Below, in pieces: positions 1 through 64,000 of a stretch of DNA of 64,000 nt. The translations under genes and the position numbers were made by a program. The stretch is from Rufibacter radiotolerans (lineage in GTDB: Bacteria > Bacteroidota > Bacteroidia > Cytophagales > Hymenobacteraceae): contig NZ_CP010777.1 of assembly GCF_001078055.1 (NCBI RefSeq), forward strand, positions 3,501,001 to 3,565,000, given 5' to 3'. The notes under the pieces were generated by a model. It saw only the letters and a program-made list of their open reading frames with translations. It did not search any database and was not told the DNA's origin. Each line of letters opens with the position of its first letter. Within the stretch, counting starts at the first letter, position 1.

Positions 1-1396
1 ATTTATCATTCACATCGCGCAGCATGTATTGCTCGGCTTCGGCCTTTTTGCCTGCTTTCATGAGGCGCTCATAGCGGGCATCCATAGATTTGACGGCGGC
101 CCGGGCATGGCCTGGGGTCTCTATCTCCGGAATCACTTTTATGTGCCGGTCCATGGCATATTTCAGGATCTCAATAAAGTCTTTTTTGCTATAGTACCCG
201 CTGCCCGTAGAGGTAGCCGCGTCAGGCCCCGAAGCCAGGGCCGGAATCAGGAATTCCTTCTCATCCAGCGTGTGGCCCCGGCGGGCGCCTACCTGCGTAA
301 GTTCGGGCAGGCCCGGAATCTCAATCCGCCAGCCCTCATCATCATTCAGGTGGAAATGGAGCACGTTGAGTTTGTACAAGGCCATCAAATCCAACACCTT
401 CAAGACCTGCTCTTTCTTCTGGAAATTACGCACCACGTCCATCATGAACGCCCGGTGCCCAAACCGGGGCGTGTCTTTCACCAGCACCCCGGCTACGGCC
501 ACAGAGGTTTGTTTTTTGGCTAAAGCCGAAGGAGGAAGCAAGGTCTTCAGCGATTGGGTCCCGTAAAAAGCCCCGGCTGGCGTGGTGGCAGAGATCAGGA
601 TCTCCTGCGGACTCACGGCCAGTTCATACCCCTCGGGCCCCAGGCCTATCTTCTGCTGCAACCTGATGGACTTGCCAGCGCCCGTGGTGGTAACGGCTGG
701 CTTTTTCCCGAAAACCGTGGCCAGGTGACCGGCCAGCAAATTGGCTTCTTTCTGGAAAGCCTGGTCCGTGACTACCGGCACGGCGCCCGTTAAGGTAAAG
801 TCCTGTCCGGTTTCCTGGTACTCCGTGGGCGTAGGAAACACTTTGGTCAGCTTCTCGGCTGGCAGGTCTTTGATGGTGGTGTTTTGCTCGTAAATTCCTT
901 CGGGCTTAATCCAGTTGATGCTGTTATGAGTAGGCTTTTTGATTTCCACCGCTATGGGGTGCCCCTGGGTTTTAGTGTCATCATAGACCAGGTAAAAGCC
1001 TTTGGGTGTGCGGTAGTCATTCGGGATCTGGCCGGCGGCCACAAACTCAATGCGCTGCGTGCCCCCGGCTGGAATGGCCTTGAAAGCAGCAGTAGGTTCC
1101 ATGCGCAGCAGGTCGCCGTTGATGGCCTCTACCTTTACCGGGGCAGGGGTTTCCTTCGCCTTGAACGAAGGGGTGGAATGGAAATAAAGGCTCCAGCCCG
1201 TGGCCGTCAAAGGCACCGTGCCCGTGTTCTTAATGGTGAGCGCCGACAGCGTTTGGTTTTTGCCCTGGTATTTCTCTTCTACCACTTCCCAGGTAAGCCG
1301 AATCTGTTTGGGCTGTACTTTTTTAGCGCCCGTCTGGGCCTGCGCGGCAGCGACAAGGGAGAAAACGCTTAACAGGGTAAAGAGGAGGTGCTTCAT
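1..1396 (-). CDS. beta-N-acetylhexosaminidase, GH20 (3' end outside window)
   Basis: About 465 N-terminal codons are visible; the gene runs off the left edge. The protein starts MKHLLFTLLSVFSLVAAAQAQ, a Sec signal peptide, so it acts in the periplasm or outside the cell. Residues about 25-170 resemble the chitobiase/CHB_HEX N-terminal beta domain, followed by the GH20 accessory alpha/beta domain. The start of the GH20 barrel is then recognisable from HAFMMDVVRNF, HFHLNDDEGWRIEIPGL and EIETPGHARA. The catalytic Asp-Glu pair of the family would lie beyond the window edge and cannot be checked. The family removes terminal GlcNAc or GalNAc from chitooligosaccharides, glycans or cell-wall fragments. 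The long plus-strand open frames across this region are antisense shadows. Confidence 0.93.
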   Translation of the reverse strand, partial: MKHLLFTLLSVFSLVAAAQAQTGAKKVQPKQIRLTWEVVEEKYQGKNQTLSALTIKNTGTVPLTATGWSLYFHSTPSFKAKETPAPVKVEAINGDLLRMEPTAAFKAIPAGGTQRIEFVAAGQIPNDYRTPKGFYLVYDDTKTQGHPIAVEIKKPTHNSINWIKPEGIYEQNTTIKDLPAEKLTKVFPTPTEYQETGQDFTLTGAVPVVTDQAFQKEANLLAGHLATVFGKKPAVTTTGAGKSIRLQQKIGLGPEGYELAVSPQEILISATTPAGAFYGTQSLKTLLPPSALAKKQTSVAVAGVLVKDTPRFGHRAFMMDVVRNFQKKEQVLKVLDLMALYKLNVLHFHLNDDEGWRIEIPGLPELTQVGARRGHTLDEKEFLIPALASGPDAATSTGSGYYSKKDFIEILKYAMDRHIKVIPEIETPGHARAAVKSMDARYERLMKAGKKAEAEQYMLRDVNDK

Positions 1397-1590
1397 GAGG
1401 GAGACTTTTTTACTTGAAAGGAAACGCAATTGAATCTGCAAGGAGAAGAAGCCGCCACCTCAAATGGCACAGCCCTCCCCTTTCGGATGCTTAAATATAT
1501 CACAACTGGCCCAGATTCCTGCTTCCCGAGCGGTTTATTGCAAATACCCTGCCCGGTCTTAGTCACCAGGGTAATGGTGGTAAAAGACAA

Positions 1591-1638
1591 AAATCCGTTT
1601 TGGGCCTGTTTTCTGTAAAACAGGCCCAAAACGGATTT
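1591..1638. repeat. intergenic palindrome, family GGGCCTGTTTT (perfect copy)
   Basis: Perfect 22-bp arms separated by the 4-nt loop CTGT; outer arms AAATCCG/CGGATTT. It lies beyond the 3' end of the DUF502 gene and upstream of the hexosaminidase. It is one of about 27 related copies in the window and probably forms a transcription-terminating hairpin. Confidence 0.85.
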
Positions 1639-1644
1639 CCTTTC

Positions 1645-1813
1645 CCTGCCGCAAGTTTAGCGACCGCGTAACTTGTGGCTTGCCATTTAGTAAGTTTATA
1701 AACTTACGTACTCTATCCAGTACTTCTAACTTGCTTTCTAAGAGGAATAAGGGAGTTGAAAACTCCCTCCTATGAAAAACCACAAGTTACGCTACCGCTA
1801 AACTTGCGGCAGG
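1645..1813. repeat. 169-bp inverted-repeat element (MITE/REP-like)
   Basis: Terminal arms 1645-1678 and 1780-1813 are inverted copies of 34 bp with three mismatches, all in the middle (outer end CCTGCCGCAAGTTTAG). The interior has two smaller palindromes, TAAGTTTATAAACTTA and GGGAGTTGAAAACTCCC. It codes for nothing convincing. It sits exactly between two copies of the intergenic palindrome family and abuts the second. No clear target-site duplication was seen. The structure fits a non-autonomous mobile element or a REP-type unit mobilised in trans by a transposase encoded elsewhere. Confidence 0.7.
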
Positions 1814-1864
1814 CTTTTCTGTTTTGGGCCTGTTTTCAGTAAAACAGGCCCAAAACAGAAAAGC
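1813..1864. repeat. intergenic palindrome, family GGGCCTGTTTT (perfect copy)
   Basis: Perfect 24-bp arms with loop CAGT; outer arms GCTTTTCTG/CAGAAAAGC. It begins at the stop codon of the DUF502 gene, so it is placed as that gene's terminator. Confidence 0.85.
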
Positions 1865-2406
1865 TATAGACTGGACACGCCCCCAGACACAATGAACTTC
1901 ATCATCTCCCCGCTTGGGATGTCCAGGTAGGTGACATTCTCCCGGTCCACCAGAAAGAGCTCACCCGAGAAGTTGTAGGAGTGCGGGAAATAGACAGCCA
2001 CTTTTTCTGGCAGGTGAATTGCTTCCATGGAGGGCTGCGTCACAAACCCCAGTTTAAAGGTATCCTGGTACTGGGTCATCTTGACCAGCACCGGTTGGTT
2101 GAATTTCTGGTTCTCGCCCACAAAGGCGTCAAATAGGTCTTTGAGCGAGGAATAGATCATGCTCACCAGGGGCAGGCGGTTCATGACGCGCTCCGTGATC
2201 ACCAGAAACGGCTTTACCAGGAACGAAGAACCCACAAAGCCCACAATGGTCACAAGCAGGATAATCAAAAGCAGGCCTACGCCGGGGTACTCCAGCCAGA
2301 AAAGATCATCCAGCCAATTGATGATGGCAACAATAATGTAAACGGTAAGCGAGATGGGGGCTACAATCAGAAAGCCATTTAAAAAATAGCGAAGCAGTCG
2401 TTTCAT
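1864..2406 (-). CDS. DUF502 family membrane protein
   Basis: 180 residues. Two strongly hydrophobic segments near the N-terminus (about residues 8-32 and 42-70) are followed by a soluble beta-rich tail that includes FVTQPSMEAIHLPEKVAVYFPHSYNFSGE in two overlapping family blocks. The early motif FLNGFLIVAPISLTVYI is the typical start of DUF502 proteins. Members are inner-membrane proteins of unknown biochemical role. It lies downstream of ispH but is separated from it by a terminator hairpin, so it probably has its own promoter. Confidence 0.85.
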   Translation of the reverse strand: MKRLLRYFLNGFLIVAPISLTVYIIVAIINWLDDLFWLEYPGVGLLLIILLVTIVGFVGSSFLVKPFLVITERVMNRLPLVSMIYSSLKDLFDAFVGENQKFNQPVLVKMTQYQDTFKLGFVTQPSMEAIHLPEKVAVYFPHSYNFSGELFLVDRENVTYLDIPSGEMMKFIVSGGVSSL

Positions 2407-2421
2407 GTTCAGGAAGATAGG

Positions 2422-2446
2422 AAAAAAGCCCCGTCTCCGGGGCTTT
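2422..2446 (-). terminator. Rho-independent terminator of ispH
   Basis: On the minus strand AAAGCCCC-GGAGAC-GGGGCTTTTTTC: an 8-bp GC-rich stem running into a T tract, 36 bp after the ispH stop. Confidence 0.85.
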
Positions 2447-2482
2447 CCAATATACTCATTCTCTAATATTTTGTTTTTAGGG

Positions 2483-3379
2483 CTACTCCGCTACCGGGTG
2501 GCGCTGCGCCTGAATGGCGTCTGCCACTTCCTGCATCAGCCACATGGGCGTAGACGTGGCGCCGCAGATGCCCACCGAGGCCGCGTCTTTAAACCAGGCC
2601 ATGTCCAGTTCCTGGGCGTTCTCCACAAAGTAGCTGTTCGGGTTTACCCGCTGGCACACCGCGTACAGGGCCTTGCCGTTAGAGCTTTTCTTACCACTCA
2701 CAAAGATGACCACGTCATGCAGCTGCGCAAACTTGTCCAGTTGCGGCTCACGGTTAGAGACCTGGCGGCAGATGCTGTCGTTGGCGTCCAGATTGAAGGT
2801 CTCCATGCCGCTGTTGCGGGCCGCGGCCACGCGCTCCTCAATCAGCTCCTTCATCTTGTAGAAGCCTTTAGTGCTCTTGGTGGTCTGGCTGAACAGCGTG
2901 ATGGGGCGGGTATAATCCAGTTGGTCCAGGTCTTCCTCGGTAGTAACCACAATGGCCTCGTTACGGGTCTGGCCGGCTAAGCCAATCACCTCGGCGTGGC
3001 CTTGCTGCCCATAAAGTACAATCTGGCCGTTCTGGGTTTTTACGTTGTCATAGGCGTGCTTCACGCGGTTCTGTAGTTTAAGCACCACAGGGCAAGAGGC
3101 GTCAATCAGTTCCAGGTTATTCTCCAGGGCGGTCTGGTAGGTTTCGGGCGGTTCGCCGTGCGCCCTGATCAGGACCTTGCAGTCCCGGAGTTCCTGCAGC
3201 TGCTCGCGGTCAATGATGCGCAGGCCCTTGTTGTAGAGGCGCTGCACCTCCATGCTGTTGTGCACAATGTCACCCAGGCAATACAGTTCCTGCACTTCCT
3301 CCAACTCATCTTCGGCCATCTGAATGGCGAACTCTACCCCAAAACAGTAGCCTGAGTTTTTATCTATGGTTACATTCAT
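2483..3379 (-). CDS. ispH: 4-hydroxy-3-methylbut-2-enyl diphosphate reductase
   Basis: 298 residues, normal family length. It catalyses the last step of the MEP isoprenoid pathway, reducing HMBPP to IPP and DMAPP with a [4Fe-4S] cluster. The three cluster-ligating cysteines are visible at Cys12 (SGYCFG), Cys96 (DASCPVV) and Cys204 (DSICRQ). The conserved HGEPP and SGKKSSNGKALY blocks are present, the latter close to the family's G-x-KSSN substrate-binding motif. The gene faces the same way as cmk upstream, with a 76-bp gap, and ends at a strong terminator. Confidence 0.96.
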   Translation of the reverse strand: MNVTIDKNSGYCFGVEFAIQMAEDELEEVQELYCLGDIVHNSMEVQRLYNKGLRIIDREQLQELRDCKVLIRAHGEPPETYQTALENNLELIDASCPVVLKLQNRVKHAYDNVKTQNGQIVLYGQQGHAEVIGLAGQTRNEAIVVTTEEDLDQLDYTRPITLFSQTTKSTKGFYKMKELIEERVAAARNSGMETFNLDANDSICRQVSNREPQLDKFAQLHDVVIFVSGKKSSNGKALYAVCQRVNPNSYFVENAQELDMAWFKDAASVGICGATSTPMWLMQEVADAIQAQRHPVAE

Positions 3380-3455
3380 ATTAAGGACACCAATATCAAG
3401 TGGACCAAAAGCGTGCTACGGCCCTGGGGTTTTACTTATCTTTTTAACAAATCAA

Positions 3456-4151
3456 TTACCGGGCTAGTTCTATCTGCACCTGGGCAGAGGCCACTAGATC
3501 CAGTACAAAATCTACCTGTTCGTCAATGGTGATGTGCGAGGTGTCCAGCAAATGGGCGTCCTCAGCGCGGCGCAACGGGCTCTCGGCACGGGTAGAGTCA
3601 ATGTGGTCGCGCTTCTTCAGGTTCTGCACAATCTCGTCATAAGGTACCAGTTGGCCTTTCTCCAGCAACTCTTCCTGGCGTCGGCGGGCGCGGGTGTCCA
3701 CATCGGCGGTCATGAAGACCTTCACCTCGGCATCTGGGAAAACGGCAGTGCCAATGTCGCGGCCGTCCATGACCACGCCGCGGCGCTTGCCCATTTTCTT
3801 CTGCTCGGCCACCATGGCGTGCCGCACAGGGGCCAGCACGCTCACCTCGCTCACCTTCTCAGAAATGTACATTTTCCTGATTTCGTCTTCCACGTTCAGG
3901 CCGTTCAAAAACACCTCGTTGCGGCCGTTCTTGGGGTTTCTATGGAAGGTGACTTCAATGTTGTTCAAGGCTTCCTGCACCTTTTTGGGGTTGGTGAGGT
4001 CTATGTAATGCTCCAGAAAATACAAAGTAACTGCCCGGTACATAGCCCCGGTATCAATGTACGCGTACCCTAATTCTTTTGCCACTTGCTTGGCGGTGGT
4101 GCTTTTACCGCACGAGGAGTGCCCGTCAAGAGCTACTACAATCTTCTTCAT
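3456..4151 (-). CDS. cmk: cytidylate kinase
   Basis: 231 residues. It phosphorylates CMP/dCMP with ATP. The P-loop GHSSCGKST is at residues 10-18, followed by YIDTGAMYRAVTL and VVMDGRDIGTAVFPDAEVKVF, the NMP-binding blocks of bacterial Cmk. The LID region has RARRRQEEL. It lies 24 bp downstream of a small lipoprotein gene on the same strand and is probably transcribed with it. In Bacteroidota cmk commonly lies next to ispH, as here. Confidence 0.96.
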   Translation of the reverse strand: MKKIVVALDGHSSCGKSTTAKQVAKELGYAYIDTGAMYRAVTLYFLEHYIDLTNPKKVQEALNNIEVTFHRNPKNGRNEVFLNGLNVEDEIRKMYISEKVSEVSVLAPVRHAMVAEQKKMGKRRGVVMDGRDIGTAVFPDAEVKVFMTADVDTRARRRQEELLEKGQLVPYDEIVQNLKKRDHIDSTRAESPLRRAEDAHLLDTSHITIDEQVDFVLDLVASAQVQIELAR

Positions 4152-4175
4152 ACCTTTCCTTAGGGAAATTGAGGA

Positions 4176-4346
4176 TTAGCAATCTTTGGTGGGGCAGGGA
4201 ATTCCCTTGCCCGAACGTTGTTGACGCTGGTAACTTTTGGTCTTCTTGCTCAACGAGGACGAAGATTTGTGCGTACAGGCAGGGCTTACCGCCCCCAGTG
4301 CCAGGCACCAAATCAACCCAAAGGAAAAAAACTTTCTCAAAACCAT
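4176..4346 (-). CDS. small lipoprotein, function unknown
   Basis: 56 codons from ATG at 4346 (MVLRKFFSFGLIWCLALG). A hydrophobic signal segment is followed by a possible lipobox ending in SPAC, then a short Ser/Lys/Gln-rich tail ending GKGIPCPTKDC with two cysteines. A longer frame opens five codons upstream, but the TATCTTTG promoter box at 4359-4366 overlaps that start, which favours 4346. The gene ends 24 bp before cmk. Support for a real gene is the signal, the promoter box and the operon position. No function is recognised, and a database hit in related genomes would decide. Confidence 0.55.
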   Translation of the reverse strand: MVLRKFFSFGLIWCLALGAVSPACTHKSSSSLSKKTKSYQRQQRSGKGIPCPTKDC

Positions 4347-4358
4347 TAACTTTGGACG

Positions 4359-4366
4359 CAAAGATA
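4359..4366 (-). promoter_or_regulatory. candidate -7 box upstream of the lipoprotein-cmk unit
   Basis: Minus-strand TATCTTTG matches the Bacteroidota -7 consensus TANNTTTG exactly. No clear TTTG -33 box was found 19-20 nt upstream. It would give a very short leader before the ATG at 4346. Confidence 0.45.
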
Positions 4367-4407
4367 CACGTTATCTGCCGGAACCGCCACGGGATTTTAT
4401 AACCATC

Positions 4408-4446
4408 TCGGTTTCGGGCCTGTTTTTCTCAAAACTCCTCTAAAAC
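4408..4446. repeat. degenerate copy of the intergenic palindrome family
   Basis: TCGGTTTCGGGCCTGTTTTT is intact on the left, but the right arm is eroded (AAAACTCCTCTAAAACAC). It lies just upstream of the adenine deaminase start in the divergent gap. Confidence 0.5.
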
Positions 4447-4453
4447 ACACCTC

Positions 4454-6100
4454 ATGGCAACACCCAGGTTTTTCAAAGTAAGCGGCAACATTATAGATGT
4501 GTTGCGGCAGGAGATTTTCCAGGGCACCGTAGAGGTGATGGATGGCCAGATTGTCCGCATTGTGCGGGAACCCGTCACCCAAACGCAGTACCTGCTGCCC
4601 GGGTTCATTGACGCCCACGTGCACGTAGAGAGCTCTATGCTGGTGCCCTCTGAGTTTGCGCGCCTGGCCGTGGTGCACGGCACGGTGGCTACCGTCTCAG
4701 ACCCGCATGAGATTGGCAACGTGCTGGGCCTCAAAGGGGTGGAATACATGCTGGACAACGGCAAGAAAGTACCGTTCAAGTTTTTCTTCGGGGCCCCGTC
4801 CTGCGTGCCGGCCACGCCCTTTGAGACGGCGGGCGCCGAAATAACGCCCGAAGACATTGAGGAATTGTTTCTGCGGCCCGAGGTGAAGTACCTGGCCGAG
4901 ATGATGAATTGGCCCGGCGTCCTGCACCAGGACGAGCTGGTGATGCAGAAAATAACCCTGGCCCAGAAGTTTGACAAGCAGGTAGACGGCCACGCCCCCG
5001 GCCTGCGGGGCGACCAGGCCGCTGCCTACGCCGCCGCTGGCATCACCACCGACCATGAGTGCTTCACCGCCGACGAGGCCCTGGACAAGCTGGCCGTAGG
5101 CATGAAGATCTTGATACGGGAAGGCAGCGCCGCCAAGAACTTTGAGGCCCTCATTGAGCTGCTCTCAGAGCACTCCGCTAACATCATGTTCTGCTCAGAT
5201 GACAAGCACCCAGACAACCTGGTGGAAAGCCACATCAATGAACTGGTGAAGCGCGCCCTGGCCAAAGGCCACGACCTGTTCCACATTCTGCAGGCCGCCT
5301 GCGTGAACCCGGTGCGGCACTACAAGCTGGAGGTGGGCCTACTTCAGGAGAAAGACCCCGCCGATTTCATTGTCATTGACAACCCCCAGGACTTCAATAT
5401 CCTGCAAACCTATATCAACGGCAAGCTGGTGGCCGAAAACGGAAAGACCAAGATTGAATTCACGCCCAGTGAGGTCATCAACAACTTCCATGCGGAGCGC
5501 AAAACCGTAGAGCAATTCCGGCTGCCCGCCGAAGGGCCTACCCGCATACGCGTGATTGAACCCTATGACGGGCAACTGATCACCGGCTTGGTGACCACTG
5601 ACGGTAAGCTGGAAAACGGCAACCTGGTGAGCGATGTGAAATTTGACATCCTGAAGATGACCGTGGTAAACCGCTATCAGAACGCTGAACCCGCTATCGC
5701 CTTTATCAAGAACTTCGGGCTCAAGCGCGGGGCCATTGCCTCCAGCGTGGGCCATGATTCTCATAACATTATTGCCGTGGGCGCGGATGATGAAAGCATT
5801 TGCCGCGCCGTGAACCTGCTCATTGACGCCAAAGGCGGCATCTCAGTGGTAGACGGTGCCCGCGAGGAAATTCTTCCCCTGCCCGTAGCGGGTATCATGT
5901 CCGCCGAAGACGGCTACTGGGTGGCGGAGCAATACGCCAAGCTGGACCGCGCCGCCAAAGACCTGGGCTCTACCCTCAACTCGCCCTTCATGACCCTTTC
6001 CTTTATGGCCCTATTGGTGATTCCTGCCCTAAAGCTCTCAGACAAAGGCCTGTTTGACGGCCAGAACTTCCAGTTTGTAGACGTGATAGCTGATGAGTAG
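4454..6100 (+). CDS. ade: adenine deaminase
   Basis: 548 residues, normal for the Ade family of amidohydrolases. It deaminates adenine to hypoxanthine for purine salvage. The metal-binding HxH is at His55/His57 ([12 protein letters not shown]), followed by [13 protein letters not shown]. Further metal or active-site blocks are DGHAPG, TDHE and [10 protein letters not shown]. The C-terminal domain carries [19 protein letters not shown] and a typical Ade end ([21 protein letters not shown]). It is transcribed alone, divergent from the cmk unit. Confidence 0.95.
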
Positions 6101-6120
6101 TAAAGAGAGATAGCTCATTG

Positions 6121-6161
6121 GCGTTTCAAGGCTGTTTTGCGGAAAACATGCTCAAAACAGG
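6121..6161. repeat. degenerate copy of the intergenic palindrome family
   Basis: GCGTTTCAAGGCTGTTTT-GCGG-AAAACATGCTCAAAACAGG. The inner GTTTT/AAAAC arms are kept and the outer arms eroded. It lies 20 bp after the adenine deaminase stop, consistent with terminator use. Confidence 0.5.
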
Positions 6162-6320
6162 CTATTGGTCAGCACGAGTAGTCATCCTGGCCTTCAAGGT
6201 GGAACGAAACGCCTGCAAAAGATAGGTGGTTAGAATGAACTTCAAAGGGGTAACGGAAAGCGTGAGTCCCGGAAGTAAATCCGCGCCGTAGAGGGCAGTA
6301 TTCTCCTTCTATTTTTTTAT

Positions 6321-6410
6321 TGTCATCCTGAAAGGACCTTGTGGGCGAACTGGAAAAGCGGAAGAGTTTGCGCTTCTACAGCTTACCCACCAGGTCCTTT
6401 CAGGAGGACA
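6321..6410. repeat. 90-bp inverted-repeat element
   Basis: Arms 6321-6345 and 6386-6410 are inverted copies of 25 bp with two mismatches (outer end TGTCATCCTGAAAGGACCT). The 40-bp interior is itself partly self-complementary, so the unit would fold into one long imperfect hairpin. The remainder of the 460-bp gap 6101-6560 shows no other gene; a partial TCATCCTG-type sequence lies near 6170. This is a REP/MITE-like dispersed repeat candidate. Confidence 0.6.
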
Positions 6411-6560
6411 TATGGGGCATACGCTCCCTTAGATATCCTTACTTCTTTCCTGCGGGCAGCAACCATTCCGGGGTAGGGCAGTAAGCAACTAGAGGGTTTA
6501 GCAGGAGGCCAGGGAAATATATCTGCCTCTCCCCTGACCAGGTCATTTATTCCCAACAGC

Positions 6561-7400
6561 TTGATTACAGAAATTCTTCTATTTTTAGTGGGGGTGGCGG
6601 TAAGCGCTTTCGGGACGATGGTGGGCTTTGGGGGCGGGGTGTTTCTGGTGCCCATCCTGATCATTTTCTTCCAGTTTCCTATTGAGCTGGCCATTGGCAG
6701 TGCCATGTGCGCCTTGCTTCCGGGGGCGCTGGTCGCGTCTATCTTCAACTTCCGGGAGAAAAGTATTGATTACGTGGTGGCCTCTCTGCTGCAGTTGCCG
6801 GCCATGCTGGGAACCGTGATCGGGGCTTTTCTGGTGGCCTACATTCCGGTGCTTCCCATGCAGGTGTTCTTTGCCTTGTTTGTGCTATCCATTGGTATTT
6901 ACATGCTGGCCACCTACCGCAAGGTACAGACCCGCCAGCGCGGCATGATGTACCGCATTAACCGCATGCCCACTTCCTTTATCCGGAAGAACCACCCCAG
7001 GCACCTGGCCTACCGGCTGAACGGCAGCCTGATGGCGTTTCTGGGACTGTGCACGGGCGTTATTGCCGGTCTGTTTGGGATTGGGGGCGGCTTTCTCCAG
7101 ACGCCCATTATGATCAAGGCTTTCAACATCCCCTCGCAGATTGCTATCTCCACCTCCTTGTTTATTCTGATCATTACCAGCCTTTCCGGCATCTCCTCGC
7201 ACTATTGGCTGGGCAATATTGACTGGAACCAAAGCATTCCTTTAATGCTGGCCTTCGCGGTGGGGGCGTTGCTGGGGAATATCCTCAAAAAAAGGCAAGC
7301 CACTACCTCCCGCAAATCGTCTGAACGGCTTATTGGCATTGGGCTGGTCTTGGCCGGGGCCAGCGTGATCATCCATATCTTCCTCAAATACGAATTCTAG
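6561..7400 (+). CDS. TauE/SafE family sulfite or organic anion exporter
   Basis: 279 residues from a TTG start that sits directly before the first membrane segment (ITEILLFLVGVAVSAFGTMVG). About eight hydrophobic segments lie in two halves. Each half carries the family's glycine-rich signature: GFGGGVFLVPILI early and GLFGIGGGFLQTPIMI in the second half. The family (PF01925) moves sulfite, sulfonates or related anions; the substrate here cannot be told. No sulfur-metabolism gene is adjacent. The gene is isolated and faces the response-regulator pair across a bidirectional hairpin. Confidence 0.85.
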   Translation: MITEILLFLVGVAVSAFGTMVGFGGGVFLVPILIIFFQFPIELAIGSAMCALLPGALVASIFNFREKSIDYVVASLLQLPAMLGTVIGAFLVAYIPVLPMQVFFALFVLSIGIYMLATYRKVQTRQRGMMYRINRMPTSFIRKNHPRHLAYRLNGSLMAFLGLCTGVIAGLFGIGGGFLQTPIMIKAFNIPSQIAISTSLFILIITSLSGISSHYWLGNIDWNQSIPLMLAFAVGALLGNILKKRQATTSRKSSERLIGIGLVLAGASVIIHIFLKYEF

Positions 7401-7433
7401 CGCATCGGCTTGCCCGGTTACCCTTTTACCAGA

Positions 7434-7481
7434 CAAAGCGTTTTAGGGCCGTTTTCTTGAAAACAGGCCTAAAACGCTTTG
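7434..7481. terminator. bidirectional palindrome between convergent genes
   Basis: CAAAGCGTTTTAGGGCCGTTTT-CTTG-AAAACAGGCCTAAAACGCTTTG, with 22-bp arms and few mismatches. It is placed between the convergent TauE gene and the response regulator, so it can terminate both. Member of the window-wide palindrome family. Confidence 0.75.
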
Positions 7482-7497
7482 CCCAGATGCTGACAGG

Positions 7498-7929
7498 TTA
7501 GCCTTCCTTCTCCTGGAAATAGGTATCCAGCAGATACTGCACCTTCTCTTCGTTGAGGGGCTTGGTAAGGTAGGCAATGTGGCCGGCGGCGGCGCGTTCG
7601 GTGTCCTGGTTGTGCTCTGAGGTAGTGAGCAGGGCCAGCACCACGTCCTTGCGGAAACCCGGGTCCAGCTTCTCAAACAGTGACAGGAACTCAAACCCAT
7701 CCATGACCGGCATGTTAATGTCCAGCAGGATAAGGGCAGGCTTGAAATAGTCCGTGGACTGCGTCTCTACGTGGCCCTGGCTTACGGCATACAGGTAGTC
7801 AAAGGCCAGTTTCCCGTTCCGGAATTCCTTGATCTTGTCTGTGATCTTCATCCTGCTGAGCAGGCGGTGGTTGAGGAAGTTATTGGTATCATCATCGTCA
7901 ATGAGCAATACACCGTCTAATTTTTTCAT
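7498..7929 (-). CDS. single-domain response regulator
   Basis: 143 residues, one receiver domain and no output domain. The acidic pocket is DDDD at 11-14, the phospho-accepting Asp is Asp70 in LILLDINMPVMDG, and the conserved Lys is Lys123 in LTKPL. Thr102/Thr103 lies at the switch position. Its start codon overlaps the stop of the upstream histidine-kinase gene (ATGA), so the two are translationally coupled. It may signal by protein contact, or receive phosphate from a kinase other than its partner, because the partner lacks the usual His. Confidence 0.92.
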   Translation of the reverse strand: MKKLDGVLLIDDDDTNNFLNHRLLSRMKITDKIKEFRNGKLAFDYLYAVSQGHVETQSTDYFKPALILLDINMPVMDGFEFLSLFEKLDPGFRKDVVLALLTTSEHNQDTERAAAGHIAYLTKPLNEEKVQYLLDTYFQEKEG

Positions 7930-9212
7930 ACGCGTGTGGCGGTAGCTTTAAGATGGTTCACAAAATACAGCCGGAAAGTGGTGCCTTCGCCTATCACGCT
8001 CTCCACCTCTACCTTGCCGCGGTTGTTCTCCATAATTCGTTTTATGATGTAAAGTCCTACGCCGCTGCCTTCTACGTGGTCATGGAACCGCCGGAACAAG
8101 GAGAACAACTGAGGACCGTATTTAGTTATATCAATACCAATGCCGTTGTCCTGCACTTTCAGGACAATGTAGCCCTCTTCCAGCGCAGAGGATAGGAAAA
8201 TCTGCAGGGGCCGTTGGGGCTCACGGTACTTGATGGAGTTAGAAAGCAGGTTGTACAGCAGGCTGAAGAGGTTGTCTTTGGAGAAAAACACCTCGGGCGC
8301 GGCCGAGAAATCTACCTGCAGGTCTGCCCCGGAGGTCTGTAAGTGCTCGGCTAGGCGGGCTTTCACCTGTGCCAGCACCTCCACAAAGGGCACCATGTCC
8401 ATTTTTGACTCTTCCAGCGGTTTCTGGATGCGGCTTACCTCGGTTAGGTTGTTGAGCTTGCGGTGAATGCGGGCCACGGAGTCATCTAAGCGGGCAAAGA
8501 GTTGGTTCAGCTCTGGGTTATCTGGCGGCAGGTCTTCCCTGATGGCCTCCACCAGCCCGCTCACGTTCAGAACCGGCCCTTTTAAATCGCGGGAGGCGTA
8601 GTAGACAAAGTCGTCCAGGTCGGCGTTTTTCTTTATCAGCTGGTAATTCTTGGCCATGAGCTTTTTCTCAGCGCGCTGGCGTTTCTTGATCTCCTCTTCC
8701 AGGTCGCGGTTGGCGGTGATCCATTGGGCGCTGCGCTCTTGCACCTGCTTCTCCAGCTCCTGCTTAGACTCCTGCAGCGCTAGCTCTATTCTCTGGCGTT
8801 CTTCTATCTGCTCGCGCAGGGCGGCATTGTTTCGGCTCAGTTGCCGCAGGCTGGGAATGGCCAGCAGGTTGGGAATGGCCTTGAAGAGCATGATAGCCGC
8901 CACGTTGGCAATAAGGCCCAGCACCAGTTTCACTATGAGCAAAGGCTCCAGCCAGCGGTCATTCACCCAGAAACTGAACAGGTGCACAATGCCGCCCATA
9001 AGGGCGATGACCCCGAATAAGAGTAGTACCAGCTTGCGTTCCCGGTCTTCGCGTTTAAAGGTGAGGTAGAAAAGAATAGCCGCCACCATGAGAAAAGCGG
9101 TGACCACCAGAAGCTCACTGGCCAGAAACAGACCTTCCAGCCCTTTGGCCTTGGCAGAAACGCTTGAGGGTATTTGTTGGGGTAATTGATAAAGAAGCAC
9201 GGTTCTGTCCAT
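7926..9212 (-). CDS. membrane sensor histidine kinase-like protein lacking the phospho-accepting His
   Basis: 428 residues. Four hydrophobic segments (about 32-50, 60-80, 88-110 and possibly 112-120) are followed by a long coiled coil (about 125-195), a HisKA-like helix and a HATPase domain. The ATP-binding boxes look intact: N box LLYNLLSNSIKYRE, G1 DNGIGI, and G2 GSGVGLYIIKRI. The HisKA core reads DDFVYYASRDLKGPV, where the family expects SHDLK: residue 208 is Arg (codon CGC), not His. It therefore may not autophosphorylate in the usual way. It overlaps the response regulator by 4 bp. It could be a degenerate kinase, an allosteric partner or an ATP-binding sensor. Confidence 0.88.
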   Translation of the reverse strand: MDRTVLLYQLPQQIPSSVSAKAKGLEGLFLASELLVVTAFLMVAAILFYLTFKREDRERKLVLLLFGVIALMGGIVHLFSFWVNDRWLEPLLIVKLVLGLIANVAAIMLFKAIPNLLAIPSLRQLSRNNAALREQIEERQRIELALQESKQELEKQVQERSAQWITANRDLEEEIKKRQRAEKKLMAKNYQLIKKNADLDDFVYYASRDLKGPVLNVSGLVEAIREDLPPDNPELNQLFARLDDSVARIHRKLNNLTEVSRIQKPLEESKMDMVPFVEVLAQVKARLAEHLQTSGADLQVDFSAAPEVFFSKDNLFSLLYNLLSNSIKYREPQRPLQIFLSSALEEGYIVLKVQDNGIGIDITKYGPQLFSLFRRFHDHVEGSGVGLYIIKRIMENNRGKVEVESVIGEGTTFRLYFVNHLKATATRV

Positions 9213-9313
9213 GAAAAGTATAATCTGAATAAAAACGGCCTACTACCCTATAATGTTTCCTTGCCCATGGCCAGCTCCTCAAATGTAGCATAAAGCGACA
9301 AAGGTTAAAAACC

Positions 9314-9354
9314 AGAATCGGTCTCCCACTCTCAAAAAGCAGAAGACCGATTCT
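9314..9354 (-). terminator. stem-loop after the cysteine synthase-like gene
   Basis: AGAATCGGTCT and AGACCGATTCT form a perfect 11-bp stem with a 19-nt loop, 36 bp after the stop at 9390. It is followed on the minus strand by TTTTTAACC. Confidence 0.5.
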
Positions 9355-9356
9355 TA

Positions 9357-9387
9357 CCTGTTTTCAGGAAAACGGCTCTAAAACAGG
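9357..9387. repeat. degenerate copy of the intergenic palindrome family
   Basis: CCTGTTTTCAGGAAAACGGC followed by TCTAAAACAGG. It immediately follows the PLP-synthase stop codon. Confidence 0.5.
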
Positions 9388-9389
9388 AA

Positions 9390-10370
9390 TTAGTCCAGGT
9401 AGCCCTGCTCGCGCATCCAGTCATCATTGTAGATCTTGCCCAGGTACCGGGTGCCGTGGTCTGGCAACACCACCACCAGCACATCATTCTCAGAGAGGTG
9501 CTCGCGGGCGTATTCCAGGGCGCCGTACACGGCAGAACCGCAAGACCAGCCCACAAATAGTCCTTCTTCCTTGGCCAGGCGGCGGGTCATGAGGGCACTG
9601 TCTTTATCGGTTACCTTAATGAAGGTGTCAATGAGGTCAAAGTTCACGTTCTTGGGCAGGATGTCTTCGCCAATCCCCTCGGTTTTGTAGGGGTAGATCT
9701 CATTCTCGTCAAAGATGCCGGTCTCTTTGTATTTCTTGAACACAGAGCCGTAGGTGTCCAGGCCTACTACTTTAATGTCTGGGTTCTGCTCTTTCAGGTA
9801 TTTTGAGATACCGCAGATGGTGCCACCGGTGCCTACCCCCGCCGCGAAGCAGGTGATCTTTCCTTCGGTCTGTTTCCAGATCTCGGGGCCGCTGGTGTCA
9901 TAGTGCGCCGCGGTGTTGGAGAGGTTGTCATACTGGTTGGGGTAGAACGAGTTGGGAATCTCCTGGTTCAGGCGCTTGGCCACCGAATAATAGGAATCTG
10001 GGTGCTCGGGGGCCACGTTGGTAGGGCAAACAATCACCTCGGCGCCCACAGCCTTCAGAATATCCACCTTCTCCTTGCTCTGCTTGTCAGACATGGTGAA
10101 GATGCACTTGTAGCCTTTGGCGATGGCGGCCAGGGCCAGGCCCATACCGGTGTTCCCGGAGGTGCCCTCAATAATGGTTCCGCCTGGTTTCAGGATGCCC
10201 GCCTTCTCGGCGTCTTCTACCATGCGCAGCGCCATACGGTCTTTCACCGAGTTACCCGGGTTGAAATACTCCACTTTGGCCAGCACGGTGGCTTTTATGC
10301 CGTCTGTGACGCTATTCAACTTCACCAGGGGGGTGTTGCCAATGGCCTCAATAATATTGTTGAAATACAT
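9390..10370 (-). CDS. PLP-dependent cysteine synthase / cystathionine beta-synthase family
   Basis: 326 residues from ATG at 10370 (MYFNNIIEAIGNTPLVKL). A longer frame upstream adds 16 residues unlike the family. This is a fold-type II PLP enzyme: PLP Lys43 in NPGNSVKDRMA, substrate-binding EGTSGNTGMGLA, and the phosphate-binding loop GVGTGGTICG. There is no C-terminal CBS-domain pair. It makes either cysteine from O-acetylserine or cystathionine from homocysteine and serine. The TEGIGEDILPKNVNFDLID stretch resembles bacterial cystathionine beta-synthases more than CysK; this is a judgement by eye. A TACCTTTG box lies at 10479-10486, about 110 bp upstream. Confidence 0.9.
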   Translation of the reverse strand: MYFNNIIEAIGNTPLVKLNSVTDGIKATVLAKVEYFNPGNSVKDRMALRMVEDAEKAGILKPGGTIIEGTSGNTGMGLALAAIAKGYKCIFTMSDKQSKEKVDILKAVGAEVIVCPTNVAPEHPDSYYSVAKRLNQEIPNSFYPNQYDNLSNTAAHYDTSGPEIWKQTEGKITCFAAGVGTGGTICGISKYLKEQNPDIKVVGLDTYGSVFKKYKETGIFDENEIYPYKTEGIGEDILPKNVNFDLIDTFIKVTDKDSALMTRRLAKEEGLFVGWSCGSAVYGALEYAREHLSENDVLVVVLPDHGTRYLGKIYNDDWMREQGYLD

Positions 10371-10478
10371 AGTTTTAAGAGTGATGGGTGAAGGGGAGCA
10401 AAGGTGACCAGGCGTCACCGGCGCAACCGCCCTGTTCTGTTGGTTTTTACCTATTTAACCTCCTGCAAAACGCAGCTG

Positions 10479-10486
10479 CAAAGGTA
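10479..10486 (-). promoter_or_regulatory. candidate -7 box for the PLP-synthase gene
   Basis: Minus-strand TACCTTTG matches TANNTTTG. No convincing -33 TTTG was found at the right spacing. It would imply a leader of roughly 100 nt. Confidence 0.4.
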
Positions 10487-10527
10487 ACCAAAATTTTTAA
10501 GACCTGCCGGGCCGGGGCCGGGCGCGC

Positions 10528-11220
10528 TTACCAACGGGGGTCATAGAAGCTGGTGGTGTCTCTAAAGAACCGGTTATAGCGCAGGCGGGCCTGCCTAATG
10601 GAGTCCTGCCGGATGATGAGTCGCTCCAGCTGTTTCTGCCGTTCACGCTCCTCCATGAGTTTAGCCACGCGGCTACGTTGCCGGCCCTCCTTAGAAAACT
10701 GCTCATACAAAAACGTAAGCGGACTTATAAGCGGGTCTGCGGGCGCGGGAGACCCGGGCGGCACCAGGAAAATTGGAATATTGGGGTTTAACCGGGGTTT
10801 GGGCGGCGCAGGCCGGGGTTTCATGTTCCGCAGCACGCGGTCTACTTTCTCTGGGGTAGCCTGTTGCGACACCTTCACCTCCTTTAACTGCACGGTTTCC
10901 TGCTGCAGCAGAATGTTCACCCGCAGCTCCGTGACGCTGCGCAGGGCGGGCACGTACGTTTTCTCTTTGTAACCCAGCGCCCTAAACACCAGCGTGTCTG
11001 AGGCCGGTATCTGCAGCCGGAAGGCGCCGTGCTCATTGGTGGCCACCCCCTGCCCGGTGCTTTTCTGGTAGACAGAGGCCCCCGCAATAGGTGACTTGTC
11101 TTTTTCCTGCAATACCTGGCCGCTTACCCAGATGCTGTGCCCTGCGGTTTGAGCTGCTCCCTCCTGCGCTACCAGAAGGCCAAGAACCAAGAAAAACAAG
11201 AAGCCTAAACGCTTGACCAT
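10528..11220 (-). CDS. carboxypeptidase-regulatory-like domain envelope protein
   Basis: 230 residues from ATG at 11220 (MVKRLGFLFFLVLGLLVAQ), a clear Sec signal. Residues about 30-115 form a CarboxypepD_reg-like beta-sandwich: VSGQVLQEKDKSPIAGASVY, then the family's G-x-A/V-T-N-E-x-G-x-F and LVFRALGYKEK. The C-terminal half is proline-rich, then strongly basic (RQRSRVAKLMEERERQKQLE), and ends FFRDTTSFYDPRW. This domain usually stands before TonB receptors, but here no barrel follows. It is probably a periplasmic or outer-membrane-associated protein of unknown role. It lies downstream of the repeat lipoprotein gene, separated from it by a terminator. Confidence 0.75.
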   Translation of the reverse strand: MVKRLGFLFFLVLGLLVAQEGAAQTAGHSIWVSGQVLQEKDKSPIAGASVYQKSTGQGVATNEHGAFRLQIPASDTLVFRALGYKEKTYVPALRSVTELRVNILLQQETVQLKEVKVSQQATPEKVDRVLRNMKPRPAPPKPRLNPNIPIFLVPPGSPAPADPLISPLTFLYEQFSKEGRQRSRVAKLMEERERQKQLERLIIRQDSIRQARLRYNRFFRDTTSFYDPRW

Positions 11221-11250
11221 ACAGTAGCAGAGGAGCAATAACCTTAATAG

Positions 11251-11284
11251 AAAAAGGCCTACCCTTCTTACTGGGCAGGCCTTT
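11251..11284 (-). terminator. Rho-independent terminator
   Basis: Minus strand AAAGGCCTGCCC-AGTAAGAA-GGGTAGGCCTTTTT: a long stem with a T tract, 20 bp after the stop at 11305. Confidence 0.85.
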
Positions 11285-11304
11285 CAAAGATAGCTAGAGA
11301 ACGG

Positions 11305-12042
11305 TTAGTTCTCCAGTTTTATTTTAGTGTCACCAGACTTGTATTTCACTTCGCCCTTCTCACGTTTTATTTTGGCGTTATCGGTTTTGATTTTAGACTC
11401 GTCGCCGTCTCTTTTCACCTTGGTATCGCCGGCCTTTATCTTGGCCTCATCACCGTCTACTTTCATTTTAGACCCGTCCTGGGCTTTGTGCTTCAACTCA
11501 TAACCATAGTACTTGTTACGGTTGCTTTCATAGGCCTTGAACTGCTCTGGGGTAAGCAGGCCTTTCACTTCCATGTCTACGTTGGTATTCAAAGACTCCA
11601 GCTCATTGTAATAGGTGGTAGGATAGTCCTCGGGGTAGCCGGTTACTTCCATGTTGCCTTGCGTGCTCACGCCGCTGTCTGCCACCATCATGTCACTGGT
11701 GTTGTCTGCGGCGTACCCGGCGCTGCGGTTGGTGCTGCTGTAGCGGGTCTCCAGCTCGTTCATGTGCCGGGCCCGGTTGTAGAGCACCGTTCTTATGCGG
11801 GCCTGGGTGGCGGTATCCAGGCGCAGGTCCTGTGACATCTGCGAGGTCATGCGGTTGGCCCGTTCCCGGTACTCCGCGTCATAGTTATAGGTGGTGGCGG
11901 TACTGTCAGTAGTAGCCCCCGATGCGTTGTCTGGCGTGCTGCTATCATTGTTCTGGGTTTCTGTTGAAGTGCCGGCGTCTTCACGGCAGGCTGTAAAAGA
12001 CATTGCCCCTACCACCATCAAAATCAAAAACTGCTTTTTCAT
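11305..12042 (-). CDS. lipoprotein with C-terminal 16-residue Lys-rich repeats
   Basis: 245 residues. A signal peptide with lipobox (MSFTAC, Cys19) is followed by a Ser/Thr/Asp/Asn linker and a helical middle region with QDLRLDTATQARIRTVLYNR and LTPEQFKAYESNRNKYY. That spacing recalls metal- or stress-responsive helical proteins that use an LTPEQ motif. Residues 191-245 are a tandem repeat with an exact 16-residue period, units beginning SKMKVDGDE, TKVKRDGDE, AKIKREKGE and TKIKLEN, each holding a second KxK. Alternating Lys suggests stacked beta strands with one charged face. Not recognised as a named family. Confidence 0.85.
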   Translation of the reverse strand: MKKQFLILMVVGAMSFTACREDAGTSTETQNNDSSTPDNASGATTDSTATTYNYDAEYRERANRMTSQMSQDLRLDTATQARIRTVLYNRARHMNELETRYSSTNRSAGYAADNTSDMMVADSGVSTQGNMEVTGYPEDYPTTYYNELESLNTNVDMEVKGLLTPEQFKAYESNRNKYYGYELKHKAQDGSKMKVDGDEAKIKAGDTKVKRDGDESKIKTDNAKIKREKGEVKYKSGDTKIKLEN

Positions 12043-12194
12043 AATTTCTTATCTTAAAGGAAACATCTGGTCCTACTCATCACTTGTCTCCCCTTGGTAC
12101 GGCAACCAAAGGCCCAGGTTATATACAAGTTGCACTTTCCCCACAAACTTGCTTACAAGCCAGCAAACCATAAAGAGCGCTTTAAAATAAAAAT

Positions 12195-12240
12195 TTCCTG
12201 TTTTAGGGCTGTTTTACCAAAAACAGCCCTAAAACAGGAA
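12195..12240. terminator. intergenic palindrome, family GGGCCTGTTTT (perfect copy)
   Basis: TTCCTGTTTTAGGGCTGTTTT and its exact complement (21-bp arms), loop ACCA. It follows the metallophosphoesterase gene on the minus strand, in the direction of its transcription. Confidence 0.75.
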
Positions 12241-12300
12241 TTGCACTCTCACGTTTCGTTTTCAGGTAAAATTTATCTTCCGGCCATGGGCCGAGCCACC

Positions 12301-13536
12301 TTACGCCTGGCTGCGCCTGAACTCAAACACCGTAATCTCCGGTAGAAAGCCCACGCGCCCGTGGTACCCCAGAAAGCCCAGCCCCACGTTCACGTAGAGA
12401 AACTGCTTCCCGTTCTGGTAGAGCCCTGACCACTGTTTGTACACATACTGCACCGGGCTCCACTTAAACCCGGGAATGTTCACGCCAAATTGCATGCCGT
12501 GGGTATGGCCCGAGAGGGAAAGGTCAATGTCTTTGTAGTGTTGGTTCACTTCGCCGTCCCAGTGCGAGGGATCATGGGTGAGCAGGATCTTGAACGGCAG
12601 GTGCTCAGATCCGGCGTGGGCCCTGGACAGGCTTCCGTACTTAGGGAAATGCATGCGCATGCCCCAGTTCTCCACACCCAGCAGCCCAATCTTCTCGCCG
12701 TTGCGCTCCAGCACCCGGTGCTCGTTCAGGAGCAGGTCCCAGCCGGCGCGGCGGTGGTGTTGCTTGAGCGTGTTCAGGTTCTGGATCTTGGCCTCATGGT
12801 TGGGCCAGGCCACGTAATCGCCGTAGTCATGGTTGCCTAAGATAGAGTACACCCCGTTGGGCGCCTTGATTTTGGCCAGGATATCCAGGTACGGTTCTAC
12901 CTCAGAGGCCACGTTGTTGACCAGGTCCCCGGTGAAGACCACCACATCGGCGGCCTGCTGATTGATGAGGGCCACCGCTTTCTCCAGCGGCTCCCCGGAA
13001 TGGAAGCTACCTGAGTGCATATCTGTGATCTGCAGCAGCTTGAACCCATGGAAAGAGGCCGGCAGGTTGGCAAACTCCAGGGTCACTTTCTTTACCTGGT
13101 AATCATAGGCGCCCTTCACCATGCCCCAGATGAGCGTCCCGAAGGGGATAGCGCCCATCACCAGCGCCATTTGGCTCAAAAACGTATGTCTGGACAGATC
13201 AAACCGGGGCTTCTCTGGTCCGCGCACCGCGTTAGACACCCACTGCACCAACCGGATGCCATCATCCAGCAGCAGGAAAAGCACCACCACCAGCTTAGAC
13301 ACGAACAGGATAAAGAGCAGGTTGGCCACCTCCATGCGCACCGGGTTGGGGGCTGTGCCCCGAGTCAAAAGCGCTACCAGCAGCGTGCCCAGGGTGAACA
13401 GGCTGAGCGACCAGTAGCCCACAAAAATGGCCCTCCTGAGCAGGAAAGGCAACCCTACCGACACGGTGCGCACCGCCTGGAAAACGTAGACGTCTATGAG
13501 AAAGACAAGTAAAAGTGTGAGGATCAAACGAACCAT
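12301..13536 (-). CDS. membrane-anchored calcineurin-like metallophosphoesterase
   Basis: 411 residues. Four hydrophobic segments lie in the first 135 residues, followed by a soluble phosphoesterase domain. The metal-ligand motifs are complete: QITDMHSGSFH, FTGDLVNN, LGNHDYGDY, LLTHDPSHWD and SGHTHGMQFG. The layout matches YkuE/YaeI-type enzymes, of which E. coli YaeI acts as a membrane phosphodiesterase; the substrate here is unknown. The gene stands alone, divergent from radC. Confidence 0.9.
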   Translation of the reverse strand: MVRLILTLLLVFLIDVYVFQAVRTVSVGLPFLLRRAIFVGYWSLSLFTLGTLLVALLTRGTAPNPVRMEVANLLFILFVSKLVVVLFLLLDDGIRLVQWVSNAVRGPEKPRFDLSRHTFLSQMALVMGAIPFGTLIWGMVKGAYDYQVKKVTLEFANLPASFHGFKLLQITDMHSGSFHSGEPLEKAVALINQQAADVVVFTGDLVNNVASEVEPYLDILAKIKAPNGVYSILGNHDYGDYVAWPNHEAKIQNLNTLKQHHRRAGWDLLLNEHRVLERNGEKIGLLGVENWGMRMHFPKYGSLSRAHAGSEHLPFKILLTHDPSHWDGEVNQHYKDIDLSLSGHTHGMQFGVNIPGFKWSPVQYVYKQWSGLYQNGKQFLYVNVGLGFLGYHGRVGFLPEITVFEFRRSQA

Positions 13537-13685
13537 AAGAATCTAAAGGCAGATATAAGGCAAAGAAACATGTTGCTACAAGAAAAGGTGTACGGGAAAT
13601 TGCGTTGCGGCGGTGAACTATTTGCGGGCATAGAGAATTGTACTGAAAATTTCAACCTGATTGCCTGATCACTAACCTTTTGCCT

Positions 13686-14390
13686 ATGTCAACAGTTTAC
13701 GCTCCTGCCCCGCTTTCCATAAAATCCTGGGCCGAGGAAGACCGCCCCCGTGAGAAGCTTCTGCTCAAAGGCCGTGCCGCCCTCTCAGACGCCGAGCTCA
13801 TTGGCATTCTCATTGGCTCCGGCACGCCTAAACTGAGCGCCGTAGACGTGGCCAAGCTGATTCTGGCCGCGGTAGACAATGATTTGAACGCCCTGGCCCG
13901 CCTCACGGTCAAGGAACTGCAGAAGCACAAGGGCATCGGTGAAGCCAAGGCCATCTCTATTGTGAGCGCCCTGGAACTGGGCCGAAGACGCAAAGAGGCC
14001 GCCCCCGCCGTAAAAACCCGCATTACCTGCTCCACTGACATCTACGACTACATCAAGCCCCACCTCCTGGACCTGCCCCACGAGGAGTTCTGGATCATTC
14101 TCCTCAACCGTGCCAACACCATCATGAAGAAAATACAGATCAGTACCGGAGGCGTGGCCGGCACCGTGGCCGATCCCAAACTCATCTTCAAGCACGCCCT
14201 GGAAAACCTGGCCAGCGCCATCATTCTGGTGCACAACCATCCTTCGGGCCAGCTAAAACCCAGCGCGGCTGATATCTCCCTCACCAAAAAACTGCAGGAA
14301 GCCGGAAAGGTTTTGGATCTCCCCATTCTGGACCACCTCATCTTCACCGACAGCAGCTACTACAGCTTCGCGGATGAGGACCTTTTGTGA
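13686..14390 (+). CDS. radC: RadC family JAMM/MPN+ protein
   Basis: 234 residues from ATG at 13686; a TTG two codons upstream is less likely. An N-terminal helix-hairpin-helix (HKGIGEAKA, about 81-90) is followed by the JAB metalloprotease-like domain. Its zinc motif is complete: His183-x-His185 in VHNHPSG and Asp196 in KPSAADIS. Despite its name, a direct DNA-repair role for this family has not been firmly shown. A terminator hairpin follows the stop closely. Confidence 0.94.
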   Translation: MSTVYAPAPLSIKSWAEEDRPREKLLLKGRAALSDAELIGILIGSGTPKLSAVDVAKLILAAVDNDLNALARLTVKELQKHKGIGEAKAISIVSALELGRRRKEAAPAVKTRITCSTDIYDYIKPHLLDLPHEEFWIILLNRANTIMKKIQISTGGVAGTVADPKLIFKHALENLASAIILVHNHPSGQLKPSAADISLTKKLQEAGKVLDLPILDHLIFTDSSYYSFADEDLL

Positions 14391-14425
14391 TGGCTGGTTG
14401 TTAATTGTTGATTGTTTTAATTTGG

Positions 14426-14461
14426 AAAGGGCGGCTGCTGAAAAGTGGCTGCCTTTTGTTT
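14426..14461 (+). terminator. Rho-independent terminator of radC
   Basis: AAAGGGCGGC, a loop of about 12 nt, then GCTGCCTTTTGTTTT: a 10-bp stem with two G-T wobbles and a T-rich tail, 36 bp after the stop codon. Confidence 0.65.
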
Positions 14462-14493
14462 TGGGCGTGTTTTTGGGAAAACAGGCTCAAAAT
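14457..14493. repeat. degenerate copy of the intergenic palindrome family
   Basis: TGTTTTGGGCGTGTTTTT-GGG-AAAACAGGCTCAAAA. It overlaps the T tract of the radC terminator. A lone right half (AAAAACAGGCCCAAAACGG, around 14687-14705) lies on the far side of the next element. Confidence 0.6.
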
Positions 14494-14507
14494 GCCATTC
14501 CAGAATT

Positions 14508-14670
14508 GTAGCGGCGTTACACTGTAACGCCGTGGTGCTACGCAGCAAAGCCGCCTCAGAATACTGAAAAACCTCATTTTGCAAAAAGATTTCTGCTGTG
14601 TATTAAGGCCTGTTCTTGTGGAGACGTTTCAGTGTCATATAACCACAGCGTTACAGTGTAACGCCGCTAC
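14508..14670. repeat. 163-bp inverted-repeat element (MITE/REP-like)
   Basis: Arms 14508-14536 and 14642-14670 are inverted copies of 29 bp with one mismatch. Each arm is itself a hairpin (CGGCGTTACA-C-TGTAACGCCG). The 105-bp interior has no open frame of note. Together with the palindrome copies on either side it fills the 375-bp gap 14391-14765. Confidence 0.7.
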
Positions 14671-14765
14671 ATCTCTCCTTCTTTAGAAAAACAGGCCCAA
14701 AACGGCTTCTTTCTCCACCGTATCATTTTCTTTCCGACCTTTGCGCGCTCAACCTGCCTTAGTTC

Positions 14766-15377
14766 ATGAAAGGATTCAGATACATTATCATTATCGGCGT
14801 GCTGCTCATTATGGGTTACCTGCTCAAGGACCTGTTTTTCAACGATGAAAGCTACAACCTTGCCGTGCAGAAATTTCGGCAAAACAAAGACCTCACCTTC
14901 CATAGCGTTTCCCGCTCTCCCCTGCCAGACACCTTGCGCCGCGCCTTTACCGGGTTAAAGTATTATGAACCCTCCCGGGACTATGAAATCTCCGCAGACT
15001 TTAAAGCAGAAGAGCGCCCCGAACCCGTAGCCATGGCCATGAGCACCGGCGACAAGGAACCTTATTTCGTAAAAGGCAAGGCCTCCTTTGAGCTGGACGG
15101 CCAGACCCACACCCTTACCCTTTACCAGAAAGCCGGCGCTACCTCAGACAGCCTTTTCATCCCCTTCACCGACCAAACCAATGGCTTCGAGACCTACGGC
15201 GGCGGCCGTTACTTAGACGCTATTCCTCTCGGCCAGACGATTATCCTGGACTTCAACAAGGCCTACAATCCCTTCTGTGCCTACAACCCAGAATACGCCT
15301 GCCCCATGCCACCTGCTGAGAATCGCCTTAAGGTGAAGATTCCGGCTGGTGAGAAGGAATATGCTAAGAAGGATTAG
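14766..15377 (+). CDS. DUF1684 domain-containing protein
   Basis: 203 residues. An N-terminal membrane anchor (YIIIIGVLLIMGYLLKDLFF) is followed by a DUF1684 domain. The domain's hallmark C-terminal block is clear: YGGGRYLDAIPLG, then LDFNKAYNPFCAYNPEYACP and PPAENRLKV. The family has no assigned activity. A GACCTTTG box about 25 bp upstream is close to the phylum's -7 consensus. Single-gene unit. Confidence 0.88.
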   Translation: MKGFRYIIIIGVLLIMGYLLKDLFFNDESYNLAVQKFRQNKDLTFHSVSRSPLPDTLRRAFTGLKYYEPSRDYEISADFKAEERPEPVAMAMSTGDKEPYFVKGKASFELDGQTHTLTLYQKAGATSDSLFIPFTDQTNGFETYGGGRYLDAIPLGQTIILDFNKAYNPFCAYNPEYACPMPPAENRLKVKIPAGEKEYAKKD

Positions 15378-15454
15378 CAGTTGGTTGTTAGTAGTTAGTT
15401 CTTAGCGATACAATTTCAGATAACTAAAACACTCACTGGCCCGTGGCTCCCGGT

Positions 15455-15500
15455 GAGTCTGGAGACTCAATTCATCCCATGTCACGAGTCTGGAGACTCG
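15455..15500. repeat. pair of short GAGTCTGGAGACTC palindromes
   Basis: GAGTCT-GG-AGACTC at 15455-15468 recurs with one extra flanking pair (CGAGTCTGGAGACTCG) at 15485-15500. More partly complementary sequence (GACCTCGTAGCGTACGGAGGTC) follows to about 15555. The 425-bp gap 15378-15802 otherwise holds only one palindrome-family copy and the pheT promoter. Confidence 0.5.
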
Positions 15501-15600
15501 CGCCAGATAGTAATACCGCCCGCTCCAAAGACCTCGTAGCGTACGGAGGTCCTGCGAGTGTCTGTGCCAATTTCCTCCACCTTCCCAAAACTTGAAAACC

Positions 15601-15638
15601 CGTTTTCAGCCTGTTTTCCAGAAAACGGCCTTAAAACG
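15601..15638. repeat. copy of the intergenic palindrome family
   Basis: CGTTTTCAGCCTGTTTT-CCAG-AAAACGGCCTTAAAACG; arms of 17 bp with mismatches. Confidence 0.65.
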
Positions 15639-15725
15639 CATCATTCCTACCGCCTTTTCCTAGACCACCACCCTCTCCCCGCCACAAAAATTCCCTCCTT
15701 TACACCCATGTTTACCAGTTTTTGG

Positions 15726-15733
15726 TAATTTTG
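15726..15733 (+). promoter_or_regulatory. candidate -7 box for pheT
   Basis: TAATTTTG matches TANNTTTG. It implies a leader of about 60 nt before the pheT ATG. The -33 box is not clear. Confidence 0.4.
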
Positions 15734-15802
15734 AAAATTGTAGCCGCAAAACGGCTTCTGGTGGGGCATGTCCGCACCTTTCATAATCAGAGAACCAACA
15801 CC

Positions 15803-18217
15803 ATGCGCATATCCCTTGATTGGCTTAAAACCTTAATTGCTATAGATAAACCCGCCCTAGAAGTGGGCAAACTCCTCACAGATGCCGGCCTGGAAGTAGA
15901 AGGCATTGACATTGTGGAGGCGGTTCCCGGCGGCTTGCAGGGCATGGTTATTGGTGAAGTGCTTACCTGCGCCAAGCACCCCGATGCCGATAAACTGAGC
16001 GTAACTACCGTAGACACCGGCGACGGTGAACCCAAACACATTGTCTGCGGCGCGGCCAACGTGGCAGCGGGTCAGAAAGTGGTGATTGCTACCGTGGGCG
16101 CTACCCTGTACCCGGCGGGCGGCGAGCCGTTCCAGATCAAGAAATCAAAGATAAGAGGCGCCGTGTCTGAAGGCATGATCTGCGCCGAGGACGAGATTGG
16201 CCTGGGCCATGACCACTCGGGCATCATGGTACTGGATACCGATCTGCCCAACGGTACCCCGGCAGCCCAGTTCTTCGGACTGGCCTCTGACGAGGTGTTT
16301 GAGATCGGCCTCACGCCTAACCGCGCCGATGCCGCCTCGCACCTGGGTGTTGCCCGCGACCTGCAGGCCTTGCTCAAGACGCCGTATCAGTTACCAGACC
16401 TAAGTAGCTTCCAGGTTGCTAACACCAGCCTGCCTATCTCCGTGGAGATTGAGAACCCCGAGGCTTGTCCGCGCTACGCCGGGGTGAGCATCTCGGGTGT
16501 GACCGTGCAGGAGTCGCCGAAGTGGTTGCAGCAGCGGCTGCGGGCTATTGGCCTGTCGCCGATCAACAACGTGGTAGATGTGACCAATTACGTGCTGCAC
16601 GAGTTGGGCCAGCCTATGCACGCCTTTGACGCCGCCAAAATCAAGGGTGGTAAAATCATTGTAAAGAATGCTAACGAGGGCGCCAAGTTCACCACCCTGG
16701 ACAGCATGGAGCGCACCCTGCGCGCCGAGGACCTGACCATCAGCAACGCCGAGGAACCGATGGTGCTGGCGGGCGTGTTCGGCGGTTTGCAGGCAGGCGT
16801 AACTGAGGCGACCCAGAGCATTTTCCTGGAAAGCGCTTACTTCTCCCCGGCCGGCATTAGAAAAACCTCGCAGACCCACGGCCTGAAGACCGATTCTTCG
16901 TTCCGTTACGAACGCGGCACCGATCCTGAGATGGTGATTACCGCCTTGAAACGCGCCGCCCTGTTGATTCAGGAAGTGGCCGGCGGTGAAATTTCCTCTG
17001 AGATTGTAGACGTCTACCCTACTCCTATTGAACCAAGGCAGATACAAATCAGCTACGCGCGGGTGCACCAACTTATTGGTCAGCACATCGGCGAAGCCAG
17101 AATCAAAGAGATCTTAACGGACCTGGGCATGGGCTTGGCCGAAGAAACTGCGGAGGACCTGCTATTGAATATTCCGGCTTATAAAGTAGACGTGACCCGC
17201 GAAGCCGATGTGGTGGAAGAGGTGCTGCGCATTTACGGCTACAACAATATTACCCTGAGCGAGAACCTGGCGGCCAGCTATCTGGCCAAGTTCCCCAACC
17301 CGGATCCAGAGGTAACTACAGCCCGTATTGGTGATGCCCTGGCGGCCAACGGCTTTCTGGAGACCATCACCAACTCGCTCACCAACTCCAACTATTACAA
17401 AGACGCTGAGGGCAACACTCCGGCCGAACTGGTGCCTATCCTGAACTACAACTCTGAGGACCTGGATGCCATGCGCCTGACATTGGTGTACTCGGGTTTG
17501 GAGGTGCTGCGCCACAACATTAACCGCCGCCAGCGCGACCTCAAGATCTTTGAGATTGGCAAGACCTACCGCAAAGACGGCGAGAAATACAAAGAGAACA
17601 ATTACCTGGCGCTGTTCATGACCGGTAACCGAGCCGCCGAAAGCTGGCAGCAGGCTTCGGCCAAGGCCTCTTTCCATGACCTGGCGGGCCAGGTGCAGCA
17701 GGTGCTCACGCTTTGCCGTCAGCCTCACTTCACCACCAAGCCCACAGAACACCCTTATTTAGCGGGTGGCGTGACCTACCAGAAAGGCGACGTGACATTG
17801 GGCCACATTGGCTTGCTCAAGGAAAGCGTGTGCAAACAGGTAGACGTGAAGGAGCAGGTGTGGTACGCCGAACTGAACTGGGACTACCTGCTGCGCAACT
17901 ACAAAGACAAGCTGGTGTTTGCCGAGCTGTCTAAATTCCCGGAGGTGCGCCGCGACTTGTCATTGGTGGTGGAAAAAAGTGTATCTTTTGACCAGATTAA
18001 GCAGGTGGCCCAGCGCGTGGAGCGCAAGCTGCTGCAAGATGTGAACGTGTTTGACGTCTATGAGGGAGACAAGATTGAGGCCGGCAAGAAAGCCATCGCC
18101 ATCAGCGTAACCCTGCAGGACCAGAACCAGACCTTAACTGACAAAGTGATAGATTCTACCATGAGCCGTTTGATGCAACAGTTTGAGCACCAGCTAGGAG
18201 CCGTAATCAGGAAGTAA
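15803..18217 (+). CDS. pheT: phenylalanine--tRNA ligase beta subunit
   Basis: 804 residues from ATG at 15803 (MRISLDWLKTLI); an in-frame extension of 27 codons upstream does not look like the family. Domains in order are: N-terminal tRNA-binding OB fold (about 40-150, LTCAKHPDADKLSVTTVD), the B3/B4 editing domain (about 215-400), B5 (about 410-475), the catalytic-like core, and a C-terminal ferredoxin-fold anticodon-binding domain (about 710-804, KFPEVRRDLSLVVEK). It pairs with PheS, which is not in this window. The next gene starts one base after its stop. Confidence 0.96.
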   Translation: MRISLDWLKTLIAIDKPALEVGKLLTDAGLEVEGIDIVEAVPGGLQGMVIGEVLTCAKHPDADKLSVTTVDTGDGEPKHIVCGAANVAAGQKVVIATVGATLYPAGGEPFQIKKSKIRGAVSEGMICAEDEIGLGHDHSGIMVLDTDLPNGTPAAQFFGLASDEVFEIGLTPNRADAASHLGVARDLQALLKTPYQLPDLSSFQVANTSLPISVEIENPEACPRYAGVSISGVTVQESPKWLQQRLRAIGLSPINNVVDVTNYVLHELGQPMHAFDAAKIKGGKIIVKNANEGAKFTTLDSMERTLRAEDLTISNAEEPMVLAGVFGGLQAGVTEATQSIFLESAYFSPAGIRKTSQTHGLKTDSSFRYERGTDPEMVITALKRAALLIQEVAGGEISSEIVDVYPTPIEPRQIQISYARVHQLIGQHIGEARIKEILTDLGMGLAEETAEDLLLNIPAYKVDVTREADVVEEVLRIYGYNNITLSENLAASYLAKFPNPDPEVTTARIGDALAANGFLETITNSLTNSNYYKDAEGNTPAELVPILNYNSEDLDAMRLTLVYSGLEVLRHNINRRQRDLKIFEIGKTYRKDGEKYKENNYLALFMTGNRAAESWQQASAKASFHDLAGQVQQVLTLCRQPHFTTKPTEHPYLAGGVTYQKGDVTLGHIGLLKESVCKQVDVKEQVWYAELNWDYLLRNYKDKLVFAELSKFPEVRRDLSLVVEKSVSFDQIKQVAQRVERKLLQDVNVFDVYEGDKIEAGKKAIAISVTLQDQNQTLTDKVIDSTMSRLMQQFEHQLGAVIRK

Positions 18218-18218
18218 G

Positions 18219-18515
18219 ATGGCAGCCAAATCCTACCTTACCCAGATACAGGCCATTGAGGACAAAGTGCACCAACTGGTACAGCAATACCACGCGGGCC
18301 AGGAGCGGCTGCAGGCCGCCCACCAGGAAATTGCGCGCCTACAGCAAGTGATTCAGGAGAAAGACGCTGAGATAAAAAATTTTCAGAATCAAGATAATAT
18401 TAGTAAAATTGTACAAACCATAGCAGTAGACACTACCAATTCAACGGAGTTGAAGCTAAAAATAAATGAGTACCTGCGCGAAATAGACAAGTGCATTGCT
18501 TATTTAAGGGAATAG
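18219..18515 (+). CDS. small coiled-coil protein, possible ZapB-like partner of ZapA
   Basis: 98 residues, almost all helical heptads: a coiled coil from about 5 to 60 (VHQLVQQYHAGQERLQAAHQ), a short polar break, then a second helix (ELKLKINEYLREIDKCIAYL). It begins one base after pheT stops and precedes zapA by 180 bp. ZapB of gammaproteobacteria is a short coiled coil that binds ZapA at the Z ring. The position and shape suggest a similar role, but there is no sequence proof. Confidence 0.7.
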   Translation: MAAKSYLTQIQAIEDKVHQLVQQYHAGQERLQAAHQEIARLQQVIQEKDAEIKNFQNQDNISKIVQTIAVDTTNSTELKLKINEYLREIDKCIAYLRE

Positions 18516-18533
18516 TAGAACGGAAGTTGTCTG

Positions 18534-18690
18534 GATGCGATTGTTGTTTGTTCTCTCTTTTGCGTGCCTTTGCACGCTGACATACCAATTTAGAACCTAA
18601 GGCTTGACATGCGGCATTTTTACTTTTTAAACACCACGCAGGGCAACCTTCTAACAAACAAACGCGCCACGGCAGCATTTAACAGCATCT
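18534..18690 (+). ncRNA. ssrS: possible 6S RNA (6S-Flavo type)
   Basis: A 180-bp non-coding gap directly upstream of zapA. TTGTTTGTT (near 18545) and AACAAACAA (near 18654) can close a long stem. Inside are an unpaired bubble, a GCGTG-CCTTTG-CACGC hairpin and a small TTAG-AAC-CTAA hairpin. 6S RNA is commonly linked to zapA in other phyla, and a Bacteroidota form (Rfam 6S-Flavo) is known. The call rests on synteny and a hand-drawn fold. A covariance-model search would settle it. Confidence 0.45.
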
Positions 18691-18694
18691 GGAG

Positions 18695-18985
18695 ATGAGT
18701 GAGTTATCTATACGAATCAAGATAGCCGACCGCGAGTATCCGATGCGGGTAAACGAGGACGAGGAAGAAAGGCTGCGGCAGGCCGGAAAGTTTCTGAACG
18801 AGCGCCTGAGAATGTTCAGGGAGGAGTTCGGGATTCATGACAAGCAGGATCTGCTGGCCATGATTGCACTGGAAACCGCCGCCGACAAGATAAAGACGGA
18901 AGACGCCGCCGTTGAAACCCAACTTACGTTGGAGCAGAAACTCTCTTCTTTGAACCAACTGCTCTCTTCCCTGCAGCTCGGATAA
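18695..18985 (+). CDS. zapA: cell division protein ZapA
   Basis: 96 residues. The N-terminal beta-rich domain ([21 protein letters not shown]) is followed by a long helix that makes the ZapA tetramer ([13 protein letters not shown]). ZapA binds and bundles FtsZ at the division ring. Same strand and region as pheT, the coiled-coil gene and rny. Confidence 0.88.
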
Positions 18986-19052
18986 ACACATCCACTCCGC
19001 CACCCTTGGCGACGTGTCATTGCTATACTTAACCTTTTTTAAAGTTATAGCC

Positions 19053-20645
19053 ATGACTATTTATATCATTTTAGCAGCGCTGGTGGGCGCGGGCATCGGC
19101 TTTTATGCCGGCCGCGTCATGCTTCTGAAGCTCTTCAAGGAGCAGGAGCACCAAGCCACCGAACGCGCCAAACTCATCATCCGCGAAGCGGAAGCCAAAG
19201 CCGAAAGCCAGAAGAAAGACAAGATGCTGGAAGCCAAGGAGCATTTCCTGAAGCTCAAAGCCGAGTACGAGGAAGAGGCCAACCGCAAGAAAAACATCAT
19301 CATCCAGAATGAGAACAAGGTAAAGCAGCGCGAGCAGTTCATTACCAAGCAGCAGGAAGACCTCAAGAAAAAAGAGCAGGAAACCGACGTTCTCAAAGAC
19401 AAACTCAACCAGCAGCTGGAAGGCTTCAATAAACGCAAAGAAGACCTGGAAGCCCAGTTCCGCGACAAGCAAGCCAAGGTTGAGAAAGACCACCACGAGA
19501 TTCTGAGCCGCCTGGAGCGCATTGCCAACCTGTCTGCCGACGAAGCCCGCGAGCAATTGGTAGAAAACCTGAAGTCTGAAGCCTCTACCCGCGCCTCTTC
19601 TTACATCAAAGACATTGTGGCCGAGGCCAAGCTCACCGCTACCAAAGAAGCCAAAAAGGTAGTGATTGAGACCATTCAGCGCACCGCCGCCGAGCACGCC
19701 ATTGAGAACTGCGTGTCTATCTTCAACATTGAGTCTGATGACATTAAGGGCAAGATCATTGGTCGTGAGGGCCGGAACATCCGGGCACTGGAAGCTGCTA
19801 CCGGTGTAGAGATCATTGTAGACGACACGCCTGAGGCGATTATCATCTCTGGCTTTGACCCGGTACGCCGCGAGATTGCCCGCCTTTCGCTGCACCGCCT
19901 GGTAGCCGACGGACGCATTCACCCGGCTCGTATTGAGGAAGTGGTGGCCAAGACCAAGAAAAGCATTGACGACGAGATTGTGGAGATTGGCGAACGTACC
20001 GCCATTGACCTGGGCATACATGGCCTGCACCCCGAACTGATCAGAATGGTGGGCCGCATGCGCTTTAGATCATCCTACGGCCAGAACCTGCTGCAGCACT
20101 CCAGAGAAGTAGCGAACCTTTGCGCCACCATGGCCGCTGAATTAGGCCTAAACGTGAAACACGCCAAACGCGCCGGTCTGTTACACGATATTGGAAAAGT
20201 AACCACTGAGGAGCCGGAATTACCGCACGCTATTATTGGTATGCAGCTGGCCCAGCAGTACAAAGAGCACCCAGATGTGTGTAACGCCATTGGCGCTCAC
20301 CATGATGAGATTGAGATGACGGCCATGATTTCGCCTATCATCCAGTCCTGTGATGCTATTTCCGGCTCGCGCCCTGGTGCCCGCCGCGAGATCATGGAGT
20401 CGTACATCAAGCGTCTGAAAGAACTGGAAGAAACCGCCCACTCCTTTGAAGGCGTGAACCAGTGCTACGCCATCCAGGCCGGCCGCGAGCTGCGCGTGAT
20501 GGTAGACGCCGATAACGTGACCGACGAACGCGCCTCCCAGCTGTCTTTTGATATCTCGCAGAAGATTGAGAAAGAGATGCAGTACCCAGGCCAGATCAAG
20601 ATCACGGTCATCCGGGAAATGCGCTCCGTTTCTTACGCCAAATAG
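19053..20645 (+). CDS. rny: ribonuclease Y
   Basis: 530 residues from ATG at 19053 ([16 protein letters not shown]). A GTG 13 codons upstream is in frame but adds a non-family leader. It has an N-terminal membrane anchor, a long coiled coil (about 25-190), a KH domain with [16 protein letters not shown], and an HD domain with LLHDIGK and HHDE. It initiates mRNA decay at the membrane. It lies 67 bp after zapA and ends with a strong terminator. Confidence 0.96.
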
Positions 20646-20662
20646 TTATGAGTGATTAGCCT

Positions 20663-20702
20663 TCTGTTTTGAGGCTGATTTCCGAAAAACACCTTTAAAA
20701 CG
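20663..20702. repeat. degenerate copy of the intergenic palindrome family
   Basis: TCTGTTTTGAGGCTGATTTC, then CGAAAAACACCTTTAAAACG; only the outer and inner parts still pair. It lies between the rny stop and its terminator. Confidence 0.5.
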
Positions 20703-20731
20703 CCCGTTGCCGAAAAGCGACGGGCGTTTTT
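20697..20731 (+). terminator. Rho-independent terminator of rny
   Basis: AAAACGCCCGT-12 nt-ACGGGCGTTTTTG: an 11-bp perfect stem with a T tract. Confidence 0.85.
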
Positions 20732-20797
20732 GTTTGTAGGGGCAATCCCTGCTCCTGTGGTGCACTGGTTATGTACCTAAAAGCGTTCCCAAGTGAT

Positions 20798-21178
20798 TCC
20801 CCCTTTGAGGGGCGCAGGGGGGTGTTTACACCTGCAGATTTGGCGTTCCTTACTTTTGCTTGTAGGGACAGGGCTTGACCTGTCCGAAACGGCTCCAGCT
20901 GTAACCCAGCATTTGCCCTGGAACTGCCGCTTCTCCCTCACCCCACCCCTTTCCATTCATGGAAGGCAATTCTGAAGTCTGTGTTTTGGGTCTGCTTTGT
21001 GAAAAACAAGCTTAAAACAGATTTATCAGCGTAAGTTGTCATCCCCCTACCCCCTTCAAAGGGGGACGCAGAAGAAGGCAATGCGTGCGGACAGGTCAAG
21101 CCCTGCCCCTACAGCAAAAGTAAGGAACGCCATCATCCTCAGGTGTAAACACCCCTCTGCGCTCCCCTCAAGGGGAGA
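20798..21178. repeat. long inverted repeat with arms of about 90 bp
   Basis: 20798-20886 and 21088-21178 are inverted copies with most positions identical. Both hold CCCCTCAAGGGG-type palindromes, GGTGTTTACACCTG, GGCGTTCCTTACTTTTGC and GGGCTTGACCTGTCC. The 200-bp centre includes a palindrome-family copy (20978-21021). The right arm belongs to a longer unit, 21035-21184, whose ends recur at 50879-50970. No protein is coded. With the palindrome and terminators it accounts for the 700-bp gap 20646-21346. Confidence 0.7.
20978..21021. repeat. copy of the intergenic palindrome family
   Basis: TCTGTGTTTTGGGTCTGCTT, loop, then AAAAACAAGCTTAAAACAGA; imperfect arms. It sits inside the long inverted repeat. 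A further eroded copy is at about 21199-21235. Confidence 0.5.
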
Positions 21179-21251
21179 GTCTGCGCTTAGTTGAGGGCAT
21201 TGCGTTTTGAGGCCATTTTCCCACAACCACACTCAAACCACCTTTCACAAA

Positions 21252-21290
21252 AAGAAAACCGCGATAGACGAATGCCTACCGCGGTTTCTT
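21252..21290 (-). terminator. Rho-independent terminator of ahpD
   Basis: Minus strand AAGAAACCGCG, then a loop of about 16 nt, then CGCGGTTTTCTTTTT. It lies 57 bp after the ahpD stop. Confidence 0.8.
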
Positions 21291-21346
21291 GGCCCACTGC
21301 TAGTTTCCTGGTAATGGGGTATATTATATATCAGTTGAGAGGATAC

Positions 21347-21931
21347 TTATCTAATCACCTTGCTCACGCCCACCACTACGGCGGCAATACGCACGGCATC
21401 AAAGATTCGTTGCTCAGAGGCGCCTAATTTGCGCACAGATTCTTCATGGGAGGTCACGCAGCGCTCACAGCCGTTGATAGCCGAGATAGCCAGACTCACC
21501 AGTTCAAAGAATTCTTTGCCGGTTACCGGGTTCATCATGATGTTCATTTTCACTTTTGGCGCGGCAGATTCATAAAAATCTGTGTGCATGAAGTGTTTGA
21601 AGCGGTAGAGGATGTTGTTGGTGCTCAGCAGAGACGTTACGGCAACAGCCTCAGCTAGCTCGGCGTCAGTGGCGCCGTGGGCAGCAGCCAGCGTCCGGAA
21701 TGACTCAGACAGCGTGTTATTTTCCTCGTTCACCGCCGCCGACAGGGCAATGAGGTAGGCTTCTTTGGAGGTCACGTTCTCAGACTGCAGCGCGGTTTTA
21801 AGGTTGATGCGCAGGTCTTTCAGATATTTGGAGTCGCCGGTAACCAATTGGTCCAGGCGCGCGAAGGATTGGTCAGAAAGACCTAGGTCTTTCAGGAAAT
21901 CTTGTTGGGTTTCTTGTATGACAGAAAGCAT
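21347..21931 (-). CDS. ahpD: AhpD-like alkylhydroperoxidase
   Basis: 194 residues, an all-helical carboxymuconolactone decarboxylase fold. The active site CxxCxxxH is Cys155-ERC158-VTS-His162 (INGCERCVTSHEE), as in mycobacterial AhpD. AhpD reduces its partner AhpC through a relay of these cysteines. It is the last gene of a dps-ahpC-ahpD array. A hairpin between ahpC and ahpD may make it less expressed than the first two. Confidence 0.9.
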   Translation of the reverse strand: MLSVIQETQQDFLKDLGLSDQSFARLDQLVTGDSKYLKDLRINLKTALQSENVTSKEAYLIALSAAVNEENNTLSESFRTLAAAHGATDAELAEAVAVTSLLSTNNILYRFKHFMHTDFYESAAPKVKMNIMMNPVTGKEFFELVSLAISAINGCERCVTSHEESVRKLGASEQRIFDAVRIAAVVVGVSKVIR

Positions 21932-22018
21932 GGCTTTATAGTTGGTAGTGATTCGTTATTAGTGATTAGGAGTACCGCTTGGATCATGGGTAGACAAACA
22001 CGCCCGTAACCTAAGTAG

Positions 22019-22076
22019 AAAAAAGCCTGCGGGGCCGGAAAGTGACAGACACTAAAATCCGACCTTCCGCAGACTT
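22019..22076 (-). terminator. hairpin between ahpC and ahpD
   Basis: Minus strand AAGTCTGCGG ... CCGCAGGCTTTTTT, with a second inner GG/CC-rich pairing. It is followed by a T tract, as in a terminator or attenuator. ahpD begins about 90 bp further on. Confidence 0.65.
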
Positions 22077-22089
22077 CCTTTAAAAGAAA

Positions 22090-22647
22090 TTAAACAGCTA
22101 AAGTGGCTTCGCCTTTTTTCCAGTTGCAAGGGCAAAGCTCATCGGTTTGGAGGGCGTCCAGCACGCGCAGCACTTCGGCTACGTTGCGGCCCACGCTCAG
22201 TCCATTCACGCTCACCCACTGGATGATGCCTTGTGGATCAACAATATAGGTCACGCGGTAGGCAACTTTTTCTTCGGCGTCTAAGATACCCAGCTCTTCG
22301 GCCAGGGATTTAGAGGTGTCGGCTAACATAGGGAAACGAAGGCCACGCAGGTCGTCGTGGTCGCGGCGCCAGGCGGCGTGCACAAACTCAGAGTCTGTAG
22401 AGGCGCCAATCAGTTGAGTGTCACGGTCCCGGAACTCGTCATAGTTCTTGTTGAACTCGGCAATCTCAGTAGGGCACACAAAGGTGAAATCCTTGGGCCA
22501 CCAGAACATTACCAGCCATTGGTCGTTTTCGCGGTGCTCTTGCTCAGTGATGGTTCTAAACTCTTGGTCTCTCTCTAAAGAAACAACAGCTTTTTTGGAA
22601 AAGGCAGGGAATTCCGCCCCAACAGATAAAACTCGGTTTTGGTACAT
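22090..22647 (-). CDS. ahpC: AhpC-type 2-Cys peroxiredoxin
   Basis: 185 residues. The peroxidatic Cys58 lies in FWWPKDFTFVCPTEI, and a C-terminal ELCPCNWKKGE carries the candidate resolving cysteines. It reduces hydrogen peroxide, alkyl hydroperoxides and peroxynitrite. The neighbours (AhpD as likely reductant, Dps, and OxyR facing them) make a peroxide-stress regulon. It is 47 bp after dps and probably on the same transcript. Confidence 0.93.
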   Translation of the reverse strand: MYQNRVLSVGAEFPAFSKKAVVSLERDQEFRTITEQEHRENDQWLVMFWWPKDFTFVCPTEIAEFNKNYDEFRDRDTQLIGASTDSEFVHAAWRRDHDDLRGLRFPMLADTSKSLAEELGILDAEEKVAYRVTYIVDPQGIIQWVSVNGLSVGRNVAEVLRVLDALQTDELCPCNWKKGEATLAV

Positions 22648-22694
22648 GGTATATAGATGGTTAAAAGAAAATAAAGGGTTTAGCGGAGCGGGGT

Positions 22695-23171
22695 TTAATC
22701 AGCCTGGAAAGCGTTCAGCATCCAGAGGTTTTTCTCCAGGGTGTTCAGGTCATCGCTGATGAGCCCCTGGGTTCCCTCGTCCTCCAATTCGCCGGCCAGG
22801 GCCAGCACCTCGCGCTCTAAATGGATGATTTGGCCAATGTTCTCCACGGTGGCTGCCACGGTCTCTTTGTCTGAGGTCAGGTTCTTTCTTTCCTGCACCG
22901 TTGAGGTGGCCAGGTAGTCTGAGAAGCTGTGCATGGGCGTGTGACGCAGGGTCAGGATACGCTCGGCCACCTCATCAATGGTCTCAAAAGCGGCCGTGTA
23001 CAGTTCCTCAAACTTGGCGTGCAGCGCAAAGAAGTTGCCGCCTTTAATGTTCCAATGGAAGGCCCGCAGGTTCTGGTAATAGACATGGTAATTGGCCAGC
23101 AGCTCATTGAGCTTAACGGCTAAATCTTTGGTGTCTCTGCGGGCTAGCCCTAATTCGTTATGCGATTCCAT
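22695..23171 (-). CDS. dps: Dps ferritin-like DNA-binding protein
   Basis: 158 residues from ATG at 23171; an 11-codon GTG extension is unlikely because the promoter fits the ATG. It has a four-helix Dps fold with ferroxidase ligands His39, His51, Asp66 and Glu70 at the family's 12-15-4 spacing (AFHWNIKGGNFFALHAKFEE). Dodecamers store iron, use up peroxide and coat DNA. First gene of the peroxide-defence array, directly under the operator/promoter at 23220-23274. Confidence 0.94.
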   Translation of the reverse strand: MESHNELGLARRDTKDLAVKLNELLANYHVYYQNLRAFHWNIKGGNFFALHAKFEELYTAAFETIDEVAERILTLRHTPMHSFSDYLATSTVQERKNLTSDKETVAATVENIGQIIHLEREVLALAGELEDEGTQGLISDDLNTLEKNLWMLNAFQAD

Positions 23172-23219
23172 AGTTGTGTAATTGGTTAGAAAATCATGAT
23201 TCACTGCCTAACCTTACGA

Positions 23220-23251
23220 CAAAGGTGACCCGAATGATTTTATCACTCAAA
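23220..23251 (-). promoter_or_regulatory. dps promoter
   Basis: Minus strand TTTG (23248-23251), 20 nt, then CACCTTTG (23220-23227), close to TTTG-N19/20-TANNTTTG. The leader to the dps ATG would be about 40 nt. Confidence 0.6.
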
Positions 23252-23253
23252 TC

Positions 23254-23274
23254 GATAATGCCTATACCATTATC
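23254..23274. promoter_or_regulatory. candidate OxyR operator
   Basis: Perfect 7-7-7 palindrome GATAATG-CCTATAC-CATTATC. It lies two bases upstream of the -33 box of the dps promoter and between dps and the OxyR gene. A 7-nt spacer between short inverted repeats is typical of LysR-type sites, and upstream contact with the -33 box suits an activator. Confidence 0.6.
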
Positions 23275-23488
23275 ACTAAAAACTATTATCTTTAGTCAAT
23301 CAGATAGGCGTCAAGGGATTAAGGCAAATCCAGTCCAGGTACAGGCACCAGATATAAATGCATAACCCCAGTTCTATAGGGGAAATATTAATTTGAAAGC
23401 TGAGGATTCCTTTGGAAAAGAGACCTTTCCCGAAGGAAACCCCGCGAGCAAAAGGCACCTGTCTGACTATCACGCTTCGCTAAAACCC

Positions 23489-23527
23489 CTGTTTAAAGTC
23501 GGTTTCCTAAAAACAGGCTCAAAACAG
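23489..23527. repeat. degenerate copy of the intergenic palindrome family
   Basis: CCTGTTTAAAGTCGGTTTCC followed by TAAAAACAGGCTCAAAACAG. Unusually it is in the 5' leader region of a gene, 27 bp before the OxyR start. Confidence 0.5.
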
Positions 23528-23554
23528 AAATCACACATCTTTACACCTTTACTC

Positions 23555-24490
23555 ATGACGCTTACCCAACTGGAATACCTGCTAGCCGTTGACACTTACC
23601 GCCACTTCGCCACGGCCGCCGAAAAGTGTTTTGTGACGCAGCCTACCCTGAGCATGCAGATCCAGAAACTGGAGGAAGAACTTGGCGTGCAGGTATTTGA
23701 CCGCAGCCGCGTGCCGGTGCGCCCCACTGAACTGGGCATTGAGATCATTCTGCAGGCGCGCGTGACGGTGGCTGAGTTCAAGAAGATTGAGGAACTGGTC
23801 AAGGTACAGCGCGACGGCATTGGCGGAGAACTCAGGATTGGCGTCATCCCTACCCTGGCCCCCTACCTAATCCCGCTGTTCATCACCGACTTTATTCAGA
23901 AATACCCGCAGGTGCACGTGGTCATTCAGGAACTGGTAACCAGCAGCATTGTAGAGAAACTAAGGCTGGAGCTATTGGATGTGGGCCTTTTGGTGACGCC
24001 ACTCAATGACAAAACCATGGTGGAGGTGCCGCTTTTCTATGAGGCCTTCGTGGGCTACCTTCACCCCTCACACGCGCTGGCCAAACAGAAAACCATCACC
24101 GCCGAGGAAATTGACCCCGCCGATTTATGGCTGCTCAATGAGGGCCACTGCTTCCGGAGCCAGGTACTGCAGCTCTGCAACCGCGCCAAAAGCACGCGCA
24201 ACGTGCACTTAGATTATGAAAGCGGCTCCCTGGAAACCCTTAAACGTATTGTAGAAACCCAGAGCGGTATGACTCTGCTACCCGAACTATCGGTGCAGGA
24301 ACTGTCTGAGGAGAAGAAAGCCATGGTACGGCCCTTCGCGGAGCCGCAGCCCTTGCGGGAAGTGAGCCTGGTAGTGCACCGCAGTTTTTTGAAGAAACGC
24401 ATGATTGAGGCGCTGCGCGATGAGATTGTGGGCCACCTGCCAGCCGGACTGCGTGAACGGAACCCTGTGCGGGTGGTAAAAATCAAGTAA
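23555..24490 (+). CDS. oxyR: LysR-family peroxide sensor OxyR
   Basis: 311 residues from ATG at 23555 (MTLTQLEYLLAV); the open frame extends 54 codons upstream through the palindrome but that part is not LysR-like. It has an N-terminal winged helix (HFATAAEKCFVTQPTLSMQIQ in overlapping halves) and a substrate-binding-type domain. The redox pair falls at Cys199 and Cys208 (NEGHCFRSQVLQLC), the same numbers as in E. coli OxyR. It is divergent from dps-ahpC-ahpD, which it very likely activates. Confidence 0.93.
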   Translation: MTLTQLEYLLAVDTYRHFATAAEKCFVTQPTLSMQIQKLEEELGVQVFDRSRVPVRPTELGIEIILQARVTVAEFKKIEELVKVQRDGIGGELRIGVIPTLAPYLIPLFITDFIQKYPQVHVVIQELVTSSIVEKLRLELLDVGLLVTPLNDKTMVEVPLFYEAFVGYLHPSHALAKQKTITAEEIDPADLWLLNEGHCFRSQVLQLCNRAKSTRNVHLDYESGSLETLKRIVETQSGMTLLPELSVQELSEEKKAMVRPFAEPQPLREVSLVVHRSFLKKRMIEALRDEIVGHLPAGLRERNPVRVVKIK

Positions 24491-24491
24491 C

Positions 24492-24531
24492 CTGTTTCAG
24501 GCCCGTTTTTGAGAAAAAAGCCCTGAAACAG
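24492..24531. terminator. bidirectional palindrome between oxyR and the DeoR-family gene
   Basis: CTGTTTCAGGCCCGTTTTT-GAG-AAAAAAGCCCTGAAACAG, immediately after the oxyR stop and before the convergent regulator's end. Palindrome-family member with nearly perfect arms. Confidence 0.7.
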
Positions 24532-24543
24532 CAAATAGAAAGG

Positions 24544-25308
24544 TTAGACAATGGTCACTTTCACGCCCATACCCTTGAGAGTATCTATGGTGTGCTCAGA
24601 GATGCCTTTGTCGGTGATGATCTCGTCAATGTCCTCAAACCCGCAGATACGGCCAAAACCCCGGCGTCCAAACTTAGAGGAGTCTGCCAATACAATAGTT
24701 TTCTGGGAGATATTGATCATCTGGCGGTTCAGGCGGGCTTCCATCACGTTGGTGGTAGTGAGGCCAAACTCTATGTCAATGCCGTCTACGCCCAGAAACA
24801 ACTTGCTGCAGGAAAAATCGGCGAGCACGCTTTCCGCGTAAGGACCGGTAACACTGGAAGAGCTTTTCCTAAGCAGGCCGCCTAGTTGCAGCACCTCCAC
24901 CTCGGGGTGGCGCAACAGCTCCAGGGCCACGTTCAGCGCCGAGGTAATCACCATCAGGCTCTCCTGGGGCTGTATACTTTTGGCCAGCGCCATGACCGTG
25001 GTACCAGAGGCGATAAGTATGGAGTCGTTAGGCTGCACCAGCCTGGCCGCGGCCGTGCCAATGAGCTTTTTCTCACCGGTCTGCATGGTCTCCTTCTCAT
25101 TCACCGGCCGGTCAATGGTGTAGGGGTTGTTCTGGGTGGCGCCGCCGTGGGTCCTAAACAAAAGGCCTTTGTCTTCCAGCAGTTTCAGGTCCTTTCTAAT
25201 GGTCACCGATGAAACGCTCAGCTCCTCGCATAGATCCAATACCTGCACCTGCCCTTTCTGCTGAAGCTTGTTTAAGATATGCTGGTGCCGTTCCGTAATA
25301 TTAATCAT
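24544..25308 (-). CDS. glpR: DeoR-family regulator, GlpR-like
   Basis: 254 residues. It has an N-terminal winged helix of the DeoR family (RHQHILNKLQQKGQV, SSVTIRKDLKLLEDKGLLFRTHGGA) and a sugar-phosphate-sensing DeoRC domain (DSILIASGTTVMALAKSI, then ADSSKFGRRGF). E. coli GlpR is of this family and responds to glycerol 3-phosphate. The role is inferred from its position, divergent from glpD-glpK-glpF-glpT across a 600-bp gap. Its own ligand is not proven. Confidence 0.85.
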   Translation of the reverse strand: MINITERHQHILNKLQQKGQVQVLDLCEELSVSSVTIRKDLKLLEDKGLLFRTHGGATQNNPYTIDRPVNEKETMQTGEKKLIGTAAARLVQPNDSILIASGTTVMALAKSIQPQESLMVITSALNVALELLRHPEVEVLQLGGLLRKSSSSVTGPYAESVLADFSCSKLFLGVDGIDIEFGLTTTNVMEARLNRQMINISQKTIVLADSSKFGRRGFGRICGFEDIDEIITDKGISEHTIDTLKGMGVKVTIV

Positions 25309-25388
25309 GATGCCAGGTTTTCAGATCGTAACAAAAGCAAACAAACAGTAGTGGTTTCGCTTTTACACAAAATTAAAATTTTTCAAAC

Positions 25389-25410
25389 CGAAACAAAGCC
25401 TTTCGTTTCG
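25389..25410. promoter_or_regulatory. candidate GlpR-type operator
   Basis: CGAAAC-10 nt-GTTTCG, an inverted repeat 80 bp upstream of the regulator start. A further TTTCGTTT lies at 25830-25837 at the glpD promoter. TTCG-centred sites are usual for DeoR-family repressors. Weak on sequence alone. Confidence 0.35.
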
Positions 25411-25569
25411 CAATATTCATGGGGCAGCCATTTCCTGAAGTGGCACCCCGGGGCTATAATCTCTCAATGGTTCCTTTCTCAGGTCCAAAAGGTAGAAGCT
25501 GCAGGGATAGTATTTCAGAGAAACTAAACAGGTAAAATTTCGCCACCCCTACTATAACCACTAAAGCCA

Positions 25570-25606
25570 GTTTAGGTTTATTTCATCAAAAACGGCCTTA
25601 AAACAG
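25570..25606. repeat. degenerate copy of the intergenic palindrome family
   Basis: AGTTTAGGTTTATTTCATC then AAAAACGGCCTTAAAACAG; mostly eroded. The rest of the 601-bp gap 25309-25909 is AT-rich without genes, apart from the operator and promoter candidates. Confidence 0.4.
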
Positions 25607-25833
25607 CATTCAATAAAGCCTTCGTCTCTGTATATTACAATAGATTCACCCACCCTTCCCTGCTCGTTTGCTCCATTTCCTTGCCTCGGCCCTTCCCTTG
25701 TTTCCGTTATTTGCCACCTAAAATCACCTTGGGCTTTTGACGGCCAAAGAAGATTTTCTCTTGTTACTTCCCTTCCATTTTTGCCATTTTTACAAAATTA
25801 CCTGCTGCCACACAGGTGTTTTATTTAATTTCG

Positions 25834-25865
25834 TTTGGTTATGTTATTTGAAGTACATAATTTTA
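25834..25865 (+). promoter_or_regulatory. candidate glpD promoter
   Basis: TTTG (25834-25837), 20 nt, TAATTTTA (25858-25865). This is close to TTTG-N19/20-TANNTTTG. The start codon is 45 nt downstream. The -33 box overlaps a TTTCGTTT motif that may be part of the repressor site. Confidence 0.5.
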
Positions 25866-25909
25866 AAATGAAATAAATAGAAACAGAATAAGGCTTAAAA
25901 GTAATTGGC

Positions 25910-27559
25910 GTGAAAGTAAAAGAACCTAATCATCTAACCTTTAAGAGAGATTCCTTTCTGGAGGAGGTAAAAAGAACGGCGGAGTGGGACATGATTGTCA
26001 TTGGCGGAGGCGCCACTGGCCTGGGGGTAGCACTAGATGCGGCCGCACGCGGCTTTAAGACCTTATTACTAGAGCAGTCAGATTTTGCCAAGGGCACGTC
26101 CAGCCGCAGCACCAAACTGGTGCACGGCGGGGTACGCTACCTGGCACAAGGCGATATTAAATTAGTGTTGGAGGCCCTGCATGAGCGCGGCCTGTTACTC
26201 CAGAACGCTCCCCACCTGGTCAATATCCAGTCTTTTGTGATTCCTAACTACAGCTGGTGGAACGAGATCATGTACGGCGTGGGCCTTACGATCTATGATT
26301 TAATGGCCGGCCGTTACCGGTTCAACAAAACCACCGTCTTGTCTGGCAAGAAAGTAGCGCGGTTGCTGCCCAACATTCAGGAAAAAGGCCTTAAGGGTGG
26401 CGTACAGTACTTTGACGGTCAGTTTGACGATGCCCGCCTGGCTCTTAACCTAGCCCAGACCTGCGCCGAGCAGGGCGGCGTGCTCCTGAACTACATGCAG
26501 GTAATGAACCTGCTCAAAGACTCCAAGGGAAAGATAGCCGGCGTAAAGGCCCGCGATCTGGAATCTGGCCAGGAATACCAACTCAAAGCAAAATCTGTGG
26601 TCAACGCCACTGGAGTTTTCGTGAACGATATACTGCAAATGAACGCCCCGGCGCAACAGCCGTTGGTACGCCCCAGCCAGGGCGTGCACGTGGTCCTAGA
26701 CAGCTCCTTCCTGGAAGGCGACAACGCCTTGATGATCCCCAAGACGCCAGACGGGCGCGTGCTGTTCGTGGTTCCGTGGCACAAGCACCTGCTGGTGGGC
26801 ACCACTGATACCCCTTTAGACAAAAGCAGCCTGGAACCCCTTGCCCTGGAGCAGGAAATAGATTTCATTCTGGAAACCGCCAGTAAATACCTGGTCAAAA
26901 AGCCCACCAGAAAAGACGTGTTAAGTGTGTTCGCCGGCTTACGGCCTCTGGCGGCCCCCACCAAGAACACCAACAGCACCAAAGAGATCTCGCGCAGCCA
27001 CAAACTGCTGGCCGCGCCGTCGGGTCTCATCACCATTACCGGCGGCAAGTGGACTACCTACCGCAAAATGGCCGAGGACACGGTAGACAAAGCCATTGAA
27101 CTGGGACAGGTACCGGCCAAGCCCTGCGTGACGGCCAGCCTTAAAATACACGGCTACGCCACCCCACAAAAGAAGACCGAGCACTTTGCCATTTACGGCA
27201 CCGATAAAGAATACATCAAAGAGCTGGCGGCCCAGTTCCCAGAGTTGATCCAGCAGTTGCATGAGCGCTTCCCTAACATTGCCGCCGAGGTGGTGTGGGC
27301 GGTTCGGAATGAAATGGCCCGCACCGTGGAAGACGTGCTGGCCCGCAGAATGCGCATTCTGTTTCTGGATGCCCGCGCCGCCATGGACATGGCCCCCCAA
27401 GTGGCCCAACTTATGGCCACTGAGCTTGGGTATGATGATGCCTGGCAGCAAAAGCAGATCCAGGACTTCAATGCCCTGGCAAGCCATTACCTACTGGAGC
27501 CTTACACGCCTCACGCAGCCTTTGCTTCCTCCAACGCGCACATCAGCCACAACCACTAA
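25910..27559 (+). CDS. glpD: aerobic glycerol-3-phosphate dehydrogenase
   Basis: 549 residues from a GTG start. FAD-binding Rossmann motif [19 protein letters not shown] begins near residue 31, followed by [17 protein letters not shown], the typical GlpD/GlpO block. The C-terminal DAO_C domain follows [18 protein letters not shown]. It oxidises sn-glycerol 3-phosphate to dihydroxyacetone phosphate, passing electrons to quinone at the membrane. It starts the operon glpD-glpK-glpF-glpT-susC-susD; glpK follows after 5 bp. Confidence 0.95.
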
Positions 27560-27564
27560 GAATT

Positions 27565-29079
27565 ATGGCACAGCATATACTTTCTCTTGACCAAGGCACA
27601 ACCAGCTCCCGAGCCATTGTCTTCAATAAACAAGGAAACATTGTTTCCCTGGCGCAGAAAGAGTTTACCCAGTTCTACCCGCAGCCGGGTTGGGTAGAGC
27701 ATAATGCCAGTGAGATCTGGTCTACGCAGCTAGGCGTGGCTGCCGAGGCTATCTCCAAGGCAGGGCTGCACGCCAAGGATATTGCGGCCATAGGCATTAC
27801 CAACCAACGCGAGACCACCGTTCTCTGGGACCGCCGCACAGGCGCCGCCATCTGCAATGCCATTGTGTGGCAGGACCGCCGCACCGCCGGGTACTGTGAC
27901 AGCCTCAAGCAACAGGGCCTGGAGGAAATGATCCAGCAGAAAACCGGTCTGGTGATAGATGCCTATTTCTCAGCCACCAAAGCACGTTGGATGCTGGAGA
28001 ACGTGCCGGGCGCCAGAGAGCTGGCCAATGCCGGGCACCTGGCGTTCGGGACGGTAGATTCCTGGCTTATCTGGAACTTGACCGGCGGTCAGACCCACGT
28101 AACGGATGTCTCCAATGCTTCCCGCACGCTGCTGTTTAACATCCATACCCTGGCTTGGGACCAGGAACTGCTGGACCTGTTTGACATTCCAGCCAGTGTA
28201 TTGCCTACCGTCACTTCGTCCAGTGAAGTGGTGGGCCACACGTCCGGCTCCCTGTTTGCCACCCAGATTCCAATTGCCGGTATTGCCGGCGATCAGCAGG
28301 CTGCCCTATTCGGGCAGATGTGCACCAAGCCCGGCATGGTGAAAAATACCTACGGCACCGGCTGCTTCATGCTCATGAACATTGGTGAGAAACCCATTGT
28401 CTCCAACCACAAGCTGGTGACCACCGTGGCCTGGAAAATAAAAGACCAGGTGCATTATGCGCTGGAAGGCAGTATTTTCATTGCCGGCGCCGTGGTGCAG
28501 TGGCTTAGAGACGGGCTGGGCGTAATCTCCCACTCGTCTGAGGTTGAGGCACTGGCTGCCAGCGTGACCAGCACCGACGGCGTGTACCTGGTTCCGGCCT
28601 TCGCCGGTCTGGGCGCCCCCCACTGGGACCAGCATTCCCGGGGCACCATGGTAGGCATGACCCGCGGTACCACCTCGGCGCACCTGGCCCGCGCCGCTCT
28701 GGAGAGCATCGCCTACCAGACCATGGAGGTGCTTAAAGCCATGGAGGCAGATTCTGGTATTGAGATCAAGGAACTGCGGGTAGACGGCGGTGCCACGGAG
28801 AACAGCCTGCTCATGCAGTTCCAGGCCGATATCCTGAACGCCCGGGTAGTGAAACCGGCCATCACCGAAGTCACCGCCATTGGGGCCGCTTACCTGGCAG
28901 GCCTGGCCACTGGCTTCTGGGACAGCGTGGAAGACATTCAGGAGCAATGGATCATCAAAAACAGCTTTGAGGCGAACCCGGCCCAGGAGACCCAGACGGG
29001 GATCAACGGTTGGTTACGGGCAGTACGCGCTGCCAAAGCCTGGTCTCAGGATGATCAGTCACAACCTTCTACTTTTTAA
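27565..29079 (+). CDS. glpK: glycerol kinase
   Basis: 504 residues, normal length for the FGGY family. [16 protein letters not shown] at the N-terminus is the phosphate-binding loop. [25 protein letters not shown] and [12 protein letters not shown] are classical GlpK blocks, and the ADP-binding half has [19 protein letters not shown]. It traps glycerol as glycerol 3-phosphate for GlpD. The fructose-bisphosphate and EIIA regulation known in E. coli cannot be read from the sequence. Confidence 0.96.
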
Positions 29080-29091
29080 CCAAGAAACGCT

Positions 29092-29820
29092 ATGTCAGCA
29101 TTTACCGCCGAGATCATCGGCACGATGTTTCTGATTTTATTGGGCGGCGGCGTAGTAGCCAACGTGGTCTTAAAAGGCACCAAAGGCAATAACAGCGGCT
29201 GGATGGTGATTACCACCGGTTGGGCCCTGTCTGTATTCGCTGGGGTGGTGATTGCCGGACCTTACAGCGGTGCCCACCTGAACCCGGCCGTGAGCATTGG
29301 CCTGGCCATTGTAGGCAAGTTTCCTTGGGAGCAGGTAGGTCCTTATGTGTTGGCGCAGCTTATTGGCGCCGTGGCCGGGGCACTTTTGGTATATCTTTTA
29401 TACAAGCCGCATTTTGACTCCACTGAAGACCCGTTGGCGCAGTTGGCAGTGTTCAGTACCGGTCCGGCTATCCGGCACCCATTCTCTAACCTGTTCAGTG
29501 AGATAGTGGGCACCTTCGTCCTGATCTTTGTGATCCTGTACATCACCAACCCCGAGATGGGCGACCAGAAAACACCCATTGGCATGGGTTCTTTGGGGGC
29601 CTTGCCGGTCACGTTTCTGGTATGGGCCATAGGGCTGTCTTTAGGCGGCACCACCGGCTATGCCATTAACCCGGCCCGTGACCTGGGGCCCCGTATTGTG
29701 CATGCCCTGGTTCCCATGAAAAACAAGTGCCACAGTGACTGGCGGTACGCCTGGATTCCTATTCTTGGACCCGTGCTGGGCGCAAGTCTGGCCGCCGGGG
29801 TTTTTCTGGTTCTACAGTAG
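29092..29820 (+). CDS. glpF: glycerol facilitator (aquaglyceroporin)
   Basis: 242 residues with six membrane segments and the two half-helix pore motifs HLNPAVSIG and YAINPARDLGPR. The residues after the second NPA (Arg, then Asp) fit aquaglyceroporins. It lets glycerol enter by diffusion, to be phosphorylated by GlpK. It follows glpK by 12 bp. Confidence 0.94.
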   Translation: MSAFTAEIIGTMFLILLGGGVVANVVLKGTKGNNSGWMVITTGWALSVFAGVVIAGPYSGAHLNPAVSIGLAIVGKFPWEQVGPYVLAQLIGAVAGALLVYLLYKPHFDSTEDPLAQLAVFSTGPAIRHPFSNLFSEIVGTFVLIFVILYITNPEMGDQKTPIGMGSLGALPVTFLVWAIGLSLGGTTGYAINPARDLGPRIVHALVPMKNKCHSDWRYAWIPILGPVLGASLAAGVFLVLQ

Positions 29821-29911
29821 CAGCAGGATTGGAATTCCAGGAGGTATTGTAACCAGGTCTCCACTAAAAAAAGGAAGTAGCACTTTCTTGAGACAGGTAG
29901 CTAAACAGGAA

Positions 29912-29970
29912 AATATTGACTTGTCTGCCACCTGAACCCAAAAGGGCTTTTCTGATGACAAGTCAATATT
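29912..29970. promoter_or_regulatory. perfect 14-bp inverted repeat between glpF and glpT
   Basis: AATATTGACTTGTC and GACAAGTCAATATT separated by 31 nt that itself holds CCCAAAAGGG. It is unlike the palindrome family. It could be an operator, an attenuator or a partial terminator that separates glpDKF from glpT-susCD. The gap is 318 bp and holds nothing else I recognise. Confidence 0.45.
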
Positions 29971-30138
29971 AATCTTTTGTTAAGTTAAGAAGGGGCAGCC
30001 ATTTTAAGGGAAATCTGCCTTATTTTTGAAAGAATATAGACTTAGTAACCAATTGCAAACATGATCCTCTTTTAGGTTTAAAATGCCACTTAAAAGAGAT
30101 TGCACAAACAACCGTTTCTCACCCTCTCACCACAACGA

Positions 30139-31473
30139 ATGAGTATTTTTTCCCCAGCCCGTCATATTGACAAACTTCCGCTGCAGCGCATAGATCCGGA
30201 ATATAAGCGACTGCGGCTTCAGGTTTTCTTAGGAATCTTTGTTGGCTACGCCGGGTACTACCTAGTGCGCAAGAACTTCTCCCTGGTCATGCCCGACCTC
30301 ATTGAGCAGGGATATTCCAAGGGTGATCTGGGTTTTGCCTTATCAGGGGTTTCCATTGCCTATGGGTTGAGCAAGTTCCTGATGGGCAACGTCTCTGACC
30401 GGAGCAATGCCCGCACCTTCCTGACCTTTGGCCTGGTGCTTTCGGCGCTGACCATGATTTTCATGGGGGTGGTTCCTTTTGCCACCAGCTCTATTGCCAT
30501 CATGTTCATCTTGCTATTTGTGAATGGCTGGTTTCAGGGTATGGGCTGGCCGCCTTCGGGCCGCGTGATGGTGCACTGGTTTTCCACCAAGGAAAGAGGC
30601 ACCAAAATGTCTATCTGGAATGTGGCCCATAATGTGGGCGGCGGCCTGGTAGGCCCTATCGCCATTGCGGCCGTGGCCATCTTTGGCACCTGGGAAAGCA
30701 AGTTCTATTTCCCGGGCATAGTGGCCCTGGTGTTTGCCCTTTTCGCTTACCTCACTATCAGAGACACCCCTCAGTCTTGTGGCCTGCCTACCATAGAAGC
30801 CTATAAGAATGATTACCCCGTGAACTACTCAGATGCCCTTGAAAAGGAAATGACCGCCAAGGAGATTTTCCTGGACTATGTGCTCAACAACCGGGTGCTC
30901 TGGTACATTGCCTTCGCCAACGCCTTTGTGTACCTGGTGCGCTACGGCATTCTGGACTGGGCCCCTACTTACCTGGAAGAAGCCAAAGGTTTCTCGGTGA
31001 AGGAGACGGGTTGGGCCTATTTCGCCTATGAGTACGCCGGTATCCCGGGCACCCTGCTGTGCGGTTGGATCAGTGACAAGGTATTCAAAGGCCGTCGCGC
31101 CCCCGCCACCATCATTTATATGGTGTTGGTATTGGTGGCGGTGCTGGTCTACTGGAAAAACCCACCGGGCAACATCATGATTGACAACATTGCCCTGGTG
31201 GCTATCGGGTTCCTGATTTATGGCCCCGTGATGCTGATTGGCGTGCAGGCCCTGGACCTGGTCCCTAAGAAAGCAGCAGGCACCGCTGCTGGGTTAACCG
31301 GCTTGTTCGGGTACCTGGGTGGCGCCCTCTTCGCCAATATCGCTATGGGCTTTATTGTAGACAAGTGGGGCTGGGACGGTGGCTTTATCATGCTGGTGGC
31401 TGCCTGCCTGCTGTCTATCGCCTTCACGGCGCTTACCTGGCAACGGGAGAAAATCCACCTCAATCTTCAATAA
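30139..31473 (+). CDS. glpT: glycerol-3-phosphate transporter (MFS, OPA family)
   Basis: 444 residues from ATG at 30139; a TTG 13 codons earlier is in frame but less likely. Twelve membrane segments of the organophosphate:phosphate antiporter group. [18 protein letters not shown] near residue 40 carries the Arg used to bind phosphate in GlpT, and [13 protein letters not shown] follows. It imports sn-glycerol 3-phosphate in exchange for phosphate. The SusC gene starts 42 bp downstream, linking inner-membrane uptake with an outer-membrane import pair. Confidence 0.9.
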
Positions 31474-31515
31474 TCTCTCAACTTGAGTTAAAACCGCAAA
31501 CAACAAAAACTGCAT

Positions 31516-34500
31516 ATGACTACATTCTTACAACCACCCCCGCCGCGCAGGTTGAGCTTGGGTAAAGGCCTTTTACTTGGCTCCTGCCTTTTATTAATGG
31601 GCCCGGGCGTGCAGGCAGCCCCTGCCAGCTATGGCGCCTTTTTGCAGCAGACCGGCCAGCAGGCAAAAGTGCCGGTGAAAGGAAAAGTGATTGATCCTAC
31701 AGACGGCACCGGCATGCCCGGGGTAACCATTTTTGTAAACGACCAGGCCGTTGGCATGACCAACGTTGATGGAACCTTTGACCTAAGCGTGGCATCTGGT
31801 GCTACCCTCTCCTTTACCTTTATTGGGTACCAACAGCAGCGCGTGGTGATTTCCAAACCAGAGCCGAACCTTACCGTTAGCCTGCTCACCGATGCCAAGC
31901 AACTGGGCGAGGTAGTGGTAACGGCCTTGGGTATTGAGCGGGAGGAAAAAGCGCTGGGCTACTCAGTGACCACGGTGACCGGAAACCAGATCTCTGAATC
32001 TATGCCTAACAACTGGACCGATGCCTTATCTGGAAAAGTAGCGGGTCTTAACCTGGTGAAATCTGGCGGCGGACCGGCTGGTTCTACCAAAGTGGTTTTG
32101 CGCGGTGAAACCTCCCTGGGCGGCGACAACGCGGCCCTGATTGTGGTAGACGGCGTGGTGATGAGCGGAAGCAGCGGCAAGCAGACGGGTAATGGCAACA
32201 GCTCTTACATGTCTGCTGACTCCCCCGTGGACTTTGGTACCAGCTTAGCAGATATCAACCCCGAGGACATTGAAAGCGTGTCTGTGCTGAAAGGCCCTGG
32301 GGCTGCAGCCCTTTACGGTGCCAGAGGTGCGAACGGTGCTATTGTGATCACCACCAAGCAAGGTTCTTCTGTGCAGAAAGGCATGGGCATTACCTTTAAC
32401 TCTAACACCACCTTGGCAACTATCAACCGTTGGCCAGATTACCAGAACGAGTACGGCCAGGGCGCTGCCGGTCAGGACCTGTATTACTCGTATGGCAATA
32501 CCGAAGACGGTTCCAGCACGCTGAGCACCAGCTCTGCCTGGGGCCCTAAGTTCAACGGACAGTCGTACTTCCAGTATGATCCTACCAATTACCGGGTAGC
32601 ACCTACCCAGCGAACCCCATGGAAAGCGTACCCCAACAACCGCAAAGACTTCTTTGAAACCGCCAAGACGTTCACTAACAGCCTTACCCTGTCCGGCGGA
32701 ACCACCAACACCTCGGCGCGTCTTTCTTTCACCAACTCACAGAACACCTGGATTGTGCCCAACACCGGGTATGACCGTAACACCGTGGCCCTGCAGTTGA
32801 ACCACAAGGTGAACGACAAGCTCTCTATCGCCACCAAGGTGAACTACACCAGCCGCATTAGTGATAACCTGCCTACCACCGGGTACAACAACCAAACCAT
32901 CATGTACTTCATCAGGGGGCTTACCCCTAACATGGACATCAACTGGTTTAAAGACTACTGGTTGCCGGGCAAAGAGGGAATTGAGCAGCTCAAGCCATTC
33001 AGTAACCTGTTAGACAACCCGTATCTGCAGGCCTATGAGATGCTCAACAAGTCCAGAAGAAACACCTTTGTGGGCAACATCTCGGCAACCTATAACTTCA
33101 CCAAGGAACTGAGCCTAATGGTGCGCAGCTCCACAGACTTCATGACCGAAGCCCGTTCCCAGCAGCGCCCTAAGAACTCCAACAAGTTCACCGAAGGCAT
33201 GTACCGCGAGCAGGACATCTTCACCCAGGAGCAGAACAGTGACTTCTTGCTGCGTTACGAGAACAACAGAAACTCAGACTTTGAGTACAGCATGTCTTTT
33301 GGCGGAAGCACCATGAAGAACACCTACATTCTGGATGAATACAGAGCAGACAAGTTGTTGTACCCTGGTATCTATAGCCTGGCCAACAGCATGATCAACG
33401 TGGAGCCCCGCCCAAGAAGAGCGCGCTACGGCGTGAACAGCTTCTACGGTTTAGCTACCATTGGCTACAAAGACTTCCTGTTCCTGGACGTGACCGCCCG
33501 TAATGACTGGACTAGTACCCTGGTAACCCCACAAAGCGTTTCCGGCGTTAAGTCAGACAACCCGTCATTCTTCTATCCTTCTGTGAACCTAAGTGCGCTG
33601 GTTTCTGAGGCCATAGAGTTACCAAGCCAGATCTCTTTATTGAAACTGAGAGGCTCCTGGGCCAAAGTGGGTAGCGGTGGAACAGATCCTTACCTGACTA
33701 GCTATGCCTATTCGCCGGTGATCAATTTCGCTTCTGGACTTACCAATCCTTCTGTGATTGCCAACCCAAATCTGAAGCCCTTGACCACCACCAGCCTTGA
33801 GTTTGGCCTGGACCTGCGTTTGTTCAAGAGCCGTCTTGGTCTGGACCTGTCAATCTATAAGAACAATACCTATGACCAAATCGTGACCCCTCCTATTGAC
33901 CCAGCCAGCGGTTATGCTTCTATGGTTATCAATGCCGGCGAGGTAGAGAACAGAGGAATTGAAGTTCAGTTGAACGGTGCCCCTTTCAAGTCTAAAAAAG
34001 GGTTCAGCTGGAATGTCTTCGGGACGTTTGCGGCCAACAAGAACACCGTGGTAAGCCTGCCAGACAGCTTGAAGAGCATGGTATTGTCTACCGTTTTCGG
34101 TAGCCGTGGTACCGTGGAAGCCCGCGTGGGTGACCGTCTGGGAGACATGTACGGCCTGGGCTACAAGCGCTCACCTGAAGGACAGATCATCTATGACAAA
34201 GGATACCCGGTTCTGGGCGATGAACTGATCTACCTGGGTAACTACACCCCCAAATGGAGAGGAAGCATTGGCAATGAGTTCAGGTACAACAAGTTCAGGC
34301 TGAATGTTCTCTTTGACGGTCAGTTTGGCGGCGTTGGGTACTCACTTACCCATGCGGTATTAATGGAGGAAGGCAAGCTGAAGAAAAGCTTACCGGGCCG
34401 CTACAACGGCATTATTGGCGAGGGTGTGATCGCGAACGGCGACGGCTCTTACCGCCCTAATGACGTGGTGGCCACCAACATCCGGGATTACTACTTCACC

Positions 34501-34785
34501 CACTTTAACCGTGACAACCTGGAGTCTAACGTGTTCAGCACAGACTACATCAAGCTGCGCGAGGTACGCTTTGACTATGACATCCCTACCAGCTACCTGA
34601 GTAAACTGAAGATCCTGAAAGCAAGCGTGGGCGTGTATGGCCGTGACCTGCTGGTCTTCTCTGAGTGGCCGGCCTTTGACCCTGAGTTTGGCACCCTGGG
34701 AGACGGAGACATCTCCTCTGGCTCAGAGATTGCCCAGTTCCCTTCAACCAGAACATTTGGGTTAAACCTGACTGTAGGCTTTTAA
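31516..34785 (+). CDS. SusC/RagA-type TonB-dependent outer-membrane transporter
   Basis: 1089 residues. Signal sequence, then a CarboxypepD_reg-like domain (about 55-120, VKGKVIDPTDGTGMPGVTI), then the SusC hallmark LGEVVVTALGIEREEK and a plug domain (about 135-285; KVAGLNLVKSGGG, GAAALYGARGANGAIVITTK). The remainder is a 22-strand barrel ending RTFGLNLTVGF. With its SusD partner it imports oligomeric substrates across the outer membrane with TonB energy. Operon position after glpT suggests a glycerophosphate-containing substrate rather than a glycan. No recruitment by a sigma/anti-sigma pair was seen. Confidence 0.95.
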   Translation: MTTFLQPPPPRRLSLGKGLLLGSCLLLMGPGVQAAPASYGAFLQQTGQQAKVPVKGKVIDPTDGTGMPGVTIFVNDQAVGMTNVDGTFDLSVASGATLSFTFIGYQQQRVVISKPEPNLTVSLLTDAKQLGEVVVTALGIEREEKALGYSVTTVTGNQISESMPNNWTDALSGKVAGLNLVKSGGGPAGSTKVVLRGETSLGGDNAALIVVDGVVMSGSSGKQTGNGNSSYMSADSPVDFGTSLADINPEDIESVSVLKGPGAAALYGARGANGAIVITTKQGSSVQKGMGITFNSNTTLATINRWPDYQNEYGQGAAGQDLYYSYGNTEDGSSTLSTSSAWGPKFNGQSYFQYDPTNYRVAPTQRTPWKAYPNNRKDFFETAKTFTNSLTLSGGTTNTSARLSFTNSQNTWIVPNTGYDRNTVALQLNHKVNDKLSIATKVNYTSRISDNLPTTGYNNQTIMYFIRGLTPNMDINWFKDYWLPGKEGIEQLKPFSNLLDNPYLQAYEMLNKSRRNTFVGNISATYNFTKELSLMVRSSTDFMTEARSQQRPKNSNKFTEGMYREQDIFTQEQNSDFLLRYENNRNSDFEYSMSFGGSTMKNTYILDEYRADKLLYPGIYSLANSMINVEPRPRRARYGVNSFYGLATIGYKDFLFLDVTARNDWTSTLVTPQSVSGVKSDNPSFFYPSVNLSALVSEAIELPSQISLLKLRGSWAKVGSGGTDPYLTSYAYSPVINFASGLTNPSVIANPNLKPLTTTSLEFGLDLRLFKSRLGLDLSIYKNNTYDQIVTPPIDPASGYASMVINAGEVENRGIEVQLNGAPFKSKKGFSWNVFGTFAANKNTVVSLPDSLKSMVLSTVFGSRGTVEARVGDRLGDMYGLGYKRSPEGQIIYDKGYPVLGDELIYLGNYTPKWRGSIGNEFRYNKFRLNVLFDGQFGGVGYSLTHAVLMEEGKLKKSLPGRYNGIIGEGVIANGDGSYRPNDVVATNIRDYYFTHFNRDNLESNVFSTDYIKLREVRFDYDIPTSYLSKLKILKASVGVYGRDLLVFSEWPAFDPEFGTLGDGDISSGSEIAQFPSTRTFGLNLTVGF

Positions 34786-34798
34786 TTAAGAAATCATC

Positions 34799-36259
34799 AT
34801 GAAGAAGATAAGAATAATGGCCCTGGCCTCCCTTATGGCCGTAGCGTTGGGCAGCCCGTCCTGTACCAAGGACTTTGAAGAAATGAACACAGACCCTAAC
34901 CGGAGTATAGCGGCCACTCCGGAGGCCCTGCTGGCTCCTGCATTGCATAGGTTGGTGGCCAATAACCTGGACCGCGCCCTGCGGGTGAGCAATGAGTTAA
35001 TGCAGGTGCACGTGACTACCATTAACTCCCGTGAGTTCCACCGCTACAACATCAGGCCCAGTGAGTCTGACTTTATGTGGCGCAACTGGTACCTGCAGCT
35101 GACTAACATCAGAGACATGTACAAGAGCGCCTCTGCTACCCAGCAGCCCGGCTACAAAACCTACATGGGCATCTCCCTTATCCTGGATGCCTGGGTAAGC
35201 TCCCTTATCACAGACATGTTTGGAGACGTGCCCTACTCTGAGTCCAACAAAGGCAAAGAAGGCATCATTCAGCCTAAGTTTGACAAGCAGCAGGACATCT
35301 ACCGTGACCTTTTCCTGAAACTGGAAGAAGCCAATACCCTGCTTACTGAGAACACCAACCTGCCTTCCACCGCCACTTCCCTGGACCCTCTCTACGGAGG
35401 TTCTGCCTTAGCCTGGCGCAAGTTCGGGAACTCGCTTTACCTGCGGTTGCTTCTGCGCGTTTCCGGAAAACCGGAGACGAACGCCGCAGCCAAGATCAAG
35501 GAGATTGCCGAGACAAACAAAGCCAAATACCCGATCATGGAGACCAATGAAGAGTCTGCGGTGCTGCGCTTTACGCCTACCCCGCCGCTTACCTCTGAGT
35601 TCTTCAACTACCGCGAGTTTGACTTCAACGGGGACAAAGGCTACACCGAGTTCTTCATCAATAACCTGAACGCTTGGTCAGACCCGCGCCGTGACAAATG
35701 GGCCACCCTTTCAGGCGGTAACTTCATTGGCATGGTGAGTGGCTATGAGCCCGGGCAGGTGCCAGACCGTCAGTCGTACCCTAAAAAAGAGTTGATGAAT
35801 GAGCCCCTGCTGGGCAATATCCTCAACTACCCAGAGGTACAGTTCATCCTGGCTGAGGCTGCCCTGAAAGGCTACATCAGCGGTTCGCCTAAAACCTATT
35901 ATGACAAGGGCGTGGAAAGTGCTATCACCTTCTGGGGATTGGTAGTACCTACAGACCATCTGACCAAGGAAGAAGTGAAATGGAATGAAACGGAGACGTT
36001 TGACCAGAAAATGGAAACCATTCATCTGCAGAAATACTACACACTGTTCTTCACAGATTTCCAGAGCTGGTATGAGTTCCGGCGTACCGGCCACCCGGTG
36101 CTGCCTAAGGGCCCGGGGCTGTTGAACAACGGCGAGATGCCGTCACGTTTCAGGTACCCTATTAGCGTACAGGCCCTGAACACGGCAAATTATGATGCCG
36201 CCGTGGCCTCCATGGGAGGGCCAGATGACATCAATACAAAAGTTTGGTGGGACCAATAG
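34799..36259 (+). CDS. SusD/RagB-like substrate-binding outer-membrane lipoprotein
   Basis: 486 residues. The signal ends at a lipobox-like SPSC, then TKDFEEMNTDPNRSIAATPE, the typical start of the SusD-like_2 group. It is rich in helices of the TPR-like SusD fold. Later family blocks include ILDAWVSSLITDMFGDVPYSE and EVQFILAEAALKGYI. It caps the SusC barrel and presents the substrate. It starts 13 bp after susC. Confidence 0.94.
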   Translation: MKKIRIMALASLMAVALGSPSCTKDFEEMNTDPNRSIAATPEALLAPALHRLVANNLDRALRVSNELMQVHVTTINSREFHRYNIRPSESDFMWRNWYLQLTNIRDMYKSASATQQPGYKTYMGISLILDAWVSSLITDMFGDVPYSESNKGKEGIIQPKFDKQQDIYRDLFLKLEEANTLLTENTNLPSTATSLDPLYGGSALAWRKFGNSLYLRLLLRVSGKPETNAAAKIKEIAETNKAKYPIMETNEESAVLRFTPTPPLTSEFFNYREFDFNGDKGYTEFFINNLNAWSDPRRDKWATLSGGNFIGMVSGYEPGQVPDRQSYPKKELMNEPLLGNILNYPEVQFILAEAALKGYISGSPKTYYDKGVESAITFWGLVVPTDHLTKEEVKWNETETFDQKMETIHLQKYYTLFFTDFQSWYEFRRTGHPVLPKGPGLLNNGEMPSRFRYPISVQALNTANYDAAVASMGGPDDINTKVWWDQ

Positions 36260-36269
36260 ATTATAGGTT

Positions 36270-37541
36270 ATGAAAGTTAAAAACATGAAAAATATAGCAG
36301 GCTCGCTGGCATTACTGTTCGGTGGCCTGGCCTTTTCCTCCTGCCTCAAGGAAGATGTCAACCCCGCGGTGGGTACGCCCAATTCTGTGGCCAGCATCTA
36401 CGTGGTGAAAGACCTGTACAGAGACGCAGATGTGGCGTTGGGGCCTAACGTGCTTTCCGGCGCCTACCTAACCACCGGTACCATTATCTCAGACCCTGCC
36501 TCAGGCAACTTGCCGGCCGGTTCTGTGGTGATCCAGAGCAACTGGCGCAGCCTGGTAAGGGGCCTGATCCTGAAAATGGATCCGGCCACGGCGGCCACCC
36601 TTACCCTGGGTGACTCTGTGGTGGTGGACCTGAACGGAGCCACCCTTACCAAAAGCGGTGGTTCTATGCAGGTGACCGGCTTAACCGGCGCCAAAGTGAG
36701 CAAGGTAGCCAGCAACCGGAAGGTAACTGCCCGTGCGGTCTCCCTGTCGGCGCTTAACAGCAAGTTCTCTGAGTTTGAAAGCACGCTGGTAAGCGTGACG
36801 GCAGATGTGAAACCTCTGCCCGTGAGCGGGGAAACAATTGCCGGTTCCAAAACCCTGGATGACGGCTCTGAAAGCACCTTTACCTTGTTCACGGAAACTA
36901 ACGCCGCCTTTGCCTCTACCCGCGTAGCGCCTAACGCCACGTTTGTGGGCATTCCGTACGCGCTAGGCGATGCCAAGCAACTGCGCCTGCGCAACAACGC
37001 AGACATTCTTTCACCAAGCGGGCCGCTGTACCCTGGCTACCCAGAGGACTTTGAGTTCCCGCTGGAGTCTGTAAAGAACACCTACGCCTCTAGAGCCATT
37101 GACCTGCGTACCGGTAACTGGACCCTGAACAATGCCATCTTGGGCAATACCGTGAACCGTGACAGAATTGTCTCTGGCAAGCAGGCCATCCGGTTCCAGC
37201 AGAACCTGACTACCTCGGCCACACTGCAGATGAACTATGACCTGCCTAACGGAGCCACCAAGGTGACGGTCTGGTACGGCGCCTACTACACAGATGCGTC
37301 TTCTACCTTCGCGCTGGAATACTCCACAGACAAAGGCGTTACCTGGAAAGAGATTGGCCGCAAGTCTGATGCGCACTCCACGGCCACCAGCCTGATTGCC
37401 AAACAAGCCGTGTTTATGATGAACATTCAAGGGCCGGTTCGTTTCAGGATCAACAAATTAGGTCTTGGACCAACAAGCGTGCCTACGGTATACAACGGCC
37501 GCCTGGGCGTTGATGACTTCGCCGTTTACCAAAACTACTAA
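36270..37541 (+). CDS. DUF5689 surface lipoprotein
   Basis: 423 residues with signal and lipobox (FSSCLKED). The N-terminal two thirds is a DUF5689-type OB/beta domain (SIYVVKDLYRDADVALG, GTIISDPASGNLP, GLILKMDP). The last 150 residues resemble a beta-sandwich binding module (FPLESVKNTY, TVWYGAYYTDASS, GRLGVDDFAVYQNY). Such proteins commonly sit after SusCD pairs as surface-glycan-binding or nuclease-linked lipoproteins; the ligand here is unknown. It starts 10 bp after the susD stop and ends the operon at a palindrome. Confidence 0.8.
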   Translation: MKVKNMKNIAGSLALLFGGLAFSSCLKEDVNPAVGTPNSVASIYVVKDLYRDADVALGPNVLSGAYLTTGTIISDPASGNLPAGSVVIQSNWRSLVRGLILKMDPATAATLTLGDSVVVDLNGATLTKSGGSMQVTGLTGAKVSKVASNRKVTARAVSLSALNSKFSEFESTLVSVTADVKPLPVSGETIAGSKTLDDGSESTFTLFTETNAAFASTRVAPNATFVGIPYALGDAKQLRLRNNADILSPSGPLYPGYPEDFEFPLESVKNTYASRAIDLRTGNWTLNNAILGNTVNRDRIVSGKQAIRFQQNLTTSATLQMNYDLPNGATKVTVWYGAYYTDASSTFALEYSTDKGVTWKEIGRKSDAHSTATSLIAKQAVFMMNIQGPVRFRINKLGLGPTSVPTVYNGRLGVDDFAVYQNY

Positions 37542-37574
37542 TCCCCCGGTTAGTAAACCCTGTACCCTTACTTT

Positions 37575-37612
37575 CGTTTTGGGCCTGTTTTTCTGAAAAC
37601 AGGCCCAAAACG
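37575..37612. terminator. intergenic palindrome, family GGGCCTGTTTT (perfect copy)
   Basis: CGTTTTGGGCCTGTTTT-TCTG-AAAACAGGCCCAAAACG: 17-bp perfect arms, followed by GATTTT. It closes the glp-sus transcription unit 34 bp after its last stop. Confidence 0.8.
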
Positions 37613-37784
37613 GATTTTACCAATCTCCCCTGTATGCATCCCGTTTACCGCTTCTGGCATAAGCACCGTCTGCCCGAAGGCACCCCAGAACCAGCCGTCC
37701 CTATTGCCTAAATAAAGGACCATGCCTCCTCTCCCAGGAGAAAAAGAAAAACAGGTTACCCAAGAAGACCAAACAGTGAAACCC

Positions 37785-38960
37785 ATGCCTAGAAGTACGT
37801 ATTTGTTTTTCCTGCTTTTGTCATTTCTGATAGCTTGCCAGGGCCAGGAAGACCCTGTAACCCCCACTGCCCCATCGGTAGAAAAAGCATTGTCAGCTCC
37901 CCTCCCAGACCTGATCTTCACCAACCTTTCACAGATTTCGGCCTCCAAAGAATCTCCCGTGATCATGGAGCGACTGAGAGACCTCATTGATGCCTCCCCC
38001 GCCAAGGCAGACATTCACCTGAACATCTTTCTGTTCAGTCACCAAACCATCATAGACGCCCTGCAACGGGCCAGCGACCGGGGCGTTAAACTGCACCTTA
38101 TGCTTGATCTGAGCCGTGATGAGTCATTGGTGGAAAACCCCATGACCATCAGTAAGCTCAAGCGTTTTCTCAAACCCACTTCAGAGATAGTCACTATTAC
38201 CAGTGACGCCAGTTCCAGTAGCATCAACCACAACAAGTTCGCGCTCTTCTCTAATATCACCACCGCCACCGGTCCCAAAGAAAAAGTGGTTTTCCAGACC
38301 TCGCATAACTTCACGGTGGCAGACTCCAAGAAAATTCAGGACGCGGTGATGCTGGCCAACGCCGGCCTGTACGGCGCTTACCTCACCTTCTGGCAAGACA
38401 TGAAGGACAAGGCCGTCAGCGGCATGAAAGACTTCTATTACCGCGAGTACCATGACCCGGCAGTGGGCATCTCGGCTCTTTTCTTCCCTAAGCGCAGAAA
38501 CGGCACCTCTTACGGCGCAGACACCATTCTTGAAATACTGGACGGCCTCTCTGAACCCGCCACTGCTCGCATACAGATTGGCATGTCTGACTGGACGGCT
38601 TCCCGCACGGCCATCATCACAAAGCTGGAGCAACTTAGGGAGCAGGGGGCCACCATTGAGGTGATTGCCAAAGACAAGGTAGACCCCGAGGTATTGGATG
38701 GCCTGGCCCGGCTCAAGGCCAAAGGCGCCTATGTGAAGGTGTATGATATGAGCCAGATCAACAACCACGCTAAGTTTATGCTTATCAGAGGCAAGTGGAA
38801 AGGCGAGAACGTGAACCTGATGGTAACCGGCTCCCATAACTTCACGGGCAATGCCCTGCGCAACAACAATGAGACCCTGCTGCTCTTAAAGAACCACACG
38901 GCCCTGTTTGACACCTACACCGCCTTTTACCAGGAGATGAAGAAGTTGCCTGGCCAATAA
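37785..38960 (+). CDS. phospholipase-D-like lipoprotein
   Basis: 391 residues from ATG at 37785 (MPRSTYLFFLLLSFLIAC), a lipoprotein signal; the open frame runs 21 codons further up without family support. Two PLD-type half sites are seen: HNKFALFSN in the first half and NHAKFMLIRG followed by TGSHNFTGNALRNNNE in the second. Each has the HxK catalytic core; the Asp of the full HKD motif is not obvious. PLD enzymes cleave phosphodiesters, so it may release head groups from phospholipids or act on other phosphodiesters outside the inner membrane. Context: between the SusCD operon and GDPD. Confidence 0.82.
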   Translation: MPRSTYLFFLLLSFLIACQGQEDPVTPTAPSVEKALSAPLPDLIFTNLSQISASKESPVIMERLRDLIDASPAKADIHLNIFLFSHQTIIDALQRASDRGVKLHLMLDLSRDESLVENPMTISKLKRFLKPTSEIVTITSDASSSSINHNKFALFSNITTATGPKEKVVFQTSHNFTVADSKKIQDAVMLANAGLYGAYLTFWQDMKDKAVSGMKDFYYREYHDPAVGISALFFPKRRNGTSYGADTILEILDGLSEPATARIQIGMSDWTASRTAIITKLEQLREQGATIEVIAKDKVDPEVLDGLARLKAKGAYVKVYDMSQINNHAKFMLIRGKWKGENVNLMVTGSHNFTGNALRNNNETLLLLKNHTALFDTYTAFYQEMKKLPGQ

Positions 38961-39022
38961 CGCATACCAACCCTGTATCCTACTCCGCCAACAAACCTAC
39001 CAGACTAACAAAACCTTCTCCC

Positions 39023-40417
39023 ATGAACCGCAGGAAATTACTAAAGTCGCTGGGCCTGAGCATTGGGGCCGCCGTCATCAGCACCGAGGCGCTGGCCAAG
39101 CTGGGTGACAACACGTATTCTTATACCCTTCCGGCTAACCCGCTGCACCAGCCCATGGCCAAACCGGTCACGGCCATTACCATTGGGGCGGGCAACCGGG
39201 GCAACGTGTACGGCAACTACGCGGCTAAATTCCCAGACCACCTGGACATCATCGGGGTGGCTGAACCCATTCCCCTGCGCAACGACCGCTACGCCAAAAA
39301 GCACAACATAGCCCCGGAGAACCGGTTCAACACCTGGGAAGACGTGTTCAAGCGCCCCAAGTTCGCTGATGCCGTCATTATCTCCACCCCAGACAACCTG
39401 CACTACGCGCCCTGCATGAAAGCCCTGTCCATGGGCTATGACATTTTGCTGGAGAAACCCATCTCGCCCACCGAGAAAGAGTGCCGTGACATTTTAAAGC
39501 TGGCCAAAAAGAACAACCGCATTGTGGCCGTGTGCCACGTGCTGCGCTACGCCCCCTACTTTGTGAAGATGCGCGAACTCATTGCCCAGGGCGCCATTGG
39601 TGAGGTGGTGAGCGTGCAGCATTTTGAGCCAATTGAGCACCTGCACATGGCGCATAGTTACGTGCGCGGCAACTGGCACAACTCCAAAGAGACCACGCCC
39701 ATTATCCTGGCCAAGTCCTGCCATGACCTGGACATTATCAAGTGGGTGATCAACAAACCCAGCAAGAGCATCTTCGCCATGGGCGATCTGAAATGGTTCA
39801 GGAAAGAGAACGCGCCCCAGGGCAGCACCGCCCGCTGCACCGATGGCTGCAAGGTAGAGCGTGAGTGCCCGTACTCGGCTATCAAGCATTACTATGAGAA
39901 CCGCCAGCGCCTGTCTGTGCTGGACCTGCCCGAGGACAAAAGCCAGCACGGCCCGGTGATCATGGAGAAGCTCAAGACCACCAACTATGGCCGTTGCGTG
40001 TACCGCATGGAGAACGACCAACCCGACCATTACGTGACCGCCATCCAGTTTGCAGACAGCGTGACGGCCAGTTTCTCCATGGAGGCCTTTACTTCTTACC
40101 ATGGCCGCCGCACCCGCATCATGGGCTCTATGGGCGACATGGTAGGTGACATGACAGAACTGGTGGTAAAGGATTTCAGGACGGGCAAAGAACTGAAACT
40201 GGTGCCCAAGGCCGAAGACGTGGAAGGCTACAAGAACAGCGGCCACGGTGGCGGCGACTGGCTGCTGGCCCATGACTTTGTGCAGGCCGTATCCCAACAG
40301 AACCCCAAGCTGCTCACCTCCACCATTGACGAGTCTATTGAGTCTCACCTGATGGGCTTTATGGCCGAGGAAAGCCGCAAGAAAAATAAGATGATGGACA
40401 TTCACGTGAATGCCTGA
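39023..40417 (+). CDS. exported Gfo/Idh/MocA-family oxidoreductase with Cys cluster
   Basis: 464 residues. The start MNRRKLLKSLGLSIGAAVIS is a Sec/Tat-like signal without a canonical twin-arginine consensus. NAD(P)-binding Rossmann fold follows (ITIGAGNRGNVYGNYAAKF, VAEPIPLRNDRYAKKH), then the family's EKPISPTEKEC with its catalytic Lys. A C-x3-C-x5-C set (RCTDGCKVERECPY) and a later GRCVY could bind metal. Family members oxidise or isomerise sugars and polyols, some being glycosidases. A role on the glycerol or sugar part of the substrate is possible but unproven. Confidence 0.87.
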   Translation: MNRRKLLKSLGLSIGAAVISTEALAKLGDNTYSYTLPANPLHQPMAKPVTAITIGAGNRGNVYGNYAAKFPDHLDIIGVAEPIPLRNDRYAKKHNIAPENRFNTWEDVFKRPKFADAVIISTPDNLHYAPCMKALSMGYDILLEKPISPTEKECRDILKLAKKNNRIVAVCHVLRYAPYFVKMRELIAQGAIGEVVSVQHFEPIEHLHMAHSYVRGNWHNSKETTPIILAKSCHDLDIIKWVINKPSKSIFAMGDLKWFRKENAPQGSTARCTDGCKVERECPYSAIKHYYENRQRLSVLDLPEDKSQHGPVIMEKLKTTNYGRCVYRMENDQPDHYVTAIQFADSVTASFSMEAFTSYHGRRTRIMGSMGDMVGDMTELVVKDFRTGKELKLVPKAEDVEGYKNSGHGGGDWLLAHDFVQAVSQQNPKLLTSTIDESIESHLMGFMAEESRKKNKMMDIHVNA

Positions 40418-40441
40418 TACAACTGATATCTGCTTAATCAC

Positions 40442-40493
40442 CTCTTTCTGTTTTAGGCCTGATTTTTGAAAAACAGGCCCAAAACAGAAAGAG
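40442..40493. terminator. intergenic palindrome, family GGCCTGTTTT
   Basis: CTCTTTCTGTTTTAGGCCTG then ATTTTTGAA loop region, and AAACAGGCCCAAAACAGAAA plus GAG: 23-bp arms with two mismatches. Between the oxidoreductase and the phosphoesterase. Confidence 0.75.
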
Positions 40494-40545
40494 ACGCCAC
40501 CCCTAACAAACTATTCAGGTGACCGGGTCACCGTTTTGCTTACCC

Positions 40546-41958
40546 ATGAAAAGAAGAGTCTTCCTCCAGAATTTAGTATTAGCCACCGGCGCCCTGTTTG
40601 TTTCCAGCCCGGGCGTGTTTGCCCATGAGAAAGCGTCGCGCCAGAAGCTGAAAGGCACCGTTACCGCCAAAGGAGCCAAACTGAAAGACGTGGTGGTCTC
40701 AGATGGTTTCTCAGTGGTGACCACCGACCGCAAAGGCCGCTTTGAGTTACCCATGAACCCCAAGGCGCGGTTTGTGTTTTTGTCTGTGCCGGCGGGGTAC
40801 GCCTTCCCGCAGGAAAACAGCCTGGCCCGCCATTACCTGCCCATTCAGGAGAACGCCAACTACAATTTTGACCTCACGCCGCTGAACCAGGACGACACCC
40901 GCCACAAGTTCATTGTATGGGCAGACCCGCAGGTGAAAAACGCCAATGACGTGAAACTGATGATGCAGGAATCGGTGCCGGACGTACAGAAGCTGGTGCA
41001 GGCCATGGGGCCAGATACCCTGGTGCACGGCATGAGCGTAGGCGACCTGGTATGGGACGAACTCGCGCTTTTCCAGGATTACAACAAGGCGGTGGCGGCC
41101 ATGGGCATCCCGTTCTTCCAGGCCCTGGGCAACCATGACATGGACTACCGCCTGGGCGGCGATGAAACCTCAGACGCCACCTTCCAGAAAGTATACGGCC
41201 CCACCTATTACTCTTTCAACCGCGGCAAGGTGCATTACATTGTGCTGGATGACGTACGTTATCTGGGCACCGAGCGCGACTATGACGGCCACGTGTCTGA
41301 GCAGCAGCTGGCCTGGCTTAAGCAGGACCTTGCCTTCGTGCCCAAAGACCACCTGGTGATCCTTAACCTGCATATCCCCGTTTTCCTGGGGGTAAAAAAC
41401 AAGAAGGATTTATTGAAGACGCTGAAAGGCTACCAGGTGCACATCATGTCGGGGCACACGCATTACAACCAGAACATTGTGCAGGACGGCGTATTTGAGC
41501 ACGTGCACGGCACGGTCTGCGGCGCCTGGTGGACGGGCCCTATCTGCACCGATGGTACCCCGGGCGGCTATGGCGTGTATGAGGTAGACGGCAACCAATT
41601 GAAATGGCACTACAAGTCTACGGGCTTGCCTTCCAGCCACCAGGTTAGCCTGCACGTGGAAACGCTTACCAACCAGAAGCGCCTCATGGCCAACGTCTGG
41701 AACTATGATCCCGCCTGGAAAGTGGAGTGGTTCGCAGACGGCGTGCGCCAGGGCGAACTGAAACAAACCACCGGTTTTGACCCGGTCACCATCACTATGT
41801 TTGAGGGACCTAAACGGCCTGCCAAGCGCGGTTTTGCCGAGCCTGCTAAAACAGACCACTTGTTCATGGCGCATTTCAGCCCAACGGTGAAAACGGTGCG
41901 GGTGGTGGCCACCGACCGTTTTGGTACCACATTTGAGAACCAGATAGAAATCGCCTAG
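40546..41958 (+). CDS. exported calcineurin-like phosphoesterase
   Basis: 470 residues from ATG at 40546 (MKRRVFLQNLVLATGALFVS), a signal sequence. Three parts: an N-terminal beta domain that looks like Metallophos_N (LKGTVTAKGAKLKDVVVSDG), a catalytic domain with the motifs WADPQ, GDLVWDE, LGNHDMDY and MSGHTHYNQN, and a C-terminal Metallophos_C domain. The catalytic motif starts WADPQ instead of the usual D-x-H, as is common in this subgroup. Likely releases phosphate from, or opens, a phosphodiester outside the cytoplasm. It is 41 bp from the GDPD gene. Confidence 0.88.
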   Translation: MKRRVFLQNLVLATGALFVSSPGVFAHEKASRQKLKGTVTAKGAKLKDVVVSDGFSVVTTDRKGRFELPMNPKARFVFLSVPAGYAFPQENSLARHYLPIQENANYNFDLTPLNQDDTRHKFIVWADPQVKNANDVKLMMQESVPDVQKLVQAMGPDTLVHGMSVGDLVWDELALFQDYNKAVAAMGIPFFQALGNHDMDYRLGGDETSDATFQKVYGPTYYSFNRGKVHYIVLDDVRYLGTERDYDGHVSEQQLAWLKQDLAFVPKDHLVILNLHIPVFLGVKNKKDLLKTLKGYQVHIMSGHTHYNQNIVQDGVFEHVHGTVCGAWWTGPICTDGTPGGYGVYEVDGNQLKWHYKSTGLPSSHQVSLHVETLTNQKRLMANVWNYDPAWKVEWFADGVRQGELKQTTGFDPVTITMFEGPKRPAKRGFAEPAKTDHLFMAHFSPTVKTVRVVATDRFGTTFENQIEIA

Positions 41959-41999
41959 CTTTAACGGCCGTGCCTTCGTTTCACCTTTTACTTACCCCT

Positions 42000-42914
42000 A
42001 TGCGTACTTGCTTTTACCTTGCAATAGCCTCTTTCGCCCTTATGACCGCCTGTAAAACCAGTGCCCCTGCCGCCCAGGAAAAACCGCCGCTGCCTGCCTT
42101 TGACCTGGAAGGCCACCGCGGCGCCCGGGGCCTTATGCCGGAAAACACCATCCCGGCCATGCGCAAAGCCATAGACCTGGGCATGACCACCCTGGAGATG
42201 GACGCCCATATCACGCGGGATAACCAGGTGGTCATTGCCCATGATGATTTCTTCAACCCGTTGTTCGCGCTCACGCCAGACGGCAAGGAGATACCCAAGG
42301 AAGACGCCAAGAAATACGCGCTCTACCAGATGGACTACGCCCAGATCAAAACCTTTGACGTAGGCTCCCGCCACTACGGCAACTTCCCGAAGCAGCAGAA
42401 AATGAAGGCGCACGTGCCCCTGCTGGTGGACCTGATCGACTCGGTGCAGGCCTACCTCAAAGCCAACAACAAGCCGCAGGTGTTCTACAATATTGAGACC
42501 AAGTCAAAGCTGGCCGGTGACAACAAGCTGCACCCAGACCCCGAGAACTTTGTCAAGCTGTTGATGCAGGTGGTGGAGAAGAAGAAAATTACGCCCTGGG
42601 TGATTGTTCAGTCGTTTGACCCGCGCACCTTGCAGTTCATGCACCAGAAGCACCCGCACGTAAGGACCTCTCTGCTGGTAGAAAACAAGAAGTCATTGGA
42701 GGAGAATCTGAAAACGCTGGGCTATACTCCTACCATCTACAGCCCCAACTACAAGCTGGTGACGGCAGAGCTGGTAAAGAAATGCCATGACCTGGGTATG
42801 AAAGTGATTCCTTGGACGGTGAACACCACCGAGGAAATCAATCAAATGAAAGCACTGGGCGTGGATGGCATCATTTCTGATTACCCTAACCTGCTGGCCA
42901 CTCAGCAACAATAA
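42000..42914 (+). CDS. glpQ: glycerophosphodiester phosphodiesterase lipoprotein
   Basis: 304 residues from ATG at 42000 (MRTCFYLAIASFALMTACK), a lipoprotein signal with lipobox MTAC. GDPD TIM barrel: GHRGARGLMPENTIPAMRKA, EMDAHITRDNQVVIAHDD, and NTTEEINQMKALGVDGIISDYP, with the catalytic His and the metal ligands Glu and Asp present. It splits glycerophosphodiesters (GPC, GPE, GPG) to glycerol 3-phosphate and an alcohol. That is the substrate of GlpT and GlpD upstream, and is the main link of this block to the glp genes. Confidence 0.92.
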   Translation: MRTCFYLAIASFALMTACKTSAPAAQEKPPLPAFDLEGHRGARGLMPENTIPAMRKAIDLGMTTLEMDAHITRDNQVVIAHDDFFNPLFALTPDGKEIPKEDAKKYALYQMDYAQIKTFDVGSRHYGNFPKQQKMKAHVPLLVDLIDSVQAYLKANNKPQVFYNIETKSKLAGDNKLHPDPENFVKLLMQVVEKKKITPWVIVQSFDPRTLQFMHQKHPHVRTSLLVENKKSLEENLKTLGYTPTIYSPNYKLVTAELVKKCHDLGMKVIPWTVNTTEEINQMKALGVDGIISDYPNLLATQQQ

Positions 42915-42943
42915 ATTCAACGTATTCCCCTAATTTCCCTTTT

Positions 42944-43654
42944 ATGACTACCAATCAAGTTTTACGCCCACTTTTCATATTCTTTTTCCTGCTTACAGGC
43001 ACTGTGACCTTCGCACAGACCGAAACCCTGGAAAAAACCGCCAAGTATGACAGTACCTACCGTCCGGCCGCCTATGATTTAAAAGTAGAGCAGTTCAAGG
43101 CTTTCCCAAACTCTACTAAGGACATCATCTTCCTGGGCAACAGCCTCACCGCCAACACAGACTGGACCGAGCTCCTGCAGTTGCCCTCCGCCAGAAACCG
43201 CGGCATCTCCGGGGACATCACCTATGGCGTGCTGGAGCGCCTGGACGAGGTGATTGAAGGCAAGCCCGCCAAAGTCTTCATCCTCATCGGCATCAATGAC
43301 ATTTCACGCAACGTGCCAGATGCCTTGATCCTGAAGAACTACCAGAAGATGGTGAGCCGCATAAAGGCCGGATCGCCTAAGACCAGGATTTATCTGCAGA
43401 CCCTGCTGCCCGTGAACAACACTTTTGACAAGTTCAAGAACCACTACAACAAAGACCAGCACATTGCCTTTGTAAACAAGGGTTTGAAGGAACTGGCCAC
43501 CAAAGAGAAGGTCACCCTCATTGACCTGCACCCCCATTTCTTAGACACTGACAAGCGCCTGAAGAAGGAACTTACCCATGACGGCCTCCACCTGACCATG
43601 GCGGGCTACAACAAGTGGGCGGAGGTTTTGACCAAAGGCGGGTATTTGAAATAG
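42944..43654 (+). CDS. exported SGNH/GDSL hydrolase
   Basis: 236 residues with signal peptide (FFFLLTGTVTFAQ). SGNH blocks: IIFLGNSLTANTDW (Ser), RNRGISGDITYG (Gly), GINDISRN (Asn) and THDGLHLTMAGY (Asp-x-x-His). It removes acyl or acetyl esters. It ends the accessory block and has a paralogue at 61349-62035 with the same layout. It may strip ester groups from the polymer or from lysophospholipids. Confidence 0.9.
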   Translation: MTTNQVLRPLFIFFFLLTGTVTFAQTETLEKTAKYDSTYRPAAYDLKVEQFKAFPNSTKDIIFLGNSLTANTDWTELLQLPSARNRGISGDITYGVLERLDEVIEGKPAKVFILIGINDISRNVPDALILKNYQKMVSRIKAGSPKTRIYLQTLLPVNNTFDKFKNHYNKDQHIAFVNKGLKELATKEKVTLIDLHPHFLDTDKRLKKELTHDGLHLTMAGYNKWAEVLTKGGYLK

Positions 43655-43675
43655 CCTCTTAATGATTTTAAACAG

Positions 43676-43723
43676 GAATTCCGTTTGGGGCTGTTTTTGG
43701 TAAAACAGCCCCAAACGGAATTC
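43676..43723. terminator. intergenic palindrome, family GGGCTGTTTT (perfect copy)
   Basis: 22-bp perfect arms with loop TGGT; outer arms GAATTCCG/CGGAATTC. Lies 20 bp after the SGNH stop, between convergent genes. Confidence 0.8.
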
Positions 43724-43767
43724 TTTCATTTAGGAGTCTTGGCGATAGCTTACTTCACGCAACAAAA

Positions 43768-43796
43768 AAAGGCTGCCCTTTTCAGGGCAGCCTTTT
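43768..43796 (-). terminator. Rho-independent terminator of sucD
   Basis: Minus strand AAAGGCTGCCCT-GAAA-AGGGCAGCCTTTTTTT: a strong stem and T tract, 21 bp after the sucD stop. Confidence 0.9.
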
Positions 43797-43817
43797 CTAT
43801 ATCTGGTAAGTGATTGC

Positions 43818-44708
43818 TTATGCGTTGGTCAACTCACCTTTCAGGGCTTTCACCATGGTGTCACCAATTTCAGCGGGAGAGTCTACCACAAAGATACCGT
43901 TCTCACGCATGATCTTCATTTTAGCGGCCGCGGTATCATCGGCACCGCCGATGATGGCACCTGCGTGACCCATTCTACGCCCGGCGGGAGCAGTTTGGCC
44001 AGCAATGAAACCAACTACTGGTTTTTTGTTGCCGGTAGACCGGATGTACTCAGAAGCCACTGCCTCATAGTTACCGCCAATCTCACCAATCATCACAATG
44101 GCGTCAGTCTCAGGGTCTTCCATTAACAACTGTACCGCGTCTTTGGTCGGGGTCCCGATGATTGGGTCACCACCAATCCCGATGGCGGTAGAGATTCCTA
44201 AACCGGCTTTCACGATCTGGTCGGCGGCCTCATAGGTCAAGGTACCAGACTTAGAAACGATTCCGATTCTGCCTGGCTTGAACACGAAGCCTGGCATAAT
44301 GCCTACTTTGGCTTCGCCTGGGGTGATCACACCCGGGCAGTTTGGCCCGATCAAGGTCACGTTCTTGCTTTTCAGGTAGTTTTTGGCAGCTACCATGTCT
44401 TTCACCGGAATACCTTCGGTGATACACACAATCACGGCAATACCGGCATCGGCGGCTTCCATGATGGCGTCTGCAGCGAAGGCCGGTGGCACGAAAATGA
44501 TAGATACATTGGCACCGGTCTGCTTTACGGCATCGGCCACGGTGTTAAAAACCGGACGGTCTAAATGGGTAGTGCCCCCTTTGCCCGGCGTTACGCCACC
44601 TACCACGTTGGTACCGTACTCAATCATCTGCTGTGCGTGGAAAGAACCTTCTGAGCCGGTGAAGCCCTGCACAATCACCTTGGAATCTTTATTTACTAAA
44701 ACACTCAT
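43818..44708 (-). CDS. sucD: succinate--CoA ligase alpha subunit
   Basis: 296 residues. CoA-binding Rossmann domain ([19 protein letters not shown]) and ligase domain with the phosphorylated His248 in [10 protein letters not shown] (E. coli numbering 246). [19 protein letters not shown] is the typical alpha-subunit block. TCA-cycle enzyme forming ATP or GTP from succinyl-CoA. The beta subunit (sucC) is not adjacent, as is usual in this phylum. It has its own consensus promoter and terminator. Confidence 0.96.
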
Positions 44709-44755
44709 GTGTAGTGGATTATGTGAGATGTACGCTCTAATTTGGAAACTGTACG

Positions 44756-44786
44756 CAAAAATAGGCTTTTTTGCTGCGCATCCAAA
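44756..44786 (-). promoter_or_regulatory. sucD promoter (consensus Bacteroidota type)
   Basis: Minus strand TTTG (44783-44786), exactly 19 nt, TATTTTTG (44756-44763), which matches the TTTG-N19-TANNTTTG consensus throughout. The leader would be about 40 nt. Confidence 0.75.
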
Positions 44787-44934
44787 CTAAGAAGAGGCAA
44801 TAAAGCAGGCAGGCCGGGCATCTTCTGGATTGGGGCTGTTTCGGGGAAAACGGGCTGGGAAATGGGTAATAGGGCTAGATTAATATTAACTAAAGGCTAT
44901 TCTTCTTACCTTAAGTAAAATTTACGCTCCCCAG

Positions 44935-47900
44935 ATGAACCTGCGTACCCGTGCTGCTTTTGGCTTCCTGCTCCTGCTTACCTGCTGCCTGTTTCTGGCC
45001 CTGCCCACCCGGGCCCAGCAGAACCTGGCCAACAGCCGTACCACTAGCTTCTACACGTACGTCTATAAAATCACAGACGAAGAGGCCAGGCAGCTCTATG
45101 GGAAAGGCATGCACGCGGCCCGGGAAAGTTTTTTCCATTCCAAAATAGATTCCTTCCCTACGAGTCTGGCGTACCAAAAACGGTTGCCGCAGGGGCATTA
45201 TCTGTATGCGCATTCCGCCGGGGCAGACCTGGAATATTCGCTCACCACCGTAACGCATTCCCACCTACAGCTATTAAAAAACCATGTAGACCTGGCAGCG
45301 GTGGTATATGACACGTTAGGGCAACCAATCTCTACCGCCCAGGTGAAGCTCAACAGGAAGACGGTGCCGTTTGATGCCGCCTCCCAAACCTACCGGCTGG
45401 CCCAACACAAGAAGGGCGGGCTCCTGTCTGTCACGCACCAGGGTTTCACCTTTTATGTGCCACTTGAAGGGAAAAAGAACAAGCCTCCCCTTTGGAAAAT
45501 GATGGTCTACGGAAGACCCGTTTCCTATTTGTGGCAACCATTCCGGGATGTTTATTACAGCCTGAAATACCATAACCCTCAGGGCATGGTGCAAGACGTT
45601 TTCTCTCTCTTTGATGGTTCTTTTATTGAGGAATGGGAAGAAAACCGCAAACCAAAAGGCTTTCTGGCACTGAACAAGCCTATGTACCAGCCCGGCGACA
45701 CAGTGCGCTACAAGGCATTCATACTAAAGAAAAACGGCAGGCCCTACCAAAAACCTTTAGTAGCTGAAATCTGGGGCGAAAGTAAAGCAAAACGGATAGG
45801 TACCCTTACCCCCTACCGGCCGGGGGCTTATGAAGGGTACTTTGTATTGCATGACTCCCTGCAGCTGCGCCTGGACAGGAACATTCACCTGGACTTGGTG
45901 CGTGAGAAGAAGTACGATGACCAGGATATTATCTCCACTAATTTCCGGTATGAAGATTATGAGCTGAAGGAAAACACCTTTACCCTCCGGCTGGAGCAAA
46001 AAGAATACTATGCCGGCACTACGAACAAGGTAATTATGCGGGGTGCAGATGCCAACGGCCTTACCCTTACCGGGGCCCGCGTGGAACTAACCGTTCTAAC
46101 CAGGCAAGTCAAGTATACCAAAGAGGCAGTGCAGTTTATCCCTGACACGTTGTGGGTGCACCAACAGACCCTGGAGAATAGCGGGGAAACCACTATTGCC
46201 TTACCTGCCTCTATTTTTCCGAAGGCCAGGATAGAGTATGAGGTAGTGGCGGCTTTCCTGAATTCCAACAATGAGCGTACCGTGCAGAGTGCCAAGGGCA
46301 CGTACTCTTTTGAGGCAGGGTACCTCCAACTCACGCTAAAGAATGACAGCGTGCTGGCGCAGTATAAAGAAGGGGAAAAATCGGTCCCAAAAGCGGCCAC
46401 CCTGGTAACCTGGGACAGCCAGCATGAAAAGTTACAGACCCAACCGGTACAGCTTCCGGCGCTGCTTCCGCTTCAGGCTAATGCCCGGGAATATGAGCTT
46501 CGCGCCGATAAAATGAGGGTCACCTTGCCCCTTAAAAACGAAAGCGCCAACCTGCAATTTTACTCAGAACGCACGGGTGATTCCCTTTTCCTGACCCTCC
46601 AGAACCCCAGACGCCTGCCCTTCTGGTATTTTATTTACCGCAACAACCAATTGGTTGACCGGGGCCAGGACACTACCGCCCTATGGAACTACCACCGGAA
46701 GGCCAGTCACGAAGACCCCTATTACGCCTCAGTGCAGTACCTATGGGCGGGCCAGGTAGAGAGTGAGGAATACAACGCGCCCTTCCGGAAAAAGGAATTG
46801 GATATACAGGTAAACGCCCCTGCCACGGTGTATCCGGGGCAGCAGACCACCCTCACGCTGGAAGTGAAAGACGCTAAAGGAAAACCCGCGCCTGATGTAG
46901 ACCTCACGGCTTATGCCCTTACCTCAAAGTTCAAAGATGCTTCCCCGCCAACGGTGCCATCTTTGGGGGTTTACCGAAGCAGAAAAAGTAAAAGCTCCTT
47001 CAAGATAAAGGAACCCGCTACCCATGGCGCCCAACTGCTGCAGTGGCAACATTGGCGGAAAGCCATGGGCCTGGACAGCCTTGCCTATTACCAACTGCTC
47101 TACCCAGAACAAGGGTTGTTCACCAACTACGCTTTTCCGCCGGACAGCCTAACTCAGTTCGCGCCGTTTGTGGTGGACTCTGGCCGGGTGGTACCAGTGC
47201 ATGTGATTTACCTCAACCAGGTACCGGTTTATTTCTCTGGCACAGACGTGGTGCCGCCCTACTCTTTCCCCACAGACAGCGGATACCATCACCTCAAACT
47301 ACGCACCGCCAAACACCTGATCACGGTAGACAGCGTGTACCTGAAGCATGGTCAAAAACTTATTCTCAGCATTGACCAGAATAAAATGCCTGGCTTGCTC
47401 AAAGCCGCGGAGAAAGGAAGACTCACCGATCTGGAGCAGGGCTACCTGAGCCAATACCTTTTGCCCGTGGAGCAGAACTTTACCCAAGGCCTCTCCTACC
47501 TCAGTCAGGGTCGGGTAGTGCAGTCCTTGCCTAACGGCGAAGACAGGGGCCCCTTTTATAAAACCTCCAGAAACGACGCAATTCTCGTTGGCCCTTTCAA
47601 GCCCACTTCGGTGCAGTTCCACTCTTATGGCAACTATACCACCAGCTTCACCCATGAAGGAAATTACCTCTACCGTTTTGAGCCTGGTTTACTGAAAATG
47701 CGCGAAAAACAGACCTTCCCCGGTAAGGTTGGGCTACCGTTTTTAAACACCTCTTACAAACTTTCCAGAACCACCCTGGCCGAAATCTCCCTCACTGAGG
47801 AACGCTTGCAACAGCAGTGGGAAACCACCCAAAGCGAATACTGGCTCTCAAAAACACTGGAACGCCAGGAGTACGGCACTAAGCCAGGCACCGGCCGGCT

Positions 47901-50817
47901 GCAATGGCAACTGGATTCCACTTTCCAGATCAGCCCCAGGTTTGTCTTTTTGTATAAGCCCAATGCCACCAACCAACAGATAAAGATGTACCCCGGGAGT
48001 GTGACCCAACTTCCGAAACTAGAGCCAATGGCATACCATCTGGTACTGGTTTTCCCGGATCATAGCCAGGTCAGCGCCCTGGTACAGGTAAAGTCAGACG
48101 GGGTGCTACGCCTTAATTTCACCAAGACCCAGCTAAAGCCTTCCACCTCTGAAACCAGAGCCCTGGAAAACTACCTACTTAAAAGCGCAGAGGCACTTAG
48201 ACAGAGAAGTAATCCAGGGGCTATCCAGATGCCTGCGCCCACGCCTCCAGCGCCAGAGGTGTACAGAGGAAATTCGGCTTCCTTTTCAAACCAGGTGCGG
48301 GGCCGGGTGCTTGACCAATTCACTGGCGAACCCATGCCAGGGGTAACCGTGCACCTGAAGGGCACCAGCTCAGCCGCTGTAACAGATATGGAAGGAACCT
48401 ACACCATAGATGCTCCTGCGGATGCCGTTTTGGTTTTCTCCTTTATTGGCTATGTTACCCAGGAAGTTCAGGTGAAAGGCAGCAACCGGATAGACGTTCA
48501 ATTAAGGACAGATGCCAGGGCCTTGGATGAAGTGGTAGTGGTGGGCTATGGAGTTCAGACCAGAAGTTCGTTATCTGCTTCAGTTGTTACTATACATAAC
48601 CAACTTAATGGCCGCGTTGCCGGAGTAGCTTTGACAGGCTCAACCAACTCTATCCGCATCAGGGGAGCCTCTTCTATCCAGGGCAATTCCCAGCCGCTTA
48701 TCATTGTAGACGGTGTTCCATTCAGCGGGATCCTGTCTGACCTGCGTGCTGATGCCATAGCAACTACTACCACCCTGAAAGACGCTGCCGCAACCGCTAT
48801 CTATGGTGCCGCCGGAGCCAACGGGGTGATCATCATCACCACCAAAAAAGGCAAAGCCAATGCCGCTCAAACCTTGCTTGCCAGTGCAGACACAGACGCC
48901 TCTGTCTCCATCAGAAGCTACTTCTCTGATTACTCCTTCTGGCAGCCGCGCTTAACCACAGACAAACAAGGCAAAGCCACGTTTCCGGTCACCTTCCCCG
49001 GCGATGTCACCAGCTGGAAAACCCACGTGCTGGCCATGGACGGTGGCAAACGCAGCGGCACCTCCTCCACGGAGATCAGGTCTTTCAAAGCCATAATGGC
49101 GACCTTGAGCGGACCCCGGTTTTTGATTGAAGGCGACAAGACCCAGATCATAGGAAAGGCCATGAACTACCTGCCAGACACCGCTACCGTACAAACCAGG
49201 TTTGCCTTCAACGGCCAAACCCTGCGAGAGCAACAGACCCTGAAACTGGCCCGGGTATATACTGACACGATCATGGTACAGGCCCCGGCCGTGGCGCCAG
49301 ACTCCGTGGAACTACTGTTTAGCTTACGGCAAGGCAACGGTTTTTCTGACGGAGAGCGGCGGCATATTGGCGTCTATAAAAAAGGCGTGCTGGAACGGAA
49401 GGGCCAGTTCATAGCACTCCACAAAGACACCACTCTCACCCTCACCTTTGACCCCGCCAAAGGCCCGGTGCATTTCTACGCGCAAGGCAATCTGCTGCAG
49501 GTTATGCTAGACGAGATCTCTTACCTGCACCGCTATGAGTACTGGTGCAACGAGCAGGCCGCCTCTAAACTCAAAGGCCTGCTGTGGGAGAAACGCATAC
49601 AAGCCCAACTGGGCAAACCCTTCGCGCATGACAAAATAGTACGTCGCCTGATCAGGCACCTGGAGAAAACCCAGCAGCAGGACGGCACCTGGAGCTGGTG
49701 GGAAACCGGCCCCGCCTACCTCTGGATCAGTCATCACGCCACTGAGGCTCTGGTCATGGCTCAAAAGGAGGGTTACCCTACTAATTTCAAGAAGCAGCCG
49801 CTGGTAGACTATCTCACCTTCCAGATGGAAAAGAAAGACGCCCCAAATAAAATGAGGGCCCTGGAGTTACTGCACCAATTGCAGGCCAAAGTTGATTTCC
49901 CGGCGTACGTAACCAACCTGGAGAAGCAACCCAAATTAACCCTGGAAGAACAGCTGCGGCTTACCCGGCTTAGGCAACAACTGAAGATGCCGGCCCCGCT
50001 GGACACCCTGCTGCATTACCGCCACACCACTATGCTGGGCGGCCTGTATTGGGGCCAGGAAAAGAGCAGCCTCTTTAATAGCCACATCTCCAACACGCTA
50101 CTGGCCTATGACATCTTAAAAGCCACCGGTAACTACCCCCGCGACCTGCTCCAGATTCAGGCCTATCTGCTGAATGAGCGACGCACTGGTCACTGGCGAA
50201 ACACCTATGAATCGGCTAGAATTCTGGAGACCCTGTTACCTGATTTGGTAAAAGAGAAAGGTAACGTGCCCGAAAACTCGCTGGTGCTAAGCGGTGCCTT
50301 GAACACCACGCTGCGACGCTTTCCGGCAGATACATCCTTTGTGCCCACCCAATCGCTCACGCTTAGGAAGCAGGGCAGCTTACCGTTGTACCTGACGGCT
50401 TACCAAAACGAGTGGATCGCCCAGCCTGCCCGAGTAGAAAAAGATTTCACGGTACGCACTTCCTTTGCCGGCACCCAAAATACCAAAGCCGTCCTGGCGG
50501 CAGGTAAACCCGTAGAACTGAAAGTGGAGGTAGAGGTAAAAGCCGATGCTTCTTACGTGATGATAGAAGTGCCCATTCCGGCTGGCTGCTCTTATGACAC
50601 CAAATCCAGCTGGGGCCGCCATGAAGCCCACCGCGAATATTTCCGGCATAAGGTTGCCATCTTCTCCAACCACTTAGACAAAGGCACCTACACCTTCACC
50701 ATCCAACTCCTACCCCGCTACAAAGGCACATACACCTTGAACCCCGCCAAGGCGGAATTGATGTATTTCCCCACGTTCTTCGGGCGGGAAGGGGTGAAAA
50801 CGGTGGAGGTAAAATAG
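44935..50817 (+). CDS. alpha-2-macroglobulin-like protein with embedded SusC-type regulatory and TonB plug domains
   Basis: 1960 residues. Signal peptide (FGFLLLLTCCLFLALPTRAQ), macroglobulin-type beta domains with the MG2 block LNKPMYQPGDTVRYKAFI near residue 245, further MG domains to about 1100, then an insert: CarboxypepD_reg-like (about 1121-1190, GRVLDQFTGEPMPGVTVHL) and a SusC-type plug (about 1195-1305, DEVVVVGYGVQT, IRIRGASSIQGNSQPLIIVD). After it come the A2M domain (FSDYSFWQPRLTTDKQGKA) and the thioester helical domain. A possible thioester motif is Cys1538-Asn-Glu-Gln1541 (YWCNEQAAS), where bacterial members have CxEQ. No beta barrel follows the plug. Probably a periplasmic protease trap or envelope-sensing hybrid. 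No pbpC partner adjacent. Confidence 0.9.
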   Translation: MNLRTRAAFGFLLLLTCCLFLALPTRAQQNLANSRTTSFYTYVYKITDEEARQLYGKGMHAARESFFHSKIDSFPTSLAYQKRLPQGHYLYAHSAGADLEYSLTTVTHSHLQLLKNHVDLAAVVYDTLGQPISTAQVKLNRKTVPFDAASQTYRLAQHKKGGLLSVTHQGFTFYVPLEGKKNKPPLWKMMVYGRPVSYLWQPFRDVYYSLKYHNPQGMVQDVFSLFDGSFIEEWEENRKPKGFLALNKPMYQPGDTVRYKAFILKKNGRPYQKPLVAEIWGESKAKRIGTLTPYRPGAYEGYFVLHDSLQLRLDRNIHLDLVREKKYDDQDIISTNFRYEDYELKENTFTLRLEQKEYYAGTTNKVIMRGADANGLTLTGARVELTVLTRQVKYTKEAVQFIPDTLWVHQQTLENSGETTIALPASIFPKARIEYEVVAAFLNSNNERTVQSAKGTYSFEAGYLQLTLKNDSVLAQYKEGEKSVPKAATLVTWDSQHEKLQTQPVQLPALLPLQANAREYELRADKMRVTLPLKNESANLQFYSERTGDSLFLTLQNPRRLPFWYFIYRNNQLVDRGQDTTALWNYHRKASHEDPYYASVQYLWAGQVESEEYNAPFRKKELDIQVNAPATVYPGQQTTLTLEVKDAKGKPAPDVDLTAYALTSKFKDASPPTVPSLGVYRSRKSKSSFKIKEPATHGAQLLQWQHWRKAMGLDSLAYYQLLYPEQGLFTNYAFPPDSLTQFAPFVVDSGRVVPVHVIYLNQVPVYFSGTDVVPPYSFPTDSGYHHLKLRTAKHLITVDSVYLKHGQKLILSIDQNKMPGLLKAAEKGRLTDLEQGYLSQYLLPVEQNFTQGLSYLSQGRVVQSLPNGEDRGPFYKTSRNDAILVGPFKPTSVQFHSYGNYTTSFTHEGNYLYRFEPGLLKMREKQTFPGKVGLPFLNTSYKLSRTTLAEISLTEERLQQQWETTQSEYWLSKTLERQEYGTKPGTGRLQWQLDSTFQISPRFVFLYKPNATNQQIKMYPGSVTQLPKLEPMAYHLVLVFPDHSQVSALVQVKSDGVLRLNFTKTQLKPSTSETRALENYLLKSAEALRQRSNPGAIQMPAPTPPAPEVYRGNSASFSNQVRGRVLDQFTGEPMPGVTVHLKGTSSAAVTDMEGTYTIDAPADAVLVFSFIGYVTQEVQVKGSNRIDVQLRTDARALDEVVVVGYGVQTRSSLSASVVTIHNQLNGRVAGVALTGSTNSIRIRGASSIQGNSQPLIIVDGVPFSGILSDLRADAIATTTTLKDAAATAIYGAAGANGVIIITTKKGKANAAQTLLASADTDASVSIRSYFSDYSFWQPRLTTDKQGKATFPVTFPGDVTSWKTHVLAMDGGKRSGTSSTEIRSFKAIMATLSGPRFLIEGDKTQIIGKAMNYLPDTATVQTRFAFNGQTLREQQTLKLARVYTDTIMVQAPAVAPDSVELLFSLRQGNGFSDGERRHIGVYKKGVLERKGQFIALHKDTTLTLTFDPAKGPVHFYAQGNLLQVMLDEISYLHRYEYWCNEQAASKLKGLLWEKRIQAQLGKPFAHDKIVRRLIRHLEKTQQQDGTWSWWETGPAYLWISHHATEALVMAQKEGYPTNFKKQPLVDYLTFQMEKKDAPNKMRALELLHQLQAKVDFPAYVTNLEKQPKLTLEEQLRLTRLRQQLKMPAPLDTLLHYRHTTMLGGLYWGQEKSSLFNSHISNTLLAYDILKATGNYPRDLLQIQAYLLNERRTGHWRNTYESARILETLLPDLVKEKGNVPENSLVLSGALNTTLRRFPADTSFVPTQSLTLRKQGSLPLYLTAYQNEWIAQPARVEKDFTVRTSFAGTQNTKAVLAAGKPVELKVEVEVKADASYVMIEVPIPAGCSYDTKSSWGRHEAHREYFRHKVAIFSNHLDKGTYTFTIQLLPRYKGTYTLNPAKAELMYFPTFFGREGVKTVEVK

Positions 50818-50824
50818 CAGAAGT

Positions 50825-50862
50825 GCGTTTTGAGGTGTTTTGGGAAAAATGGGCTGGAAACG
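50825..50862. repeat. degenerate copy of the intergenic palindrome family
   Basis: GCGTTTTGAGGTGTTTTGGG followed by AAAAATGGGCTGGAAACGG, 8 bp after the macroglobulin stop. Confidence 0.5.
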
Positions 50863-50878
50863 GAATTGATCTGCAGGA

Positions 50879-50970
50879 GTTGTCATCCCACTACCCCCTT
50901 CAAAGGGGGATGGAATGCGTTCCTTCCTGTGTAAACACCCCCCTTCGCCCCCCTCAAGGGGGGAGTCTGC
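50879..50970. repeat. shortened copy of the repeat at 21035-21184
   Basis: Shares TTGTCATCCC-x-CTACCCCCTT, CAAAGGGGGA, GTGTAAACACCCC and CCCCTCAAGGGG-x-GAGTCTGC with the earlier copy in the same order, but lacks about 55 bp of its middle. Both copies are followed by GCGTTTTGAGGC, a palindrome-family unit. Confidence 0.6.
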
Positions 50971-50988
50971 TTTGTAGTAAAAGGTAAA

Positions 50989-51026
50989 GCGTTTTGAGGC
51001 TGTTTTCCGGAAAACGTGCTCGAAAC
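50989..51026. repeat. copy of the intergenic palindrome family
   Basis: GCGTTTTGAGGCTGTTTT-CCGG-AAAACGTGCTCGAAAC; imperfect arms. Confidence 0.5.
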
Positions 51027-51050
51027 AACCATACCCATTTCACCGTGCTG

Positions 51051-51176
51051 TTCGGGATTTGTAATCCCGAATAAAGGAAAAGCGGATTTGCAATCCGCCG
51101 GGAACCAAGAACAAAATCGCTACCGCCGGGGATTGCAAATCCCCCCTTTCGGTACTTCCGGATTGCAAATCCGGAA
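51051..51176. repeat. array of four GGATTTGCAATCC-type palindromes
   Basis: 51051-51071 TTCGGGATTTGTAATCCCGA, 51082-51098 GCGGATTTGCAATCCGC, 51128-51143 GGGATTGCAAATCCC region, 51156-51176 TCCGGATTGCAAATCCGGA. The first two have the core in one orientation (ATTTGCAAT) and the last two its complement (ATTGCAAAT), so the block is an inverted repeat of palindromes. No coding. Confidence 0.6.
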
Positions 51177-51189
51177 GAGCTCAACTGTC

Positions 51190-51475
51190 ATTCTCCAGTC
51201 TTTACCTCGAGCGCCTCGCTTGTGGCCTTGTAATTACTTTAGCTAAAAGCGAAAGGCAAAGCGGCCGCAAGGGCAGTGCGAGGGGGAAAGACGGGGCCCC
51301 GCGGCCGTGAGCGCTCGGAGGGAAGAGATGCAACAAGACAGCATAAGGACTCAGGCGACAGCTGCCACCACGCCAGCAGCAAGCGGAAAAAGAATACAAC
51401 ACTCAGGCGAAAGCAGGTACCACGCTAGCCAAAGGCGGAAAGAAAGCATGAATCCAGACAAAGCCCGCTAATCCC
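51190..51475. repeat. GC-rich, possibly structured element with a 52-bp tandem unit
   Basis: CCTCGC (51214) can pair with GCGAGG (51278) around GGCCTT/AAGG-type sequence, and GGGGCCCCGCGGCCG follows. From 51349 a unit starting ACTCAGGCG repeats at 51401 with about 70% identity by eye; each ends in a GCGGAAA run. Purine bias on the plus strand is marked. No believable protein on either strand. It completes the 729-bp gap 50818-51546. Could be a structured RNA or a dispersed repeat. Confidence 0.45.
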
Positions 51476-51546
51476 TCCCTTTCCTTTTCAAACCCCGTAA
51501 ACAACTGACCCCGTTAGCGGTTTACCTGAACAAATACCTTTAAGCC

Positions 51547-52440
51547 ATGAAAATAGGATACCCTTGCGTGAATGAGTCTATGGATTGCAGTACCTCTACT
51601 ACGTTTAGACTGGCGTCTTACAGTGAGGCCCGGCTCATAGAAAACGTGGAGAAAAACCTGGCGTGCCTAAGAAGAATTCTGGAGTACAACCTGGAGCATG
51701 GGTTTCTGTTCTTCCGGATGAGTTCGGGGTTGGTGCCGTTTGCCAGCCATGACGTCTGCACCTACAACTGGCAGCAGCATTTCCAGATGACCTTCAAGCG
51801 TTTGGGCGATTTCATCAAGAAACATGATATGCGTATTTCCATGCACCCAGACCAGTTTGTGGTGCTCAACTCGCCAGACGAGCGCATTGTGCGCAACAGC
51901 ATAGCGGAGTTGGTGTACCAGGGCAGCGTGATGGACCTGATGGGGCTGGACTCCACGGCCAAACTGCAGATTCATGCGGGCGGCGTGTACGGCGACAAAC
52001 CCGCCGCGCTGAAGCGGTTCATCCATACCTATCACACCCTGCTTCCGGGAGAAGTAAAGGCCCGGTTAGTGGTGGAGAACGATGACCGCCTGTACAGCCT
52101 TCGGGACTGCCTGGAACTGCACGGTGAGACGGGCATCCCCATCCTGTTTGACAACTTCCACCATGAGTGCCTGAACAACGGCGAGCCCATGGCCGAGGCG
52201 CTGCAGCTGGCCGCCGGCACCTGGCACCCTGAATCAGACGGCGTGCTCATGATGGACTATAGCTCGCAGGCCCATGGCGAGCGCAAGGGAAAGCATACCA
52301 CCACCATGGAGACTGATCTGTTCCGGGAATTCCTGACCCACCTGAACGGTCTGGACGTGGACATTATGCTGGAGATCAAAGACAAGGAGGCCAGTTGCCA
52401 GCGGGCGCGGCAGGTACTGGAAGAACTGTCGCTGGTGTAA
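51547..52440 (+). CDS. uvsE: UV damage endonuclease UvsE/UvdE
   Basis: 297 residues. TIM-barrel UVDE family: MKIGYPCVNESM at the start, NLACLRRILEYNLEHGFLFF, RMSSGLVPFASH, RISMHPDQFVVLNSP, QIHAGGVYGDK, VVENDDR, DNFHHECLN and MLEIKDKEAS, which supply the metal-binding His, Glu and Asp. It nicks DNA 5' of UV photoproducts and some abasic sites, starting an alternative excision repair. Transcribed alone. Confidence 0.95.
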   Translation: MKIGYPCVNESMDCSTSTTFRLASYSEARLIENVEKNLACLRRILEYNLEHGFLFFRMSSGLVPFASHDVCTYNWQQHFQMTFKRLGDFIKKHDMRISMHPDQFVVLNSPDERIVRNSIAELVYQGSVMDLMGLDSTAKLQIHAGGVYGDKPAALKRFIHTYHTLLPGEVKARLVVENDDRLYSLRDCLELHGETGIPILFDNFHHECLNNGEPMAEALQLAAGTWHPESDGVLMMDYSSQAHGERKGKHTTTMETDLFREFLTHLNGLDVDIMLEIKDKEASCQRARQVLEELSLV

Positions 52441-52443
52441 GGC

Positions 52444-52482
52444 TGTTTTGGTCCTGTTTTCCTAAAATTGGCCTTAAAACGA
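52444..52482. repeat. degenerate copy of the intergenic palindrome family
   Basis: TGTTTTGGTCCTGTTTT-CCT-AAAATTGGCCTTAAAACG, immediately after the uvsE stop codon. Confidence 0.5.
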
Positions 52483-52563
52483 AATATGCCGTACAACTAA
52501 GCGCTTTCACTTGGCAGCGAAGTTGGCTTTACGTGGGCTCCTGCCCCAGGCATTCATTTTACC

Positions 52564-53577
52564 ATGGAAATTTTGAACCGTATCACTCAGTTTTGCACCC
52601 TGCTTTCAATGGCCGCTCTGCTTACCAATTGCCACTCTTCCTCAGATGCCAACCAGGAGCCACCGGCGGCGGTGATCACCAGAAAAGTGTCCTTGCCTAC
52701 CATCCCTTCGGCCTCCGGCATTGAGAAGGTGAATGACCGGTACTATATCATCGGGGATGACTCGCCGTACCTGTTTTGCCTGAACGAGGCCTTTGAGGTC
52801 ACCCAGAAAATATTACTCCTGGATTCTGACGCCGTGGTGAACGGCCGCATACCCAAACCGGTCAAGCCCGACCTGGAGGCCATGACCCAGGTAAACCTGG
52901 AAGGCGACCCGTATCTGCTCATCATGGGGTCGGGGTCCATGAGCACCCGCAACACTGCCTACCTGATACCCATCACCCCCAAGGGCGCGGGCAAGCCTAA
53001 AAGCGTTTCCCTGGTAGAACTCTACGGAAAGTTAAGCGCTGACAAAAACATCATCGGCCAGGCCACCCTTAACATTGAAGGCCTGGGGGCCGATGAAGAA
53101 TACCTGTATCTGTTGCAGCGGTACGCCCCGGGGGGCCAGAACGTGCTCATCACCTACACCATTTCCTCCATAGAATCTTTTTTACTGGGGAAAGCGCCTG
53201 GCCCTAAACCTACCACGGTACAGGCCTGGGCCTTGCCCGATATTGCACGGATAAAAACCGGTTTCTCGGGCGTGGCCCCGGCGCTGGGCGGAAAACTCTT
53301 GTTCACGGCCTCCGCCGAGGAAACCCCTAACGCGGTGCTGGACGGCGAAGTCTACGGCAGCATGGTAGGCTGGCTGCTGGCGCACCCGCACCCTTCGGCT
53401 AAGCCCGCTACCCCAGAGGTGGTGGTACCCATCACGGAGAAAGGCGGCGGCGCCTATAAAAGCAAGATAGAATCCATCTGCATCACCAACCAACACAGAC
53501 ACAACCTCACCGCCGTGGCCGTGGCCGACAATGACGACGGTTTCTCAGAGCTGATTGTGCTGGAATTTAACTGGTAG
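52564..53577 (+). CDS. DUF6929-like beta-propeller lipoprotein
   Basis: 337 residues. Lipoprotein signal with lipobox LTNC, then a beta-propeller-like chain: SLPTIPSASGIEKVNDRYYI, DLEAMTQVNLEGDPYLLIMGS, STRNTAYLIP, LNIEGLGADEEYLYLLQR, and KIESICIT followed by VAVADNDDG. The pattern (repeat blades with an acidic E-G/E-S signature) resembles DUF6929 and phytase-like/esterase-like propellers. No activity can be assigned. It shares a bidirectional terminator with the next gene. Confidence 0.75.
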   Translation: MEILNRITQFCTLLSMAALLTNCHSSSDANQEPPAAVITRKVSLPTIPSASGIEKVNDRYYIIGDDSPYLFCLNEAFEVTQKILLLDSDAVVNGRIPKPVKPDLEAMTQVNLEGDPYLLIMGSGSMSTRNTAYLIPITPKGAGKPKSVSLVELYGKLSADKNIIGQATLNIEGLGADEEYLYLLQRYAPGGQNVLITYTISSIESFLLGKAPGPKPTTVQAWALPDIARIKTGFSGVAPALGGKLLFTASAEETPNAVLDGEVYGSMVGWLLAHPHPSAKPATPEVVVPITEKGGGAYKSKIESICITNQHRHNLTAVAVADNDDGFSELIVLEFNW

Positions 53578-53601
53578 CCGCATACGGTGACGGCAAAAAA
53601 T

Positions 53602-53633
53602 AAGGCCTGCGGAGAAACTTCTCCGCAGGCCTT
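53602..53633. terminator. bidirectional Rho-independent terminator
   Basis: AAGGCCTGCGGAG-AAAC-TTCTCCGCAGGCCTT, with A-rich and T-rich flanks, between convergent genes. Confidence 0.85.
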
Positions 53634-53655
53634 TCTGCTACTCATTGAGGGATAA

Positions 53656-54120
53656 TTACTTCAGGCGCACGCGCATCTTTTTCCAGTACACGGTGGTGGG
53701 GGTTTTCACCTCTACCAGGTAAGTACCGGTTTTCAGTTGGCCTATGTTTACAGGAGGGGCCAGGGTATGGTCACCCGCCGGGATGGGTTTCGTGTACAGG
53801 ACCTTTCCGGCGTAGTTGGTCAGTTCCAGCACCCCGTCTTCGGTCATGTCCTGCTGGAAGGAAAGCAGGAAAATATCCTTCTTCTTATCCTCCGGGAACA
53901 GGTCTATGCCAGAAAGGGTCTCGCGACGAACCGGAGCCACGGCATTTTTAGGGGCAGTAGTATTTTTAGTAGCTTGGCTAACCGCGGGGGTTTTGCCTAA
54001 GGCGATGGTATTCTTCTTTGCCGGTGACTGGGCCTGGACAGGCGCACCCGCCATGGCTAAAAACCCCGCCAACAACAAGGCACCAACTGCGTTCATGTTC
54101 ATTTCCATACGCGATATCAT
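53656..54120 (-). CDS. small exported protein with type-IX-secretion-tail-like C-terminus
   Basis: 154 residues; Met1 or the Met codons at 54108 and 54102 could start it. Signal peptide (AVGALLLAGFLAMAGAPVQA), then an Ala/Thr/Lys/Pro-rich linker to about residue 65. The last 80 residues look like a Por_Secre_tail domain: ELTNYAGKVLYTKPIPAG, LKTGTYLVEVKTPTTVYWK, KMRVRLK. There is no catalytic domain before it. It may be a T9SS-exported surface peptide or a stand-alone adaptor; unrecognised otherwise. Confidence 0.7.
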   Translation of the reverse strand: MISRMEMNMNAVGALLLAGFLAMAGAPVQAQSPAKKNTIALGKTPAVSQATKNTTAPKNAVAPVRRETLSGIDLFPEDKKKDIFLLSFQQDMTEDGVLELTNYAGKVLYTKPIPAGDHTLAPPVNIGQLKTGTYLVEVKTPTTVYWKKMRVRLK

Positions 54121-54200
54121 TAGAGGTTGAATCTGGTCCGCTAGCGCGGCGAAATCTCTAATACATATACCGTTCCAAAAATGAAGCTTTCCAGAAAAAA

Positions 54201-54929
54201 TTAGTCGGTTAAGATCTTTTTCGCCTCAGGCAGTACCCGCTGGGCCCATTGGCGGTGCATGAGGCCGGAGTAATGTAGCCCATCTGGGGCTAGCAAAGAA
54301 GGGTTTTGGGTAACCATTAAAGACAGGTCATAGATGTCTACCACCTTTATGCCGGCCGTGGTGGCCTCGGTTTTGATGACCTCATTAAACTTCTGGATCT
54401 GCGCCGAGATGTACGCCCGGTCATAGCCCGCCCCAAAAGGCGTGGCGCCCCAGTCTGGGATGGTGAGCACCACCACGTTCTTGGGGTCTTTCTGGGCCAG
54501 TTGCGTGCTCAGGGCCAGAAGCTCCTTGAACTGCGTCCTGAACTCCTCCAGGCTGCGCCCCTGGTACTGGTTGTTCACGCCAATCATCAGAGACACCAGG
54601 CCATAGCCCCCGGGAAGGTTCTGGGCCTTAACCTGCTGCAAGAGGTTAGCGGTGGTCCAGCCGGTCTGGGCAATGATGCGGGGCTCCCCTACCCTAATGC
54701 CTTCCGGCGACAGCAGGTTGGCCAGGTGCAGGGGCCAGCGCTCTTGGGCGGGCACGCTTTGCCCAATGGTGTAGGAATCGCCTAGGGCCAGGTACGTGGA
54801 AACAGTGCCAGAACCAGCGGGCGGCTGGGGCGCGGGTAGGTTATCAGCATCATCGCCCCCGGCAGAATCACAGGCCACCAAAAACACCATACTCACTAAA
54901 AGCAACCACACACTGGCTAGAAACCGCAT
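54201..54929 (-). CDS. SGNH/GDSL hydrolase lipoprotein
   Basis: 242 residues from ATG at 54929; a TTG three codons upstream is less likely. Lipobox FLVACDSAGG. SGNH blocks: YLALGDSYTIGQ (Ser), AQTGWTTANLL (Gly), MIGVNNQYQG (Asn) and LLAPDGLHYSGLMH (Asp and His). It is a lipase/esterase-type enzyme of the outer envelope. More like lysophospholipase/TesA-type SGNH proteins than like the two smaller SGNH paralogues in this window. Confidence 0.9.
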   Translation of the reverse strand: MRFLASVWLLLVSMVFLVACDSAGGDDADNLPAPQPPAGSGTVSTYLALGDSYTIGQSVPAQERWPLHLANLLSPEGIRVGEPRIIAQTGWTTANLLQQVKAQNLPGGYGLVSLMIGVNNQYQGRSLEEFRTQFKELLALSTQLAQKDPKNVVVLTIPDWGATPFGAGYDRAYISAQIQKFNEVIKTEATTAGIKVVDIYDLSLMVTQNPSLLAPDGLHYSGLMHRQWAQRVLPEAKKILTD

Positions 54930-55078
54930 ACCGTTCAAGTAAAGAAACCACCAGGAAGAACCTCCTCCCCTTTGGGTTACTTACGCAACAGACCGCTTCT
55001 TTGGATTGTTCAATTGCAGGTAAGTCTGGCCAACTGGCTGAAACCGCAGGTCACACCCGATGAAGGACTATTTTCTGA

Positions 55079-56464
55079 TCAGGCTTTCTCGGTTTCGGGG
55101 GTGGGTTCCTGGGAAGAGGCTAAAAACTCGGCGCGGGCCTTTTCCAGCTCTTGAATAAGGCGGTTGCGCTTTTCCAGGAGGCTTTGCAGCACGGTGGTAC
55201 GGCGGTAAAACAGGGTAAAGAAAATCCAGTGGCGGCGGGCTACGTGAATGCGGTGCCAGTAATGCAGCACAAAGAACCCGGTGATAGGCAGCGCCACCAG
55301 GTACCCCACCAACGCCCAGCCAGACAAGCCCAGCCACGTGTGAACGGCCCACCCCACCAGGGCGTAGAAAATAGGAAACGTGAACATGCCTACGGTCATC
55401 ATGATAGGTGCATAGAACTCTATGTCTTTGGTAAGCGAACGGGCTATTTTGGCCGGCAGAATGTAGGGCAGGTAATTATGCACCAACCCGAAGAGGTACA
55501 CCGGGAAGCCTAAAAGGAGGTAGACAATGGTTTTTACTGTACCCCAGGCCACGGTGCGCTTGGCGGGGGCTTTCTTAAAGGCTTCGGGCACCAGCCCCAC
55601 GCTTTCCAGGTGTTGGAAATACTCGGTCAGGTTGGTGCGCAGTTGATGGACGCGTTCGGGTTGCCGGGCCTCAAAATACTTGATGCTCTGCACAATCGCC
55701 TTGGTAAAGTTAAACCGTTCTTTGGTGGCCGAGGAAGGAAGGTGGAGTTCCTGCGTTAGGGTGTCCTGGTAGACGGCCTCTATCTGGCGGGCCAGTTCGT
55801 CTTCCTCCTCAGTTTCGGTGTGGATGATGAGCGATTCCAGCCTTTCCTTCAGGTGATCTGTGAGCAGATGGGCGGCCTTGAAGGGGTCCTGGGCATACGC
55901 CTCGGCGTACTCCTTTACATGAATAGGTTCTCCCACGTTCACAAACACATCGCTCCTAAACCGGGAAGGGTCTGAGTAGTTGAGGCCCACGGGCACAATG
56001 CGCAGGCCCAGGTGGAAGTTGTGCTGGGCCTCGGCGCCCAGGCTGATGCGGGCGGTACCGGTCTTGAGCGGGCGCAGGCGGCGCTGCATAAAGCTGTTGC
56101 CCTCCGGGAACACCATGAGCGTGCCGCCTTTGCCCAGAAACTCATAGCATTTGGCAAAAGTGGCATCGTTCTGCACCGTGCCTGTATCACCCACGTCTTC
56201 GCGGCGGTACACGGGTATCATGAACAAATGGTGGAACAGCCACCCCTGGATGCCCGGTTTAAAAAAACTGCTTTTGGCCAGGAAATAGATATCCTGTTTC
56301 ATGAGCGAGGCCGTCACCACCGGGTCCATGAGCGTGTTGGGGTGATTAGATACCACAATCAGGGGCCCCTCAGAGAACAGCAGGTGCTTGTTGTTCACCG
56401 TGAAACGCCTGAAGAACACGCGCAACGCTATCCTAAAGATGGTCTTAAGCAGAAAATACAGCAT
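55079..56464 (-). CDS. PlsC-type glycerophospholipid acyltransferase
   Basis: 461 residues. N-terminal acyltransferase domain with the H-x4-D motif in VVSNHPNTLMDPVV, then MVFPEGNSFMQ and the substrate blocks VPVGLNYSDPSRF. The C-terminal 150 residues hold about four membrane segments (ILLGFPVYLFGL..., FTFPIFYALVGWAVHTWLG), an extension not found in ordinary PlsC. It transfers acyl chains to a lysophosphatidate-like acceptor at the inner membrane. The exact acceptor is not known. Confidence 0.88.
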   Translation of the reverse strand: MLYFLLKTIFRIALRVFFRRFTVNNKHLLFSEGPLIVVSNHPNTLMDPVVTASLMKQDIYFLAKSSFFKPGIQGWLFHHLFMIPVYRREDVGDTGTVQNDATFAKCYEFLGKGGTLMVFPEGNSFMQRRLRPLKTGTARISLGAEAQHNFHLGLRIVPVGLNYSDPSRFRSDVFVNVGEPIHVKEYAEAYAQDPFKAAHLLTDHLKERLESLIIHTETEEEDELARQIEAVYQDTLTQELHLPSSATKERFNFTKAIVQSIKYFEARQPERVHQLRTNLTEYFQHLESVGLVPEAFKKAPAKRTVAWGTVKTIVYLLLGFPVYLFGLVHNYLPYILPAKIARSLTKDIEFYAPIMMTVGMFTFPIFYALVGWAVHTWLGLSGWALVGYLVALPITGFFVLHYWHRIHVARRHWIFFTLFYRRTTVLQSLLEKRNRLIQELEKARAEFLASSQEPTPETEKA

Positions 56465-56493
56465 AAAGGCAATTGGTTAAACGTAGGAAGCTA

Positions 56494-56533
56494 CGCATTT
56501 TCAAGCTCATTTCAGCAAAACAGGCGTAAAACG
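56494..56533. repeat. degenerate copy of the intergenic palindrome family
   Basis: GCATTTTCAAGCTCATTTC then AGCAAAACAGGCGTAAAACG, upstream of the acyltransferase start. Confidence 0.45.
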
Positions 56534-56626
56534 CAAAGCTCTTGGTTTTCAGTGGTTAGTGGACAATCCTAAATCCTCAGGAATTCATTTCTTATCCCTT
56601 AAGGCTTTTCTATCCAAAAAAGAAGA

Positions 56627-56668
56627 GCCGTTTTAGGGCCGTTTTCGTGAAAACAGCCCCGAAACGGC
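56627..56668. terminator. intergenic palindrome, family GGGCCGTTTT
   Basis: GCCGTTTTAGGGCCGTTTT-CGTG-AAAACAGCCCCGAAACGGC; 19-bp arms with two or three mismatches, 38 bp after the DUF4112 stop (minus strand). Confidence 0.75.
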
Positions 56669-56705
56669 GCTATAAGATATCGTCTATTGCTCAGGCTTCG
56701 TTGGT

Positions 56706-57191
56706 TTACCAGGCAGAGGAAGCCCACAGCCACAGGTACTCGGCCAGTTTCCAGAGCCCGTACAGCAGCAACCCGAACACCACCACAAACACCACCAGAA
56801 CCGCTACAATGAAGCCCGTTCCCTTGCCCTGGTACTGGCCCTCCTGGTAATGGCGGCGCAGCAGTTCCACGTTGCGCTGGTTGGCCTTGTACCCGAAGTC
56901 AAACAGCCAGCCCACGATAGGAATACTGCCAATGATGGCGTCTAGCACAATGTTCAATAGCATCCGGAATACCAGCGCCCGGCTGGCCCCGTGCTTGGCC
57001 ATGGTCATCACCAACACCCCCGACATGGCAAAGCCCGCCATGTCCCCCACTACCGGCAGCAGCCCCATAATAGGGTCTAACCCAAACCGGAACTTGGTGC
57101 CAGGCAGCACAAACTGATTATCTAGCAGCCTTGAAATTGACTCCACCCATTTCAGGCGGTCATCTACAGGGGGATTGAGCTTGGTTTCCAT
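56706..57191 (-). CDS. DUF4112 membrane protein
   Basis: 161 residues. The DUF4112 core is clear: LLDNQFVLPGTKFRFGLDPIMGLLP, GDMAGFAMSG, LLNIVLDAIIGSIPIVGWLFDFGYKANQRNVELL. Several hydrophobic stretches suggest an integral or re-entrant membrane protein, with a C-terminal segment (VAVLVVFVVVFGLLLYGLW). Function unknown. Confidence 0.87.
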   Translation of the reverse strand: METKLNPPVDDRLKWVESISRLLDNQFVLPGTKFRFGLDPIMGLLPVVGDMAGFAMSGVLVMTMAKHGASRALVFRMLLNIVLDAIIGSIPIVGWLFDFGYKANQRNVELLRRHYQEGQYQGKGTGFIVAVLVVFVVVFGLLLYGLWKLAEYLWLWASSAW

Positions 57192-57408
57192 TTTAGTAGT
57201 TACTGTTTTCCCCTACATACGCAGAACCGCCCTGTTAGATTACCTGGCGTCTTGGCTGGGTTTTTTGGTGGTCTTTTATATCTGAACATCGCTGCCTGAA
57301 CGGTTACACATCAAAGTTCTCAACAGAAGGTATTAACTGGTTTCAGGAAAAGCCTTCGGCAAAGCCGAAACCGCGGCAAGGCAATTAGTCCACCTTTAAA
57401 GCAGCACA

Positions 57409-57452
57409 TCCCGTTTTGGGGCCATTTCTGGAAAAACGGCCCCAAAACGGGA
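57409..57452. terminator. intergenic palindrome, family GGGGCC
   Basis: TCCCGTTTTGGGGCCATTTC, loop TG, GAAAAACGGCCCCAAAACGG plus GA; nearly perfect arms. It lies 26 bp after the cstA stop (minus strand). A separate TTCGGC-AAA-GCCGAA hairpin is at 57354-57368. Confidence 0.75.
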
Positions 57453-57477
57453 AGTGCGCTGCCTGTAAGAACTAAGG

Positions 57478-58929
57478 CTATTTTACCAATTGCATGGCCG
57501 GTGCCTGCTTTGACCTATATACCTTGAACAAGGTGAACGCCAGCAGAAGTAAGGCCACAGAGAACCCAACGCCGTAGGCAATCATGACCGGTAACTGAAA
57601 GCCCTCAGGGGCCACCAGAATATAAGAGGTGGCCACGGCCGTCATGAACACCGCTGGCACCAGAGATACCCAGAACTGCTTTTTCTCCTCAATCAGGTAA
57701 GCCGTCACTACCCACAGCACTACCGTGGCCAACGATTGGTTGGTCCAGGCGAAATAGCGCCACACCACCCCAAAATCAATCAGGGTCAAGGCATAGCCTG
57801 CGGCGAATAACGGGATACTGATCAAAATACGGTTTTTGAAGGGACCCTGGTCAGATTTCATAAAGTCCGCCACAATGAGCCGGGCACTCCGGAAGGCCGT
57901 GTCACCGGAGGTGATGGGAGCGGCCACCACGCCCAGAAGCGCCAGCACCCCTCCCACTTTTCCTAGCAAAGAATGGGAAATCTCGCTCACTACCCAGGCG
58001 GCGTTTCCGCCCTGCTGAACCATGGTCTCATTCAACTCCCGCACGCCGCCAAAGAAACTCATGCTGATGGCCGCCCAAATAAGCGCTACTACGCCCTCAG
58101 TGATCATGGCGCCATAGAAGATGCTGCGGCCCTGCTTTTCATTAGTCATGCAGCGCGCCATCATAGGAGACTGCGAGGCGTGGAAACCCGAAATGGCGCC
58201 GCAGGCCACCGTCACAAACAGCATAGGAAACAACGGAAACGTCTCTGGGCTGGAATGCTGGTTGTAAAGGCTGTCAAAGGTGATCTCCGGGATATGCAGC
58301 CCGTCTTTGAACATGATAAAAGAGATGCCCACGGCCATAAACAGCATGGCCACCCCAAACAATGGGTACAAGCGGCCAATGAGTTTGTCAATGGGGAGAA
58401 TGGTGGAAAGGAAATAGTAGACGAAGATAATCCAGACCCACATGGTCACGCCGCCCCCGGCCCCACCGCTAATGCCGTCCAGGATCTTGGCCGGGCCCAT
58501 GATAAACACCGCGCCCAACATCACCATTAAGATGATGGTGAAGACCCGCATGAACTGTTTCATGCCGTTGCCCAGGTAACGGCCCGTGGTTTCGGTGATG
58601 CTCTCCCCGCCGTGGCGCAAAGACAGCATACCCGAGAAGTAATCATGCACCCCGCCCGCAAAGATGGAGCCCAGCACAATCCAGAGAAAGGCCGCAGGTC
58701 CCCACATGGCGCCGGCCACCGCCCCGAAAATAGGGCCCAGGCCCGCAATGTTCAGGAACTGGATCAGGAAGATCTTCCATTGCGGCAGGGCTACGTAATC
58801 TACCCCGTCTTCCATGGTGATGGCGGGTGTGGGCCTGTTGGGGTCAGCCCCAAAGATGCGCTCCACCACTTTGGAATATACCATGTAGCCCACAATGAGC
58901 GCAAGAACAGAAACGAAGAACGAGATCAT
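57478..58929 (-). CDS. cstA: CstA-family peptide/pyruvate transporter
   Basis: 483 residues; shorter than E. coli CstA (about 700) but common in Bacteroidota. Family blocks: VVERIFGADPNRPTPAITMEDGVDYV, FLNIAGLGPIFGAVAGAMWGP, GGVHDYFSGMLSLRHGGESI and ASQSPMMARC. About 13 membrane segments. CstA proteins take up peptides or pyruvate under carbon limitation. It stands alone between two palindromes. Confidence 0.93.
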   Translation of the reverse strand: MISFFVSVLALIVGYMVYSKVVERIFGADPNRPTPAITMEDGVDYVALPQWKIFLIQFLNIAGLGPIFGAVAGAMWGPAAFLWIVLGSIFAGGVHDYFSGMLSLRHGGESITETTGRYLGNGMKQFMRVFTIILMVMLGAVFIMGPAKILDGISGGAGGGVTMWVWIIFVYYFLSTILPIDKLIGRLYPLFGVAMLFMAVGISFIMFKDGLHIPEITFDSLYNQHSSPETFPLFPMLFVTVACGAISGFHASQSPMMARCMTNEKQGRSIFYGAMITEGVVALIWAAISMSFFGGVRELNETMVQQGGNAAWVVSEISHSLLGKVGGVLALLGVVAAPITSGDTAFRSARLIVADFMKSDQGPFKNRILISIPLFAAGYALTLIDFGVVWRYFAWTNQSLATVVLWVVTAYLIEEKKQFWVSLVPAVFMTAVATSYILVAPEGFQLPVMIAYGVGFSVALLLLAFTLFKVYRSKQAPAMQLVK

Positions 58930-58973
58930 ACACTTTGCTGGTTAGAACAGGTCACTAGAGTAACGGAGATACT

Positions 58974-59016
58974 TTCTGTTTTAAGGCTACTTTGGCTAAA
59001 ACAGGCCCAAAACAAA
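58974..59016. repeat. copy of the intergenic palindrome family
   Basis: TTCTGTTTTAAGGCTACTTT then GGCTAAAACAGGCCCAAAAC. Between AGE and cstA, both minus strand. Confidence 0.55.
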
Positions 59017-59082
59017 AGGAAGATACAAAAAAATGCCCGCGCCCGCCCAAATATTTTCCGGGCAGGCGCGGGCAAAAGTCTC

Positions 59083-60273
59083 TTAGCGGGAGTGCAGGGT
59101 GATCTCAGGCTGCGCCTGCTTCACGTTCTCCAGGGTCGTGTACACCTGGTACAGGCCGCGCGGAATATGGAAACAGCCTTTCCACTTGCCGCCTTTCAGG
59201 GGCAACAACACCTCATTGCGGCGGTTCAGGTAGCCAAACCATTCGCCGTACTGCTCATCCCTGAAATTGGCCCAGGTGTATTCATGCAGTTTGTCAAACC
59301 ATTTCTGGCAGCGCTCATCGCCGGTGGCGGCGTAGGCCTTGGCCATGCACACCAGGGCCTCTACGTGCGGCCACCACAATTTCTGGTCCCACTCCAGCTG
59401 CTGCACCGGGTACCCTTTAATGTCTTTGAAATAGAACAGGCCACCAAACTCCTTGTCCCAGCCATAGTCCAGGGTGTGCAGGGCAATTTCAACGGTTCTG
59501 TTCACCAGGGCCTGGTCGCCCAGGCGCAGGGCCAGGTCCATGATAAACCACATGGCCTCAATGATGTGGCCCGGGTTGATCACGCGGCCTTCAAAACAGT
59601 CTGCGAAGGAGCCGTCCTGGTACACGTTCTCCAGAATAAGGCCGCTCTCCGGGTGGTAAAACACCTCCATCACCTCATAGATAATCTCAGACATGAGTGC
59701 GTCTACCTGGCTTTTGTCCAGCAGGTGCTCCATCTCCAGGGAAAGGTTGCTCAGGATCATGGGCAGCGAGAAGTTGCGCAGGTTGCGGGTGCCGGGGTAG
59801 GCCTTGCTGTACTTGCCCTTGGGGTTCTCGCGGCGGTCCAGAATGTTCTGGAAGGTCTGGCGGGCAATGTCTGCGTACTCGTCTTCGGGCTTTATTTTGT
59901 AGAGGGCACCAAAGCCCATGGCCGCAAAGCAGTCTGAGAAAATATTGTAGGGCTGCACCAGGGGCTGGCCGCTTTGAGTGAGGGAGAAATAGAAGTTGCC
60001 CTGGGCGTCTCGGCCATGTTTTTTCAGGAAATCTGCGCCGTGCACGGCCATGTCCAGCCACTCCTGCTTCTGCTCTACCTTGTCATACAGCATGGAGAAC
60101 ATCCAGGTCTCGCGGCCCTGCAGCCAAATAAATTTATCGGTGTCAAATACGTTTCCAAATTGATCCAGGCAAGTGAAAAAACCGCCGTGTTTCTCATCCT
60201 TAGAATGCTTCATCCAGAAAGGGATGACGTTCTCCAACAGCTCCTGTTTATACAGCGTAGAATAATGATTCAT
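59083..60273 (-). CDS. N-acylglucosamine 2-epimerase (AGE/RnBP family)
   Basis: 396 residues, an alpha6/alpha6 barrel of the family's usual length. Diagnostic blocks: FTCLDQFGNVFDTDKFIWLQGRETW in two parts, RVINPGHIIEAMWF (catalytic His), DYGWDKEFGGLFYF, KLWWPHVEAL (second His), and GGKWKGCFHIPR. It interconverts GlcNAc and ManNAc or a related pair. It lies 11 bp after the DUF4434 gene and belongs with the SGNH and symporter genes. Confidence 0.92.
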   Translation of the reverse strand: MNHYSTLYKQELLENVIPFWMKHSKDEKHGGFFTCLDQFGNVFDTDKFIWLQGRETWMFSMLYDKVEQKQEWLDMAVHGADFLKKHGRDAQGNFYFSLTQSGQPLVQPYNIFSDCFAAMGFGALYKIKPEDEYADIARQTFQNILDRRENPKGKYSKAYPGTRNLRNFSLPMILSNLSLEMEHLLDKSQVDALMSEIIYEVMEVFYHPESGLILENVYQDGSFADCFEGRVINPGHIIEAMWFIMDLALRLGDQALVNRTVEIALHTLDYGWDKEFGGLFYFKDIKGYPVQQLEWDQKLWWPHVEALVCMAKAYAATGDERCQKWFDKLHEYTWANFRDEQYGEWFGYLNRRNEVLLPLKGGKWKGCFHIPRGLYQVYTTLENVKQAQPEITLHSR

Positions 60274-60284
60274 ATAATCTGTGA

Positions 60285-61220
60285 TTAGCGTAAACTCTGT
60301 AAATATTCTTTATATCTATTGTAAAGGTGGCCCGCCTGCAGGTACGCGCTCTGCGGACTCATGAAATGCGAAAACTCAAACGTGATGGCCTTGTCATAGC
60401 CGGCCTTGCGGGCGGCTTCCAGCTTCAGGCGCAGCTTCTCGAACTTGATAGGCAGGAACTTGATGGGCATGTCGCGGTCAAAGCTCTCGGCGTTGGTCCA
60501 GCACTGCAGGCCAAACCGGTCGGCCATCTTTTTGTTGATGGCGAAGAAATCCTCCAGCTCATGGTAGTCTATGTGCCCGTCCTGGAAGGCCACGGCGTCT
60601 ACGCTGCCCTGCAGGCCGTCAAAGATCTCGCTCCACTCCTCTTCGTGTTGGCGCAAGGACACCGCGTCTTCTTTTGACAGCTGCGAAGTGGCCGCCATCA
60701 CCGCTTTCTTGCCGTCAATCCAGGGCGAGATGAAGGTGGGCAGGCCGCCGCTCACGTCTTTGCACTGCTGGCCCAGCGTTCTAAAGGCATTGGTGGCGCC
60801 TTTGGTCTTGCGGCTGATTTCCATGCTCAGGTACCAGCCGCCAAAGCTTTTGAAGTGCCCGTACTGTTTCCAGACCTCGTCAATGACAAAGCGGTTGGCG
60901 TCTATCTCATCCTGCAGGTTGCCGGTGTCCCAGTAATGGCCGCTGTCATACAACCCGAAGTAGAACTTGAGGCCGTGCTTGTCTGCCAGTTCCAGGAACA
61001 TTTCCACCAGGTCTACCGGCGGTGCGTAACACCCGTACTGCTTCTGCAGAAAGGCCGACGGGTAGGTGATGAATCGGCGGTAGCCGCTCCTGATCATGAT
61101 CACCGTGTCAATGCCCACCGCTTTCATGTACCCAAAATCACGGTCCCATTCCTCCCGGCCCCAGTTCTGGTGCGGAATATCATGGGAGATCTCGTCTATA
61201 AAGGTTCCTGTTATCTGCAT
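60285..61220 (-). CDS. DUF4434-type TIM-barrel protein, putative glycoside hydrolase
   Basis: 311 residues without signal peptide. DUF4434-like blocks: ITGTFIDEISHDIPHQNWG, EEWDRDFGYMKAVGIDTVIMI, FYFGLYDSGHYWDTG, GGWYLSMEISRKT, VAFQDGHIDYHEL and KAITFEFSHFMSPQS. Several acidic residues at strand ends suggest a glycosidase-like barrel, but no activity is known for the family. Same strand as AGE, with an 11-bp gap; a palindrome separates it from the SGNH gene upstream. Confidence 0.82.
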   Translation of the reverse strand: MQITGTFIDEISHDIPHQNWGREEWDRDFGYMKAVGIDTVIMIRSGYRRFITYPSAFLQKQYGCYAPPVDLVEMFLELADKHGLKFYFGLYDSGHYWDTGNLQDEIDANRFVIDEVWKQYGHFKSFGGWYLSMEISRKTKGATNAFRTLGQQCKDVSGGLPTFISPWIDGKKAVMAATSQLSKEDAVSLRQHEEEWSEIFDGLQGSVDAVAFQDGHIDYHELEDFFAINKKMADRFGLQCWTNAESFDRDMPIKFLPIKFEKLRLKLEAARKAGYDKAITFEFSHFMSPQSAYLQAGHLYNRYKEYLQSLR

Positions 61221-61300
61221 GCTTTTTTCAATGAGTGATTGAGTGGTTGAAGGAAGGAGTGAAGGTTTTCACTTCAATTCTTTCACCACTGCCTTTACTT

Positions 61301-61340
61301 CTGTTTTGGGCCTCTTTCCTGAAAAACAGGCTTAAAACGG
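61301..61340. repeat. copy of the intergenic palindrome family
   Basis: CTGTTTTGGGCCTCTTTCC then TGAAAAACAGGCTTAAAACG; between the SGNH gene and the DUF4434 gene. Confidence 0.6.
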
Positions 61341-61348
61341 CTTTGCTG

Positions 61349-62035
61349 CTACAGCGCTTTCTCTTTCTTCAGTTGGGCTACCCACTTGCTGTAGGCCACC
61401 AGTTTCAGGTGCAGGCCATCGGTACTCAGTTCCTTGTCCAGTTGGCCGGTGCTGTCTACCAGGGCCGGGTGAATGTTCACGTAGGTGTAGCGGTACTCCT
61501 TGGCCAGGGCCTGCAGTTGTGTGTTCAGCTCGGCTATGCGGGCGTTGGTGATGTTCTTGTAGATGGCGGCCAGCATGCCTTCGTTCACCGGCAGTACGCT
61601 CTGCACGTACACCTTGGTCTTGGGGCTTTCCTGCCGTACGCGCTGCAGTATGCGCCGGTACGCGCCGGCAATGGCCGCCGTGGGCACGCCGCGCTTAATG
61701 TCATTCACGCCAATGGCGATGAAGATCTTGGCGGGTTTTGAGGCCAGCACTTCCTCCAGACGGGCCAACACGCCCCAGACCACATCCCCGCTGATGCCCC
61801 GGTTCACCACCGGTTTGCCCGGTATCAGCTCCTGCCACTCCCCTACCTCGGTGATGCTGTTTCCCAGGAAAACGATCTCCTTTTTCTGGTTGGGCATGCT
61901 GCGGTAAAAGTCCAGGCGCATGTTGTAATGGCCGCCGCCATAGCTGCTGTCTATTTTGGCCGGTTCCTGCGCCAGCGCCTCTCTACTGAAAAGCACGCTG
62001 CCCAGCAACAGGCTTATAATGAGTATCTTCTTCAT
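61349..62035 (-). CDS. exported SGNH/GDSL hydrolase (paralogue)
   Basis: 228 residues from ATG at 62035 (MKKILIISLLLGSVLFSREALA); a TTG overlapping the symporter stop is less likely. Blocks: IVFLGNSITEVGEW, VNRGISGDVVWG, AIGVNDIKRGV and STDGLHLKLVAY. The same short exported SGNH type as the 42944 gene, clearly paralogous. Probably a carbohydrate or acetyl esterase working on the sugar that the symporter imports. Four bases after the symporter gene. Confidence 0.9.
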   Translation of the reverse strand: MKKILIISLLLGSVLFSREALAQEPAKIDSSYGGGHYNMRLDFYRSMPNQKKEIVFLGNSITEVGEWQELIPGKPVVNRGISGDVVWGVLARLEEVLASKPAKIFIAIGVNDIKRGVPTAAIAGAYRRILQRVRQESPKTKVYVQSVLPVNEGMLAAIYKNITNARIAELNTQLQALAKEYRYTYVNIHPALVDSTGQLDKELSTDGLHLKLVAYSKWVAQLKKEKAL

Positions 62036-62039
62036 TTGC

Positions 62040-63920
62040 TTAGCCAACTTTTACCAGTTCCTTTTCTTTATGGGGCGTGTTCACAAACTCCTCATCGGCC
62101 TCCTTGAGGCGGTCCCACCAGTTTTTCTTCAGGAACACAGAAGTAATGATCAGGACCGCCACCCAGGCCGCGGTGTAGTAATTCTCCCTGATCATGAAGT
62201 AGATAGGAATCACTACCTGGGCCATCTGCCACACAATACCCACCAGAATATTGGCAGCATCTCGGCCTAAGTCTTTGTTCGGTACAAACGAAGGATCCTC
62301 GGCCATGACCTCGCGCTTGATAGGTCCCCAGAAACCCCAGGGGCGGGTCTCGCGGTAGTAGTTCTTCACGGCCTCGCGGTTAGGCAGCGGAGACATATAG
62401 GTACCCACCAGACAGCCAATCAACGAGAAAAGCAGAATAAGCGGGAACACGTAGATGTCCACAATCTCGGGGAACACGAACAGTTTGATGGTGGAGGCTA
62501 TAAGGCCAAACAACATGCCGTAGAAGTAGCCAAAGCCGGTAAAGCGCCACCACACCCATTTAAGCACGTTAGCCGCCACGTAGCCACCGTACAGCGCCGA
62601 GGTAATCCAGAGCGTGAGCTTGTTCAGGGACCCGGCGTTAAACCCAAAGACAATGCCTACCATCACCAGCACAATAGAGGAAATGATGCTCAGGCGCACG
62701 TATTTCTTGTCAGAGGCGTGGGGGTTGATGTATTTGCGGTAGATGTCATTGACAATATAGGCCGGGGCCGAATTCACGAACGCCGAGAAGGTACCCATAA
62801 AGGCCGCCAGCAGACCGGCCAACAGCAAGCCGCGGAACCCGTCGGGCACGAACTTGTTAATGGCCAAGGGCAGAATCTTCTCAAAGTCCATGTTGGCGCC
62901 CATACCGTTCAGCTCAGGCACCAGGTACACCAGGGCCAGCACCGCAAAACCGGCCACCATCAGGTACCTCGGAATGTACATCACCCAGATGGTGGTAAAG
63001 CTCATCTTGGCGGCCTCTGAAGGGGTACGCGCCGAGAGCACACGCTGCATGTCATAAGACGGCACGGGCCCGGCAATAGAGGCAAAGATTCCTTTGAATA
63101 GCATCATCATGAACAACATACCAAACAGACCGAAGCCGTCATCAGATAACTTCTGGTTTACCGACGGGAACGGCGTCTTGCTCCAGTCCAGGTCCAGGTT
63201 CCAGCCAAAGGAAAGGTCTTTCCAGCCCGCCGGGATGGCGGCGTTGATCTGTTCGGCGCTCACCGAGGTGTAGGCCACGTACCCAATCACAAAACAGGAA
63301 ATGGTCATGATGATGAACTGCAGAATCTCGGTGGCCACCACGCTGTACATACCGCCTTTCACGGTGTAGAGGGTGGTAATGGCGCAGATGATCAAGGCAT
63401 AGGAACGCTCAGAAGAAACGGCCCAGTCACCTATCATAAAGGTTATGTCCCAGGGCAGAATGATAACACACAGTTTGCCTATCCCCTCAAAAAAGTAGGC
63501 GATAAAGCCCAGCACACTGATCACGGCAAAGGCCACAATAATGATATGCGAGAGCTTGGCCCCCTTGCCATCGCCAAAACGGAAGGTGATCCACTGCGCC
63601 CCGGTCATCACCTTTGAGCGCCGCATCCAGATGGCCAGGAACACAAACACGAACACCTGGTTCCAGACTGGCCAGAGCCAGGGAATCCAGGCGCTTTTGA
63701 GTCCGTACACAAACAGGATCATGACGGTCCACATGGTGCCCGAAACGTCAAACATACCAGAGGCGTTACTCAGGCCCAGGTAGTACCATTTCATGGTGTT
63801 GCCGCCCAGGAAATAGCTCTGCATGTCTTTGGAGGCCCTCTTGGAGATGTAGAAACCCACCCCCAGAATACCCACAATGTAGGCAAAGATGATAGCGATG
63901 TCTAAGACGCTTAAACTCAT
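62040..63920 (-). CDS. sodium:solute symporter (SSS family)
   Basis: 626 residues, about 14 membrane segments, beginning at once with a membrane helix (LDIAIIFAYIVGILGVGFYISKR, an SSS start). Family blocks: YFLGGNTMKWYYLGLSNASGM, LYTVKGGMYSVVATEILQF, GLLLAGLLAAFMGTFSAFVNSAPAY and NDIYRKYI. Members move sugars, sialic acids or other organic solutes with sodium. The adjacent AGE and SGNH genes favour an acylated amino sugar or similar; this is inference. Confidence 0.92.
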   Translation of the reverse strand: MSLSVLDIAIIFAYIVGILGVGFYISKRASKDMQSYFLGGNTMKWYYLGLSNASGMFDVSGTMWTVMILFVYGLKSAWIPWLWPVWNQVFVFVFLAIWMRRSKVMTGAQWITFRFGDGKGAKLSHIIIVAFAVISVLGFIAYFFEGIGKLCVIILPWDITFMIGDWAVSSERSYALIICAITTLYTVKGGMYSVVATEILQFIIMTISCFVIGYVAYTSVSAEQINAAIPAGWKDLSFGWNLDLDWSKTPFPSVNQKLSDDGFGLFGMLFMMMLFKGIFASIAGPVPSYDMQRVLSARTPSEAAKMSFTTIWVMYIPRYLMVAGFAVLALVYLVPELNGMGANMDFEKILPLAINKFVPDGFRGLLLAGLLAAFMGTFSAFVNSAPAYIVNDIYRKYINPHASDKKYVRLSIISSIVLVMVGIVFGFNAGSLNKLTLWITSALYGGYVAANVLKWVWWRFTGFGYFYGMLFGLIASTIKLFVFPEIVDIYVFPLILLFSLIGCLVGTYMSPLPNREAVKNYYRETRPWGFWGPIKREVMAEDPSFVPNKDLGRDAANILVGIVWQMAQVVIPIYFMIRENYYTAAWVAVLIITSVFLKKNWWDRLKEADEEFVNTPHKEKELVKVG

Positions 63921-63956
63921 TTCAGTCAGTTAATTTGTTCGTTTAGTGGGCAAGTT

Positions 63957-64000
63957 CTAGGTGCGCCAGAACCAGCCTTTGCGTGTGGTATAGGCCGTGG
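63957..64000 (-). CDS. 3' end of an unidentified gene
   Basis: The minus-strand frame entering from the right edge reads TAYTTRKGWFWRT and then stops (TAG at 63957-63959), 36 bp before the symporter start. The position fits a gene upstream in the same operon. Too short to identify. Confidence 0.4.
   Translation of the reverse strand, partial: TAYTTRKGWFWRT

Follow-up and report, generated by a model that had tools for sequence, protein, structure and literature searches.

A bacterial alpha-2-macroglobulin with the N-terminus of a SusC transporter in its bait position

Introduction

What bacterial periplasmic alpha-2-macroglobulins (A2Ms) guard against is an open question, and one that a bait made from a host protein addresses; a bait of known host origin names either the protein at risk or the machine to which the trap is attached. 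A gene of Rufibacter radiotolerans raises the question directly: why should an A2M carry, in its middle, a piece of a SusC transporter? The gene lies in the window, by which we mean the whole stretch of 64,000 nucleotides that was analysed, and an earlier note on this DNA had its coordinates and 1960-residue length right, reading it as an A2M scaffold with an internal SusC-type plug and a possible thioester. Here we describe the protein and its relatives, and weigh what such an insert might be for.

A thioester A2M without a lipobox

The A2M scaffold is borne out by PF00207 and bMG10, both above the Pfam cut-off (Table 1), and the domain order after the insert is A2M, helical thioester domain (TED) and bMG10. 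The earlier claim of MG domains in the N-terminal part (residues 28-1080) holds in part: AF2 predicts MG-like beta domains in the modelled portion, while the MG2 match there is below threshold. In a structure search the best matches were A2Ms, CD109, C3 and C5 (E to 6e-26). Among solved proteins the closest relatives of the insert are SusC proteins, and those of the part after it A2Ms. The signal peptide has no lipobox, a pattern that, judged by eye, recurs in the homologues sharing this architecture (class A), and for this reason we do not file the protein in the canonical lipoprotein bMG (YfhM/ECAM) subfamily; it is probably periplasmic or secreted. Neighbouring genes (a sucD-like gene upstream on the opposite strand, a UV-endonuclease-like gene downstream) gave no operon or functional clue, and the genes upstream of the Xanthocytophaga homologue, the only other upstream flank examined, are unrelated.

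Table 1. Features of the A2M gene and its product, in positions of the window.
Feature	Residues	Position	Strand	Basis or remark
A2M gene with SusC-derived insert (class A)	1-1960	44935..50817	+	1960 aa; Pfam/NCBIfam, full-length homologues
Signal peptide (...LPTRA/QQ), type I, without lipobox	1-27	44935..45015	+	Sequence reading
MG2, partial, sub-threshold	241-279	45655..45771	+	Pfam
NTE / CarbopepD_reg domain	1121-1202	48295..48540	+	CarbopepD_reg_2 1.2e-19 (Pfam); AF2 pLDDT ~95-97
Ton box LDEVVVVGYG	1197-1206	48523..48552	+	Most conserved stretch of insert
Predicted disordered segment (Ton box end and shortened plug start)	1202-1250	48538..48684	+	pLDDT 34-42
C-terminal plug half (PLIIVDG...ATAIYGAAGANGVIIITTKKG)	1251-1309	48685..48861	+	Pfam, AF2, SusC-model alignment
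A2M domain PF00207 (MG7 equivalent)	1335-1422	48937..49200	+	Pfam 4.5e-15
Helical TED	~1501-1810	49435..50364	+	AF2 helices, pLDDT mostly 80-95; alignment to canonical bMG
CNEQ thioester motif, with Tyr1534 (C-4) and Tyr1536 (C-2)	1538-1541	49546..49557	+	
bMG10 / C-terminal MG domain	1835-1946	50437..50772	+	Pfam 3.9e-15
Cys1885 (PAGC), second conserved Cys of class A	1885	50587..50589	+	
ELMY (EXMY motif), in bMG10	1941-1944	50755..50766	+	L, M, Y invariant in homologues

The CNEQ that the earlier note had picked out does lie in the helical domain, and CxEQ is invariant in 31/31 homologues, Cys1538 and Gln1541 included. In the same set the Tyr at C-2 is invariant and C-4 is Tyr or Phe in nearly all members; in SaA2M and ECAM it is these two tyrosines that shield the thioester, together with the Met-Tyr of EXMY, which bacterial A2Ms have in the thioester pocket (PMC4498604). 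Going by these residues, a Cys1538-Gln1541 thioester bond probably forms. Cys1538 and Cys1885 are the only two cysteines after residue 45; every class A homologue has the latter, set in PAGC or PASC in bMG10 (the L066 row is frameshifted), and its position is Phe in the canonical paralogue.

A SusC N-terminus without its barrel

Residues 1119-1312 are a SusC N-terminus, with NTE/CarbopepD_reg domain, Ton box and shortened plug in SusC order. The SusC-type domains that had been recognized earlier are thus confirmed, by CarbopepD_reg_2, by a Plug match above the Pfam cut-off (residues 1218-1298, 2.7e-7) and by a profile built from 52 SusC N-termini, which scores 211.7 bits over 1118-1312; the Ton box, the bait position and the shortening of the plug had gone unnoticed. 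At residues 1120-1312 the NCBIfam model OMP_RagA_SusC matches over its positions 2-212 of 981 only (E 1.8e-67), and since the match is confined to these first 212 positions there is no beta-barrel, as the note had said. Among solved structures the NTE is matched best by a SusC NTE (BT3090; 9hfj), at rmsd 0.7 and TMt 0.89. Chance similarity or artefact is ruled out by the NCBIfam and profile scores and by conservation among homologues.

The Ton box residues L, E, V, V and V are invariant in 21/21 inserts, and a Ton-box regular expression finds the motif in 38/39 inserts of class A and of the more decayed class B (see below) versus 36/52 of the SusC set; the SusC Ton box in Bt1763 reads DEVVVTG (PMC7782687). 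Behind the Ton box the plug has lost a single block of 13 residues, with shorter gaps in addition, and the stretch from Ton box to the plug-core YG motif is 65-102 aa long in A2M inserts (median 81.5) versus 103-134 aa in SusC (median 105.5), ranges that do not overlap, so that every insert is shortened. A full plug able to seal a barrel is ruled out by this shortening. AF2 finds order in the C-terminal half of the plug only and leaves residues 1202-1250 unordered, a prediction that is based on 21 sequences and may under-predict order, and no solved plug structure was among the matches listed in the structure search. As for the suggestion that the plug might fold on its own, the NTE does resemble 9hfj, but in the model the plug does not form a complete independent unit.

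The insert lies in the bait position

The insert ends immediately before PF00207. In a profile alignment with P0007, the canonical bMG that this genome also encodes, the alignment starts at residue 474 of segment A1 (residue 1333 of the whole protein, P0001) versus residue 1139 of P0007, that is, right after the insert in the one and right after its own bait in the other; in a profile comparison, residue 696 of the human A2M chain falls on P0001 1315, and as we take the human bait region to span ~690-728, the human bait meets the insert at its end. From the two alignments together we conclude that the insert occupies the bait position, which in C3, C4 and C5 holds the anaphylatoxin domain. The distance from insert end to CxEQ is 229 aa, and from ECAM bait end (~956) to CLEQ (1187) it is 231 aa, by positions taken from PMC4498604 and partly inferred. 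The insert stands where a bait would, before PF00207, and part of it is predicted by AF2 to be disordered; we propose that segment 1202-1250, between NTE and half-plug, may be the bait loop. The SusC model gives no signal in P0007, used as a control. A canonical lipoprotein bMG with CLEQ adjoins a PBP1C-like gene (L013:2925-8360 and 214-2778), and its bait has no SusC signal. We consider it very probable that the protein is an A2M whose thioester is functional and whose bait position is taken by a SusC-derived segment.

This position bears on the idea, raised in the earlier note, that the plug guards or senses outer-membrane transport. Being in the bait position, the segment fits a decoy bait or TonB docking better than a pore-closing plug, and we do not regard guarding or sensing as the best reading. 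A plug that enters empty SusC barrels as a spare cork, or that senses transport, would at least explain why the segment is a SusC plug and why the shorter class D relatives (see below) keep the plug core more fully, but the A2M plugs are all shortened, only their second half is predicted to be ordered, the plug is tied inside a 1960-aa protein and most class B members have lost it, which leaves this explanation very improbable.

Distribution, origin and selection of the insert

Class A genes occur in ~47/121 genomes of the window's family (our own count of strong matches), in 11/16 of the same genus and, at E < 1e-200, in 5/297 genomes across the phylum. The named matches comprise Rufibacter, Sabulibacter, Pontibacter, Xanthocytophaga and Cesiribacter, as well as Chitinophaga, Terrimonas, Proteiniphilum and Bacteroidales MAGs, so that insert-bearing homologues are spread across the class Bacteroidia. 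Nearly all of the class A homologues have the insert, and the plug is thus not absent at random among close relatives. One class A member (L060, ORF from ~base 1233) has a degenerate plug and Ton box and keeps the thioester motif. Short C-terminal gene remnants (G049:C1:2418334-2418624, in L075, and similar ones in G109, G113 and G081) suggest that the class A gene has been lost repeatedly.

The best tree found unites the 36 inserts that were tested in a single clade and lies 13.8 log units above the free search (p-AU 0.70), which fits one old origin without proving it. The inserts do not mix with most of the SusC genes in the R. radiotolerans genome, and the one-clade tree, which the test does not reject, is the better one; the first and larger of the trees comes from a careful search that stopped before its end. 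On these grounds we rejected a recent origin by gene conversion from SusC genes of the host; in one genome (G080) no long near-identical SusC DNA was found, the longest similar stretch being 46 bases at 87%. Values of dN/dS (0.09-0.27 for NTE and half-plug, 0-0.16 for the Ton box) indicate that all three are under purifying selection. Least conserved, and fastest in more distant pairs, are the linker 1081-1118 and the indel-rich disordered stretch 1208-1252, as expected for a bait loop.

Decayed and truncated relatives

Class B proteins are ~1970-2240 aa long; those examined in full have a TED and CxEQ. They have baits of decayed, sometimes permuted SusC fragments. Three (L090, L095, L106) have NTE, Ton box and plug, four (L074, L093, L096, L097) still have NTE and Ton box but a plug in decay, and those from the window's family (L108-L127) have short SusC pieces within Ala/Pro/Met-rich baits. 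The SusC model gives signal in 30/36 class B baits; in the controls it does so in 13/720 shuffled sequences, in 2/36 reversed ones and in 4/50 other windows. By motif, with related sequences counted as independent, the Ton box is found in 26/36 (expected 1.6; the other 10/36 lack the regular expression), LxGxxxG in 15/36 (expected 0.06), IxRG in 23/36 (expected 1.8) and the plug core in 4/36. A plug piece precedes the Ton box in L114, L109 and L115 and, on weak evidence, in L121, L122 and L126; the same order was judged by eye in L092 and L099. SusC pieces were not found in the baits of deeper Bacteroidota A2Ms.

Such degraded and permuted forms are what might be expected if the bait loop tolerated almost any insert and a captured SusC piece simply decayed there without function, the more so as few gene families of these genomes are as large as SusC (R. 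radiotolerans alone has 49 Plug matches). We nevertheless hold this improbable, given that NTE, Ton box and half-plug are all under purifying selection, and given the retention of the insert across families of Bacteroidia, the Ton box that outlasts the rest, the fit to one old origin and not to repeated capture, and the lack of long near-identical SusC DNA in G080.

Class D proteins, P0005 and P0006 among them, are ~900 aa long and consist of MG2, a Ton-box-like strand (LxxVxVxG), a plug and a PF00207-like end, with no TED; they are widespread in the class Bacteroidia, with matches in 61/119 genomes, some of these matches being to SusC plugs. A tandem pair of barrel-less plug proteins (L014:5754-8516 and 8666-11380; 920 and 904 aa) has MG2 and a truncated A2M end and no TED. 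Relatives of class D of ~1450-1600 aa (L188, L189, L190) have CxEQ and plug-free, Ala/Pro/Met/Lys-rich low-complexity baits.

A trap baited with a SusC mimic?

Our confidence in the anatomy is high and in the function moderate. As best explanation overall we favour, at about an even chance, a periplasmic thioester (type I) A2M whose bait is a SusC mimic. The bait region of a type I A2M would have been replaced long ago by the periplasm-facing SusC N-terminus, and the flexible stretch of Ton box and plug start (~1197-1250), with the folded NTE on one side and the half-plug on the other, would be presented to proteases as a loop resembling the part of SusC that is exposed and cut once the plug leaves the barrel. 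Cleavage in this loop would release the TED, expose Cys1538-Gln1541 and trap the protease covalently before it could strip the many SusC transporters of the cell of their plugs or Ton boxes. The SusC plug, when mobile, is indeed lost by proteolysis (PMC7782687), and we favour mimicry because of this, because the segment lies at the site of bait cleavage and because plug pieces persist alongside the Ton box. Taken by itself, mimicry as the purpose of the insert is put forward tentatively, at somewhat under an even chance. Class D counts against it, since a plug at the bait position there goes without a TED and so needs no covalent trap, and the retention of the Ton box, a TonB-binding motif, fits docking at least as well. 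The ten class B baits without a Ton-box match and the SusC-free baits of deeper Bacteroidota also speak against it.

Docking would mean that the Ton box of the bait loop binds the TonB C-terminal domain, tethering the trap beneath SusC or letting TonB pull on it, and thus positioning it where the large SusC pores open. Both the docking and this placement we judge rather unlikely, yet docking follows close behind the mimic bait, as the Ton box is the best-kept element and as class D, though it lacks a TED, keeps a plug. The five invariant Ton box residues are the core of the insert, the motif is more frequent in class A and B inserts than in the SusC set and persists in class B baits in which little is left of NTE and plug core, class D has a similar strand, and it is by the Ton box that SusC binds TonB (PMC7782687). 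Against docking, the LxGxxxG and IxRG pieces that class B has kept lie outside the TonB-binding motif, and a trap held by its own bait must be released in order to close. The broader statement, that in Bacteroidia protease traps have as their bait the captured and maintained TonB-coupling end of the phylum's own SusC transporters, and either impersonate SusC or are armed or moved by TonB, we regard as evenly balanced. If true, either a bait evolved by taking over sequence from the very protein it protects, or a Ton box works without a barrel.

Comparison with known systems

The component parts are already known, and databases may well list single members of the group as plug-containing or A2M proteins. 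No description of an A2M with SusC NTE, Ton box or plug in the bait position was found in the open-access literature (a Riemerella match proved unrelated), and as open-access papers only were covered, this silence is weak evidence that the SusC N-terminus as an A2M bait is, as it seems, new.

With the type I bacterial A2Ms, E. coli ECAM/YfhM and Salmonella SaA2M, the protein shares the MG scaffold, PF00207, the bait position, a TED with CxEQ, Tyr at C-4 and C-2, and EXMY in the C-terminal MG domain; it differs in its bait of SusC NTE, Ton box and half-plug, its lack of a lipobox and its extra bMG10 Cys, and it is distant from the canonical family (~23% to the canonical paralogue over the aligned part). 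The NTE fold, Ton box and plug motifs (LxGRVAGV, IRIRG, PLIIVDG, ATAIYG, GVIIITTKKG) of SusC/RagA transporters are all recognizable, but they are internal to an A2M, with the plug shortened and the barrel absent. Class D likewise has a plug directly before a PF00207-like domain, together with MG2, a signal peptide and no barrel, but it ends at that domain, has no TED or thioester and has a weaker Ton box. Complement C3, C4 and C5 and human A2M also place a module or bait just before PF00207/MG7, cleavage of which leads to conformational change and thioester exposure; the insert described here is bacterial, is unrelated to the animal anaphylatoxin or disordered bait and comes with no evidence of a released signal.
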